Shown here piece after piece: positions 1-47,917 of a stretch of 47,917 nucleotides of DNA (the stretch's first letter is position 1; the number at the start of each line of letters is the position of its first letter). The notes beneath the pieces were generated by a model. That model ran no database searches. It saw only the letters and a program-made list of their open reading frames with translations, and was not told the DNA's origin. The translations under genes and the position numbers were made by a program. Origin of the DNA: Chloroflexota bacterium (GTDB lineage: Bacteria; Chloroflexota; Dehalococcoidia; UBA2979); the NCBI GenBank assembly GCA_003228125.1, contig QGNP01000009.1:1-47917 (forward strand), given 5' to 3'.

Positions 1-10
1 ATAAATAACG

Positions 11-120
11 ATTAATAACAATTAATAACAATTAATAACAATTAATAACAATTAATAACAATTAATAACAATTAATAACAATTAATAACAATTAATAACA
101 ATTAATAACAATTAATAACA
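11..120. repeat. Perfect tandem repeat, 11 copies of a 10-bp unit
   Basis: Eleven uninterrupted identical copies of attaataaca run head to tail. A degenerate copy (ataaataacg) lies at 1-10, so the array may continue beyond the left edge. The unit is pure A/T apart from one C, and its 10-bp period is close to one helical turn, so A/T tracts recur on the same face of the helix. It ends about 70 bp before the likely start of the first gene and contains stop codons, so it is not coding. There are no spacers, so it is not a CRISPR array. Confidence 0.97.
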
Positions 121-190
121 ATAAAATATGCTACATGACCTACTATTTTGGCGCAAACACCTTTATGATTTTTCTGGAGTAAAAAAAATA

Positions 191-625
191 ATGGACAATA
201 ATAATAATAATGATGATAAAGAAAAAATCAATGAAGAAATTGAAGAATTATTAAATAATATTAATAATTTTCCTAGCGAAAAAAAAGCAATTTATAATTT
301 TTTCTCTAATCGATTTAAAAAAATAAGAACAAAATTGATATTCGTAATAATGCAAACTAGATCATTCTTTTCAACTATAAGTTTTAAGCAATTACTGCTT
401 TTTTCTTTTGCATTAATATTTTTATCACTTTTTTTTAGAAGGATAAATCCTTTTATTATGCAATGGGTATTTTTTTTAGGTTCAATTATTTTTGTTATCA
501 GTTTTGCAGGACTAGCTCTTTTTAATTCAAGAAAAGGGAATGAAAAATATTGGCGAGGTGAAATAATTAAATATGAAAATACTTCTCTCTTTAATAAAAT
601 TAAAAAAATATTTAAAAAAGATTAG
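191..625 (+). CDS. Small two-helix membrane protein with YWRG motif, function unknown
   Basis: I do not recognise a characterised function. I prefer the ATG at 191 (144 residues) because GGAG at 176-179 sits at workable spacing. The in-frame ATG at 128, right after the tandem repeat, would add 21 residues and has no clear ribosome binding site. The N-terminus is Asn/Asp/Glu-rich and probably disordered (about residues 1-30). Two hydrophobic segments follow at about 66-82 and 88-111. A short basic tail carries YWRG (about 120-123) and ends in a Lys-rich amphipathic stretch. The layout resembles small hypothetical proteins I associate with Chloroflexota that end in a YWRG-containing tail, but that is recollection, not a search. 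The gene is separated from the LysM gene by 83 bp. Confidence 0.65.
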   Translation: MDNNNNNDDKEKINEEIEELLNNINNFPSEKKAIYNFFSNRFKKIRTKLIFVIMQTRSFFSTISFKQLLLFSFALIFLSLFFRRINPFIMQWVFFLGSIIFVISFAGLALFNSRKGNEKYWRGEIIKYENTSLFNKIKKIFKKD

Positions 626-708
626 TTGGAAATTTTAATAGCAGCAATCAACTGTTTTAATTATTAAAATTGTATTATAAAACTTATACTTATTAAGCTT
701 GGAAGATA

Positions 709-1305
709 ATGAATAAATTTTTAATTATTTTGTTAAGTCCTATATTCATAATGCCACTAGTCAGTTGCGGTAACTCTGAACAACTAGTAGATAATGCAAA
801 TAAAATAAATATTGTACCTACTGCAACGCCATTTGCTACTAGGCCTCAAGCTATAATTATTCCAAACGACAGTATAAAACAAACAACAATCACAGATCCA
901 ATAAAAGATACTTTAACAACAATAATGACAAAGTATGTGGTACAACCTGGTGATTCTTTATCTCAAATTGCATTAGATAATAATGTTACCGTTGAAGAAT
1001 TATCAAAAATTAATAAATTAACAGATATTTATAAAATTTTAATAGATCAAGTTATTTTAATACCTAAAAAAACTGCTGTGATTTCTGATGCAAGCGAAAA
1101 AGTTGAAAAAATATCTGAGTCATCAAGCTCTAATATTCAAAACACCGCTACTCAGGAATATGTAGTCAAAGATGGAGATAGCGGTTTTTCAATTGCTATT
1201 AAACATAATCTTTCATTAGAAGATTTTGCTAAATTAAACAACAAAACTATTAAAGAATTAGACTTGCTGTATGTTGGTGATAAGGTCCTAGTGCCACAAT
1301 CGTAA
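709..1305 (+). CDS. Lipoprotein with two LysM domains
   Basis: A 198-residue exported protein. A hydrophobic signal peptide ends in the lipobox LVSC with the lipidated Cys at residue 20, so the mature protein should be anchored to the outer face of the cytoplasmic membrane. A Thr/Pro/Ile-rich linker (about 21-75) leads to two LysM modules at about 76-119 and 151-196. Each opens with the typical YVV-x-GDS motif and closes with a VLIP/VLVP-type strand. LysM modules bind N-acetylglucosamine-containing glycans, usually peptidoglycan. There is no catalytic domain, so it is probably a wall-binding or scaffolding protein. GGAAG at 701-705 supports the ATG at 709. The gene points into the carboxylase gene 46 bp downstream. 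Confidence 0.85.
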   Translation: MNKFLIILLSPIFIMPLVSCGNSEQLVDNANKINIVPTATPFATRPQAIIIPNDSIKQTTITDPIKDTLTTIMTKYVVQPGDSLSQIALDNNVTVEELSKINKLTDIYKILIDQVILIPKKTAVISDASEKVEKISESSSSNIQNTATQEYVVKDGDSGFSIAIKHNLSLEDFAKLNNKTIKELDLLYVGDKVLVPQS

Positions 1306-1351
1306 TTAATAATGTTCATTAGTTTTAATTAAATTAGAAGAGGTAAAAATA

Positions 1352-2893
1352 ATGTCCTTTGATGAAAAACTTAAGAGAATGCAAGAATTAAAAACTAAGG
1401 CATTACTTGGTGGTGGTCAGGAAAGAATTGACAGACAACACGATCAAGGAAAATTAACAGCTCGAGAAAGAATAGAATTTTTATTAGATCCTAATTCATT
1501 TCAGGAAATAGATGCCTTAACAAGCTCTGCAACTGATCAAAGCAACCAAGTAATAGTTGGTGATGCAGTCGTTACTGGATGGGGAGAAATTAATGGTAGA
1601 AAAATATGTATTTTTTCACAAGACTTTACAGTTTATGGTGGATCTTTAGGCGAAATTGTTGGAAAAAAGATTGCAAAAATTATGGATATTGCATTAAAAA
1701 CTGGCACTCCTATAATAGGATTAAACGACTCTGGTGGAGCTAGAATTCAAGAAGGAGTAACCGCACTTGCCGGGTATGGAGATATTTTTTTAAGAAACGT
1801 AAGAGCTTCTGGAGTTATTCCACAAATTAGTGTTATTCTTGGTCCCTGCGCAGGTGGCGCAGTATATTCTCCATCGATAACAGACTTTATTTTCATGACA
1901 GATAAAACTTCACAAATGTTTATAACAGGACCAGATGTCATTCAAGCAGTAACTGGTGAACAAACTAGCGCAGAAGAGCTTGGTGGAGCTAATTCACATA
2001 ATTCTAAATCTGGAGTTGCTCATTTTGCTTCTTCAACTGAACAAGAAACATTTGAAGAAGTTAGACGATTGATATCATTTTTACCATTAAACAATTTAGA
2101 CAGCCCTCCTTTAAAAAACTCAAACGATCCAATAAATAGAGAAAATAAAAATTTAACAAAAATAGTCCCGGATGATGAATCTGTACCATATGATGTCCGA
2201 GAAGTTATAGAAGAAATAATTGATGATAAAAATTTTTTAGAGGTACATGAACTCTTTGCTCAAAACATTGTTGTTGGCTTTGCAAGTTTTGACAGCAAGA
2301 CCGTCGGCATTGTAGCTAATCAACCGATGTATATTGGAGGAGTTTTAGATATTGACTCGTCACGGAAAGCTTCCAGGTTTGTGCGTTTTTGCGATAGTTT
2401 TAATATTCCTGTTGTTACATTAGTTGATGTACCTGGATATTTACCAGGACTTGATCAAGAGTATGGAGGCATTATTACGCATGGTGCAAAGCTAGTTTAT
2501 GCTTATGCTGAAGCGACTGTTCCAAAAATAACTATAATTCTTCGAAAGGGATTTGGAGGAGCATATGATGCTATGGGTTCAAAGCATCTAGGAGCAGACA
2601 TAAACTATGCATGGCCATCAGCTACAATAGCAGTAATGGGAGCAGGTCAAGCAATCAATATAGTAGCAAGAAAAGAAATAAATGAAGCAAAAGATAAAGA
2701 TAAAATGAGAGAAAAATTAATTAATGAATATAGGGAAAAACTTGAACACCCTTATATTGCAGCAGCAGAAGGATACATAGATGATATTATTGATCCAAAA
2801 GATACAAGAATAAAAATAATCGAAGCACTTCAATTATTAGAAAATAAATCTGAATCACTTCCACCAAAAAAGCATGGAAATATACCTCTGTAA
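1352..2893 (+). CDS. pccB: Biotin-dependent acyl-CoA carboxylase, carboxyltransferase subunit (propionyl-CoA type)
   Basis: A 513-residue carboxyltransferase with both crotonase-like halves, the usual length of propionyl-CoA carboxylase beta chains. It transfers CO2 from carboxybiotin to an acyl-CoA. The N-half has DSGGARIQEG (126-135) and the oxyanion-hole segment GPCAGGA (164-170). The C-half has the LVDVPGYLPG strand and GFGGAYDAM (400-408). The same family includes methylmalonyl-CoA decarboxylase alpha (mmdA), acetyl-CoA and geranyl-CoA subunits, and sequence alone does not settle the acyl substrate. Neither the biotin carboxylase nor the biotin carrier gene lies in the window. AGAGGT at 1336-1341 supports the start. 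If propionyl-CoA is the substrate, the product would feed the TCA genes immediately downstream as succinyl-CoA (inference). Confidence 0.88.
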   Translation: MSFDEKLKRMQELKTKALLGGGQERIDRQHDQGKLTARERIEFLLDPNSFQEIDALTSSATDQSNQVIVGDAVVTGWGEINGRKICIFSQDFTVYGGSLGEIVGKKIAKIMDIALKTGTPIIGLNDSGGARIQEGVTALAGYGDIFLRNVRASGVIPQISVILGPCAGGAVYSPSITDFIFMTDKTSQMFITGPDVIQAVTGEQTSAEELGGANSHNSKSGVAHFASSTEQETFEEVRRLISFLPLNNLDSPPLKNSNDPINRENKNLTKIVPDDESVPYDVREVIEEIIDDKNFLEVHELFAQNIVVGFASFDSKTVGIVANQPMYIGGVLDIDSSRKASRFVRFCDSFNIPVVTLVDVPGYLPGLDQEYGGIITHGAKLVYAYAEATVPKITIILRKGFGGAYDAMGSKHLGADINYAWPSATIAVMGAGQAINIVARKEINEAKDKDKMREKLINEYREKLEHPYIAAAEGYIDDIIDPKDTRIKIIEALQLLENKSESLPPKKHGNIPL

Positions 2894-2919
2894 ATATAAT
2901 TTAAAAAAAGGAGTTTAAT

Positions 2920-4137
2920 GTGTCAAAAATAAAAGTTGTAAATCCAATTGTCGAATTAGATGGTGACGAAATGACTCGCATTATTTGGAAATGGATAAAA
3001 GACAGGTTAATTCTGCCATATTTAGACATAGATATTAAATATTATGATTTAGGAATAGAATCAAGAGATCATACAAATGATCAAATTACTATTGATGCCG
3101 CAAATGCAATAAAAACTTTTGGAGTTGGGATTAAATGCGCAACCATTACTCCTGACGAAGCTAGAGTTGAAGAATATAAACTCAAAGATATGTGGAGATC
3201 TCCAAATGGAACCATAAGAAATATCTTAGGAGGAACTGTTTTCAGAGAACCAATTCTTTGTAAGAATATTCCTAGATTAGTTAGAACTTGGAATAAACCA
3301 ATTATTATTGGAAGACATGCTTATGGCGACCAATATAAAGCTACAGATATTAACATTGATTCTCCTGGTCGTTTGTCAATGAAGTTCTATCCAGAAAATG
3401 GAGATGAAGCGAAAGAAATAGATGTGCATACATTTAATGGTCCAGGTGTTGCTATGTCAATGTTTAACATTGACGAATCTATAAAAGATTTTGCCAGAGC
3501 ATGCCTAGGTTATGGAATTGCACGTAAATGGCCAGTTTATCTTTCTACAAAAAATACAATTTTAAAAAAATATGATGGAAAATTTATGCAAATATTTCAA
3601 GAAATTTATGATGAAGAATTTGCTGATGAATTTTCAAAGTTAGGTATTACATATGAACATAGGCTTATTGATGACATGGTTGCTCAAGCAATGAAATGGG
3701 AAGGAGCTTTTATTTGGGCAGCAAAAAACTATGATGGAGACGTACAATCTGATTCTGTTGCTCAGGGATTTGGTTCATTGGGATTGATGACATCAGTGCT
3801 TTTAACTCCAGATGGAAAAACTGTAGAATCAGAAGCAGCTCATGGTACAGTCACAAGGCATTTTAGAGCCCACCAAAGAGGAGAAGCAACATCGACAAAT
3901 CCCATAGCATCAATATTTGCTTGGTCACAAGGATTATGGCATAGAGCTAAAATTGACAATAACTCTGAATTGACTGAATTTGCAAATAAAATAGAGAAGG
4001 CTTGCATAGATACTGTTGAAAAAGGAAAAATGACAAAAGATTTAGCATTGCTAATTGGGCCAGAACAAAAATGGCTCACTACTTCTGAATTTTTTGATGA
4101 AATAGAAAAAGAATTAAGTAACTCAATAAATTCATAA
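2920..4137 (+). CDS. icd: NADP-dependent isocitrate dehydrogenase, eukaryote-like type
   Basis: A 405-residue enzyme converting isocitrate to 2-oxoglutarate and CO2 with NADP. It belongs to the homodimeric eukaryote-like subfamily rather than the E. coli type. Substrate and metal residues fall at the same numbers as in human cytosolic IDH1: S94, N96 and R100 in SPNGTIRN, then R109, R132 and Y139. LDGDEMTR (13-20) opens the protein as in that subfamily. The start is GTG at 2920, preceded by AGGAG at 2909-2913; the ATG two bases upstream is out of frame and stops within a few codons. It lies 26 bp after the carboxyltransferase gene and 19 bp before mdh, in an apparent operon. Confidence 0.96.
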
Positions 4138-4156
4138 CAATAATTGGAGGTAAATA

Positions 4157-5083
4157 ATGAAAAATAAAGTAACAATCGTTGGAGCAGGTATGACTGGCAG
4201 TACAATGTGCCAGATATTAGCTCAAAAAAATTATACTGACATCGTTTTAATTGATATTATTGATGGACTGCCGCAAGGAAAAGCACTAGATATATCACAA
4301 GCTGGTACATGGGGAAATTTTGATATTAATATAAAAGGTAGTACAGATTGGAAAGAATCAGCAAATTCTGATGTAATAGTTATAACTTCAGGTGTACCTA
4401 GAAAGCCAGGAATGACAAGGGAGGACTTGTTATCTACTAACGCTTCTATAGTAGAGTCAGTGATTACAAATGCAGTAAAGCATTCACCAAAAGCAAAATT
4501 TATTATTTTTTCAAATCCAATGGATGCCATGTGTCATGTAGCTTTGAAATCTAGTGGATTAGCTAAAAATCAAATCATAGGACAAGGAGGCATGTTAGAT
4601 ACTGCTAGATACAGAACTTTCATAGCATTAGAATCTGGAAAATCTGTTTCTGAAGTAAATGCATGGGTTTTAGGAGGACATACAGAAGCAACTATGGTTC
4701 CGCTTATATCAAACGCATCGATTGGAGGAGTCCCAATTGATGAAATTATGGGAAAAGATTCTATTGATAAGACTGTTGAAAGAGCTTCTAAAGGAGGAGC
4801 AGAAATTGTAGGACTTTTAAAAACTGGTAGCGCATTTACTGCCCCAGCATTTGCAACTATTGAAATGGTTGAATCAATAATCTTAGATCAAAAAAGAATT
4901 CTGCCGGCATGTGCTTTATTAAATGGTGAATATGGCATAAATGATGCTTTTGTGGGCGTGCCTGTTACTCTTGGAAATAATGGCATTGAAGAAATCCATG
5001 AATTTAAATTATCTGACAAAGAACTAAGTCAATTGCAAAATGCAGGTGCAGCAGTAAAAGAGCTTGTAAAAAATTTAGAATAA
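4157..5083 (+). CDS. mdh: Malate dehydrogenase (LDH-like, NAD)
   Basis: A 308-residue member of the LDH-like malate dehydrogenases, interconverting malate and oxaloacetate. The Rossmann glycine loop is GAGMTGS (9-15), and an acidic residue (D33) at the end of the second strand indicates NAD preference. Substrate and catalytic residues are visible: R82 and R88 in the mobile loop (VPRKPGMTRED), N120 in SNPMD, R151 in DTARYR, and catalytic H175 in GGHTEATMVP. An Arg in the loop rather than Gln fits malate over lactate. GGAGG at 4145-4149 is a strong ribosome binding site. It sits between icd and fumC in TCA order. Confidence 0.96.
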   Translation: MKNKVTIVGAGMTGSTMCQILAQKNYTDIVLIDIIDGLPQGKALDISQAGTWGNFDINIKGSTDWKESANSDVIVITSGVPRKPGMTREDLLSTNASIVESVITNAVKHSPKAKFIIFSNPMDAMCHVALKSSGLAKNQIIGQGGMLDTARYRTFIALESGKSVSEVNAWVLGGHTEATMVPLISNASIGGVPIDEIMGKDSIDKTVERASKGGAEIVGLLKTGSAFTAPAFATIEMVESIILDQKRILPACALLNGEYGINDAFVGVPVTLGNNGIEEIHEFKLSDKELSQLQNAGAAVKELVKNLE

Positions 5084-5095
5084 TTTTGGAAAATC

Positions 5096-6481
5096 ATGAC
5101 ATTTAGACAAGAATCAGACACTATGGGCACTATTCAAGTTCCCGACCATGTTTATTGGGGCGCTCAAACACAGAGGTCATTAGAAAATTTTAAAATCGGT
5201 GATGAAAAAATGCCTAGGTCAATTATTAGAGCACTTGGAATCATTAAATTAGCATCTGCAAAAGTTAATTTTTCTCTTTTAAAAATAGACAAAAGCACTT
5301 CCAGGCTTATTGAGGAAGCTAGTAAATTAGTGATTGAAGGTGCACTTGATGATAATTTTCCATTAGTTATTTGGCAAACAGGTTCAGGGACTCAAAGTAA
5401 TATGAATGCAAATGAAGTAATTTCTAATAAAGCAATCGAAACTATTGGAGGTACCTTAGGTTCAAAAAAACCTATTCATCCAAACGATCATGTAAACATG
5501 TCTCAATCTTCTAACGATGTTTTTCCTACAGCAATGAGCATTGCAACTTATGAAGAGACATACCATCAATTAATTCCTTCACTTAAATCTCTACATTCTG
5601 CGCTCTTAACAAAAAGCAAAGAGTTTAATGATATTATAAAAATTGGCAGAACGCATTTAATGGATGCGACTCCTTTAACCTTAGGGCAAGAATTTTCTGG
5701 CTACGTTAAACAAATTGAAAATGGCATTAAAAGAATTGAATCAGTATTACCAAGACTATCTGAACTTGCACTAGGAGGGACAGCTGTAGGAACAGGCTTA
5801 AATTCACATCCTGATTATGCCATTAATGTGGCAAAGGAAATTGCATCTATAACAAAGCTTCCTTTTATTACTGCAGAAAATAAATTTGAAAGTTTAGCTG
5901 CGCATGATGTTCAAGTAGAATTATCTGGGCAACTTAAAACTATTGCTGCTTCATTAATGAAGATAGCCAATGACATACGATTTTTAGGATCCGGACCACG
6001 GGCTGGCTTTGGTGAATTAATACTTCCTGCTAACGAGCCAGGATCATCTATAATGCCTGGAAAAGTTAACCCGACTCAATCAGAAGCATTGACCATGGTT
6101 TGCGTACAAGTTCTTGGAAATGATGCAACAGTTGGATTTGCTGGAGCATCTGGTAATTTTGAATTGAATGTATTTAAACCTGTCATTGCACATAATAATT
6201 TACAAAGTATAAAATTATTATCTGATTCTTGTAATTCATTTAATAAAAATTGTATTCAAGGCATTCTCCCAAATAAAGATAGAATTAAAGAGTTAATGGA
6301 ATCATCATTAATGCTTGTCACTGCTTTAAATCAACATATTGGCTATGAAAATGCAGCAAAAATTGCAAAATATGCATATGAAAATAATACGAGTTTAAAA
6401 ATAGCAGCCAATGAATTAAATTTCATTAAGTTGGAAGAATATGATGGATTGGTTGTCCCAGAAGATATGACCCATCCATAG
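5096..6481 (+). CDS. fumC: Fumarate hydratase, class II
   Basis: A 461-residue, iron-independent fumarase of usual length that hydrates fumarate to malate in the cytosol. Signature regions are [12 protein letters not shown] (about 96-107), the His-containing THLMDATP (about 186-193) and the catalytic-Ser loop [11 protein letters not shown] (316-326). The start ATG at 5096 is 12 bp after mdh, with a GGA-type ribosome binding site. The gene ends 12 bp from the convergent sdhB, with no obvious terminator hairpin between. Its substrate is the product of the succinate dehydrogenase encoded on the opposite strand. Confidence 0.97.
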
Positions 6482-6493
6482 ACTTATAAAAAA

Positions 6494-7246
6494 TTACTTA
6501 CCTGACTTACCTTTAGATATGATTCTGCCTAGCCATCTAACAGGATCGTATTTATCATCAACTAATCTTTCTTTGAGAGGAATAATAGCATTGTCAGTAA
6601 TTTTTATTCCAGCAGGACATACTTCTGTGCAACATTTAGTGATATTGCAATAATCCAAACCAAATCCATAAAGAGCACTCGGTTTTTGGCTAGCAGATTC
6701 TAATGGGTGCATATTTACTGAAGCTATTTGTACAAAAAACCGAGGGCCAACAAAATTATCTTTATTCTCTGGATGATCTCTTATGACATGGCACACATCT
6801 TGGCATAAATAGCACTCAATACATTGATGAAATTCTTGACCTCTTTCTATGTCTACCTGTTGCATGCGATGCTTTCCATCAGTATCAACTTTTTTAGGAG
6901 AAAATGCAGGAACTTTTCTTGCATTTTCATAATTCCATGAGACATCTGTAACAAGATCTTTAATCAAAGGAAAGGTTTTCATTGGCGAAATAATGATTTC
7001 TTCACCTGGGGTAAAATTAACCATTCTCTGCATACACATCAAGCTTGGTTTACCATTCACTTCTGCGCTACAGGAACCACATTTTCCAGCTTTACAATTC
7101 CATCTTACGGCTAAATCCTGTGCATCGGTTGATTGCAATCTATGTACAACATCTAAGATAACTTCACCTTCATCGTATTCGACAAGATAGGATATATATT
7201 CTCCATTATCATCTCCGCGCCAAACCTTTAAATCTACTAATGGCAT
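6494..7246 (-). CDS. sdhB: Succinate dehydrogenase iron-sulfur subunit
   Basis: The electron-transfer subunit of complex II, 250 residues from the ATG at 7246. An upstream in-frame start would extend into sdhA; I chose 7246 because AAGGAT lies just upstream and the family begins near here. The 2Fe-2S ligands are C51, C56, C59 and C71. The second cluster motif is CIECYLC plus C152 (142-152), and the third ligand set is around 200-210 ending in CCTEVCP. All three clusters ([2Fe-2S], [4Fe-4S], [3Fe-4S]) therefore appear intact. The ATG follows the sdhA stop by one base, implying translational coupling. It is the last gene of sdhC-sdhA-sdhB. Confidence 0.95.
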   Translation of the reverse strand: MPLVDLKVWRGDDNGEYISYLVEYDEGEVILDVVHRLQSTDAQDLAVRWNCKAGKCGSCSAEVNGKPSLMCMQRMVNFTPGEEIIISPMKTFPLIKDLVTDVSWNYENARKVPAFSPKKVDTDGKHRMQQVDIERGQEFHQCIECYLCQDVCHVIRDHPENKDNFVGPRFFVQIASVNMHPLESASQKPSALYGFGLDYCNITKCCTEVCPAGIKITDNAIIPLKERLVDDKYDPVRWLGRIISKGKSGK

Positions 7247-7247
7247 A

Positions 7248-9053
7248 TTATTTATCCTTAAACAATTCTGCAAGTTCATCAGGCATAGAGTCAGATTGCC
7301 TAGGCTCTACTTTTATCGAACCATTAACTTGCTTTATTATAAAATTAATCTCACCAAATTTTTTAGAAGCTTCTGGATAATCATCTCTCGTATGTCCACC
7401 TCTGCTTTCTTTTCTTTCTATCGCAGCTCTGACTAATGATTCAGCATTAGTCAGCATAAATTCAAGATCTAGAGCCAAGTGCCAACCAGGATTAAACCAT
7501 CTATTTCCTTCAACAGTTACTGATAACATTTTCTTTTTTAAGTCCTCCACTTTGCTTAACATTTGAACAAGTTCTTCTTCTGTTCTAATAATGCCTGCTA
7601 ATTTTTGCATAGAATCTTGAAGTTCTTTATGAATAGTATAAGGATTTTCCCCATTAGAATTATCAAAAGGCATCATCATGTTTTGTATAGCTTTGTCTAT
7701 TTCAATTTGATCAATGGGCAAAAAACTTTCAGTATTTTTAGCATAATCAGCAGCGCCTTTTCCAGCACGACGACCAAACACGACTAAATCTGACAATGAA
7801 TTGCCTCCCAGTCGATTTGCTCCATGTAATCCACCAGCAACTTCGCCTGCTGCAAAAAGACCATTCACTGAAGATTGAGCAGTTTCAGCATTAACCTTAA
7901 TTCCGCCCATAGCATAATGACAAGTTGGGCCGACTTCCATCGGTTCTTTAGTGATATCTACGCCAGCTAATTGTTTAAACTGATGATACATAGAAGGTAA
8001 TCTTTTTTGAATATACTCTGGAGATCTTCTTGAAGCAATGTCAAGAAAAACTCCTCCGTGTGGACTTCCTCTACCTGCTTTTACTTCTGAATTTATAGCT
8101 CTAGCAACTTCATCTCTAGGCAATAAATCGGGAGTTCTTCTTCCCAAACTATGATCTTCGTACCAAGAATCAGCTTCATCTTCTGTTGAAGCAGTTTCAG
8201 AGGCAAACATTTCAGGAATATAATTAAACATAAATCTTTTATCAGTAGAATTTCTTAAAGTACCACCATCACCTCTTACTCCTTCTGTAACTAAGATTCC
8301 TTTTACGCTTGGTGGCCATACCATTCCAGTAGGATGAAATTGAACAAATTCCATATCTACCATTTCCGCTCCAGCCATCATCGCCATTGCATGGCCATCA
8401 CCAGTTCCTTCCCAAGAATTAGATGTAATAGCATACATTTTTCCAAGTCCACCAGTGGCAATAATAATTGCTTTGGCTTTAAATTTTATAAGATTTCCTT
8501 TTTCTCTCCAATATCCTAATGCGCCACTAATAGAATTTGTTTTTTTATCAACCATCAATCTATTAATTGTACACTCAGAAAATACTTTAATTCCTAATGA
8601 AGCAGCTTTCTGTTGTTCGGTTCTAAGCATTTCCAAACCAGTACTATCGCCAACATGTGCTAATCTAGCATATTTATGGCCACCAAAATCTCTTTGTAAA
8701 ATAAGACCATCTTCTGTTCTATCAAATAAAGCACCCCACTCTTCAAGTTCAAGTACTCGATCAGGAGCTTCTTGTGCATGAATTTGTGCCATTCTCCAAT
8801 TATTTAACATTTTACCGCCACGCATAGTGTCTCTAAAATGCACCTTCCAATTATCTTCTTCATATACGTTACCCATAGCAGCAGCCATACCGCCCTCAGC
8901 CATCACTGTGTGCGCTTTTCCAAAAAGTGATTTACAAACAATAGCAGTAGAACAACCAAATGCTAATGATTCAATTGCAGCTCTTAGTCCAGCTCCGCCA
9001 GCACCTATAACTAGTACGTCGTATTCATGTTCTTCAATTTCATAATCAGTCAT
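7248..9053 (-). CDS. sdhA: Succinate dehydrogenase flavoprotein subunit
   Basis: A 601-residue flavoprotein of complex II that oxidises succinate to fumarate. The FAD-binding loop GAGGAGLRAA is at about 17-26, and H48 in KAHTVMAEGG is the expected covalent FAD attachment site. QFHPTGM, the GPTCHYAMGG active-site region and the NRLGGNSL/GRRAG flavin region are all present. A purine-rich AAGGG precedes the ATG at 9053. It lies 9 bp after sdhC. The paralogue fumarate reductase cannot be excluded by sequence alone, but the setting beside icd, mdh and fumC favours oxidative use. A 10-bp-arm inverted repeat lies inside the conserved NAESLVRA region. Confidence 0.96.
   Translation of the reverse strand: MTDYEIEEHEYDVLVIGAGGAGLRAAIESLAFGCSTAIVCKSLFGKAHTVMAEGGMAAAMGNVYEEDNWKVHFRDTMRGGKMLNNWRMAQIHAQEAPDRVLELEEWGALFDRTEDGLILQRDFGGHKYARLAHVGDSTGLEMLRTEQQKAASLGIKVFSECTINRLMVDKKTNSISGALGYWREKGNLIKFKAKAIIIATGGLGKMYAITSNSWEGTGDGHAMAMMAGAEMVDMEFVQFHPTGMVWPPSVKGILVTEGVRGDGGTLRNSTDKRFMFNYIPEMFASETASTEDEADSWYEDHSLGRRTPDLLPRDEVARAINSEVKAGRGSPHGGVFLDIASRRSPEYIQKRLPSMYHQFKQLAGVDITKEPMEVGPTCHYAMGGIKVNAETAQSSVNGLFAAGEVAGGLHGANRLGGNSLSDLVVFGRRAGKGAADYAKNTESFLPIDQIEIDKAIQNMMMPFDNSNGENPYTIHKELQDSMQKLAGIIRTEEELVQMLSKVEDLKKKMLSVTVEGNRWFNPGWHLALDLEFMLTNAESLVRAAIERKESRGGHTRDDYPEASKKFGEINFIIKQVNGSIKVEPRQSDSMPDELAELFKDK
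7429..7454. repeat. Inverted repeat inside sdhA, 10-bp arms, 6-nt loop
   Basis: Arms ctgactaatg (7429-7438) and cattagtcag (7445-7454) are perfectly complementary around attcag. It covers sdhA codons about 534-542, within the conserved NAESLVRA segment. A single 10-bp arm of this kind could arise by chance in 48 kb of AT-rich sequence, so it is weak evidence on its own. Confidence 0.85.
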
Positions 9054-9062
9054 AGTGTGCCC

Positions 9063-9845
9063 TTAAAAAAAACTATTCCATGTATTTATATCAGTAATCC
9101 ACTCAGAAGCAACCATATGGACATATAAATCTGAAAGCCCTACTACAATCAAACTTGACCAGGCCCAATATTTATGATGAGAATTGATTACTGTAACTAT
9201 ATTCCAAATTTTTTTACGAAATAATTGATATTTTGAACCCGTAAATGAATTCAATCCGCCTCCGATTAAATGTCGAAACGAATGACAGCCAAAAGTGTAA
9301 CCAGATAATAAAAAAGCATTTATTAATAGTAAAACTGACCCAATTCCAATACCAATTTCTCCGTCCCAGTAAAAAGATCTAATAGCACCGTTCCATAAAA
9401 TAGGGACAAATATTAATGCCCCATACATTGAAAATCGATGAATATTTTGCACAACTAAAGGAACAGTAGATTCTCCTGAATATGAATCTGCAGGCTCTTG
9501 GACAGCACATGCAGGTGGACTTAAAAAATAAGACCTATAGTAAGCTCTTCTATAATAATAACAAGTCATTCTAAATGATAACGGAGCCCATAAAATGAAA
9601 ATTGCAGGAGAAACCCATTTAGGTAAAATATCTGTATAAAATAATGGTTCAAAAAATGGTGAAACATAAGGACCAATTTCATAAGGCCAATAGTTACCAA
9701 GTAAAGCTGCAGAAACCGTTGAATACATGACAAAAATAAATAACCCGACTCCAACTAGTAAAGGTTCTAGCCACCATCGATCTTTTCTTAATGTCTTTGC
9801 ATATCTATTAAATAAAGATTCAGTTTGAGTATTTTGACTTACCAC
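9063..9845 (-). CDS. sdhC: Succinate dehydrogenase membrane anchor, cytochrome b subunit
   Basis: A 260-residue integral membrane protein with about five hydrophobic segments, encoded directly upstream of sdhA. It is the size of the single-polypeptide anchors that replace separate SdhC and SdhD, and several His residues in or near membrane segments (for example NIHRFSMYG, SFRHLIGG, DLYVHMVASEW) are candidate haem ligands. It would anchor SdhAB and pass electrons to quinone. The start is GTG at 9845: GAGG lies 5 bases upstream on the coding strand, while the nearby ATG leads to a stop after five codons. It is the first gene of the operon. Identity rests on position, size and topology more than on a crisp signature. 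Confidence 0.88.
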   Translation of the reverse strand: MVSQNTQTESLFNRYAKTLRKDRWWLEPLLVGVGLFIFVMYSTVSAALLGNYWPYEIGPYVSPFFEPLFYTDILPKWVSPAIFILWAPLSFRMTCYYYRRAYYRSYFLSPPACAVQEPADSYSGESTVPLVVQNIHRFSMYGALIFVPILWNGAIRSFYWDGEIGIGIGSVLLLINAFLLSGYTFGCHSFRHLIGGGLNSFTGSKYQLFRKKIWNIVTVINSHHKYWAWSSLIVVGLSDLYVHMVASEWITDINTWNSFF

Positions 9846-9880
9846 TTTTGCCTCATAATAAGTTTGTAAAAATAAATTTT

Positions 9881-9909
9881 TATCTATTAATTCTTATTTT
9901 ATGCATCAA
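9881..9909 (-). promoter_or_regulatory. Candidate sigma-70 promoter for sdhCAB
   Basis: On the minus strand, TTGATG (9904-9909) is followed after exactly 17 bp by TAGATA (9881-9886), with about 36 bp of AT-rich leader before the GTG start of sdhC. The -35 match is fair and the -10 match is weak, so this is only a candidate. Confidence 0.3.
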
Positions 9910-9935
9910 GTTACTTAATAACTACAGTGTGCCCT

Positions 9936-9971
9936 ACTAATTTTTAATTATTGTTTAAATTAAAAATTAGT
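9936..9971. repeat. Perfect intergenic inverted repeat, 14-bp arms, 8-nt loop
   Basis: Arms actaatttttaatt (9936-9949) and aattaaaaattagt (9958-9971) are perfectly complementary around attgttta. It lies 16 bp past the argA stop and upstream of sdhC, in the only sizeable gap between these minus-strand genes. There is no T-run after it in the argA direction and its stem is nearly all A/T, so it is not a textbook terminator. It could end or stabilise the argA transcript, or act as an operator upstream of sdhC. Confidence 0.85.
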
Positions 9972-9987
9972 GCATATATCAATTTCT

Positions 9988-10455
9988 TTAAAGCACGTTA
10001 ATATCAATGGTAACTGCAATTTCTTCACAAGCTGGAAATTTTGGGCATCTATAACATTCATTCCAAACTTTTTGTGGCAAACTCATAACATCTGCCTGAT
10101 GCCATCCAAGTTTTTCAAAAAATTTTGGTTGATAAGTGAGTGCAAATATTTGAGATAATTCTAATTCAATGCCCTCTTGTACGCATTGATCGACTAGCAT
10201 TCTTCCATAACCAGATGATTGCTTTTCATCAATAACTGCTATAGATTTTAATTCGGCTAAATTCCCCCAAGTAATATGCAGGGCTGCACAAGCAATGACT
10301 TTATTTTCCTCACGTACTACGTAAAAATCTCTGATATTCTCATATACTTCACCTAAAGTTCTAGGTAGCAACTGGCCTCTTGTAGCCCATAAATTAATCA
10401 ACTCAAATATTTCAGTTCCTTCACTTAATTTTGCTCTGCCTAAATTTTGCATCAT
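9988..10455 (-). CDS. argA: N-acetylglutamate synthase, short GNAT type
   Basis: A 155-residue GNAT acetyltransferase matching the stand-alone N-acetylglutamate synthases that start arginine biosynthesis (glutamate plus acetyl-CoA). Family hallmarks are LPRTLGEVYENIRDF (30-44), the core strand ending in AELKSIAV (67-74), the acetyl-CoA loop SGYGRML (81-87), FALTYQPKFFEKLGW (104-118), and the conserved tail WNECYRCPKFPACEE (131-145) with three cysteines. It lacks the amino-acid-kinase-like domain of classical E. coli ArgA. The start is one of two adjacent ATGs (10455 or 10452), and the nadK stop TGA overlaps it. No other arginine gene is nearby, so the assignment rests on sequence. Confidence 0.85.
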   Translation of the reverse strand: MMQNLGRAKLSEGTEIFELINLWATRGQLLPRTLGEVYENIRDFYVVREENKVIACAALHITWGNLAELKSIAVIDEKQSSGYGRMLVDQCVQEGIELELSQIFALTYQPKFFEKLGWHQADVMSLPQKVWNECYRCPKFPACEEIAVTIDINVL

Positions 10456-11357
10456 TTTAACTCACTATTTTTTTTAATTTCATTTATTTCGTTAATATCA
10501 TTGTCTTTACGTAGCCAACCTAATTTATCAGCTACTCGATTTAAAAAATTATAACTATCTTGCACTCTAATAAAAGAAATACTAGAAGTTGATATTGAAA
10601 TTTGGACTTTCTTACCAGCATTGATTTTGCATTCTTTAATTCCATCTATCACCATTATAGACTCATCTCCTCTTAATATTTGTAAATCAACTGCATTGTC
10701 AGGTTCTAACACGATTGGATTGCTTGGAGTTAAATGTGGAGCAAGTGGCATAATAATCATAGAATCTGAATTAGGCATTAATATTGGTCCTCCAATAGAT
10801 AGCGTATAGCCAGTAGAACCTGTAGCTGATGCTATTATAACTGCATCTGACCTATATTCAGCAATAGGAATATTATTAATCCATACGCCAATAGATGCTG
10901 TTTTACCAAGATTTTTTCTTCCAATTACAAAATCATTTAAAGCATAAAAAATTGATTTTTCATAAATTGCTTTTATCAATCTTCTTTTTTCTATATAAAA
11001 TTTTCCTTTTAAAATAGATTCTATCTTTTGACTTGCTTCATCAGCTGTTGATTCTGTTAAAAAACCTAATCTTCCCATTCTAATGCCAAAAATAGGCACG
11101 CTCGATGTACGAATTGACTGAGCAAGTCTTAAGGCAGTTCCGTCACCGCCGACACAAATAATTAAATCTGAATTCACTAATTGATTTTCATATTTATGCA
11201 ATAATTGATTTTGCTTATTTAAAATAAGAGGAATTTTATTAATTAACCCTAATTTAGATTCATACATAGCAATAATATTATCTACTAATTTTTCAGCTCC
11301 TAAAATTTTAGGATTATAAAAAAAAGATATATTTGAAAAATTAATTTTATTATTCAT
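10452..11357 (-). CDS. nadK: NAD kinase
   Basis: A 301-residue ATP-NAD kinase that makes NADP. I chose the ATG at 11357: the protein then begins MNNKINFSNI, and its start overlaps the end of tlyA by a few bases. An upstream in-frame start would run well into tlyA. The GGDGTALRLAQ motif (about 70-80) is the diagnostic active-site loop. A conserved ALNDFVIGR strand and the TGSTGYTLSIGGPI segment follow. The tlyA-nadK pairing is common in bacteria. NADP made here would serve the NADP-type Icd encoded in this window. Confidence 0.94.
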   Translation of the reverse strand: MNNKINFSNISFFYNPKILGAEKLVDNIIAMYESKLGLINKIPLILNKQNQLLHKYENQLVNSDLIICVGGDGTALRLAQSIRTSSVPIFGIRMGRLGFLTESTADEASQKIESILKGKFYIEKRRLIKAIYEKSIFYALNDFVIGRKNLGKTASIGVWINNIPIAEYRSDAVIIASATGSTGYTLSIGGPILMPNSDSMIIMPLAPHLTPSNPIVLEPDNAVDLQILRGDESIMVIDGIKECKINAGKKVQISISTSSISFIRVQDSYNFLNRVADKLGWLRKDNDINEINEIKKNSELK

Positions 11358-12084
11358 TATTTTGCATCCAAATAAAAAATTCTCTGTTACCAGAAGCTCC
11401 TTTAATAGGAGAACGGACAACACTGCGAAATATAAAATTGTCCTTTAATAAAGATATCACAATTTTTGCAATTGCTTGAGAATGTAAGAGATGATCGATG
11501 ACTACTCCTCCATTAGGTATAAATTTTTTGGGCAATTCAAACTGAGGTTTTACAAGAGCAATAATGTCACCATTGCTTTTCAATGAACTTCTTATGTTTG
11601 GTAGAATTTTTAAAATAGAAATAAAAGACACATCTATTGTTATTATGTCAACTAATTGATCAAGTTGATCTATGTATCTTGCATTAGTTCTTTCTCGTAA
11701 TTTAACTTTAGAATGGTTTCTAATTTTGTCAGCGGCTTGCCCATAACCAGAATCTATAGCTTCAACAAATAAAGCACCATTTTGCAACAAGCAATCAGTA
11801 AATCCCCCAGTGGAAACTCCTATATCTAAGCATTTTTTATTATTAATAGATATTTCAGTCATTTTTAATGCATGTTCAAGTTTTATACCGCCTCGACTAA
11901 CATATTTATTTCTTTTACGTAATTCAATTTTGCTATCAACTGGTAAAGAGCTACCAACTTGCGTAATGTAATGTCCATTGACAAGTACACTTTTAGATAA
12001 TATTAAACTTTGGGCATGAGACAAATTGTTAGCCATACCTTTATTTAATAAAATTAAGTCTAATCTATCTTTATTTTTTTTCAT
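11350..12084 (-). CDS. tlyA: TlyA-family rRNA 2'-O-methyltransferase
   Basis: About 244 residues from the ATG at 12084. An N-terminal S4 RNA-binding domain (RLDLILLNKGMAN onward, about 6-60) is joined to an FtsJ/RrmJ-like methyltransferase with the SAM loop LDIGVSTGGFTD and the IDVSFIS and VKPQFE motifs carrying conserved D and K residues. TlyA proteins methylate 16S and/or 23S rRNA ribose and are called haemolysin-like for historical reasons. A TTG at 12120 inside the clpX stop would add 12 residues, but the family normally begins at KxRLD, so I prefer 12084. It overlaps nadK at its end. Confidence 0.9.
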   Translation of the reverse strand: MKKNKDRLDLILLNKGMANNLSHAQSLILSKSVLVNGHYITQVGSSLPVDSKIELRKRNKYVSRGGIKLEHALKMTEISINNKKCLDIGVSTGGFTDCLLQNGALFVEAIDSGYGQAADKIRNHSKVKLRERTNARYIDQLDQLVDIITIDVSFISILKILPNIRSSLKSNGDIIALVKPQFELPKKFIPNGGVVIDHLLHSQAIAKIVISLLKDNFIFRSVVRSPIKGASGNREFFIWMQNNE

Positions 12085-12112
12085 TAAAGGCTCAGTAAGT
12101 AATAGTACACAT

Positions 12113-13408
12113 TTATGCAATATCTTCTTCTAGTTTTTTTGGCATGTCTTTTTGATTTGCATTTAAAGGCTTGCCTGATTTTGTAACTAAAATAGGACTA
12201 GCTTTTCTATGAATTGCTTTTAGAGTAATGATGCATCTTTCAACATCATCTCGAGAAGGCAATTCATACATTATGTCAAGTAAGCATTCTTCTATAACTG
12301 TTCTCAAGCCACGGGCTCCAGTTTTTTTCTTCATTGCTAAATCTGCAATTTCACTTAAAGTTCCTTTTGCAAATTCTAATTTTATTCCATCTAATTTAAT
12401 TAACTCGTGATATTGTTTCAAAATAGCATTTTTAGGCTTCTTTAAAATATCAATCATCATTTCTTTTGTAAGTGGATCAAGTACTGCAATAACAGGCAAT
12501 CTTCCAACAAATTCAGGTATTAATCCGTGTTGTATTAGATCATTGCTGGCAACTTCCTTTAATAATTTATTCACTATTAAGTCTTTGTCTAAATCTTCGT
12601 TGCCAAAACCTATATTCCTTGCTCCTAATCCTGTTCGTTTTTGAATAATATCTTCAAGCCCTTCAAAAGCTCCTCCGACAATAAACAAAATACGAGAAGT
12701 GTCAATTTCAATAAATTCCTGATTAGGATGTTTTCTGCCACCTTGAGGAGGAACTTTAGCTTTCGTTCCTTCAATAATTTTTAATAAGGCTTGCTGTACG
12801 CCTTCTCCAGATACATCTCTAGTAATCGAAGGATTATCTGATTTTCTAGCGATTTTGTCAATTTCGTCAATGTAAACTATTCCTCTTTCAGCAAGAGAAA
12901 CATCACCATCTGCGGCTTGTATTAATTGTAATAAAATATTTTCTACGTCTTCACCAACATATCCTGCCTCTGTAAGTGCAGTTGCATCAGCAATAGAAAA
13001 AGGAACATTTAAAATTCTAGCTAGCGTTCTTGCGAATTCAGTTTTTCCAGTTCCAGTAGGTCCTATAAGTAAAATATTTGATTTGTCAATTTCAATATTT
13101 GACTTCTTGTTAGAATTAATTCTTTTAAAATGGTTGTACACAGCAACTGAAAGAATTTTTTTAACATTGTCTTGACCAATTATATACTCACCTAATTTAC
13201 TGGATATCTCCTTAGGTTTTAATAAATAATTTTCATTTACGGTATCTATTTCAGATTCATCATTTTTATCGTTATCAACGATATCTTTGCATAAATTTAT
13301 ACATTCGTCACAAATATATACTGAGCTTGGCCCAGCAATCAGTCTGACAACTTCTTCTTGGGTTTTACCACAAAACGAACAATGGTATTTTAATTCTTGA
13401 ACATCCAT
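12113..13408 (-). CDS. clpX: ATP-dependent Clp protease ATP-binding subunit ClpX
   Basis: A 431-residue AAA+ unfoldase that feeds substrates to ClpP. The N-terminal zinc-binding domain has C10, C13, C33 and C36. Walker A is GPTGTGKT (116-123), Walker B is VYIDEID (178-184), the pore loop is GYVG (149-152), and the ClpP-docking loop carries IGF (266-268). The sensor regions ([10 protein letters not shown]) are intact. The ribosome binding site before the ATG at 13408 is weak, which fits co-translation within tig-clpP-clpX, 29 bp after clpP. Confidence 0.97.
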
Positions 13409-13437
13409 AATTAACTACAAAATTTAAATGAAATATA

Positions 13438-14070
13438 TTATTTTTTATTTTTTTTATTAGGCTCTAATATTTGATCAATCATTCCATATTTTAATGCATC
13501 ATTTGCATTCATATAAAAGTCACGATCAAAATCTTCTTTAATTTTTGATTCAGTCTGACCTGTATTTTTAACAATAATATTTTTAATAATATCATTATTT
13601 CTTAATATTTCTCTTGCAGCTATCTCTATGTCACTAGCTTGACCCTGGGCTCCTCCTAATGCTTGATGCATATGAACAGTTGCATTAGGTAGAGCAAATC
13701 TTTTTCCTTTAACTCCAGATCCTAATAAAACTGTCCCCATTGAAGCTGTAACGCCAACGGCAATAGTTGAAACATCCGCACTAATCAGATTCATTGTGTC
13801 ATATATTGCAAGACCAGCATAAATTTGTCCACCAGGAGAATTAATATATAAAGAAATATCTCTATCAGGATCTTCTCTGTCGAGATAAAGCAATTGTGCT
13901 ACAATAGCATTTGCAACTTGATCATCAATGGCGGTCCCTAACATAATAATTCGTTCTTTTAATAATAGTGAATAGATATCATATGCTCTTTCGCCTCTTG
14001 GATCGCGTTCAACGACCATAGGGATAATATTTTCAATATTTGAATTAAAATTATTAAATTGATTAGTCAT
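13438..14070 (-). CDS. clpP: ATP-dependent Clp protease proteolytic subunit ClpP
   Basis: A 210-residue serine peptidase, usual length. The ATG at 14070 has a strong AAAGGAG 7-8 bases upstream, so I prefer it over the in-frame start 12 codons earlier. The catalytic triad is visible: Ser in VTASMGT (about S110), His in VHMHQ (about H135), and Asp in FDRDFYMN (about D184). YINSPGG is the conserved substrate-binding strand. It lies between tig and clpX, the classical arrangement, and would form a tetradecameric chamber docked to ClpX. Confidence 0.96.
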
Positions 14071-14162
14071 GTAAGTCTCCTTTAAATAATGAACCACTTT
14101 TAACAATCAAGCAATGATTAGTTTAACTAACAAATGCCTTATAACGTAAGTTATATTGTAAA

Positions 14163-15566
14163 TTATTTTTTCTTTGTCTGTTTCTTTTCTTTAGATTGAA
14201 TAGATTTTTTCTGAGAATTTTTAGAAGAAATTGCTTTCTTATTTGTAGAAACTTTATCTTGCTTCACCTTATTTCCTGTTGCAATCGCTTCTAATCTATC
14301 CCATGCCAGATTTGTAATAATTTGATTTTCTAAAGAACTTTTAAAATCATCACTATTTATCAACTCTTCCATTTTTTTCTTATCAGGATTCATTGTAAAA
14401 GATGGATCTAATTTAACCTTATTAGTTTCTAATTCCATGCTTTCTTGTGAAGCAGAAATATTTTCAATATTTATTATTTCAGATAAAACTAACGATCTTT
14501 TAACAGAAGTTTCTGCAACTGGATAAAAAGTTTCTTTAACTTCAGATTCTGTTTTACCAATAGACTCGAGCCATTTATTAAATCCTTGAGGAGTATGAGA
14601 AGCATGATTAGATTGCTGATCAATGATTCTTTCAATTTCTCTTTCAATTAATACATCTGGAAATTCCATTTCAGATTTAGCGACAAATAAATTAATAATC
14701 TCTTCTCGAAAAGCAGTTTTTTGATCAGATTCTAATTTCTTTTTAACATCTTCATGCAATTTATTTTCTAAATCTTTAACATTATTTATTCCTGATTCTA
14801 AAGATTTTACAAACTCATCATTCACGTCTGGTAAAATTTGATTTTTAATTTCTTTTATTTTAACTGCATACTCTGCTTTTTTATTAGCAAGTTCAGGTAA
14901 TTGAAAGTCTTTTGGTATTTTAATAGTAAAATTATAAGATTTATTTCTTTCCTTATCTATTAATTTATCTAAAAATCCTGGTAAAGATGTATTGTTCTCT
15001 TTAAAAACTGAAAATTCAGCATCTTCTTCTGATTGTGATTCAGTTTCTCCTTCAATTTTAAGAGTAAAATCAATCCTAACTGTATCACCCCATTTTATAG
15101 GTCGATCCACTGGCTCAAGTATTGAATACTGTTTTCTTAATGTTTCAATTGAATCTTTAACTAATGGTTCAATTGCAGGCATATCTGGTTCAGAGACAGT
15201 ATATTTTTGATAATCACCTAGCTTAATAATTGGTTTCGTTGGCACTTTTACTTCGATAACTAATGGTTCAGTAGACTTAATATCAATCTCAGGTTGACCA
15301 ATGGGTTCAATTGACTCTGCTTTAACAGATTCACTATACACTTTTGGAAGAAGCTTATCTAATGCTTGTTGAAAAATAGCTGCTTTACCAAAATTTTTCT
15401 CAATAATATGCTTAGGTGCCTTTCCTGGTCTAAAACCAGGAATTTTAGATTTTTTAACTAACTCTGCAGTTGCTTCAGCAATAGCAACTTGAACAGCTTC
15501 ATCTTCCACTTCTAAAGTAAGTTGCATTAATGCTTTTGGAAGTTTTTTTTTCTGTATTTTAACCAT
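14163..15566 (-). CDS. tig: Trigger factor, ribosome-associated chaperone and prolyl isomerase
   Basis: 467 residues. The N-terminal ribosome-binding domain has the signature GFRPGKAPKHII (about 41-52). An FKBP-like domain follows (about 155-245, WGDTVRIDFTLKI to EYAVKIKEIK), then the long helical C-terminal substrate cradle. The end is a Lys/Ser-rich basic tail (about 435-467) beyond the usual C-terminus, which makes it slightly longer than the common 430-450. It acts at the peptide exit tunnel. It is the first gene of the tig-clpP-clpX run and has its own promoter candidate upstream. Confidence 0.94.
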   Translation of the reverse strand: MVKIQKKKLPKALMQLTLEVEDEAVQVAIAEATAELVKKSKIPGFRPGKAPKHIIEKNFGKAAIFQQALDKLLPKVYSESVKAESIEPIGQPEIDIKSTEPLVIEVKVPTKPIIKLGDYQKYTVSEPDMPAIEPLVKDSIETLRKQYSILEPVDRPIKWGDTVRIDFTLKIEGETESQSEEDAEFSVFKENNTSLPGFLDKLIDKERNKSYNFTIKIPKDFQLPELANKKAEYAVKIKEIKNQILPDVNDEFVKSLESGINNVKDLENKLHEDVKKKLESDQKTAFREEIINLFVAKSEMEFPDVLIEREIERIIDQQSNHASHTPQGFNKWLESIGKTESEVKETFYPVAETSVKRSLVLSEIINIENISASQESMELETNKVKLDPSFTMNPDKKKMEELINSDDFKSSLENQIITNLAWDRLEAIATGNKVKQDKVSTNKKAISSKNSQKKSIQSKEKKQTKKK

Positions 15567-15600
15567 TTTTTTATTTCTTTTCTTGTTAGTTTACTGAAGG

Positions 15601-15629
15601 AGTATAACACTAACAATGCTTTTGATAAA
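15601..15629 (-). promoter_or_regulatory. Candidate extended -10 promoter for tig-clpP-clpX
   Basis: On the minus strand TATACT (15601-15606) matches five of six -10 consensus bases and is preceded by TGT, giving the extended TGn motif. TTTATC lies 17 bp upstream (15624-15629) as a poor -35. The start codon of tig is about 35 bp downstream. The extended -10 makes this the best-looking promoter I found in the window. Confidence 0.45.
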
Positions 15630-15643
15630 AGTAAAAAATATTA

Positions 15644-16627
15644 TTAATCTCTACGTAAAACATCATTTAATGCATCACCTAAAATATTAAATGCAAACAT
15701 TAAGAGAGTAACAAAAAATGCAGGCACTAATAATAAATGAGGGTATGTTTGAAAAGTTCGAGTACCAGATCCTGCATATAACATCTGACCAAAAGAAGCA
15801 GCTGGCGGCTGCACTCCTACTCCAAACCATGTAAGGACAATTTCTGAACCCGCAATAGCACCCAATGAACTAGAAATTAATAAAATTAACAGATTTGAAA
15901 TATTTGGTAACAGATGACGAAAAATAATTCTTTTCTGTTTCATGCCTATAGAGCGTGCCGCCATAATAAAGTCTTTTTCTCTCAATGACAAAATTTGTGA
16001 ACGAATGAGCCTTGCACTACTGACCCAAGAAAATAATGAAAGAGCAAAAAAGATAGTTATATAAGAAGCAGCACCTGAAGCTTGAAAATCATTAATAAAA
16101 GTATTGCTATCTATCCAAATGCTTATTTGATCAATTTTAGGACTCAGTGCTGCATTAACTAAAATTAGCAATGGTAATCCTGGCAAAGAAGCAAATACAT
16201 CACCAATTCTCATTATAATTGTATCAGTAGTTCCTCCCCGATAACCTGCTATTAAACCTAAGGCTGTTCCCAAGATTAAAGAACCACTGACAATAACAGC
16301 AAAAGTAACAATAAGAGTAGTTCTTATTGAATAAAGAACCCTACTATACATGTCCCTGCCTAATCGATCGGTACCAAGCCAATGATCTTGACTTGGTCCT
16401 TCAAGTGACCGCTCTAAGTTTTGCTCAGTATATGAATATGGAGCAATTATGGGAGCAAAAATTCCAGCAGAATACATAACTATAATTATTATTAAAGAAA
16501 TCATGCCTAATTTCTTTTTTATTAATCTTTTGAAAAATACATTCCAATTACCGCCAGTTGATATCTTATAATTTTCTTCTAAAGTATCGACATGTTTGTT
16601 ATTTTTCGAATCATCAAGAAATGTCAT
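15644..16627 (-). CDS. Peptide-type ABC transporter permease, DppC family
   Basis: A 327-residue inner-membrane permease. An N-terminal cytoplasmic stretch and first helix (about 40-62) precede the LEGPSQDHWLGTDRLGRD segment typical of DppC/OppC, followed by five more helices. The cytoplasmic EAA loop (FIMAARSIGMKQ, then HLLPN) would contact the ATPase. The start overlaps the end of the DppB-like gene by four bases, so the two are translationally coupled. Transported substrate is unknown; the family covers di- and oligopeptides, nickel and some sugars. No ATP-binding subunit gene follows. Confidence 0.9.
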   Translation of the reverse strand: MTFLDDSKNNKHVDTLEENYKISTGGNWNVFFKRLIKKKLGMISLIIIIVMYSAGIFAPIIAPYSYTEQNLERSLEGPSQDHWLGTDRLGRDMYSRVLYSIRTTLIVTFAVIVSGSLILGTALGLIAGYRGGTTDTIIMRIGDVFASLPGLPLLILVNAALSPKIDQISIWIDSNTFINDFQASGAASYITIFFALSLFSWVSSARLIRSQILSLREKDFIMAARSIGMKQKRIIFRHLLPNISNLLILLISSSLGAIAGSEIVLTWFGVGVQPPAASFGQMLYAGSGTRTFQTYPHLLLVPAFFVTLLMFAFNILGDALNDVLRRD

Positions 16628-17613
16628 CCATCTATACCTTCATCTAATTGAATTCTCGGATCAATCTTTGTATACAATAATTCTACTATTAAATTAATAA
16701 TTATAAATACTGTAGATAAAATTGCCGTCATTGCTAAAATAACATCATAATCTCGACTTTTAACAGCTTCAAATGTAAACCTTCCAATGCCGGGAATTCC
16801 AAGAAGTACTTCGACAAAAAAAGCTCCTTCTAAAATACCTACAAGTGCAAAACCAATAACAGTAACTAATGGCAATAGTGAATTTGGTAAAATGTGGCCT
16901 AGCATAACTTTTGTATCACTTAATCCTTTTGATTTTGCAGTAGTTATATATGCTTCATTTTTAATTTCCAATGCAGTTATGCGAACTAATCTAGCTACTC
17001 CTCCAAATCCACCGATAGACAGTGCAAATACTGGAAGATATACATGGGGATTTAATATTGGTATTGCAATCACTTCGTATAGCCAATAAATATCAAATAT
17101 GCCTCCTTCCCAACCTCCTACAGGCAATAGGCTCCAATGCACAGCAAATAACCAGAGTAATGGAGGAATTATTACAATAACTGGAATAGCTCTAAAAAAA
17201 AGTAGCAAGCTGACGATAAAAGGATCAATCCAAGTATTATGTAAGCTTGCTGCCATCAATCCTAATGGAATACCTAACCCAAAAACAACTAATAAAGCAA
17301 GCATGCCTAATTGAGCAGAAATCCACATTTTTGGAAAAATCAATTCTGAAATTGAATATCCCTGATATATATATGATTCTCCAAAATCTCCTTTTGCAGC
17401 ACTAGACAGCCATTTAAAATATTGTATCAAAATTGGCTTGTCGAGACCCTTTTCTATTTTTACTTGTTCAAGTAAAATTGGATTTCTAATTTGTCCTGCA
17501 GCAACTGAAACAGGATCTCCAGGTCCCAGCCTTCCTATTAAGAAAGTAAAAAAAGTAACGACCAATATTATAAATGGTATCCAAAGCAATCTTTTAATAG
17601 TATAGACAAGCAT
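16624..17613 (-). CDS. Peptide-type ABC transporter permease, DppB family
   Basis: A 329-residue membrane permease with about six helices. It begins with the DppB-type first helix and the LGPGDPV motif (about 29-35). The EAA loop AYITTAKSKGLSD with HILPNSLLP is present. It is longer than minimal DppB proteins because of a loop at about 160-185 between the middle helices. It sits 3 bp after the binding-protein gene and overlaps dppC by four bases. Together with DppC it would form the heterodimeric membrane channel. Confidence 0.9.
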   Translation of the reverse strand: MLVYTIKRLLWIPFIILVVTFFTFLIGRLGPGDPVSVAAGQIRNPILLEQVKIEKGLDKPILIQYFKWLSSAAKGDFGESYIYQGYSISELIFPKMWISAQLGMLALLVVFGLGIPLGLMAASLHNTWIDPFIVSLLLFFRAIPVIVIIPPLLWLFAVHWSLLPVGGWEGGIFDIYWLYEVIAIPILNPHVYLPVFALSIGGFGGVARLVRITALEIKNEAYITTAKSKGLSDTKVMLGHILPNSLLPLVTVIGFALVGILEGAFFVEVLLGIPGIGRFTFEAVKSRDYDVILAMTAILSTVFIIINLIVELLYTKIDPRIQLDEGIDG

Positions 17614-17616
17614 GTC

Positions 17617-19248
17617 TTATTTTTCCTGCAATGAAGCAAACCGCAATCTTGGAATAATTATTGATGGCTCAAGCCAATTTTTAAGTCTATCACTCACAAC
17701 ATAATGGGTAACAGAAAAATAAGTTGGTATCCATGGAACATCTCTCACTATCATCCTTTCAGCTTCTTGATAATACTCGACTCTTTTTAAAGAATCAGTT
17801 TCGATTCTAGCTTTCTCTAATAAATCATCAACTTCAAAATTTGAATAATTTTCATTATTTTCTGCTGATTGAGAATGAAATTTTAAGTCAAGAATATTCT
17901 CAGGATCAGGATAATCCAAAATCCATCCAATACTATACATTTGCATTTTTTTTAAATCAAGATCAGCAAAGAATGACGCTGCATCAGTTTGTCTAATATT
18001 AACATTAACACCTAAATTAGTTTTCCATTGCTCTACGTATGCTTGAATATCAGTTGATCCTTCAGCTCCTGCACCAATATCACTGAAGACAATAGTTGGC
18101 AAATTTTCTGCACTACCATATTTCGATCTTGAAAGATATTCACGTGCTTTTTCTGGATTAAACGAATAAGTTTTTATTGAAGAATCATATCCAAACATAC
18201 CCGGAGGCAATATTCCGGTTGCTTGAGGTGTCATCCCTTTAAAAGTAAGATCAGTGACTTTTTTTATATCTATTGCTGAAGCAAATGCTTTTCTAACATT
18301 AACATCATCAAAAGGGGCCTGGTTAATATTAAGCCCTATATAAGAAGTTGTAAAAGAAGTACTTTGCTTATATAACTTATTTAATTTTTCATTAGGATCT
18401 AACACTCTATCAATGTCAGAAGTAGATATATAAGCTACATCTACTTCACCATTTTCAAATCTAGTAAGAACCGATCCTCCCGAAAGCTGATATTCTACCA
18501 TTTGAATATTAGGAACTCCTAAATGATAACTACTATTAGATTCTAAAATAATTTTTTCACTTAATCGCCATTCTTTGATTTTATAAGGCCCGGTTCCATT
18601 AGGTTTTCTAGTCCAATTTCTTGGGTTTGCTTCAATCTGCTGGTAATCAAGAACAAAGGCTGTGGGATAAGATAATTTAGCAAGAAAATATGCTTTGGGG
18701 CTATCAATGGTAATCTCAATTGTAGACTTATCAATGACAGTAATTCCAGAAATAGATGAGGCTAGGCCAAATCTTTTTTCTTTGAAACCTATGATGTCAG
18801 CTAAATAGGTTAAAGATGTATTAGAATTAAGCTCTGGTGATGCCGCTCTTTCAAAAGACCATTTTATATCATCGGCAGTTACTTTTCGCCCACTATGAAA
18901 AAAAATATTTTCACGTAATTTAAATCTATAAACTAGTCCATCTTCACTAATATCAAGTGATTCAGCTAAATCTAAATTTATTTCTAATGCTGGAGTTATT
19001 GTTACTAAGCCACCATATATTTCAGATGCATATTGAGCAGAATTTGCATCTCCCATTAAATGTGGATCTAATGTATTTGGTTCTGAGCCAGCTAGCTTAA
19101 GTATGCTAGCTGGCTCAGAACCAATATTTTGTATATTTTCAACTGGCTGTTGATTAGTAATTCTTAATAATAAAGTAAGACCAAAAACAATGCCTACTAA
19201 TACAGTTAAAATTGTTAATAATAGAGCAAAAAATTTTTTAGAATTCAT
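17617..19248 (-). CDS. Family-5 extracellular solute-binding protein of an ABC transporter
   Basis: A 543-residue substrate-binding protein of the peptide/nickel class. An N-terminal hydrophobic helix (about 7-28) has no lipobox, so it is either a signal peptide or an uncleaved anchor. The mature domain opens with the family-typical AGSEPNTLDPHL (about 53-64) and includes LVYRFKLRENIFFHSGRKV, the usual lobe I motif. The protein sequence repeats GSEP at 43-46 and 54-57 because the DNA there is a perfect inverted repeat. AGGAT precedes the ATG at 19248. It lies 30 bp after aspS on the same strand and may be co-transcribed with it. No ATPase genes accompany it. Confidence 0.93.
   Translation of the reverse strand: MNSKKFFALLLTILTVLVGIVFGLTLLLRITNQQPVENIQNIGSEPASILKLAGSEPNTLDPHLMGDANSAQYASEIYGGLVTITPALEINLDLAESLDISEDGLVYRFKLRENIFFHSGRKVTADDIKWSFERAASPELNSNTSLTYLADIIGFKEKRFGLASSISGITVIDKSTIEITIDSPKAYFLAKLSYPTAFVLDYQQIEANPRNWTRKPNGTGPYKIKEWRLSEKIILESNSSYHLGVPNIQMVEYQLSGGSVLTRFENGEVDVAYISTSDIDRVLDPNEKLNKLYKQSTSFTTSYIGLNINQAPFDDVNVRKAFASAIDIKKVTDLTFKGMTPQATGILPPGMFGYDSSIKTYSFNPEKAREYLSRSKYGSAENLPTIVFSDIGAGAEGSTDIQAYVEQWKTNLGVNVNIRQTDAASFFADLDLKKMQMYSIGWILDYPDPENILDLKFHSQSAENNENYSNFEVDDLLEKARIETDSLKRVEYYQEAERMIVRDVPWIPTYFSVTHYVVSDRLKNWLEPSIIIPRLRFASLQEK
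19077..19124. repeat. Perfect inverted repeat inside the binding-protein gene, 20-bp arms, 8-nt loop
   Basis: Left arm 19077-19096 and right arm 19105-19124 are perfectly complementary over 20 bp around the loop ttaagtat. The core is ggttctgagccagctagc, far richer in G+C than its surroundings. It covers codons about 42-57 and so encodes IGSEPAS and LAGSEP from the two arms. No T-run follows in the direction of transcription, so it does not look like a terminator. Confidence 0.98.
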
Positions 19249-19278
19249 AATAATTTTATCCTAAACTACGCATGTAAA

Positions 19279-21081
19279 TTATGATTGTCTTTCATCTTCA
19301 TTAATTGATAATTGCAACTCGTCCAAATATTTTTGATCAACAAAACTTGGAGCTCCAGTTAAAATATCTGCAGCAGTTTTTGTTTTTGGAAAAGCGATAA
19401 CTTCTCTAATGTCAGATTCTTTTGCTAAGATAGCAACTAATCTATCTATGCCTGGTGCTATTCCACCATGTGGAGGAGCCCCATAACTAAAAGCTTGTAT
19501 CATATGTTCAAATTGCTCGTATGCAATTTTTTCGTCAATGTCCAACCGTTTTAACACTTTTAAGAAAAGATCTGCTTGATGTATACGTATAGAACCTGAA
19601 CCTACTTCTTGTCCATTACAAACAATATCATAAGCATGCGACCTAACTTGTCCAGGATCATTATCTATAAGATGTATGTCTTCTTCAAATGGCATTGTAA
19701 ATAAGTGATGCATCGCAGTCCATCTATCTTCTAATTTATTAAATTCAAACATAGGAAATTCTGTTACAAAACAAAAACTCAGTTTGTCATAGTCGATTAA
19801 GTTCATTAACTCAGCACTTAAAACTCTTATCTCACTTAAAATATTTGATGTTACGCTTACTTCATCTGCGCTTATTAAAATTAAATCACCTGCCTCGCTT
19901 TTCATTTCCTGTATTAAATTTTCTAATTCATTTTGTGAAAGAAATTGCTTTAACAATGAATCAACTTGATCCATTGATGGGTTATTGATATCAATTTGAT
20001 GGTCTAATGAAATGCTTGCAACTCCCTTGGATCCATATTTAATAGCTATCTCATTATATTTTTTAATTTGTTTCTTTGATAGCGTGCTGCCATTTGGGAT
20101 ATTAATTGCTCGAATTCGCTTTTTGTCATCGATCATTTTTTTAAAAATTATAATTTCAGTATTAAGAAATATTTTCTTTAAGTCATGGATTTCAATTCCA
20201 AATCTTAAATCTGGCTTATCAGTGCCATATTTTTCAATGCATTCATTGTAAGTAATGCTTGGAAATTTCTTAGGAATTGAAAATCTTGGAGTTAACTTAT
20301 CAATCATTTTAGTAAATAGCTCTTCTATCAACATTAGAATATCTTCTTGTTCAACAAAGGACATCTCGATATCTAATTGAGTAAACTCAGGTTGACGATC
20401 TGAACGTAAATCTTCATCACGAAAACATCTTGCAATTTGAAAATATTTCTCAAATCCTCCTACCATCAATAACTGCTTCCATTGTTGAGGAGACTGTGGA
20501 AGTGCATAAAACTTACCAGGATGTACTCTACTTGGAACCAAATAATCTCTGGCTCCCTCTGGAGTAGCAACATTTAATATAGGTGTCTCAATTTCAATAA
20601 ATTCCTTACTAGAAAGAAAATTTCTAATAAAATGAGTAACATTGTGCCTAAGTTTTAAATTATTTAACATTTTTGAACGTCGCAAATCAAGATACCTATA
20701 TTTCATCCTATTTAATTCATCAATATCTATGTCTTCATTAATAGGAAAGGGTGGTGTGTTTGATTTATTAGATATGGTAATTTCTTTTGCAATCAATTCT
20801 ATTAGTCCAGTTTTCATTTTTTTATTCTCTGTCCCCTTTTGTCTTATCATTATTGTTCCATGAACAATAATGACCCATTCATTTCTTATTCTACTAATGT
20901 TGTCAGCGCTAATATTTAATTCCTCATTTCTTAAAACAATTTGAATAATGCCTGAAGAGTCCCTCAAATCTATAAAAGTTAAGCCTCCATGATCTCTTCT
21001 GCGTGACACCCAACCTGCAAGAGTTACATCTTTATTGATACTTGAAGAATCTAAATTACCACACATATGAGTTTTTAACAT
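19279..21081 (-). CDS. aspS: Aspartyl-tRNA synthetase, bacterial type
   Basis: 600 residues from the ATG at 21081; a TTG four codons earlier is less likely. The N-terminal anticodon-binding OB fold contains GWVSRRRDHGG (23-33). The class II catalytic core has motif 2 (ARCFRDEDLRSDRQPEFTQ) and motif 3 (GIAPGIDRLVAIL), and the bacterial GAD-type insertion lies between. H31 and G83 sit where the residues linked to tRNA-Asn acceptance occur in Pseudomonas AspRS, so this may be a non-discriminating enzyme (inference). A perfect 12-bp-arm hairpin overlaps codons about 70-79. It is divergent from hemW. Confidence 0.95.
   Translation of the reverse strand: MLKTHMCGNLDSSSINKDVTLAGWVSRRRDHGGLTFIDLRDSSGIIQIVLRNEELNISADNISRIRNEWVIIVHGTIMIRQKGTENKKMKTGLIELIAKEITISNKSNTPPFPINEDIDIDELNRMKYRYLDLRRSKMLNNLKLRHNVTHFIRNFLSSKEFIEIETPILNVATPEGARDYLVPSRVHPGKFYALPQSPQQWKQLLMVGGFEKYFQIARCFRDEDLRSDRQPEFTQLDIEMSFVEQEDILMLIEELFTKMIDKLTPRFSIPKKFPSITYNECIEKYGTDKPDLRFGIEIHDLKKIFLNTEIIIFKKMIDDKKRIRAINIPNGSTLSKKQIKKYNEIAIKYGSKGVASISLDHQIDINNPSMDQVDSLLKQFLSQNELENLIQEMKSEAGDLILISADEVSVTSNILSEIRVLSAELMNLIDYDKLSFCFVTEFPMFEFNKLEDRWTAMHHLFTMPFEEDIHLIDNDPGQVRSHAYDIVCNGQEVGSGSIRIHQADLFLKVLKRLDIDEKIAYEQFEHMIQAFSYGAPPHGGIAPGIDRLVAILAKESDIREVIAFPKTKTAADILTGAPSFVDQKYLDELQLSINEDERQS
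20847..20873. repeat. Perfect inverted repeat inside aspS, 12-bp arms, 3-nt loop
   Basis: Arms tcattattgttc (20847-20858) and gaacaataatga (20862-20873) are perfectly complementary around cat. It encodes VIIVHGTIMI of the AspRS anticodon-binding domain (about residues 70-79), a region that varies between bacteria. Confidence 0.95.
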
Positions 21082-21207
21082 TTTGACTACCAATTTACAG
21101 AAACATTATTAAAATAAATTCTAACCTTCTCTTGATTTTTGTTCATCAATAATGTGATCCTTTTATCGAATAAAAAAATCTAAGTACAAAAGAAAGAAAA
21201 TAATAAA

Positions 21208-22395
21208 TTGATTAAAAACATTGATCACCTAGAACCAATTAGCATTTATCTGCATATACCTTTTTGTAAAAAGATTTGCAATTTTTGTGATTTTAATGCA
21301 TATGAAGGAATTGATGATTTAATTGATGATTACGAAGTTGCCTTAATTAACGAATTAGCTATTTGGCTACCAATGCTTTCAAATAAAAAAATTGTGTCGA
21401 TTTTTATTGGTGGTGGCACACCTAGTAGATTAGATGCACAAAAAATATCAAATATCCTTACATTTATTAATCAGTCGACAAATGTTGATCCATTGTCTGA
21501 AATTACGATCGAAGTTAATCCTGATGATATTCCAGATTGGGATTTAAATGAACTAAATAAAAGCGGAGTAAATAGGCTTTCAATAGGAATTCAATCATTT
21601 CAAAATGATGAACTTGAATTATTAGATCGAGCATACACAGCTGATTTTGCAAAAAAACAAATTATTAATTTAAAAAAATCTGGCTTTAATGATATTAACT
21701 TAGATTTAATGTTTGGCCTAGTTAATCATTCAATGGAAAATTGGATATCTACACTAGAGCAAGCAATTGAACTAATGCCTACTCATTTATCATGTTACGC
21801 ATTAGGAGTAGAAGATGGAACTTTACTAAATTATAGAATTGAAAAAGGTGAATTACCATCGCCAGACGACGATCTGGCTGCTAGTCAATATGAATTTACA
21901 ATGAAAAGATTGCTAGATGCCTCATTCTCTCATTACGAAATATCTAATTGGTCATTGCCAGGAATGAACAGTGTACACAATAGTTCATATTGGAAAATGC
22001 AAGAATATCTTGGTGTTGGTGCAGGATCTCATTCATTTGTTGCTAATAAAAGATTTTCAAACATCAAGAATCCACGTGAATATATAGAAAAAATTATGAA
22101 AATAACTGAAAGAAGAAAAAATAACAACAAGGTGAAAATGCTCCAAATAAGTGAAGGTGAAGAAATTACAGCTGAAACAATAATCAAAGAGGCTATGATC
22201 TTTGGCTTAAGAATGATTGAAGGAATTTCTATTAATGAATTTTATGCTAAATATAAAATAGATCCAAGGATAAAATTTAATAACTCAATATCTATTAATA
22301 AAAAAAGAGGGCTACTCATTGAATCAGATAATAATATCAAACTCTCACAACAAGGACTGCTTTTATCAAACGAAGTATTTGCTGATATCATTTAA
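21208..22395 (+). CDS. hemW: Radical SAM haem chaperone HemW-like protein
   Basis: A 395-residue radical SAM protein of the HemW/HemN-like group. The iron-sulfur ligands are C20, C24 and C27 (CKKICNFCDF), preceded by ISIYLHIPF as in the family. IFIGGGTPSRL and GVNRLSIGIQSF are further signatures, and a HemW-type C-terminal domain follows. HemW proteins bind and deliver haem, whereas true coproporphyrinogen oxidases have a longer N-terminus. The start is TTG at 21208, since no in-frame ATG lies before the conserved YLHIPF; the ribosome binding site is weak. It is followed by selB after 23 bp. Confidence 0.88.
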   Translation: MIKNIDHLEPISIYLHIPFCKKICNFCDFNAYEGIDDLIDDYEVALINELAIWLPMLSNKKIVSIFIGGGTPSRLDAQKISNILTFINQSTNVDPLSEITIEVNPDDIPDWDLNELNKSGVNRLSIGIQSFQNDELELLDRAYTADFAKKQIINLKKSGFNDINLDLMFGLVNHSMENWISTLEQAIELMPTHLSCYALGVEDGTLLNYRIEKGELPSPDDDLAASQYEFTMKRLLDASFSHYEISNWSLPGMNSVHNSSYWKMQEYLGVGAGSHSFVANKRFSNIKNPREYIEKIMKITERRKNNNKVKMLQISEGEEITAETIIKEAMIFGLRMIEGISINEFYAKYKIDPRIKFNNSISINKKRGLLIESDNNIKLSQQGLLLSNEVFADII

Positions 22396-22418
22396 CAATA
22401 GAAAAAGATAGGGCAATA

Positions 22419-24269
22419 ATGTTTGTAATAGCTACAGCAGGACATATAGACCATGGAAAAACAACTCTCGTCAAACGATTGACTGGCATAGATACAGACA
22501 GACTACCAATCGAAAAAGAAACTGGCATGAGTATTGATTTAGGTTTTGCACATTATCAATCAAAAGATGGCAAATTAATCTCTATCATTGATGTTCCAGG
22601 ACATGAAAAATTTATTCAAAATATGATTGCCGGCATGCATGACATTGACCTTGCCATACTTGTTGTTTCTGCTGGCGAAGGAATCAAACATCAAACAATT
22701 GAACACCTTGATATTATTCATATGCTAGGTATTAAGAAAATAATAATCGCAATCACCAAATGTGATATTTATAATGATCATAAAATAATATCTAATTTAG
22801 AAAAAGAGCTTAAGGCCAATTTAGATTCAAGGACGGAATATAAAAAATCTAATTCAATTCAATATATTAAAATAAATGATGATGAATCTATCAAGCATCT
22901 TTCAAGTATGATTGACAAGCAATTAATAAATACTAAACCAAAGCATGTGCAATCAAAACCTAGAATGTCAATCGATCGAATTTTCACTCTGAAAGGATTT
23001 GGGACTGTAGTTACAGGAACATCGACAAATGGCAGCTTTCATGTAGGCGATGAAATTGCAATAATGCCGCAAAATATCACTTCCAAAATAAGAGGACTGC
23101 ATGCAAGCGGACAAATAATTAAAATATCAGAAAATGGATCCAGGTTAGCTATAAATTTGCAAGGAATAAAAAAGGAAAGCTTAGATAGAGGCAATGTAGT
23201 AAGGCTCATCAATGACTTAACAAGTACTACTCGATTTGATGCATCATTAATGAACATATCGGATAAAATAATCAGTCATAATAAAAAAGTTAATTTGTAC
23301 ATAGGTACAGCAAATTGTGAAGCCAGAATTAAAATGTTCGACAATGGTTTACTGAAAAATAATACAAAAGGATTTTGTCAAATTCATTTGTCTAATTCTC
23401 TTTCAATAAATCAATTTGATAAATTTGTTATTAGATTTTCTGGTAAAACAATTGGTGGAGGAGAAGTATTAAGAGTCAATTCAAGTAAATACAATAGCAA
23501 TAATAACCACGAAGTACATAAACTTATTGAAATTGAAAATAGAAATTTCAAAGCTATAATATTAGATAGAATTCAACAAGCTGAGCCAACTACTGTAAAA
23601 AAAATATACTTAGATTTAGAAGAAGAAAAGATTATTATTGATAAAGCTATCAAAGATTTATATTTAAATAAAATAATTCAAATTTTCACTGATGATAAAA
23701 AAGAAATTATATATTCAGCAACAAAAATTTACTTTTTTGAAAAAAAAATTATAAATATAATCAACTCTTTTCTTAAACAAAATGCTATTAAAAAGGCAAT
23801 GCCATTTAAAGATCTAGCAAAAAAAATAAAAATTAATGACTATGTTCTGCAGAAAATATTATCTAGCATGAAAGAAATCAATATATTAAATTCTTTAGAA
23901 GTAACCCTTGCTAGTTATCAAAATCGATTGACAAACAATCAACTAAAGATATTAAATGAAGCTGAAATGACTATAGAAAAATATGAATTAAATCCAAGGA
24001 ATATTCAATTCAATAAAGAAACAATTTCATTATTAAAAGAATCAGAGCGTATTAAGCAAATAGGCCCCGGAGTCTTCTTAACTAATTTTAACTATATAAA
24101 AGCATGTGAAATAATTAGTCATAAAATCAAAGAAAATGGAACAATAACATTAGCGGAATCAAGAGACATCTTAAAAATAAATAGAAAGTTAACGCAATTA
24201 ATTCTTGAAACTATGGACAAAGATAGAATTACAGTTAGAAAAGAAAATGTCAGAATATTATTAAATTAA
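22419..24269 (+). CDS. selB: Selenocysteine-specific translation elongation factor SelB
   Basis: A 616-residue translational GTPase, the normal SelB length. G1 is GHIDHGKT (8-15), G3 is DVPGHEKFIQNM, and G4 is TKCD. The EF-Tu-like domains 2 and 3 follow (RMSIDRIFTLKGFGTVVTGT). The C-terminal part (about 370-616) is built of winged-helix-like units as in SelB, which bind the SECIS hairpin. The switch I region reads KETGMSIDLGFA, where most SelB have RGxTIDLGFA. It delivers selenocysteyl-tRNA to in-frame UGA. No selA, selD or tRNA-Sec lies in this window. The stop codon overlaps that of convergent secF. Confidence 0.92.
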   Translation: MFVIATAGHIDHGKTTLVKRLTGIDTDRLPIEKETGMSIDLGFAHYQSKDGKLISIIDVPGHEKFIQNMIAGMHDIDLAILVVSAGEGIKHQTIEHLDIIHMLGIKKIIIAITKCDIYNDHKIISNLEKELKANLDSRTEYKKSNSIQYIKINDDESIKHLSSMIDKQLINTKPKHVQSKPRMSIDRIFTLKGFGTVVTGTSTNGSFHVGDEIAIMPQNITSKIRGLHASGQIIKISENGSRLAINLQGIKKESLDRGNVVRLINDLTSTTRFDASLMNISDKIISHNKKVNLYIGTANCEARIKMFDNGLLKNNTKGFCQIHLSNSLSINQFDKFVIRFSGKTIGGGEVLRVNSSKYNSNNNHEVHKLIEIENRNFKAIILDRIQQAEPTTVKKIYLDLEEEKIIIDKAIKDLYLNKIIQIFTDDKKEIIYSATKIYFFEKKIINIINSFLKQNAIKKAMPFKDLAKKIKINDYVLQKILSSMKEINILNSLEVTLASYQNRLTNNQLKILNEAEMTIEKYELNPRNIQFNKETISLLKESERIKQIGPGVFLTNFNYIKACEIISHKIKENGTITLAESRDILKINRKLTQLILETMDKDRITVRKENVRILLN

Positions 24270-25603
24270 GAATTCTTAAAGTTAATTTTAGATAAGAATT
24301 TCTGAAAATCACCCTCGTCCCATGCAACTAATAACTGAGCTGCAATGGCTATACTAGAATACGTTCCAATGATAATTCCAACAAACATAGTAACTAAGAA
24401 TTCTCTAATAGTAGGCCCACCAATAAATAGCAGCGTCATGACTGTAATTAATAATGTAATGGAAGTATTCAATGATCTTGCCAGAGTTTCAATCAAAGCT
24501 GTGTTGACATTTTGTGAAAGTGTATTTAATGGATTTCTTTGAATATTCTCTCTAATTCTGTCAAAAACAACAATGGAATCATGGACAGAAAATCCTAAAA
24601 TAGTTAGTAATCCAGTAATAACCATTAAATTAACTTCAAAATCCCAAAACTTGCCCATCAAAGAGAAGGTTCCTACTACAATAATTACATCATGAACTAA
24701 TGCAATTATTGCTGCCAAAGCATATCTAAAAGGCCTAGGCATCTCACTAAATGCATACGCAACATACCCCATAATAAACAAGGTTGTAATAAGTACGGCA
24801 ATAATTGCATTACGAACAGCAACTTTAGAAACAATTGGGCTAACAGACGAAAATTCCAAAACATCAAAATCGCCGAAGTTATTATAAATAGCTAATTCTA
24901 TTACAGAACGTTCACCTAAATTAACATCGATCTTTCTTTCAGGAAGCTGATTGGATTGATAATTAATTCCATCAGTAGCCACTAAAAAAACAATTTTATC
25001 TTCGTACAAAATAGAATAGGTTTGATCACTGGGATTCCCACCACAACTTAGTGAAGGTTCTCCAAGAACATCTAATACTGTACCAGCAGCAACATCAAAA
25101 GATGCACCCCCTAATTGAGCACTGCACATCGGCGCAGCAAGTAAATTAATTTTTTGAACCTCTTTTAGAGACGATTGAAAGGCATCTCTAAGCACAATAA
25201 CTTCTTTAGTGCCATCTTTATTTCCTGCAGTTACTGTTCCAATAGCTTCTATATTTTGAGGCTCATTGACGCTTAATGATTGACTGCTTTGTGAAGCCCC
25301 AGAAAATGTAAATGCATTCTGTGGAACTTCTAAGGTTTTAGTTCGAATTAAATATTGATACTTATCATTAGCTGTCAATGAAGACTGTATGCGTGCTTCA
25401 GAATGCCCTAATTCATCATACAATTCACGCAAACTTGCCTGATCAATATTTTCCTCAGTAGAAATGAGCATAGTTGTTCCAGAAGAAAAATCTATTCCAG
25501 GAACAAGTGCCGGAGGTATAAGCAACATAATTAGTGAAGCAAAAACTAATAACAAGCTCACTATAAAAAAATAGATTCGAGATTTAACAAAATTTAAATT
25601 CAT
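24266..25603 (-). CDS. secF: Protein translocase subunit SecF with enlarged periplasmic domain
   Basis: A 445-residue SecF; the family is usually about 290-320. The first helix (about 10-32) leads to GIDFSSGT (36-43). The first extracytoplasmic region then runs to about residue 262, roughly 130-150 residues longer than normal. The insertion is rich in Ser/Gln/Gly and has two cysteines (C160 and C187) that could form a disulfide. The C-terminal five-helix RND-like core is standard, with ALVHDVIIVVGTF and GFSVHDSIVVFDRIRE. With SecD it uses the proton motive force to complete export through SecYEG. The ATG overlaps the secD stop by four bases. Confidence 0.95.
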   Translation of the reverse strand: MNLNFVKSRIYFFIVSLLLVFASLIMLLIPPALVPGIDFSSGTTMLISTEENIDQASLRELYDELGHSEARIQSSLTANDKYQYLIRTKTLEVPQNAFTFSGASQSSQSLSVNEPQNIEAIGTVTAGNKDGTKEVIVLRDAFQSSLKEVQKINLLAAPMCSAQLGGASFDVAAGTVLDVLGEPSLSCGGNPSDQTYSILYEDKIVFLVATDGINYQSNQLPERKIDVNLGERSVIELAIYNNFGDFDVLEFSSVSPIVSKVAVRNAIIAVLITTLFIMGYVAYAFSEMPRPFRYALAAIIALVHDVIIVVGTFSLMGKFWDFEVNLMVITGLLTILGFSVHDSIVVFDRIRENIQRNPLNTLSQNVNTALIETLARSLNTSITLLITVMTLLFIGGPTIREFLVTMFVGIIIGTYSSIAIAAQLLVAWDEGDFQKFLSKINFKNS

Positions 25604-26982
25604 AAATCCTCACCAACTATTTTTCTCACATATCTTATTTTACCCAAATAAAATAAGATTGTTTTAGTAAATAAAAGAGCAGTAAACATTGAAATAATTA
25701 CTCCAATTGCAAGAGTAATCGCAAAGCCTTGTACCAGAGGAGCACTGAATGATCCCATGCCAGGCAATACAATGCCTCCACCTAATGAATATAAAATCAA
25801 ACACGTAATTAGAGTTGTTGCATTAGAATCTCTAATAGATGGCCATGCTCTATCAAATCCAGCTTCTAAAGAATTAACAAAGCTTCTTCCTAATCGCAAT
25901 TCTTCTTTCATTCTTTCAAAAATAAGAATATTGGCATCCACAGCCATTCCAACTGATAAAACAAAAGCTCCAAGACCAGCTAAAGTCAAGGTAATTGGCA
26001 CTAGCTTAAATATTGCTAAAGTAATTACAGAATATGACAACAAGGCAATGACAGAAACTGCACCCAGAGCACCATAGTATAAAACCATAAATAAACATAC
26101 TAAGACTAAGCCAAGCTGGCCAGCAATCAACGATCTATTAATTGAATCTTCTCCTAAAGTTGCGTCAACGCTTTGTTCAGAAAGTATCTGTAAATCAACC
26201 GGCAAAGAACCTGAATTTAATTGAATCACTAGCTGCCTAGCACGTGCAATCGATAATCCTGTAATCTGCCCTTGAGCAACTATAGTTGAATTTACTGTTG
26301 GAGCAGATAAAAGCTCTTTATCTAAAAATATAGCCAAAGGTTTACCAATAATTCTTGATGTAACTTGTTTAGATATTTCTGGTCCTTCTTTATGCCATTC
26401 AAATACAAGTGCTGGATTACCTAATTGATCAGATCCAACATAAGAATTTGCCTTCAACAAAGAGCCTTCCATTGCTATAATTTTATTATCAATCTCACCA
26501 TAAGCTTGAACAAATGTACCGCTTTCATCACATGACTCAGAAGCAAAAAGAGCAGTTGAAGCCGGCTCACAAAATTTTAATTTAGCAGTTCTTCCTAGTA
26601 AATCCCTGGCTTCACTCGTGCTTAATCCAGGCAATTGAATAGAAATTTTCTTCTGGTCTTGCTGTGTAATTTCTGCTTCAGAAACTCCTGAACCATCAAC
26701 TCGTTTACGTAAAATTTGAATAGTGCCTTCTACAACAGAGTCGACATCTCCGTCAAAATTTTCTGGAAAAATGGCTTCAAGTAATAACCGCGTACCACCT
26801 TGTAAATCTAATCCTAGTCTTAATGAATTTCTTTCAAATCCACTAATTGAAATACCACCTGCATCAGGCCACATTACTGAATCAGGAAGCCAAGATGGTG
26901 CAGATTTTGGTATAAATAAATAACTAGAAAAAGCTATTATGAAAAAGGAGAAAATTAGACTTAATAAATTACGAGTAAACAT
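25600..26982 (-). CDS. secD: Protein translocase subunit SecD
   Basis: A 460-residue SecD of ordinary bacterial length. The first helix is followed by RLGLDLQGGTRLLLE (about 56-70), the diagnostic start of the P1 domain. A middle domain contains LPGLSTSEARDLLGRTAKL, and the C-terminal six-helix core includes GMAVDANILIFERMKEELR, the classic SecD motif. It pairs with SecF, overlapping it by four bases, and follows yajC after 11 bp, the conserved yajC-secD-secF order. A perfect 11-bp-arm inverted repeat overlaps codons about 442-451. Confidence 0.97.
   Translation of the reverse strand: MFTRNLLSLIFSFFIIAFSSYLFIPKSAPSWLPDSVMWPDAGGISISGFERNSLRLGLDLQGGTRLLLEAIFPENFDGDVDSVVEGTIQILRKRVDGSGVSEAEITQQDQKKISIQLPGLSTSEARDLLGRTAKLKFCEPASTALFASESCDESGTFVQAYGEIDNKIIAMEGSLLKANSYVGSDQLGNPALVFEWHKEGPEISKQVTSRIIGKPLAIFLDKELLSAPTVNSTIVAQGQITGLSIARARQLVIQLNSGSLPVDLQILSEQSVDATLGEDSINRSLIAGQLGLVLVCLFMVLYYGALGAVSVIALLSYSVITLAIFKLVPITLTLAGLGAFVLSVGMAVDANILIFERMKEELRLGRSFVNSLEAGFDRAWPSIRDSNATTLITCLILYSLGGGIVLPGMGSFSAPLVQGFAITLAIGVIISMFTALLFTKTILFYLGKIRYVRKIVGEDL
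25632..25659. repeat. Perfect inverted repeat inside secD, 11-bp arms, 6-nt loop
   Basis: Arms atcttatttta (25632-25642) and taaaataagat (25649-25659) are complementary around cccaaa. It is near the 3' end of secD and just upstream of the secF start in the direction of transcription, so an mRNA hairpin here could affect secF translation. The stem is mostly A/T. Confidence 0.85.
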
Positions 26983-26993
26983 ATTTAGACTTT

Positions 26994-27296
26994 CTAATTT
27001 ATCATTATATCTTGTAAACTACTAAGAACACTATCATCAGTTATCAGTCTTTCAACAACTTCAGGATAAGAATATATAAATATTTCTTTATTCAATTTTA
27101 ACTTTAATAAACTTATACCATTTTCAGTAATAAAAATATCATCTATGACAGCAATGATCCCGCCAGAAATGACTACCTTGTTATTTTTTTTCAAAGATGA
27201 CATAGTTTTCTTTTTCTTTTTTTGATCATTCATTACAGGCCTTAGAAGGATAAAATAAAAAGCAATCATGATTATTAATAAATATAAAAATTCCAT
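26994..27296 (-). CDS. yajC: YajC-type preprotein translocase subunit
   Basis: A 100-residue protein with one N-terminal membrane helix (about 3-20) ending in FYFILLRPVMNDQKKKKK, the typical YajC junction, and a small cytoplasmic beta domain with VVISGGIIAVIDDI. YajC joins the SecDF sub-complex. Its identity is secured by the adjacent secD and secF. Confidence 0.95.
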   Translation of the reverse strand: MEFLYLLIIMIAFYFILLRPVMNDQKKKKKTMSSLKKNNKVVISGGIIAVIDDIFITENGISLLKLKLNKEIFIYSYPEVVERLITDDSVLSSLQDIMIN

Positions 27297-27322
27297 ATTA
27301 TCCTTCTAAGTGTCTAATAATT

Positions 27323-27823
27323 TTATTCATCATCCTGAACCCAATCAGTTCCATTTAATTTTAAAAGAGAATTCGGATCTCGAATCTTATCAATATATAA
27401 TGTTCCATAAAGATGATCAATTTCATGTTCTAGTACTTGAGCCAATAGATTATTAACTGCATGCATCTTAATTTTTTTATTTTTTTCATTGACTGCTTCA
27501 ACAGTAATTTCCATGCATCTCTCTGGATTGCCTCGATAACCAGGAACAGACAAGCATCCTTCATTATCAACAATTCTTTTACCCTTTATTTTTTTAATTT
27601 CTGGATTAATTATTGCAAATGGTTCATTTCCAGGAATATCTATAACAGCAATTGCCAAATTTATTCCAATTTGTGGAGCAGCTAATCCAACGCCCTGAGC
27701 CTTTGTCATTGAATAAAACATGCTTTCAATCAACAATCTTATATTTCTATCAATAGATTTAACTTGCTTGGCTTTTTTTCTTAAAACTGGATCTCCAAGA
27801 TATCTTATTGGACGAGCAATCAT
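27323..27823 (-). CDS. def: Peptide deformylase
   Basis: A 166-residue metalloenzyme that removes the formyl group from nascent N-termini. All three motifs are present: GVGLAAPQIG (44-53), EGCLSVPG (88-95, metal ligand C90) and HEIDHLYG (133-140, metal ligands H133 and H137 with catalytic E134). It sits 11 bp after priA on the same strand. def next to priA and fmt is a common arrangement, but fmt does not follow here; yajC does. Confidence 0.97.
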   Translation of the reverse strand: MIARPIRYLGDPVLRKKAKQVKSIDRNIRLLIESMFYSMTKAQGVGLAAPQIGINLAIAVIDIPGNEPFAIINPEIKKIKGKRIVDNEGCLSVPGYRGNPERCMEITVEAVNEKNKKIKMHAVNNLLAQVLEHEIDHLYGTLYIDKIRDPNSLLKLNGTDWVQDDE

Positions 27824-27834
27824 TTTTCCCTCAA

Positions 27835-30549
27835 TTAATTTATGTCTGCAGGATTAATATCAATTTGCCAACCTACAGGAATTATTATATCTTTAATTAA
27901 AAAATTAACATCTTTTCCTTTTAAAAAAATATTCCATCTATACTTATTATTAATTGTATCTTTTTGTGCTTTAATTGGTCCTAATATTTTAATATTATTT
28001 TTATCAATTTTTTTATCAAGCTCCTTATAATATCTATTTACTTCTTCAGCAGCATAACTACCATTTATATGCTTAAATTCAAATTTTATTAATTGGAAAA
28101 ATGGCGGATATTCATACAAAGATCTCCACTGTAATTCAGAAGAATAAAAATTATCAACTTGTCCAGATACTGCTTGTTGTATAGTAGTGTTTTTTGGATT
28201 AATTGCTTGAATTAAAACCCTACTCTCAGAATCATTGGAATCAACAAAATCAATTGTTTCTAATAATAATTGGAATAGTTTTTCTTTTGATTTATAATCA
28301 TATTCATTTTCATTATGATCCGGTAACAATAAACAAACAAACTTAGCATCTTTCAGCTCATTTATTTTTAATATTTTTTGAGTACCGACTACTATATCAG
28401 CATTTTTAATTGCTTCACTGAGTCTATCCAATGAACCATATTCAAACATTGAATCACTATCTAAACGTATCACATTTGTATTTGGGATTTTTTGTTTTAA
28501 AATATTTGTCACCATTTGAGTGCCAGCCCTTAAGGGGATATATTCACTTCTGCAAAATTTACATGAAGATAAAATAGTTTTTTTATGTCCGCATTGATAA
28601 CAACATAGCAAAATGCCACTATCTTTAATATTAGTAGAAATTTTTAATGGAGACATAGGAGAAGCGCATTTAGAACAATAAACTTTTGCGCCACATTTAC
28701 ATGCAAGATATCTTGCAAACCCTTTTCGATTAATCAAAATTATACTTTTAATATTTTTTTGAAAATTTTCTTCAATATATTCAATAATTTCTTCTGATAC
28801 TATATCTTTTGGATGTACAACATCACTAATTTGAATATTTGAAGTTACTGTTTTATGCCAGGCACGATATTTTCCTGAAGTCTGCAATATTTTTTTGATT
28901 TTGCCTGGTATATTAATTCTCTCAATATAGCCTTGATAAGACTTAAGCCATATTTCTGAATTAAATGTTGAAGTCAGATAAACAATAGTTATATTAAATT
29001 CTTTAGATAAATAATCTGCAATTTCACGTAAATCATATCTTGGCGCAGAGTAATTATTTTTATAAGAAAAATCAGCAGCATCATTAATTATTAATATTTT
29101 TAAATTAGTAATTGGTAAAAAAATACCGAATTTTGTCGATAATATTATATTATGCTTATTTGATTCAATATCGTCCCTAGTATCAAAGAATTTTTTTTTA
29201 GTAAAATCAGAATTTATTGCAATCATTTCAGAACCAAAAAAAACTTTGAATCTATCATACAAGGCATTTATTTGTGAAATTTCTGGGCACACAACTAATG
29301 CTTTAGAGGAACTGCTTGCAATGTCTTTTAATAAGTGAAGACAAATCTCTCTTTTGCCGGCATTCCGTGGTCCATAAAGAACAAAAGATTTGCCTAAATT
29401 TTTATCCACAGATTCTTGAATTTTATTAAATGCCAATTGTTGATTTTTTAAAAGATTGGTATCAATTTTTTTGTTAGTTATGCTATCTTGGAATTGATTT
29501 TTTGTTTTAATATCAATGTCAATAAATTTTATTAATCCATTTTTAAATAAATATTCCAATGCGAGCTTAGAATTATTTCCATAAAGATTATATATAGATT
29601 TTATATAGATATATGACTCTATGAAATTTGATTCCTCGATAAAAAAATCAAGTAATTTTTTACCGGTTTTTTCAATTGAATTAGCAGTGAGATTCCAAAT
29701 AGAATCATTATTTAATTTATTACGATGAAATTGGAAATTATTATCTTTTGTATTTTTACTTATAATCAATAAACTAACTAACTTATTAACTATCCTGGAT
29801 GTAAATAATTTAATTGCTTCATCGCAATCAACTATTTTATTTTTATTAAAATATCTAATACTTGCTGCAATCTTAGTCTGTTTGCTGCCTAAATTATTTT
29901 GTAAAAAAAACATTAAAGATTCTGTACTGGTCTTAATTTCTACAGCTTTTTGAGTTCTGGTTTTATGAATTGCATATGGCAATCGATATCCTTTTTTTAA
30001 TAAACCATATTCAATCAATTGTTCAATGTTACTATCAAATTTTACAGGAAATTTTTTTTTTAATTTTGTCATATCTACTGAATTATTATCAATCGATTTA
30101 TATATAGACATTAGTTCAGTAGATAAAGCATCACTATTATTACCAACTTTTCTAACATGCACTTTAGGTTTTTGATTAATGCCTGGTGGCAACATCATTG
30201 AAAATGTTTCCCAGGCAGGAGATAAATAGTAATTTAAAATCCATTTACCTACTTCTAAATTAAATTTAGGAATAGGACGTATGTCTTGAATGATGTCTTC
30301 TACAGGTCTTGTTTTTCCACTAAATCCAGGTAGATCAATGGGGCCTTCAACTATTATCCCTTGTAACATTCTTTTAGCAAATGGAACAAAAACGACATCT
30401 CCTGCATTAAGATTCATTTCATTTTTTATGTGATAACTAAACAACATTCTTGTAGGCCTGCCAGTGTTAACTGCAACCCTCACATATTTTCTATCGGAAA
30501 AATGATTAATTATTTTCTCTTTGAATTTAATATTCAATTTTATTACCAA
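27835..30549 (-). CDS. priA: PriA-like primosomal protein N' with degraded helicase motifs
   Basis: 904 residues, longer than most PriA (about 730-820). The N-terminal DNA-binding domain (about 18-130) has YVRVAVNTGRP and GDVVFVPFAKR. The extra length is in a poorly conserved middle region (about 135-365). The helicase core is degenerate: Walker A reads GPRNAGKR (393-400) where GxTGSGKT is expected, the DEEH box is replaced by NDAADFSYK (489-497), and the QVAGRAGR motif after FQLLLE (about 759-764) is absent. The zinc cysteines remain (C617, C619, C625, C628, C650, C653, C663, C666), with the first pair spaced CxC instead of CxxC. It is probably a structural restart factor without helicase activity. 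Confidence 0.85.
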   Translation of the reverse strand: MVIKLNIKFKEKIINHFSDRKYVRVAVNTGRPTRMLFSYHIKNEMNLNAGDVVFVPFAKRMLQGIIVEGPIDLPGFSGKTRPVEDIIQDIRPIPKFNLEVGKWILNYYLSPAWETFSMMLPPGINQKPKVHVRKVGNNSDALSTELMSIYKSIDNNSVDMTKLKKKFPVKFDSNIEQLIEYGLLKKGYRLPYAIHKTRTQKAVEIKTSTESLMFFLQNNLGSKQTKIAASIRYFNKNKIVDCDEAIKLFTSRIVNKLVSLLIISKNTKDNNFQFHRNKLNNDSIWNLTANSIEKTGKKLLDFFIEESNFIESYIYIKSIYNLYGNNSKLALEYLFKNGLIKFIDIDIKTKNQFQDSITNKKIDTNLLKNQQLAFNKIQESVDKNLGKSFVLYGPRNAGKREICLHLLKDIASSSSKALVVCPEISQINALYDRFKVFFGSEMIAINSDFTKKKFFDTRDDIESNKHNIILSTKFGIFLPITNLKILIINDAADFSYKNNYSAPRYDLREIADYLSKEFNITIVYLTSTFNSEIWLKSYQGYIERINIPGKIKKILQTSGKYRAWHKTVTSNIQISDVVHPKDIVSEEIIEYIEENFQKNIKSIILINRKGFARYLACKCGAKVYCSKCASPMSPLKISTNIKDSGILLCCYQCGHKKTILSSCKFCRSEYIPLRAGTQMVTNILKQKIPNTNVIRLDSDSMFEYGSLDRLSEAIKNADIVVGTQKILKINELKDAKFVCLLLPDHNENEYDYKSKEKLFQLLLETIDFVDSNDSESRVLIQAINPKNTTIQQAVSGQVDNFYSSELQWRSLYEYPPFFQLIKFEFKHINGSYAAEEVNRYYKELDKKIDKNNIKILGPIKAQKDTINNKYRWNIFLKGKDVNFLIKDIIIPVGWQIDINPADIN

Positions 30550-30589
30550 AGACTATTAATAAATAAAAAAGATAAAAAAGAAAATGCGA

Positions 30590-30931
30590 CTATTTTTTTT
30601 GTTTTAATCGAGCAGATTTACCAGTTCTGCCTCTTAAGAAATAAAGTTTTGCTCTACGCACTTTACCGCTTTGAAGAAAATCTACTTTTTCAACTCTATT
30701 GCTTTGCAAAGGAATTGTTCTTTCAACTCCAACACCTGAGGCTATTCTCCTAATAGTAATACTGCCATCTGTTCCATTACGTCTTCTAATAACAATACCT
30801 TCGAATGGCTGCAGTCTTTCTCTTTCACCTTCTACAATTCTATAATAAATCCTAACCTGATCTCCGGGTCGAATATCCTTCATATGAGGATTTGCATTAA
30901 TTGCAAGTTTGTCTAAAAAATTTTTATTCAT
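30590..30931 (-). CDS. rplS: 50S ribosomal protein L19
   Basis: A 113-residue L19, usual length. Recognisable parts are the IRPGDQVRIYYRIVEGERER core, FEGIVIRRR, the GVGVERTIPLQS strand and the basic tail RRAKLYFLRGRTGKSARL. It lies at the interface of the subunits. It follows trmD after 51 bp, the conserved trmD-rplS order, but rpsP and rimM, which usually precede trmD, are absent here. Confidence 0.98.
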   Translation of the reverse strand: MNKNFLDKLAINANPHMKDIRPGDQVRIYYRIVEGERERLQPFEGIVIRRRNGTDGSITIRRIASGVGVERTIPLQSNRVEKVDFLQSGKVRRAKLYFLRGRTGKSARLKQKK

Positions 30932-30982
30932 GAGATTATCTACTTCTATTACTTTCTTATTATTTTAAATAACTATACTCAC

Positions 30983-31729
30983 CTATAAATTATTGTACGT
31001 TTCGTCATTACTTTCAACTAACCATTTTTTTTCTTCGCTACTTAATTCTATTTTTTTTAATAAATCACTTCTGCGTAACCCAGTTTGAACTATACGTTGC
31101 TTCCTGCGCCATCGATTAATTTTTTTATGATCTCCAGACAATAACACTTCTGGAACTTCAAGTCCAAAAACAGATGATGGCTTAGTATACTGCGGATACT
31201 CTAGTAAATTATTAGAAAATGATTCTTCTAAAAGTGAATCAGGATCCCCTAGTGCTCCTGGAATTAATCTAGTAATAGCATCGATTACTGCTAACGAGGC
31301 TATTTCACCTCCAGAAAAAATTACATCTGCTAAAGAAATTTCTTGATCAACTGAATGATTAATTACTCTTTCATCAATCCCTTCATATTTTCCACAAATA
31401 ATAAGTATATTTTTTTTAGTAGCTAATTCTTTTGCAACTTCGTAATTAAATTGTTCTCCTAATGGAGTCATGAGGACAACATGCACATCATCTGATTGAA
31501 GACTAGAAATTTCATTAATAGAATTTATTAATGGTTCGGCCATCAAAACCATTCCTGGTCCACCACCATAAGAAGTATCATCAACTTGCTTGCGTTTTCC
31601 TTTACCCCATTTTCTAAGATCGTGTATCTCAACGTCAATAATATTTTGCTCAACAGCACGTCCAAGAATAGAGGAATTAAGAGGACTGGAATAAAAATCA
31701 GGAAAAAGGGTTAATACGTTAATTTTCAT
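30983..31729 (-). CDS. trmD: tRNA (guanine-N1-)-methyltransferase TrmD
   Basis: A 248-residue SPOUT methyltransferase that makes m1G37 in tRNAs to prevent frameshifting. Hallmarks are INVLTLFPDFYSSPL at the start, DDTSYGGGPGMVLMAEP, the trefoil-knot loop ICGKYEGIDERV, and the LPQYTKP-like LEYPQYTKPSSVFG region. GLRRSDLL near the C-terminus is also typical. Its ATG overlaps the stop of the mog-like gene by four bases. Confidence 0.98.
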   Translation of the reverse strand: MKINVLTLFPDFYSSPLNSSILGRAVEQNIIDVEIHDLRKWGKGKRKQVDDTSYGGGPGMVLMAEPLINSINEISSLQSDDVHVVLMTPLGEQFNYEVAKELATKKNILIICGKYEGIDERVINHSVDQEISLADVIFSGGEIASLAVIDAITRLIPGALGDPDSLLEESFSNNLLEYPQYTKPSSVFGLEVPEVLLSGDHKKINRWRRKQRIVQTGLRRSDLLKKIELSSEEKKWLVESNDETYNNL

Positions 31730-32238
31730 AAAAGTGGCTCAATATGCACATCATCATTTTTACCATTTACTTGCATTAGTAAATGATCTAATAAATCAAT
31801 AACTAAGACAAGGCTTTCACTAGCACCATTTAAACTTCCAGGCAAATTAATAATTACAGTACTATTTAATATGCCAGCAATACTCCTGCTTAATAGAGAA
31901 AATGGATTGATATCATGCCCCTTCATCCTCATGAATTCAGTAAGTCCAGGAATTTCTAAGTCAATAACTTCTCTTGTAACTTGCGGAGTTATATCTCTTT
32001 TAGATAATCCCGTACCTCCAATTGTTAAAATCAAATTAGCACTTTCCAAATCCTTATTTGACCATTTAATTAATAAATCTTTTAGTAAATCATACTCATC
32101 TGGAATAATTAATTTATTAATAACTTCAAAATTATTAGATATTAAGTTATTTTTAATAGCTTCACCTGCAGTATCACTAAATTGATTATTTGAAATACGA
32201 TCACTTAAAACAATCAAAAGAACTTTCCATTTATGCAT
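31726..32238 (-). CDS. Mog/MoaB-family molybdenum cofactor protein
   Basis: A 170-residue protein of the MoaB/MogA family, which binds molybdopterin and, in MogA, adenylates it before molybdenum insertion. It starts with VLLIVLSDRIS and DTAGEAI, then the signature TIGGTGLSKRDITPQVT, followed by IPGLTEFMRM and the INLPGSLNGASESL loop. This fold is shared by MogA, MoaB and the Cnx1 G domain, so the exact activity cannot be fixed. No other molybdenum-cofactor gene is nearby. It is the first gene of the minus-strand run and is divergent from mraZ; the intervening 214 bp carries the mraZ regulatory region. Confidence 0.85.
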   Translation of the reverse strand: MHKWKVLLIVLSDRISNNQFSDTAGEAIKNNLISNNFEVINKLIIPDEYDLLKDLLIKWSNKDLESANLILTIGGTGLSKRDITPQVTREVIDLEIPGLTEFMRMKGHDINPFSLLSRSIAGILNSTVIINLPGSLNGASESLVLVIDLLDHLLMQVNGKNDDVHIEPLL

Positions 32239-32351
32239 TTAATAATCAATTCATTATCTAACATAAATAATTCTACTCGAAATTTAATGTTTATATCAAT
32301 TCCTAGCAAATATTACTTATAGAAAAAATTAATACATTTCTTAGATAGTAC

Positions 32352-32380
32352 TTGTAGCAATTCAATCTATTTGGTACTTT
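32352..32380 (+). promoter_or_regulatory. Tentative promoter for the dcw cluster
   Basis: TTGTAG (32352-32357) and TACTTT (32375-32380) are 17 bp apart. Transcription would start near 32387, immediately before the GGG/CCC operator boxes, a position where MraZ could repress. Both hexamers are imperfect, so confidence is low. Confidence 0.25.
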
Positions 32381-32393
32381 AAATGATAAGAAA

Positions 32394-32428
32394 TGGGATT
32401 AAATGGGAGAAATACCCTACTATTCCCA
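32394..32428 (+). promoter_or_regulatory. MraZ operator: two TGGG boxes followed by two inverted boxes at 10-bp spacing
   Basis: TGGGA at 32394-32398 and TGGGA at 32404-32408 are direct repeats 10 bp apart, the known spacing of MraZ boxes. They are followed by ACCCT (32414-32418) and TCCCA (32424-32428), so GGG, GGG, CCC, CCC triplets recur every 10 bp at 32395, 32405, 32415 and 32425. The block lies 25 bp before the mraZ start. MraZ is known to autoregulate the dcw operon through TGGGN direct repeats; the inverted second pair is the unusual part. Confidence 0.75.
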
Positions 32429-32452
32429 ATATATACTTATAAGGTTGTAACC

Positions 32453-32857
32453 GTGTATTTTTTTGGTTCATTTGAATATGTTTCTGATAGTCGAGGCAGA
32501 GTATCTATTCCCCCTAGATACAGATCTGCATTTTTAAAAGGAGTCGTTATCAAAGAAAGCCCTGATACATGCTTAGAACTTTATACTATTGAAGGTTTCG
32601 AAGAAGAAACATCAAAAAGGCTTGGCGATCATGCTAGCAATAGGAAAAAAGAGGGTAGACAAGTTCGTAGAAATTTCTTAGCTGGAGCTTTTGAGATCGA
32701 TCTTGATTCTCAAGGAAGGATACTTATACCTCCCAAATTTAGAGAATACTTAGGTAATGAAAAAAATATTACTATTGTAGGATGTGGAGATTATATAGAA
32801 ATTTGGCCATCAAGTAATTGGAATAATGAAAAATTAATTAATAAAAAAGATGAATAA
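32453..32857 (+). CDS. mraZ: MraZ transcriptional regulator of the division and cell wall cluster
   Basis: 134 residues from the GTG at 32453, which has AAGG at 32441-32444 and gives the family-typical start FFGSFEYVSDSRGR. An in-frame ATG at 32393 would place 20 extra residues over the operator and is rejected. Two SpoVT/AbrB-like halves each contain the D-x-x-GR motif (DSRGRVSIP near 10-18 and DSQGRILIP near 83-91). MraZ forms a ring that binds repeated GGG boxes. The gene overlaps rsmH by eight bases and opens the dcw cluster. Confidence 0.95.
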   Translation: MYFFGSFEYVSDSRGRVSIPPRYRSAFLKGVVIKESPDTCLELYTIEGFEEETSKRLGDHASNRKKEGRQVRRNFLAGAFEIDLDSQGRILIPPKFREYLGNEKNITIVGCGDYIEIWPSSNWNNEKLINKKDE

Positions 32858-33794
32858 AAAAATAACACATAAATCTGTTATGACTGAAGAAGTCCTATCT
32901 TCACTTAATCTTGAAACAGGAAAAACATATATTGATGCTACTGTTGGCGCTGGAGGGCATTCTAAAGCTATGCTTGAAAGATGTCCAGATATAAAATTGA
33001 TAGCAATCGATCAAGATGAATCAGCAATATCCATCGCAAGTAATAATTTGAAAAAATTTAGTCAGTCTGTTTCTTTTTACAAAACAAACTTCGCAAACAT
33101 AGAGCAAATTCTACGTTCTAATGAAATTAAAGAGGTAAATGGAATCCTGTTTGACTTAGGAACATCTCAAATGCAACTAAACGATCATGCAAGAGGATTT
33201 TCGTTCAAAGAAAAAGATCCATTAGATATGAGAATGAATCAGAGCCAAGAAATTACTGCAGAAAAAATATTAAATACCTTTTCAGAATACGAACTATTCA
33301 AAATAATCAGTCAATATGGAGAAGAAAGATATAGTAAAAAAATTGCTAGGGCAATAGTTAATCGTCGACCACTTAACAATACTAAAGATCTTACTAATAT
33401 CATTTTATCAATATATTCAAAAAATAAGTCTAAAATACATCCGGCTACTAAAACATTCCAAGCGATTAGAATTGCTGTTAATAAAGAAACGGAAGTGCTA
33501 ACAGAAGCTTTAAATAAATCTTTAAAATTATTAAAAAAACCCGGTGGAAGATTAGTTGTAATTTCCTTTCATTCGATAGAGGACAGAATTGTAAAAACTA
33601 TTTTTAATAAAGAATCTGCTGCGTGTATTTGTACCAAAGAATTACCGATATGTGTTTGCAATCATGTTGCAACAATCAAAATCATTAACAAAAAAATTAT
33701 TAAACCATCGATTAAAGAAATTCATAACAATCCTTCCTCAAGATCTGCAAGATTACGAATAGCTGAAATAATCAATAAAAGAAAGGCAAGCTAA
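32850..33794 (+). CDS. rsmH: 16S rRNA (cytosine-1402-N4) methyltransferase RsmH
   Basis: A 314-residue SAM methyltransferase (MraW) acting on C1402 of 16S rRNA. The opening HKSVMTEEVLSSLN, the SAM loop DATVGAGGHSKAML, ILFDLGTSQMQLN, FQAIRIAVNKE and VISFHSIEDRIVK are family landmarks. A Cys-containing insertion (CICTKELPICVC, about 256-267) near the C-terminus is also typical. It overlaps mraZ at the start and shares one base with the ftsL start (TAATG). Confidence 0.97.
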   Translation: MNKKITHKSVMTEEVLSSLNLETGKTYIDATVGAGGHSKAMLERCPDIKLIAIDQDESAISIASNNLKKFSQSVSFYKTNFANIEQILRSNEIKEVNGILFDLGTSQMQLNDHARGFSFKEKDPLDMRMNQSQEITAEKILNTFSEYELFKIISQYGEERYSKKIARAIVNRRPLNNTKDLTNIILSIYSKNKSKIHPATKTFQAIRIAVNKETEVLTEALNKSLKLLKKPGGRLVVISFHSIEDRIVKTIFNKESAACICTKELPICVCNHVATIKIINKKIIKPSIKEIHNNPSSRSARLRIAEIINKRKAS

Positions 33795-34321
33795 TGGTTT
33801 TAGCGATACCAAAATCAGAAAAAATATATTCTGATAATAAGAAAATATATAAAAAAACTAAAAATTCTAATAAAAAATTATTAAAACAAAATAATATTAT
33901 GCCTTATATATTTATTTCTGTAGTTATTTGCATAATAGGAATCATCCAAGTCTATAACACCAATACACTCACAACTATAGGTTACGAAACAACAAATTTA
34001 AAAAAACAAACTAGCAATTTTAAAGCCGAAATAGCTGAACTTGAATCTGAAATAGCACAATTAGTTGACATAGATAGGATTAGAGATATTGCAACCAATA
34101 ACCTAGGAATGATTGAACAAAAACCAATTATTTCACTTCGATCAACAATACCATTAGAAATAACTACTTTTGTCCCTGAAAAATATAAGAGCACCGTAAT
34201 AAATAATGGTAATGAACTATTAAAAAACAACGACGCTAGTCATTTAATCAAGCAATTATTTGTTGATTTTGTAGGTTTGATAGGGAACGCAAAAAACCTA
34301 ATACTTACTTTAATAAAATAG
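33794..34321 (+). CDS. ftsL: FtsL/DivIC-like cell division protein
   Basis: 175 residues. A basic cytoplasmic tail (1-36) and one membrane helix (about 37-53) lead into a coiled coil (about 65-95) with Leu/Ile heptads, then the INTERMIT-like DIDRIRDIATNNLGMI (about 92-107), as in FtsL/DivIC. It would bind FtsQ and FtsB-type partners and activate FtsWI. It is longer than usual FtsL (about 100-120) because of a C-terminal extension ending in a hydrophobic segment (about 150-172) that could be membrane-associated. Position between rsmH and ftsI supports the call, since sequence conservation in this family is low. Confidence 0.8.
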   Translation: MVLAIPKSEKIYSDNKKIYKKTKNSNKKLLKQNNIMPYIFISVVICIIGIIQVYNTNTLTTIGYETTNLKKQTSNFKAEIAELESEIAQLVDIDRIRDIATNNLGMIEQKPIISLRSTIPLEITTFVPEKYKSTVINNGNELLKNNDASHLIKQLFVDFVGLIGNAKNLILTLIK

Positions 34322-34340
34322 GGGAAGAAAAGAGGTAAAA

Positions 34341-36068
34341 TTGTCGAACGAAATCAGTCGTTTGACTTGGAGACATAAGACCCTTTTCAGTATAATTATA
34401 CTATTATCTATTACTTTAATAGGTCGACTTTTTTTTATACAAGTCATCAGCCATCAAAATTATATTGAGCAAGCAAATAATCTGCATTCTTCAACTCAAA
34501 AACTTAATGCAAGTCGAGGAACAATTTATGATCGCAATCATTATCCTTTGGCAACATCTATAAATACTTGGGATGTTTTTATAGATTCGTCAAAATTTAA
34601 TACAAATTCAAATTTAAATGAAATTGAATTACTATGTTCTATTTTAGAAATAAAAAATTGTGCAAGTTTAACAAATGAAGCAATTCAATCAAATAACCAA
34701 CTGCTGGTTAAAAGAAAAATAACTTTTACGAATATAAGCAAAATTAATCAATTAAATTTTAAAACAATATACTCAATAGATTCTAGCAAAAGAATATATC
34801 CTGAAAAAAATTTAGCGGGCCAATTAATTGGATATGTTGGACTAGATCAACAAGGACTATGGGGAATTGAAAAAGATTTTGATGAAATATTGTCAGGAAA
34901 AGCAGGCATAATTTATTCTGAAAAAGATCCATTTGGAAGACCTATTGTTTTAGGTCAAGAAACAATCAAAGAACCAACTGCTGGTAGTGACATTATTTTA
35001 ACAATAGATAAATATATTCAAAGTTTTGCACAAAGTCATTTATTACAAGCAATTAATGAAAATAAAGCTGAGAGTGGCAGTATATTGGTAATGAATCCAC
35101 TAAATGGAGAAATATTAGCAATGGCAAACTATCCAGAAATAAATCTTACAGATGACATACTAATGAACGACAATCTATCTAAAGATGCTAGAAATAAAAT
35201 TATCAGCGATATATACGAGCCAGGATCAGTAATGAAACTAATTACATCAGCAATTGCATTTGATTTGAACCTAATTACACCAGAAACGACTTATGTAGAT
35301 AAGGGATATGTCGATGTAGGTCCTCAGAGAATTCAAAATTGGGATTTTAATACATATGGCGAAACATCCATCAAAAATCATTTAATTCATTCATTGAATA
35401 CTGGAGCTGTATGGATCGCGCAAAAAATTGGTGCTGAAAAATATTATAATTATTTAAAAAATTTTGGTTTTGGCACTACTACTTCATTGGGTTTATCTGG
35501 AGAATCAAGAGGCATATTAAGAACAAATGAATCATCAGATTGGTATCCAATAGACTTGGCTACCAATTCATATGGACAAGGCATAGGTGCTACGCCATTA
35601 CAAGTACTTTCTGCAGTCAATGTATTAATAAATAATGGAAAGTTAATGCAACCAAATGTTATCAAAGAAATTCTCAATGGAATAGCAGCTAAACAATATG
35701 AACCAAAACAAGAATTAAGGGTCATAGGAGAAAATTCGTCTAAATTGATTAAAGAAATGATGTATGCAATTGTAAATGAAAATATATATCATCAAGCAAA
35801 AGTAGATGGTTTTAAAGCAGCTGGTAAAACTGGCACAACAATCAATATGATAAATCAAGAATATGATTGGGATTATACAATTGCGACCTTTGCTGGCTTT
35901 GTGCCCTATAATAAACCCGAGATATCAATTCTAGTCAAAATTGATTACCCACAAGGCAATAGTAACCTTGGCGGAGAAGTAGCAGCGCCAGTATTTGCAA
36001 AATTGGCAGCAGATATTCTTGAATATTTAGAAATTGCACCAATTAATGAAATGGTTAAATCAAAGTAA
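34341..36068 (+). CDS. ftsI: Division-specific peptidoglycan transpeptidase, class B PBP (FtsI)
   Basis: A 575-residue class B penicillin-binding protein that cross-links septal peptidoglycan. One N-terminal membrane helix (about 14-34) is followed by the pedestal with ASRGTIYDRN (57-66). The transpeptidase domain has SVMK (S296 nucleophile, K299), SLN (351-353) and KTGT (496-499). No PASTA domains follow. The start is TTG at 34341, supported by AGAGG at 34331-34335. It works with FtsW encoded downstream. murE would usually follow but murF does. Confidence 0.95.
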   Translation: MSNEISRLTWRHKTLFSIIILLSITLIGRLFFIQVISHQNYIEQANNLHSSTQKLNASRGTIYDRNHYPLATSINTWDVFIDSSKFNTNSNLNEIELLCSILEIKNCASLTNEAIQSNNQLLVKRKITFTNISKINQLNFKTIYSIDSSKRIYPEKNLAGQLIGYVGLDQQGLWGIEKDFDEILSGKAGIIYSEKDPFGRPIVLGQETIKEPTAGSDIILTIDKYIQSFAQSHLLQAINENKAESGSILVMNPLNGEILAMANYPEINLTDDILMNDNLSKDARNKIISDIYEPGSVMKLITSAIAFDLNLITPETTYVDKGYVDVGPQRIQNWDFNTYGETSIKNHLIHSLNTGAVWIAQKIGAEKYYNYLKNFGFGTTTSLGLSGESRGILRTNESSDWYPIDLATNSYGQGIGATPLQVLSAVNVLINNGKLMQPNVIKEILNGIAAKQYEPKQELRVIGENSSKLIKEMMYAIVNENIYHQAKVDGFKAAGKTGTTINMINQEYDWDYTIATFAGFVPYNKPEISILVKIDYPQGNSNLGGEVAAPVFAKLAADILEYLEIAPINEMVKSK

Positions 36069-36076
36069 GAATTTAA

Positions 36077-37459
36077 ATGAACAAATCTTTTATGTTGGAT
36101 TCTCTTAAAAATATACTCATTAGTTCTTCTGGTCCTATTGAAAATTTTTCTAAAATTAAAATTAATTCAGAAGATATTTGCGAGAATGATATATTTCTTG
36201 CTCTTAAAGGAGAAAAAGATGATGGTCATAACTATATTGACAGGGCAATTCAAAAAGGTGCAAAAGGAATTATTTCTACACAAAAAACAATATTGAGTAA
36301 AAAAATTACACATTTTTATGTAAACAATGGGCTCCTAGCTCTCCAATCTTTAGCTAAAGATTGGAGAGCTCAATTTAAAGCTTTAGAAGTTATCGGTATA
36401 ACTGGTAGCGTTGGAAAAACAACAACAAAACAAATAAGTGAAAAAATTCTAGCAACTAGTTACAATGTAATTAGTTCAAAAAAAAACTACAACAATGAAA
36501 TTGGTCTTCCATTAACAATTTTAAATATAGACAAAAAGACTGAAATTGCAATACTTGAAATGGGCATGTATCAAAGAGGTGATATCAAATTGCTTACTGA
36601 AATCAGCAGTCCAAATATTGGCGCAGTAATTAATATTGAACCAGTTCACATCGAAAGAGTCAGAACAAAAAAAAATATTTTTCTTGCTAAGCAAGAATTA
36701 ATTAATGGTCTATCAAAAAATGGTACTGCAATTATTAATAATGACGATCAATTAGTAAGAAAAATGAAAAAAAGTTTTGGAGGAGAATGTATTACATTTG
36801 GCATAGAAAAAAAATCTACTATTTATGCTTCTAACATAATTGATAAAGGATTAAATGGTTTTTCTTTTAATCTATATATAAATAATATCAATTTAAAAGA
36901 AATCAATATCAAGCAACCTGGGATTCATCTTTTGCAATGTTTTCTTGCTGCAATTGCTATTGGATATAAAAAACAAATAGAAATACCTAAAATTAAAAAA
37001 GCAATAGAAAAGTTTGAACTTCAAGAAAGACTACAAATAATTAAACTACAAAATAAAATAACAATTATTGATGATACTTATAATGCAAGTCCATCGTCCA
37101 TGATAGGTGCTCTTAGATTATTAAATAATAATACTAACTATAAAATTGCCATTCTTGGTGACATGCAAGAATTAGGCAGCCTTTCTGAAAAATTACATAA
37201 GCAAGTTGCGCAAGTTGCACAAGAATGTACTGATGAAATAATTTGCCTTGGTGATAAATCAGAAATTATTTATAATGAATATCGAAAAAAAAGTTCAAAT
37301 AAATCTACGCATTTTAAAATAAAAAAAGATTTATTGGATTATCTTAAAACTACAAAATTCCAAAATACATCAATACTTATCAAAGGTTCAAGATTTTTAA
37401 AAATGGAAGAGATAGTTCAACAATTGAAAAAAGAATCTATCGGAGATAAATATGATTGA
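36077..37459 (+). CDS. murF: UDP-MurNAc-tripeptide--D-alanyl-D-alanine ligase MurF
   Basis: A 460-residue Mur ligase that adds D-Ala-D-Ala to the UDP-MurNAc tripeptide. The ATP loop is ITGSVGKTTTK (about 107-117), then KNYNNEIGLPLT, EMGMYQRGDI and the C-terminal DDTYNASPSSM, which is specific to MurF. A perfect 34-bp palindrome lies over codons about 87-98, just before the ATP loop. It follows ftsI after 8 bp and overlaps mraY by eight bases. Its tripeptide substrate needs MurE, whose gene is not in this cluster. Confidence 0.96.
   Translation: MNKSFMLDSLKNILISSSGPIENFSKIKINSEDICENDIFLALKGEKDDGHNYIDRAIQKGAKGIISTQKTILSKKITHFYVNNGLLALQSLAKDWRAQFKALEVIGITGSVGKTTTKQISEKILATSYNVISSKKNYNNEIGLPLTILNIDKKTEIAILEMGMYQRGDIKLLTEISSPNIGAVINIEPVHIERVRTKKNIFLAKQELINGLSKNGTAIINNDDQLVRKMKKSFGGECITFGIEKKSTIYASNIIDKGLNGFSFNLYINNINLKEINIKQPGIHLLQCFLAAIAIGYKKQIEIPKIKKAIEKFELQERLQIIKLQNKITIIDDTYNASPSSMIGALRLLNNNTNYKIAILGDMQELGSLSEKLHKQVAQVAQECTDEIICLGDKSEIIYNEYRKKSSNKSTHFKIKKDLLDYLKTTKFQNTSILIKGSRFLKMEEIVQQLKKESIGDKYD
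36337..36370. repeat. Perfect 34-bp palindrome inside murF
   Basis: Every base from 36337 pairs with its partner to 36370: agctctccaatcttta, gc, taaagattggagagct. There is no loop at all, so it is a true palindrome of 17 pairs centred between 36353 and 36354. It encodes LALQSLAKDWRA of MurF and does not disturb the frame. Confidence 0.98.
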
Positions 37460-38411
37460 AATAATTTTAATTAGTGGATCTGCTTTTGTTTTATCAGTAA
37501 TGATTGGCAAGCCAACTATTAATAACTTAATAAAATTTAATATACTTAAAAATATTTCTCAAGAAATCGTTGGTCATCACCATTTAAAATCTGGAACACC
37601 GACAATGGGTGGCATTCAAATATTTCTCACCGTACTAATAATTACAGGTATCTTTAATCTCGAAAATAGACTTTCAATTCTTCTCCCTTTTACGGCTATT
37701 TTGATTGCCTTAATAATTGGTATCATTGATGACTTTCAAACTACCGTTTCAAATCACAGGATCGGTTTATCATGGAAAATAAAAATGACATGCATACTAA
37801 TTCTTGCATTATGTATATCAGTAACTCTTTTTTACCAATTAGATGTCCAAAGTGTCAATCTGCCATTATTAGGTAAAAAAATGTTAAATTTCTATTACAT
37901 TCCAATTGCAATAATTGTCATTTTTTTAACTACTAGCTCAGTTGCTATTACAGATGGCTTAGATGGTTTACTTGCAGGAACATCTGCTATAAGCTTTACT
38001 GCATTTGCTGCAATTGCTTTTATGCAAGGGCAGGAATATATTGCTACTTTTTCTTTTACGATGGCTGGATCAATACTGGGATTTCTCTGGTACAATGCAT
38101 TTCCAGCAAAAGTATTTATGGGTGAAGCTGGAGCATTGCCTATAGGAATATCGCTTTCAATAGTCGCTTTAATGACTGGTCATTGGTTTTTATTACCTGT
38201 TATTGGCATAGTCTTCGTTTTAGAAGCCAGTTCTGCAATTATTCAAATTATTTATTTTAAACTTACAAATGGTAAAAGAATTTTCAAAATGACTCCTCTG
38301 CATCATCATTTTGAAATGATTGGTTGGAGTGAAACTCAAATAGTTATAAGATTTTGGCTTATTTCATTTGGTGGTGCAATGATTGGCATTGCATTAGCAA
38401 TATCAATATAG
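37452..38411 (+). CDS. mraY: Phospho-N-acetylmuramoyl-pentapeptide transferase MraY
   Basis: A 319-residue integral membrane enzyme of about ten helices that makes lipid I from UDP-MurNAc-pentapeptide and undecaprenyl phosphate. Landmarks are the HHHLKSGTPTMGG loop (about 42-54), the acidic IIGIIDDFQ site, the SVAITDGLDGLLAGTS segment and FKMTPLHHHFEM near the C-terminus. GGAGAT at 37442-37447 supports the ATG at 37452. Intact catalytic motifs show that the organism makes lipid-linked peptidoglycan precursors. Confidence 0.97.
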   Translation: MIEIILISGSAFVLSVMIGKPTINNLIKFNILKNISQEIVGHHHLKSGTPTMGGIQIFLTVLIITGIFNLENRLSILLPFTAILIALIIGIIDDFQTTVSNHRIGLSWKIKMTCILILALCISVTLFYQLDVQSVNLPLLGKKMLNFYYIPIAIIVIFLTTSSVAITDGLDGLLAGTSAISFTAFAAIAFMQGQEYIATFSFTMAGSILGFLWYNAFPAKVFMGEAGALPIGISLSIVALMTGHWFLLPVIGIVFVLEASSAIIQIIYFKLTNGKRIFKMTPLHHHFEMIGWSETQIVIRFWLISFGGAMIGIALAISI

Positions 38412-38424
38412 ATGAAAGAATAAA

Positions 38425-39801
38425 ATGCTACCTAAAACATTTAAAAATAAAAAAATTGCAATTTTTGGACTAGGAATTGAGGGTATTGACTTAGTTAAAT
38501 ATTTATCAGAAGAAAAAGCAATAATAACAATTTTTGATCAAAAAGAAAAAATAAAACTAAATAAAGCATTTGCAGAAATCAAAAAATATAAAATAAATGC
38601 TTTTCATAAAGAAATTGATAATATTAATTTTAAAAATTTTGACTGGGCGTTTATATCACAAGGCATACCTTTGAATTCAACATATTTAGAACCTATTTAT
38701 AATAATAATATTCCATTGTCTTCTATGACTGATCTATTCTTCAACAGATGCATATCTCCAATTGTAGGTATTAGTGGATCATCTGGCAAAACTACAACCA
38801 CGTCCATGGTTGATTCTATTTTAAAAGAAGCTAATGCTAATTATTCTATAGGCGGTAATATTGGCATAGGATTATTAGGGTTAATAAACAAAATAAATAA
38901 TGACACAAAAGTCATTACTGAGCTTTCGCATTCACAACTACAGCTTTTATCAAAAAATCCTTCTATTAGTTGCATTACAAATATCACTCCAAATCATCTA
39001 GATAACTTTAGCTGGGAAGAATATGTTTCCTTAAAGAAAAGAATTACAATTTTTCAAAATAAAGATGATCATTTAATTTTAAATAAAGAAGACACTGTTT
39101 CTAATCAATTTATTAATGAAACAAAAGCTCAGATAAGTTATTTTTCTATAAAAAATAAAGTGGAAAAAGGAGCTTATCTTGATAAAAATGGCTTTCTGTG
39201 TTCTGTTAATAATGATACAGAAATTCAAATTATGCATGTTGACGAAATCAAAGTTAGGGGAAAGCATAATATATACAATGCCCTTGCTGCAATTTCAATA
39301 ACAAGCCTACTTAATATCGATGCAGTATCATGCAGGCAAGGGATTATTCAATTTCAAGGCGTTGATCATAGAATTAAAACTATACTGGTCAAAAATAACG
39401 TTGAATTTATTAATGATTCAATAGCTACGACTCCTGAAAGAACTAATACAGGACTTAAAGCATTAGATAAAGATGTAATTCTTCTTTTAGGAGGCAGGGA
39501 TAAGAATTTAGAATTTGGTGATTTAATTGCCACAATACAAAAAAAATGTAAAGCAGTAATTGTGTTTGGTGAGTCTAGAAAAAAATTTATTCAAGAACTA
39601 ACAAATAAAAAAATTACCATGTACGAAGAGCAGACCTTAGAAAAAGCTACAATACTAGCATGCAAAATTGCAATTGCAGGTGATTGTGTATTTTTATCGC
39701 CTGGGGCAACATCATTTGATGAATTTGAAAACTTCTCACAACGTGGAGATAAATTTAAACATTACGTGACCGATTTTTTTCAGATATCAGACAAAGGATA
39801 A
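38425..39801 (+). CDS. murD: UDP-MurNAc-L-alanine--D-glutamate ligase MurD
   Basis: A 458-residue Mur ligase adding D-Glu to UDP-MurNAc-L-Ala. The N-terminal nucleotide-binding part has AIFGLGIEGIDLV (about 12-24). The ATP loop is GISGSSGKTTTT (about 114-125). ELSHSQLQLL and NITPNHLDNF stand where many MurD have ELSSFQL and NxxxDHLD. The C-terminal substrate motif reads NDSIATTPERT, with Ile where many have Lys (NDSKATN); I believe such variants occur in Chloroflexota and Actinobacteria. It is distinguishable from MurE and MurC by this C-terminal motif and by its place between mraY and ftsW. Confidence 0.92.
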   Translation: MLPKTFKNKKIAIFGLGIEGIDLVKYLSEEKAIITIFDQKEKIKLNKAFAEIKKYKINAFHKEIDNINFKNFDWAFISQGIPLNSTYLEPIYNNNIPLSSMTDLFFNRCISPIVGISGSSGKTTTTSMVDSILKEANANYSIGGNIGIGLLGLINKINNDTKVITELSHSQLQLLSKNPSISCITNITPNHLDNFSWEEYVSLKKRITIFQNKDDHLILNKEDTVSNQFINETKAQISYFSIKNKVEKGAYLDKNGFLCSVNNDTEIQIMHVDEIKVRGKHNIYNALAAISITSLLNIDAVSCRQGIIQFQGVDHRIKTILVKNNVEFINDSIATTPERTNTGLKALDKDVILLLGGRDKNLEFGDLIATIQKKCKAVIVFGESRKKFIQELTNKKITMYEEQTLEKATILACKIAIAGDCVFLSPGATSFDEFENFSQRGDKFKHYVTDFFQISDKG

Positions 39802-39802
39802 A

Positions 39803-40990
39803 ATGAATAACTTATCATACCAAAGTTACTCATTTAGTCAGCTACTAATCACAGTTGTTCTTATGCTTTTAATCATTGGAACTGTATCAATTTATTCAGC
39901 ATCTTATGCTATTGGATACTTAGAATATCAAGATTCTTATTTTTTTTTAAAAAGGCATTTAATATATACAGGATTAGGATTGTCCAGTATGTATATTTTT
40001 TCAAAATTTGATTATAGGCTGCTAGCTAGATTAAGTCCTTTAATAATGATATTGGCAGTCATACTTTTATTTTTGACAATAGAGCCACATACCTCTATGG
40101 AAATTAATGGTGCAAAAAGATGGGTTAAAATACCATTCATTCCTTCTTTCCAGCCTAGTGAATTAAGTAAATTAGCAATCATTATTTATATTTCTGCATG
40201 GCTATCTAGTAGATCTGACAAAGACATAGAATCGTTACCTGCTTTAATTTCATTTATTATTACGATTGGTTCTGTTGGTTTTTTGATCATGCTAGAACCA
40301 GACCTTGGGACTACTCTATTAATTGCTGCTGTAACAGGATCAATTTTTTTTGTAGCTGGGGCAAAACTTTCTCACATAATTGCACTCTGCATTAGTTCAT
40401 TGGTCAGCTTAATTATGTTGATTGCAGTAAAAGGATATGGCCTGACTAGAATTATGTCTTTTCTTTCAGCAGAATCCGATCCAAGTGGAGCAGGATATCA
40501 GACAATTCAGCTATTAATAGCATTTGGATCTGGAGGTTTAACTGGGCTAGGATTAGGATCATCTAGGCAAAAATTTTTTTATTTGCCAGCTTCACATTCC
40601 GATGGTATCTTAGCTGTCATTGGTGAAGAATTAGGTTTTATTGGTGTATTTTTAGTAATAATACTATTTTTAGTATTGGCTTGGCAAGGATTAAAAATAG
40701 CAAATAAGGCCTCGGATGAATTTGGATCATTGTTAGCTACGGGTATTTCTTTAATGATCATATTTCAAGTTTTACTTAATGTCGGAGGAATTAGTAGATC
40801 GATCCCTTTAACAGGAATACCGCTTCCCATGATTTCAAGTGGAGGCACTTCAACAATTATGACACTAACAGCAATAGGAATACTTTTATCTATCGATAAA
40901 AAAATTAAAAGGAATGATAAAAAAAGGAAAAATATTATAATAAACAATATACATTCAAACAGTCAAAAAGCACCTAGAAGAAAAAAATGA
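39803..40990 (+). CDS. ftsW: SEDS-family peptidoglycan glycosyltransferase FtsW
   Basis: A 395-residue membrane protein with about ten helices that polymerises septal glycan from lipid II together with FtsI. SEDS hallmarks include the INGAKRWVKIPF loop with FQPSELSKLA, the LEPDLGTTLL segment, and the C-terminal GIPLPMISSGGTS loop. The extracytoplasmic SDGILAVIGEELGFIG region contains conserved acidic residues. A short basic cytoplasmic tail ends the protein. A GGAT-type ribosome binding site precedes the ATG, 1 bp after murD. Confidence 0.96.
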   Translation: MNNLSYQSYSFSQLLITVVLMLLIIGTVSIYSASYAIGYLEYQDSYFFLKRHLIYTGLGLSSMYIFSKFDYRLLARLSPLIMILAVILLFLTIEPHTSMEINGAKRWVKIPFIPSFQPSELSKLAIIIYISAWLSSRSDKDIESLPALISFIITIGSVGFLIMLEPDLGTTLLIAAVTGSIFFVAGAKLSHIIALCISSLVSLIMLIAVKGYGLTRIMSFLSAESDPSGAGYQTIQLLIAFGSGGLTGLGLGSSRQKFFYLPASHSDGILAVIGEELGFIGVFLVIILFLVLAWQGLKIANKASDEFGSLLATGISLMIIFQVLLNVGGISRSIPLTGIPLPMISSGGTSTIMTLTAIGILLSIDKKIKRNDKKRKNIIINNIHSNSQKAPRRKK

Positions 40991-42075
40991 AAGAAAAAAA
41001 TATCGTAATATCAGGCGGACACACAGGAGGACATATTTTTCCTTTAATCGCAATTTATAGTGCTTTGAAACAAAACAATTCATCAACAATGTATTTTTAT
41101 GGTTCAAAAAATGGACCAGAGCAACAAATTGCAATTGATCATAAAATCAATTTTAAAAATATCAATCCTTCTCAAATAAGAACAAGAAATCCATTCAAGT
41201 TATTTTTAGGTATAATAAATTTCTACAAATCATACATAAAAGCTAAAAAATTTCTTATTGATGACAATCCAGAAATAGTAATAATTACTGGTGGATTTAC
41301 TTCAGCTCCTGTAGGGTGGAGTGCTAAAAAATTAAAAATTCCATTCATTATTTATTGTCCAGATATAAAGCCTGGTTGGGCAATTAAATCATTAATTAAA
41401 CATGCTAAAAAAATATATTGTTCGGTAGATGAATCAACTCAATTTTTTCCAAAAGATAAAACTATAGTCACTGGATATCCTCTCAGAAAAGAATTTTATT
41501 CTGACTCAATACTAAAATATAATAACCAGAGACAAGCTATCCCCGTCAAAACATTGTTAATAATGGGAGGTTCATTAGGTTCATATGAAATTAATGAATT
41601 TACTAAACAAAATTTGATTTTCTTATTAAGTCAATATAAAATCATTCACATATGTGGGAAAAATGACTATCAAAAATTAAACAGACGAAAAAATCAGCTG
41701 AATAATGAAACAAAAAGAAATTACGAGCTTTATGATTTTTCAAATGATATATCACTATTAATGGCAAAGAGCGATCTAGTTTTTTGTAGAGCAGGAGCTA
41801 GTATATTGGGAGAATTACCAGCAACAAGCCTACCAGCAATATTATATCCAGGACAATTTTCAGACCAAATATTTAATGCTCAATATTTAGAAAAAAAAGG
41901 AGCGGCAATAATAGTAAAAAATATTAATAAGCATGCACTTGATGTTATTAATAAGCTTTTAACAGACACTAAAAAACTCGAAAAAATGAAGGAAGCAATG
42001 AAATTAATAAATCCTGACAATGCATCTAATAAAATTGCAACATTAATTTTGGAATATATTAATGTTCAAAAGTAG
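40987..42075 (+). CDS. murG: Lipid II synthase MurG (UDP-GlcNAc transferase)
   Basis: A 362-residue GT28 glycosyltransferase that adds GlcNAc to lipid I at the cytoplasmic face of the membrane. The N-terminal glycine motif is SGGHTGGHIFP (9-19). VIITGGFTSAPVG, the LIMGGSLGSYEINEF nucleotide strand, and the C-terminal FCRAGASILGELPA followed by LYPGQFSDQ are typical. It overlaps ftsW by four bases and murC by fourteen, so expression is tightly coupled. Confidence 0.95.
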   Translation: MKEKNIVISGGHTGGHIFPLIAIYSALKQNNSSTMYFYGSKNGPEQQIAIDHKINFKNINPSQIRTRNPFKLFLGIINFYKSYIKAKKFLIDDNPEIVIITGGFTSAPVGWSAKKLKIPFIIYCPDIKPGWAIKSLIKHAKKIYCSVDESTQFFPKDKTIVTGYPLRKEFYSDSILKYNNQRQAIPVKTLLIMGGSLGSYEINEFTKQNLIFLLSQYKIIHICGKNDYQKLNRRKNQLNNETKRNYELYDFSNDISLLMAKSDLVFCRAGASILGELPATSLPAILYPGQFSDQIFNAQYLEKKGAAIIVKNINKHALDVINKLLTDTKKLEKMKEAMKLINPDNASNKIATLILEYINVQK

Positions 42076-43504
42076 CAATCTACCTAAAAATATACACTTT
42101 GTAGGCATAGGTGGGATTCATATGTCTGGAATAGCAAAGATTTTACATATGCGTGGACATAAAATAAGTGGATCAGATATCAATAATTCATCTATTACTG
42201 AGCATCTAAAATCAATTGGCATATTGATCTACAGCAGCCATGAAAGTAATAATATGCTTGATTCAGAATTAGCCGTATATACTTCTGCAATTAACTCAAA
42301 AAATCCAGAAATTATTTTTGCACAAAAAAATAATATTCCTATTATAAGTAGATCTCAAATAATCAATATAGTCGCAGAAAATAAAAAAATTGTTGCAATA
42401 GGTGGTTCTCACGGCAAAACAACAATCACCACTCTATTATCTTATATGCTATTAAAATCAAATTTAGAACCATTAGTATTATCTGGAGGTTTATCTGCAG
42501 ATATAAGCAATGCATCAAGAAATAAAATAGAACATAAATATTTTAGAAAATTAGAAAATATTTATGATGGAACAGGCGAATATGCAATTATTGAAGCAGA
42601 TGAATATAAAGATGCTTTTCTTCAATATAATCCATCAATACTATTAATAAACAATATTGATGATGATCATTTAGATTACTTTAAAACGACAGATCGTTTG
42701 AGAGAATCATTTTTAAAATTTGGAAATAGCTCGAAAAAAAATAGCTTAATATTTTTAAATAAGGACAGCGATGATGTAAAAAAAATAGGGACTGAATTAG
42801 AGAAAAATAATAAAACAATTGAGTACTACTCAATTGAAAACAAGGCTGACTGGATGGCAAAAAAAATTACAGGAAATAAAGATGGCACGACTTCATTTGA
42901 GTTATTATGGAAAAATAAAAAATTAGGATCAATAACCACAAATTTATCAGGAAGACACAACATTTTAAACCTTACTGCAAGCATTGCAATAGCAATGAAA
43001 ATAGGAATAAGTTTTCAAGAAACTGCCGCAATTTTAAAAACATTTCAGGGAATACAAAGAAGGTTCACGACTCATCTTCACTCTAAAGAAATAGTTGTAG
43101 TGGATGATTATGCTCATCATCCAGTTGAAATTAAAACAACAATAGCTGCAGTAAAAATAAAGTTTCCTGGAAAAAAAATAATTGGATGTTTTCAGCCTCA
43201 TACATTTTCAAGAACGAAGTATTTGCTTGATGGATTTATAAGCTGTTTTAAATATTTAGATGAGTTAATTATAGCTCCAACATATGCAGCTAGAGAAACA
43301 CCTGATAAAGGTATAGAATCATCAACATTATCTTTATCAATTAAAGATCCCAGGAATGAAGTAGCGGATTCATTAGAAAATACTATAAAAATTTTAGAAC
43401 CAAAAATTAAGCCAAATACAGTAATATTAATACTTGGAGCAGGTGATATATCAGAAATTGTTCCAATAATTAATGAAAAAATCAGAAAGAAATTTAATGA
43501 ATAA
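42062..43504 (+). CDS. murC: UDP-N-acetylmuramate--L-alanine ligase MurC
   Basis: A 480-residue Mur ligase that starts the stem peptide by adding L-Ala. The N-terminal HFVGIGGIHMSGIA (about 11-24) is the MurC/Mpl-type Rossmann motif, the ATP loop is GGSHGKTTITT (about 118-128), and IEADEYKDAF is characteristic. The C-terminal VDDYAHHPVEI and FQPHTFSRT motifs identify MurC. It is followed directly by ddl, with murB missing between them. A perfect 10-bp-arm inverted repeat overlaps codons about 252-259. Confidence 0.95.
   Translation: MFKSSNLPKNIHFVGIGGIHMSGIAKILHMRGHKISGSDINNSSITEHLKSIGILIYSSHESNNMLDSELAVYTSAINSKNPEIIFAQKNNIPIISRSQIINIVAENKKIVAIGGSHGKTTITTLLSYMLLKSNLEPLVLSGGLSADISNASRNKIEHKYFRKLENIYDGTGEYAIIEADEYKDAFLQYNPSILLINNIDDDHLDYFKTTDRLRESFLKFGNSSKKNSLIFLNKDSDDVKKIGTELEKNNKTIEYYSIENKADWMAKKITGNKDGTTSFELLWKNKKLGSITTNLSGRHNILNLTASIAIAMKIGISFQETAAILKTFQGIQRRFTTHLHSKEIVVVDDYAHHPVEIKTTIAAVKIKFPGKKIIGCFQPHTFSRTKYLLDGFISCFKYLDELIIAPTYAARETPDKGIESSTLSLSIKDPRNEVADSLENTIKILEPKIKPNTVILILGAGDISEIVPIINEKIRKKFNE
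42816..42836. repeat. Inverted repeat inside murC, 10-bp arms, 1-nt loop
   Basis: Arms caattgagta (42816-42825) and tactcaattg (42827-42836) flank a single C. One or two such arms are expected by chance in a window of this size and composition. Confidence 0.85.
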
Positions 43505-44537
43505 AAAAATAAAGGTAGCAATCTTATTTGGAGGGCAATCACCAGAGCATTCAATATCTATTATTTCAGCAATAAATATTATGAATTCATTTGATTCAAA
43601 GATCTTTGAAGTGTATCCATATGCAATAACTACAACGAACAGATGGTTATCTTTAAATTCAACCAAAAAAAAATTAACTACTAATAAAAAAATTAACCAT
43701 CATACACAAATTTTAGACTCACATTTGAATGAATATTTGGATACAAAAGATCAAATTACAAATGAATTATCTAGCTTAGATATAGTTTTTCCATGCATAC
43801 ATGGCAAATATGGAGAAGATGGTCAAATTCAAAAATTTTTAGAATCAATCAACATTAAATATGTTGGTAGCAATAGTGCTGCTAGCACTATTTGCTACGA
43901 CAAATCTCTCACTAAAGCTTATTTTAAAAAACTTAAAATTCCTCAAACAAAATATCTTGCAATGGATGTAAGTGAAATTAAAAAATTAGAATTAAATATC
44001 ACTAATGAATTATCATTTCCTTGCTATGTCAAACCAGCAAGAGGAGGATCGTCATTAGGAATAATTAGAGTTGAAAACATGATGGAGATTTATAAAAATA
44101 TCCATCATGTAACAAAAATAGATACCAAAATCATTATCGAACAAGAGGTTACAGGCAAAGAGATCGAATGCTCTGTTATTGGAAATGGTAAAATAGAGTT
44201 TGCTAAAATTGGTGAAATAAAAAATCCTAATAAATTTTACGATTTTGAGCATAAATATGCTAACAAAGAAGTCGAATTATTAATTCCTGCAAAAATAAAA
44301 AATAATAATAAAGAAAAAATATTTATTTATGCCAAAAATGCATACGAAGCTATGAAACTATCAGGACTTGCAAGAATTGACTTTTTCATTGATGAATCCA
44401 ATAATAATATTTTCATTAATGAAATCAACACAATGCCAGGATTTACACAAAAATCTTTATTCCCCTTAGCATGGAATAAAAGTGGATTAAATACCAAGGA
44501 TCTCCTTACTAAATTAATTAACTATGGCATGGAATAA
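43497..44537 (+). CDS. ddl: D-alanine--D-alanine ligase
   Basis: A 346-residue ATP-grasp ligase making D-Ala-D-Ala for MurF. I chose the ATG at 43497, which overlaps the end of murC by eight bases and puts VAILFGGQSPEHSIS at the usual distance from the N-terminus; an upstream ATG adds eight residues. Landmarks are FPCIHGKYGEDG (about 99-110), YVGSNSAAST with DKSLTK (about 121-140), the ATP-binding CYVKPARGGSSLG and the metal-binding FINEINTMPGF. Two imperfect inverted repeats lie within its coding sequence. Confidence 0.95.
   Translation: MNKKIKVAILFGGQSPEHSISIISAINIMNSFDSKIFEVYPYAITTTNRWLSLNSTKKKLTTNKKINHHTQILDSHLNEYLDTKDQITNELSSLDIVFPCIHGKYGEDGQIQKFLESINIKYVGSNSAASTICYDKSLTKAYFKKLKIPQTKYLAMDVSEIKKLELNITNELSFPCYVKPARGGSSLGIIRVENMMEIYKNIHHVTKIDTKIIIEQEVTGKEIECSVIGNGKIEFAKIGEIKNPNKFYDFEHKYANKEVELLIPAKIKNNNKEKIFIYAKNAYEAMKLSGLARIDFFIDESNNNIFINEINTMPGFTQKSLFPLAWNKSGLNTKDLLTKLINYGME
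43867..43898. repeat. Quasi-palindrome inside ddl, 14-bp stem with one bulge, 3-nt loop
   Basis: Left arm gtagcaatagtgct (43867-43880) pairs with agcactatttgctac (43884-43898) around gct. The only flaw is one extra T in the right arm. It encodes GSNSAASTICY of Ddl, next to the conserved YVGS motif, and includes several G/C pairs. Confidence 0.92.
44077..44110. repeat. Inverted repeat inside ddl, 10-bp outer arms extending past one mismatch
   Basis: Arms acatgatgga (44077-44086) and tccatcatgt (44101-44110) are perfectly complementary. After a single G/A mismatch, four more pairs (attt with aaat) continue inward to a 4-nt loop. It covers Ddl codons about 194-205. Confidence 0.85.
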
Positions 44538-44575
44538 AAAAAATTCATGAGAAAACTATTCAATAGAAAAAAACA

Positions 44576-45409
44576 ATGAGCACAAACAAAAAACGTAAAA
44601 ATTTATGGAATAGTAAAACTAGAAGCAACAATTCAAAAAAAATATATAAATCAAACATAAGAAAAAGCAATGTTCGGCAATATCAATTGCAAAAAATAAA
44701 AATAATAATAATAAACATCTTTAATTTTATAATATTTGCTGCCCTATTGTTCTCTATTAGTTTTTTTTCATTTCAAAAATTAGAACAATCTACAAGAATT
44801 ACAAAAGTAGAAATTAATAATTTAATTAACTTAGACGAAAAAGTTATTATTGAATATTTAGATATATTTGGTCATTACCTTTTCTTAATTAATGAAGAGG
44901 ATATCGAACAAAAATTATTAAAATTGAAAGAAATTGAATCTGTGCAAATTAAAAAAGATTGGCCAAATAAATTTATTATTGAAATAAAAGAAATTAAAAT
45001 AGCCTTACAGATTAAAAAAGAATCTGAATTACTTAATATCAATCAAAATGGAATAAGGCTTTCTAATAAAGCCAATTTAAATATTGGTAAAATAATAGAG
45101 CTATCAAAAGATACTCAATTTGAAGATATTAATCAATTTGTATCAATCAAATTGATTAATTTTATAGATACAATTGAAACAGTAAATTTAAGAGAAATAT
45201 TAAATATAGATTCATTAAATTTTACTTACGATAAAAATAAAGGGGTTATTGTAATTATTGATGATAACAAGCAAATAATTTTTGGAAATGATGCTGACAT
45301 TGACTTTAAAATAAATAACCTTCAACAAGTCTTTAAACAAATTAAACTAAATAAAATTAATTATAATGAAATTGATTTAAGATTTAATAGTAAAATAATA
45401 TTAAGGTAA
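44576..45409 (+). CDS. ftsQ: FtsQ/DivIB-type cell division protein
   Basis: 277 residues. A strongly basic cytoplasmic tail (1-40) and a single membrane helix (about 41-63) are followed by an extracytoplasmic POTRA domain (ITKVEINNLINLDEKVIIEY onward, about 74-140) with the W-P-N-K motif DWPNKFIIEIKE. A beta-rich domain ends in VIIDDNKQIIFGND, typical of FtsQ. It would recruit FtsL and FtsI. The ribosome binding site is poor; a 10-codon ORF at 44547-44579 overlaps the start by four bases and might couple translation. Placement between ddl and ftsA supports the call. Confidence 0.88.
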   Translation: MSTNKKRKNLWNSKTRSNNSKKIYKSNIRKSNVRQYQLQKIKIIIINIFNFIIFAALLFSISFFSFQKLEQSTRITKVEINNLINLDEKVIIEYLDIFGHYLFLINEEDIEQKLLKLKEIESVQIKKDWPNKFIIEIKEIKIALQIKKESELLNINQNGIRLSNKANLNIGKIIELSKDTQFEDINQFVSIKLINFIDTIETVNLREILNIDSLNFTYDKNKGVIVIIDDNKQIIFGNDADIDFKINNLQQVFKQIKLNKINYNEIDLRFNSKIILR

Positions 45410-45411
45410 TT

Positions 45412-46644
45412 ATGACTAAGACAATTATTTCTGCACTAGATGTTGGCACTACAAAAATTTCAGCAGTAATTGCTGAAGTCAACAATGATCAAGAATTAAA
45501 GATTCTTGGTGTAGGTGTCGGACCTTCTTCAGGATTATCAAAAGGGGTAATTACTAACATTGCTTCAGCAATAGAAGCAATTGCATATGCAGTTGAAAGA
45601 GCAGAAAAGACAGCAGGCATTTCAATGGATTCAGCATATGTTGGTATAGCTGGACCACACATATCGTCATTGAATTCTCAAGGAATTATTGCTATAGCAG
45701 ACGAAAGTAACCCTATAAATGAATCGGATATAACGAGGGCAATAGACAGTGCTAGAATAGTGCACGTGCCACATAACAGAGAAATTATTCATGTAGTTCC
45801 AAGATTTTATACACTAGATGGTCAAGATCAAGTCATAGATCCGGTAGGAATGTATGCAACAAGATTAGATGTAGATGCGCATGTTATTACTGCTTCGTCA
45901 TCTAGTATCAATAATTTAATACAATGCATTGAAGGAGCTGGTGTACAAGTAGAATCGTTAGTCCTAGATCAATTAGCTTCAACAGAAGCAGTAATAGAAC
46001 ATGAAGAACTTGAGCATGGGGTAGCTCTTTGTGATATTGGTGGAGGAACTACTGATATCTCTGTCTATTTAGATGGCAATATATGTCACACGGGATCAAT
46101 TGAAGTTGGAGGCTCTCTAATGACAAAAGATCTTGTTTCAGCATTAAAGGCACCTCATTATTCTGCAGAAAGCATCAAAAGAGAACATGGCCATGCAATT
46201 CCATCTATGATTGAACATGGTGAATTAATAGAACTTGATACTTTTGGCATGGATAGAAAAAAAGCAATTGAAAGAAAGTACGTAGCAGAAATATTACAAT
46301 ATAGATGTGAAGAATTATTTGAAATGATTCTTGCAGAGATAAACAGGTCAGTGAATGCTAAAATGTTATCTGCAGGAATAGTGTTGACTGGCGGTGCATC
46401 TAAACTAGAGGGATTAGAGATATTAGGAGAGCAAGTACTTGGTATGCCAGTAAGAGTTGGCATACCAAAAAATTTAGCAGGTCTTTCTGATATACTTCAT
46501 CATCCAGCATATTCAACTTCAGTAGGTTTACTAAGATGGGCTATAATAGAGAAATCGCTTTCAGTAAATAAATACAGGGGCAATTTTTCAAATAATTTTG
46601 TAAAAAAAATTGCCAGTGTAATGAAAATTTGGCAACCTCAATAA
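45412..46644 (+). CDS. ftsA: Cell division protein FtsA
   Basis: A 410-residue actin-like protein tethering FtsZ to the membrane. The phosphate-1 motif is ALDVGTTKISAVIAE (about 9-23), phosphate-2 is ALCDIGGGTTDISVY, and the adenosine motif is GIVLTGGASKLEGL. The 1C-like subdomain (about 85-165) is present. The last residues (NFVKKIASVMKIWQ) form a plausible amphipathic membrane-targeting helix. It starts 2 bp after ftsQ. A perfect 11-bp-arm inverted repeat overlaps codons about 343-353. Confidence 0.97.
   Translation: MTKTIISALDVGTTKISAVIAEVNNDQELKILGVGVGPSSGLSKGVITNIASAIEAIAYAVERAEKTAGISMDSAYVGIAGPHISSLNSQGIIAIADESNPINESDITRAIDSARIVHVPHNREIIHVVPRFYTLDGQDQVIDPVGMYATRLDVDAHVITASSSSINNLIQCIEGAGVQVESLVLDQLASTEAVIEHEELEHGVALCDIGGGTTDISVYLDGNICHTGSIEVGGSLMTKDLVSALKAPHYSAESIKREHGHAIPSMIEHGELIELDTFGMDRKKAIERKYVAEILQYRCEELFEMILAEINRSVNAKMLSAGIVLTGGASKLEGLEILGEQVLGMPVRVGIPKNLAGLSDILHHPAYSTSVGLLRWAIIEKSLSVNKYRGNFSNNFVKKIASVMKIWQPQ
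46439..46468. repeat. Perfect inverted repeat inside ftsA, 11-bp arms, 8-nt loop
   Basis: Arms ttggtatgcca (46439-46449) and tggcataccaa (46458-46468) are perfectly complementary around gtaagagt. It encodes LGMPVRVGIPK of FtsA, a conserved stretch, and is relatively G+C-rich for this genome. Confidence 0.92.
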
Positions 46645-46758
46645 TTAGTAAATATTTATATCTATATAATTATTGCTTATAAATTGAATTAAATTAAAAA
46701 ATATAGTAGTGTTTCTTTAAATTATTTTTACTAAATAATTATTATTTCAGGAGTAATT

Positions 46759-47917
46759 ATGATAAATAACAATGATGACTCACAAAAAAATTTATTTGAC
46801 TTATTTAATTCTAATAGTAAAGAAATTGAAGAAACTCTTGATGGCACGGAAAATTTGCCTGTCTTTGAAAAAGAAGTAATACATGAAAGCATAGAATCAA
46901 TAGCATTAGATGCTATTGATGAAGAAAATATGCTCGACGATGATAATTCATTAAATAATAGCAATTTTACTAATACACCTGAAGTGGAATTACCTACTGA
47001 AATAAAAAGAGAAGAATTAATCGATTCTTCTCTTGAAAATGACATCTCTATACATGATTCTAATAACGTAGATAAAAAATTAAATACTAAAATAGTTGAT
47101 GTAAATAAAGAATTAACTGCAAAAAACAATGAAGATTTAACAAAATTTAAAGTTCAAAATGAACCAAGAAAGAAAGAAAGAATGACTAGCAATAGAAAAG
47201 CTACAATTAAAGAAAACAAAACAATACTTCCTCCCATTAAAGTTATTGGAGTTGGAGGAGGAGGATCTAACGCTGTATCAAGAATGATGGAAACAAAGTT
47301 AGCTGGTGTACAATATTTAGCAGTGAACACCGACCTTCAAGCCTTAAATAGCTCAGAAGCAGAAGGAAAAGTTCAGATTGGAACGCACGTTACACGCGGT
47401 CTTGGCGCAGGCAGTGACCCACTACAAGGGAGAAGAGCTGCTGATGAATCTAGAGAAGTTATTTCTGATGCACTAAATAACGCTGAGATGGTTTTTGTAA
47501 CAGCATGTTTAGGTGGAGGCACAGGAACTGGAGCTGCGCCCGTAATTGCTGAAGTAGCAAGAGAATTAGGTGCTTTAACAATTGGAGTTGTTACTAAGCC
47601 ATTTATTTTTGAAGGAAGCAAACGAAGACAAATTGCCGAAGAAGGAATTAGAGACCTGCAAGATAAAGTTGATACGCTCATTGTAATTCCTAATGATCGA
47701 TTATTACAAATTTGTGGAGAAAATGCTTCTATAGAAGAAGGTTTTGAAACTGCTGATGATATACTTCGTCAAGCTATCCAAGGTATTAGCGAACTTATAA
47801 CAAAGCCAGGGTTAATTAACTTGGATTTTGCAGACATACGAAAAATTATGACAAATGCAGGACCAGCTTTAATGGCCATTGGATCAGGAAGAGGAGAAAA
47901 TAGAGCAGTGGAAGCGG
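46759..47917 (+). CDS. ftsZ: Cell division GTPase FtsZ with long acidic N-terminal extension (partial, runs off the right edge)
   Basis: 386 codons are visible and the frame is open at the edge. The tubulin-like GTPase core starts at about residue 157 with [17 protein letters not shown]. The tubulin signature [14 protein letters not shown] and the T7-loop region [11 protein letters not shown] are intact, so the protein should polymerise with GTP. Before the core lies an Asp/Glu/Asn/Ser-rich, probably disordered extension where most FtsZ have about ten residues. CAGGAG at 46749-46753 strongly supports the ATG at 46759. An in-frame ATG at 47182, preceded by purine-rich GAAA repeats, would give a normal-length FtsZ and may be used as well. 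The C-terminal linker and FtsA-binding peptide lie beyond the window. Confidence 0.93.
46896..46920. repeat. Perfect inverted repeat in the ftsZ extension, 11-bp arms, 3-nt loop
   Basis: Arms atcaatagcat (46896-46906) and atgctattgat (46910-46920) are complementary around tag. It encodes residues about 46-54 of the FtsZ N-terminal extension. Confidence 0.92.
47007..47034. repeat. Perfect inverted repeat in the ftsZ extension, 11-bp arms, 6-nt loop
   Basis: Arms aagagaagaat (47007-47017) and attcttctctt (47024-47034) are complementary around taatcg. It is the second such hairpin in the extension, 86 bp after the first, and encodes residues about 83-92. Confidence 0.92.

Follow-up and report, generated by a model that had tools for sequence, protein, structure and literature searches.

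A perfect 20-bp hairpin within an ABC transporter substrate-binding protein gene of a Dehalococcoidia genome, a probable inverted copy of a conserved coding segment

Introduction

Template switching is an established source of perfect, closely spaced inverted repeats (PMC8794818, PMC8604942, PMC4060949). In short-range template-switch mutations, which are associated with quasipalindromes, the reverse complement of a nearby segment is copied and a perfect hairpin is produced in one event (PMC7202029, PMC8794818). The hairpin described here is probably of the same kind; however, unlike in those events, its ancestral sequence cannot be reconstructed and its switch points cannot be placed, since the closest relative is only 69% identical. 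Template switching in the coding genes of Saccharomyces cerevisiae likewise homogenises intragenic inverted repeats with tolerated amino acid changes, and strains differed there at as many as five adjacent residues (PMC8604942), whereas in the present bacterial case about seven linker residues appear to have been replaced, as judged across species. Perfect close inverted repeats are over-represented in prokaryotic genomes, including within genes, and sequence-directed mutagenesis has been proposed as their origin (PMC4060949, where the survey of Ladoukakis and Eyre-Walker is also reported). The surveys in that paper concerned shorter arms, from 6–10 bp upward, while the present hairpin is a single case with 20-bp arms.

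Perfect inverted repeats within coding genes have also been described in the mitochondria of Nematomorpha, with arms of up to 142 bp that both code for conserved protein (PMC6649704); in the hairpin studied here only one arm is conserved. The Rickettsia palindromic elements, as they are presented in PMC6649704, are also palindromic and in frame within genes, but they are transposable and dispersed, whereas the present hairpin was unique in its genome and showed no insertion relative to the sister species.

Results and Discussion

Host gene and genomic context

The window, that is, the whole 47,917-nucleotide stretch of DNA that was analysed, had a G+C content of 30.6% and came from an AT-rich draft genome of Dehalococcoidia (1.1 Mb, 22 contigs). 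The ORF carrying the hairpin matched the Pfam family SBP_bac_5, in agreement with the ABC binding-protein gene named in the initial annotation. The nearest NCBIfam models were of the peptide and nickel types, every one of them below its cut-off. The protein consisted of an N-terminal hydrophobic helix, a variable linker and a conserved LxGx(D/E)PxTLDP segment. The gene was located between an aspartyl-tRNA-synthetase-like gene, which we take from its sequence to be aspS, and two permease genes followed by tig; the same order, aspS-SBP-permease-permease-tig, was present in the sister genome. The main genes between 6494 and 21093 were all on the minus strand. The features of the locus are as follows.

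17617–19248, minus strand: ABC transporter substrate-binding protein gene, 543 aa (Pfam SBP_bac_5, E 4.7e-79)
19077–19096, minus strand: probable source arm, downstream in the gene, coding for the conserved KLAGSEPN; 12/20 nt identical to the sister species
19097–19104, minus strand: spacer or loop of 8 nt, ATACTTAA in the mRNA sense, coding for part of ILKL, the counterpart of the conserved (R)LRL in the alignment
19105–19124, minus strand: probable inverted copy arm, upstream in the gene, coding for IGSEPAS in the hypervariable linker; 6/20 nt identical to the sister species

Geometry, stability and expectation of the hairpin

The sequence TTGGTTCTGAGCCAGCTAGC at 19077–19096 and its exact reverse complement at 19105–19124 were separated by the 8-nt spacer TTAAGTAT (19097–19104). 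Pairing was perfect over 20/20 bp, which confirmed the hairpin reported from the letters alone and matches the signature of a template switch, in which one segment is exactly reverse-complementary to another close by. When one T-T mismatch was allowed, the arms lengthened to 23 nt and the spacer shrank to 2 nt. The core of the arm, AGCTAGCT, was itself palindromic. Folding of the stem in the mRNA sense gave −40 kcal/mol (z = −12.9 compared to shuffled sequences). Based on base composition, perfect arms of at least 20 bp with loops of at most 20 were expected approximately 1.5e-5 times per window and 3.5e-4 times per 1.1-Mb genome, and 10 replicates of 374 kb of codon-shuffled genes contained no hairpin with arms of at least 16 bp. 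Chance as the origin of the 20-bp hairpin was excluded.

Comparison with orthologues

Orthologues of the family shared the hydrophobic helix, a low-complexity linker variable in length and sequence, and the conserved (R)LxLxGx(D/E)PxTLDP segment. The downstream arm together with part of the loop codes for ILKLAGSEPN, which is this conserved segment, so the family conservation claimed for the downstream half could be verified through the LxGx(D/E)P motif found across orthologues. The linker around the upstream arm was different in each orthologue.

The closest relative was a sister species with a syntenic locus and a protein of 69% identity; a scan of the genus revealed nothing closer than this identity, and a scan of genome contigs returned the same relative. 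The sister species carries QPINSSQGNQSTTEDNTLFFAGSDP in place of QPVENIQNIGSEPASILKLAGSEP of the window. The linkers could not be aligned at the base level, and base identity was higher in the downstream arm than in the upstream arm, as listed above. The hairpin was absent from the sister orthologue, in which the arms pair at 5/20 positions. Wherever else an orthologue had a readable linker, the longest perfect inverted repeat in the matching 180 nt reached only 5–10 bp. The ancient, conserved GSEPAS linker that had been set against the idea of a copy was not found.

From this comparison of sequences, the hairpin appears derived relative to the orthologues, with one arm ancestral. The upstream arm is likely the derived one, because the downstream arm is conserved, the linker is variable and the orthologues lack the hairpin; these observations bear out the earlier claim that a conserved coding segment was copied in inverted orientation. 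The linker was 23 residues long in the window and 24 in the sister species, which lacks GSEPAS. Because the window linker falls one residue short of its sister counterpart, the change would be a replacement and not an insertion, and the small hairpin insertion suggested as an alternative could not be upheld.

The GSEP repeat in the protein

The peptides coded by the two arms are IGSEPAS (upstream) and KLAGSEPN (downstream). The duplication of GSEP reported in the initial annotation is thus present, but it cannot be read as meaningful conservation, because codon arithmetic yields it automatically: at the frame offset of the hairpin, GGN-TCN-GAR-CCN, with serine coded by TCN, gives GS(E/D)P in every case when its reverse complement is translated. 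Nothing about selection can be learned from the repetition of GSEP. An open frame was nevertheless needed for the copy arm, because one of its other two frames contains stops. Peptide duplications such as GSEP/GSEP should not be taken as selected where codon symmetry is sufficient to produce them.

Excess of intragenic hairpins

Perfect hairpins inside genes (arms ≥13 bp, loops ≤20) were surveyed in sampled stretches and compared to codon shuffles. The genome of the window contained 13 such hairpins compared to 0.6 expected (374 kb coding sample), and the sister genome contained 11 compared to 0.5 expected (474 kb). The 20-bp hairpin was the longest among the sampled perfect intragenic hairpins. 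In two more distant genomes, for which the samples were smaller and the G+C content higher than in the window genome, 5 hairpins in 169 kb and 2 in 162 kb were found with arms of at least 12 bp, compared to 0.4 expected in each. Together with the hairpin case, the excess in two related draft genomes suggests that the marks of template switching are visible in an uncultivated lineage. It is a tentative further proposal, to which we give little weight, that template switching in coding regions is unusually frequent in this AT-rich lineage with its small genomes, serving as a recurrent source of new linker peptides, of which the 20-bp case would be the clearest.

The next longest hairpin of the window was located in murF (36077–37459, plus strand), as a perfect 34-bp palindrome at 36337–36370 with 17-bp arms and no spacer; at this site the sister orthologue pairs at 9/17 positions. 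Outside ORFs of at least 120 aa, AT-rich perfect hairpins were also observed in the same genome at L043 1033–1094, L048 12485–12544 and L045 6401–6460, with arms of 28, 25 and 23 bp, respectively. These are possibly terminators or products of the same mutational process.

Origin of the hairpin

The hairpin can with good confidence be regarded as a lineage-specific inverted copy of the LAGSEPN-coding segment, produced recently and most likely by a short-range template switch. In such an event, the polymerase would leave its template and copy approximately 20 nt from either the nascent or the opposite strand before returning, and the inverted copy would overwrite the adjacent, weakly constrained linker of about equal length. 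The reading frame would be left open, and because it stayed open the protein would tolerate the change, which was presumably neutral. The origin by template switching put forward earlier fits with one conserved arm, a derived arm in the linker and orthologues lacking the hairpin, while the perfection of the arms suggests either a recent event or ongoing homogenisation. Against this origin, the sister site shows no quasi-palindrome seed, and the genomic hairpin excess would also fit partial selection for mRNA structure. The case is ordinary but instructive, as it agrees with a replication error of a known type and offers a clean example in which such an error probably rewrote several neighbouring amino acids together and left the gene unbroken.

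Several smaller switches may also have perfected an older, imperfect palindrome in a stepwise manner. This variant of the template-switch explanation is possible but rather doubtful: the arm core AGCTAGCT is already palindromic, and orthologous sites of other intragenic hairpins of the genus are partly paired (for example, 14/17, 11/15 and 11/16), but the sister site at this locus pairs at about chance level, and shared ancestry would by itself account for the partial pairing in the other genes. Seeding by quasi-palindromes was also considered through arm pairing in orthologues; the values were close to those expected from shared ancestry, and such seeding is not claimed.

A functional mRNA hairpin, or an antisense terminator on the plus strand, that tunes the expression of aspS-SBP-permease-permease-tig would explain why so stable a stem is placed close to the 5′ end of the gene, in a gene order shared by the sister species. 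On the plus strand (19077–19134), TATTTTGTAT follows the stem, which scored as terminator-like in a scan. However, terminator-like matches were close to background (4 found compared to 2.3 expected) and the hairpin was flagged on the plus strand only, where no gene needs an end at this position. The sense strand after the stem reads ATACATTAGATCC. Neither a sense-direction U-tract nor a structure conserved in orthologous operons, the marks of an intrinsic terminator or attenuator, could be found; the sister locus and the other orthologues examined have no equivalent stem despite the same gene order, and ribosomes would translate through the stem. A regulatory function of the hairpin is therefore considered distinctly unlikely from the sequence, and the proposed effect of the mRNA hairpin on expression gained no support.

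A chimeric fold-back arising during metagenome assembly or amplification, which could be suspected in a draft genome of 22 contigs, is very improbable, since such a chimera would run into reverse-complemented flank, whereas both flanks keep the ORF and the gene order, and similar hairpins occur in many genes and in the separately assembled sister genome. Insertion of a small palindromic mobile element, resembling those in the coding genes of Rickettsia, is scarcely credible and largely refuted: the sequence is palindromic, in frame and at a tolerant site, but no lengthening relative to the sister linker was observed, one arm is family-conserved coding sequence, and the arm had no second copy in its own genome at up to 2 mismatches, which argues against a mobile repeat. 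The 18-mer core of the arm had a single 3-mismatch match in that genome. Among 393 genomes of the class, no exact copy of the arm was found elsewhere and the only other match had 2 mismatches; searches of the window against Rfam and of viral contigs with a relaxed hairpin pattern produced no match.

The exact 20-mer of the arm was also observed in two independent phage sequences, one at L092 180–199 and the other at L093 4234–4253 and L094 731–750, L093 and L094 being identical over 9.9 kb. No match was obtained in the viral contigs for three control 20-mers. The phage 20-mers are located in unrelated proteins and form no hairpin, one of the two reading GSEPAS and the other LAGSEPN. They probably represent the coincidence of a short coding phrase and not evidence of mobility.
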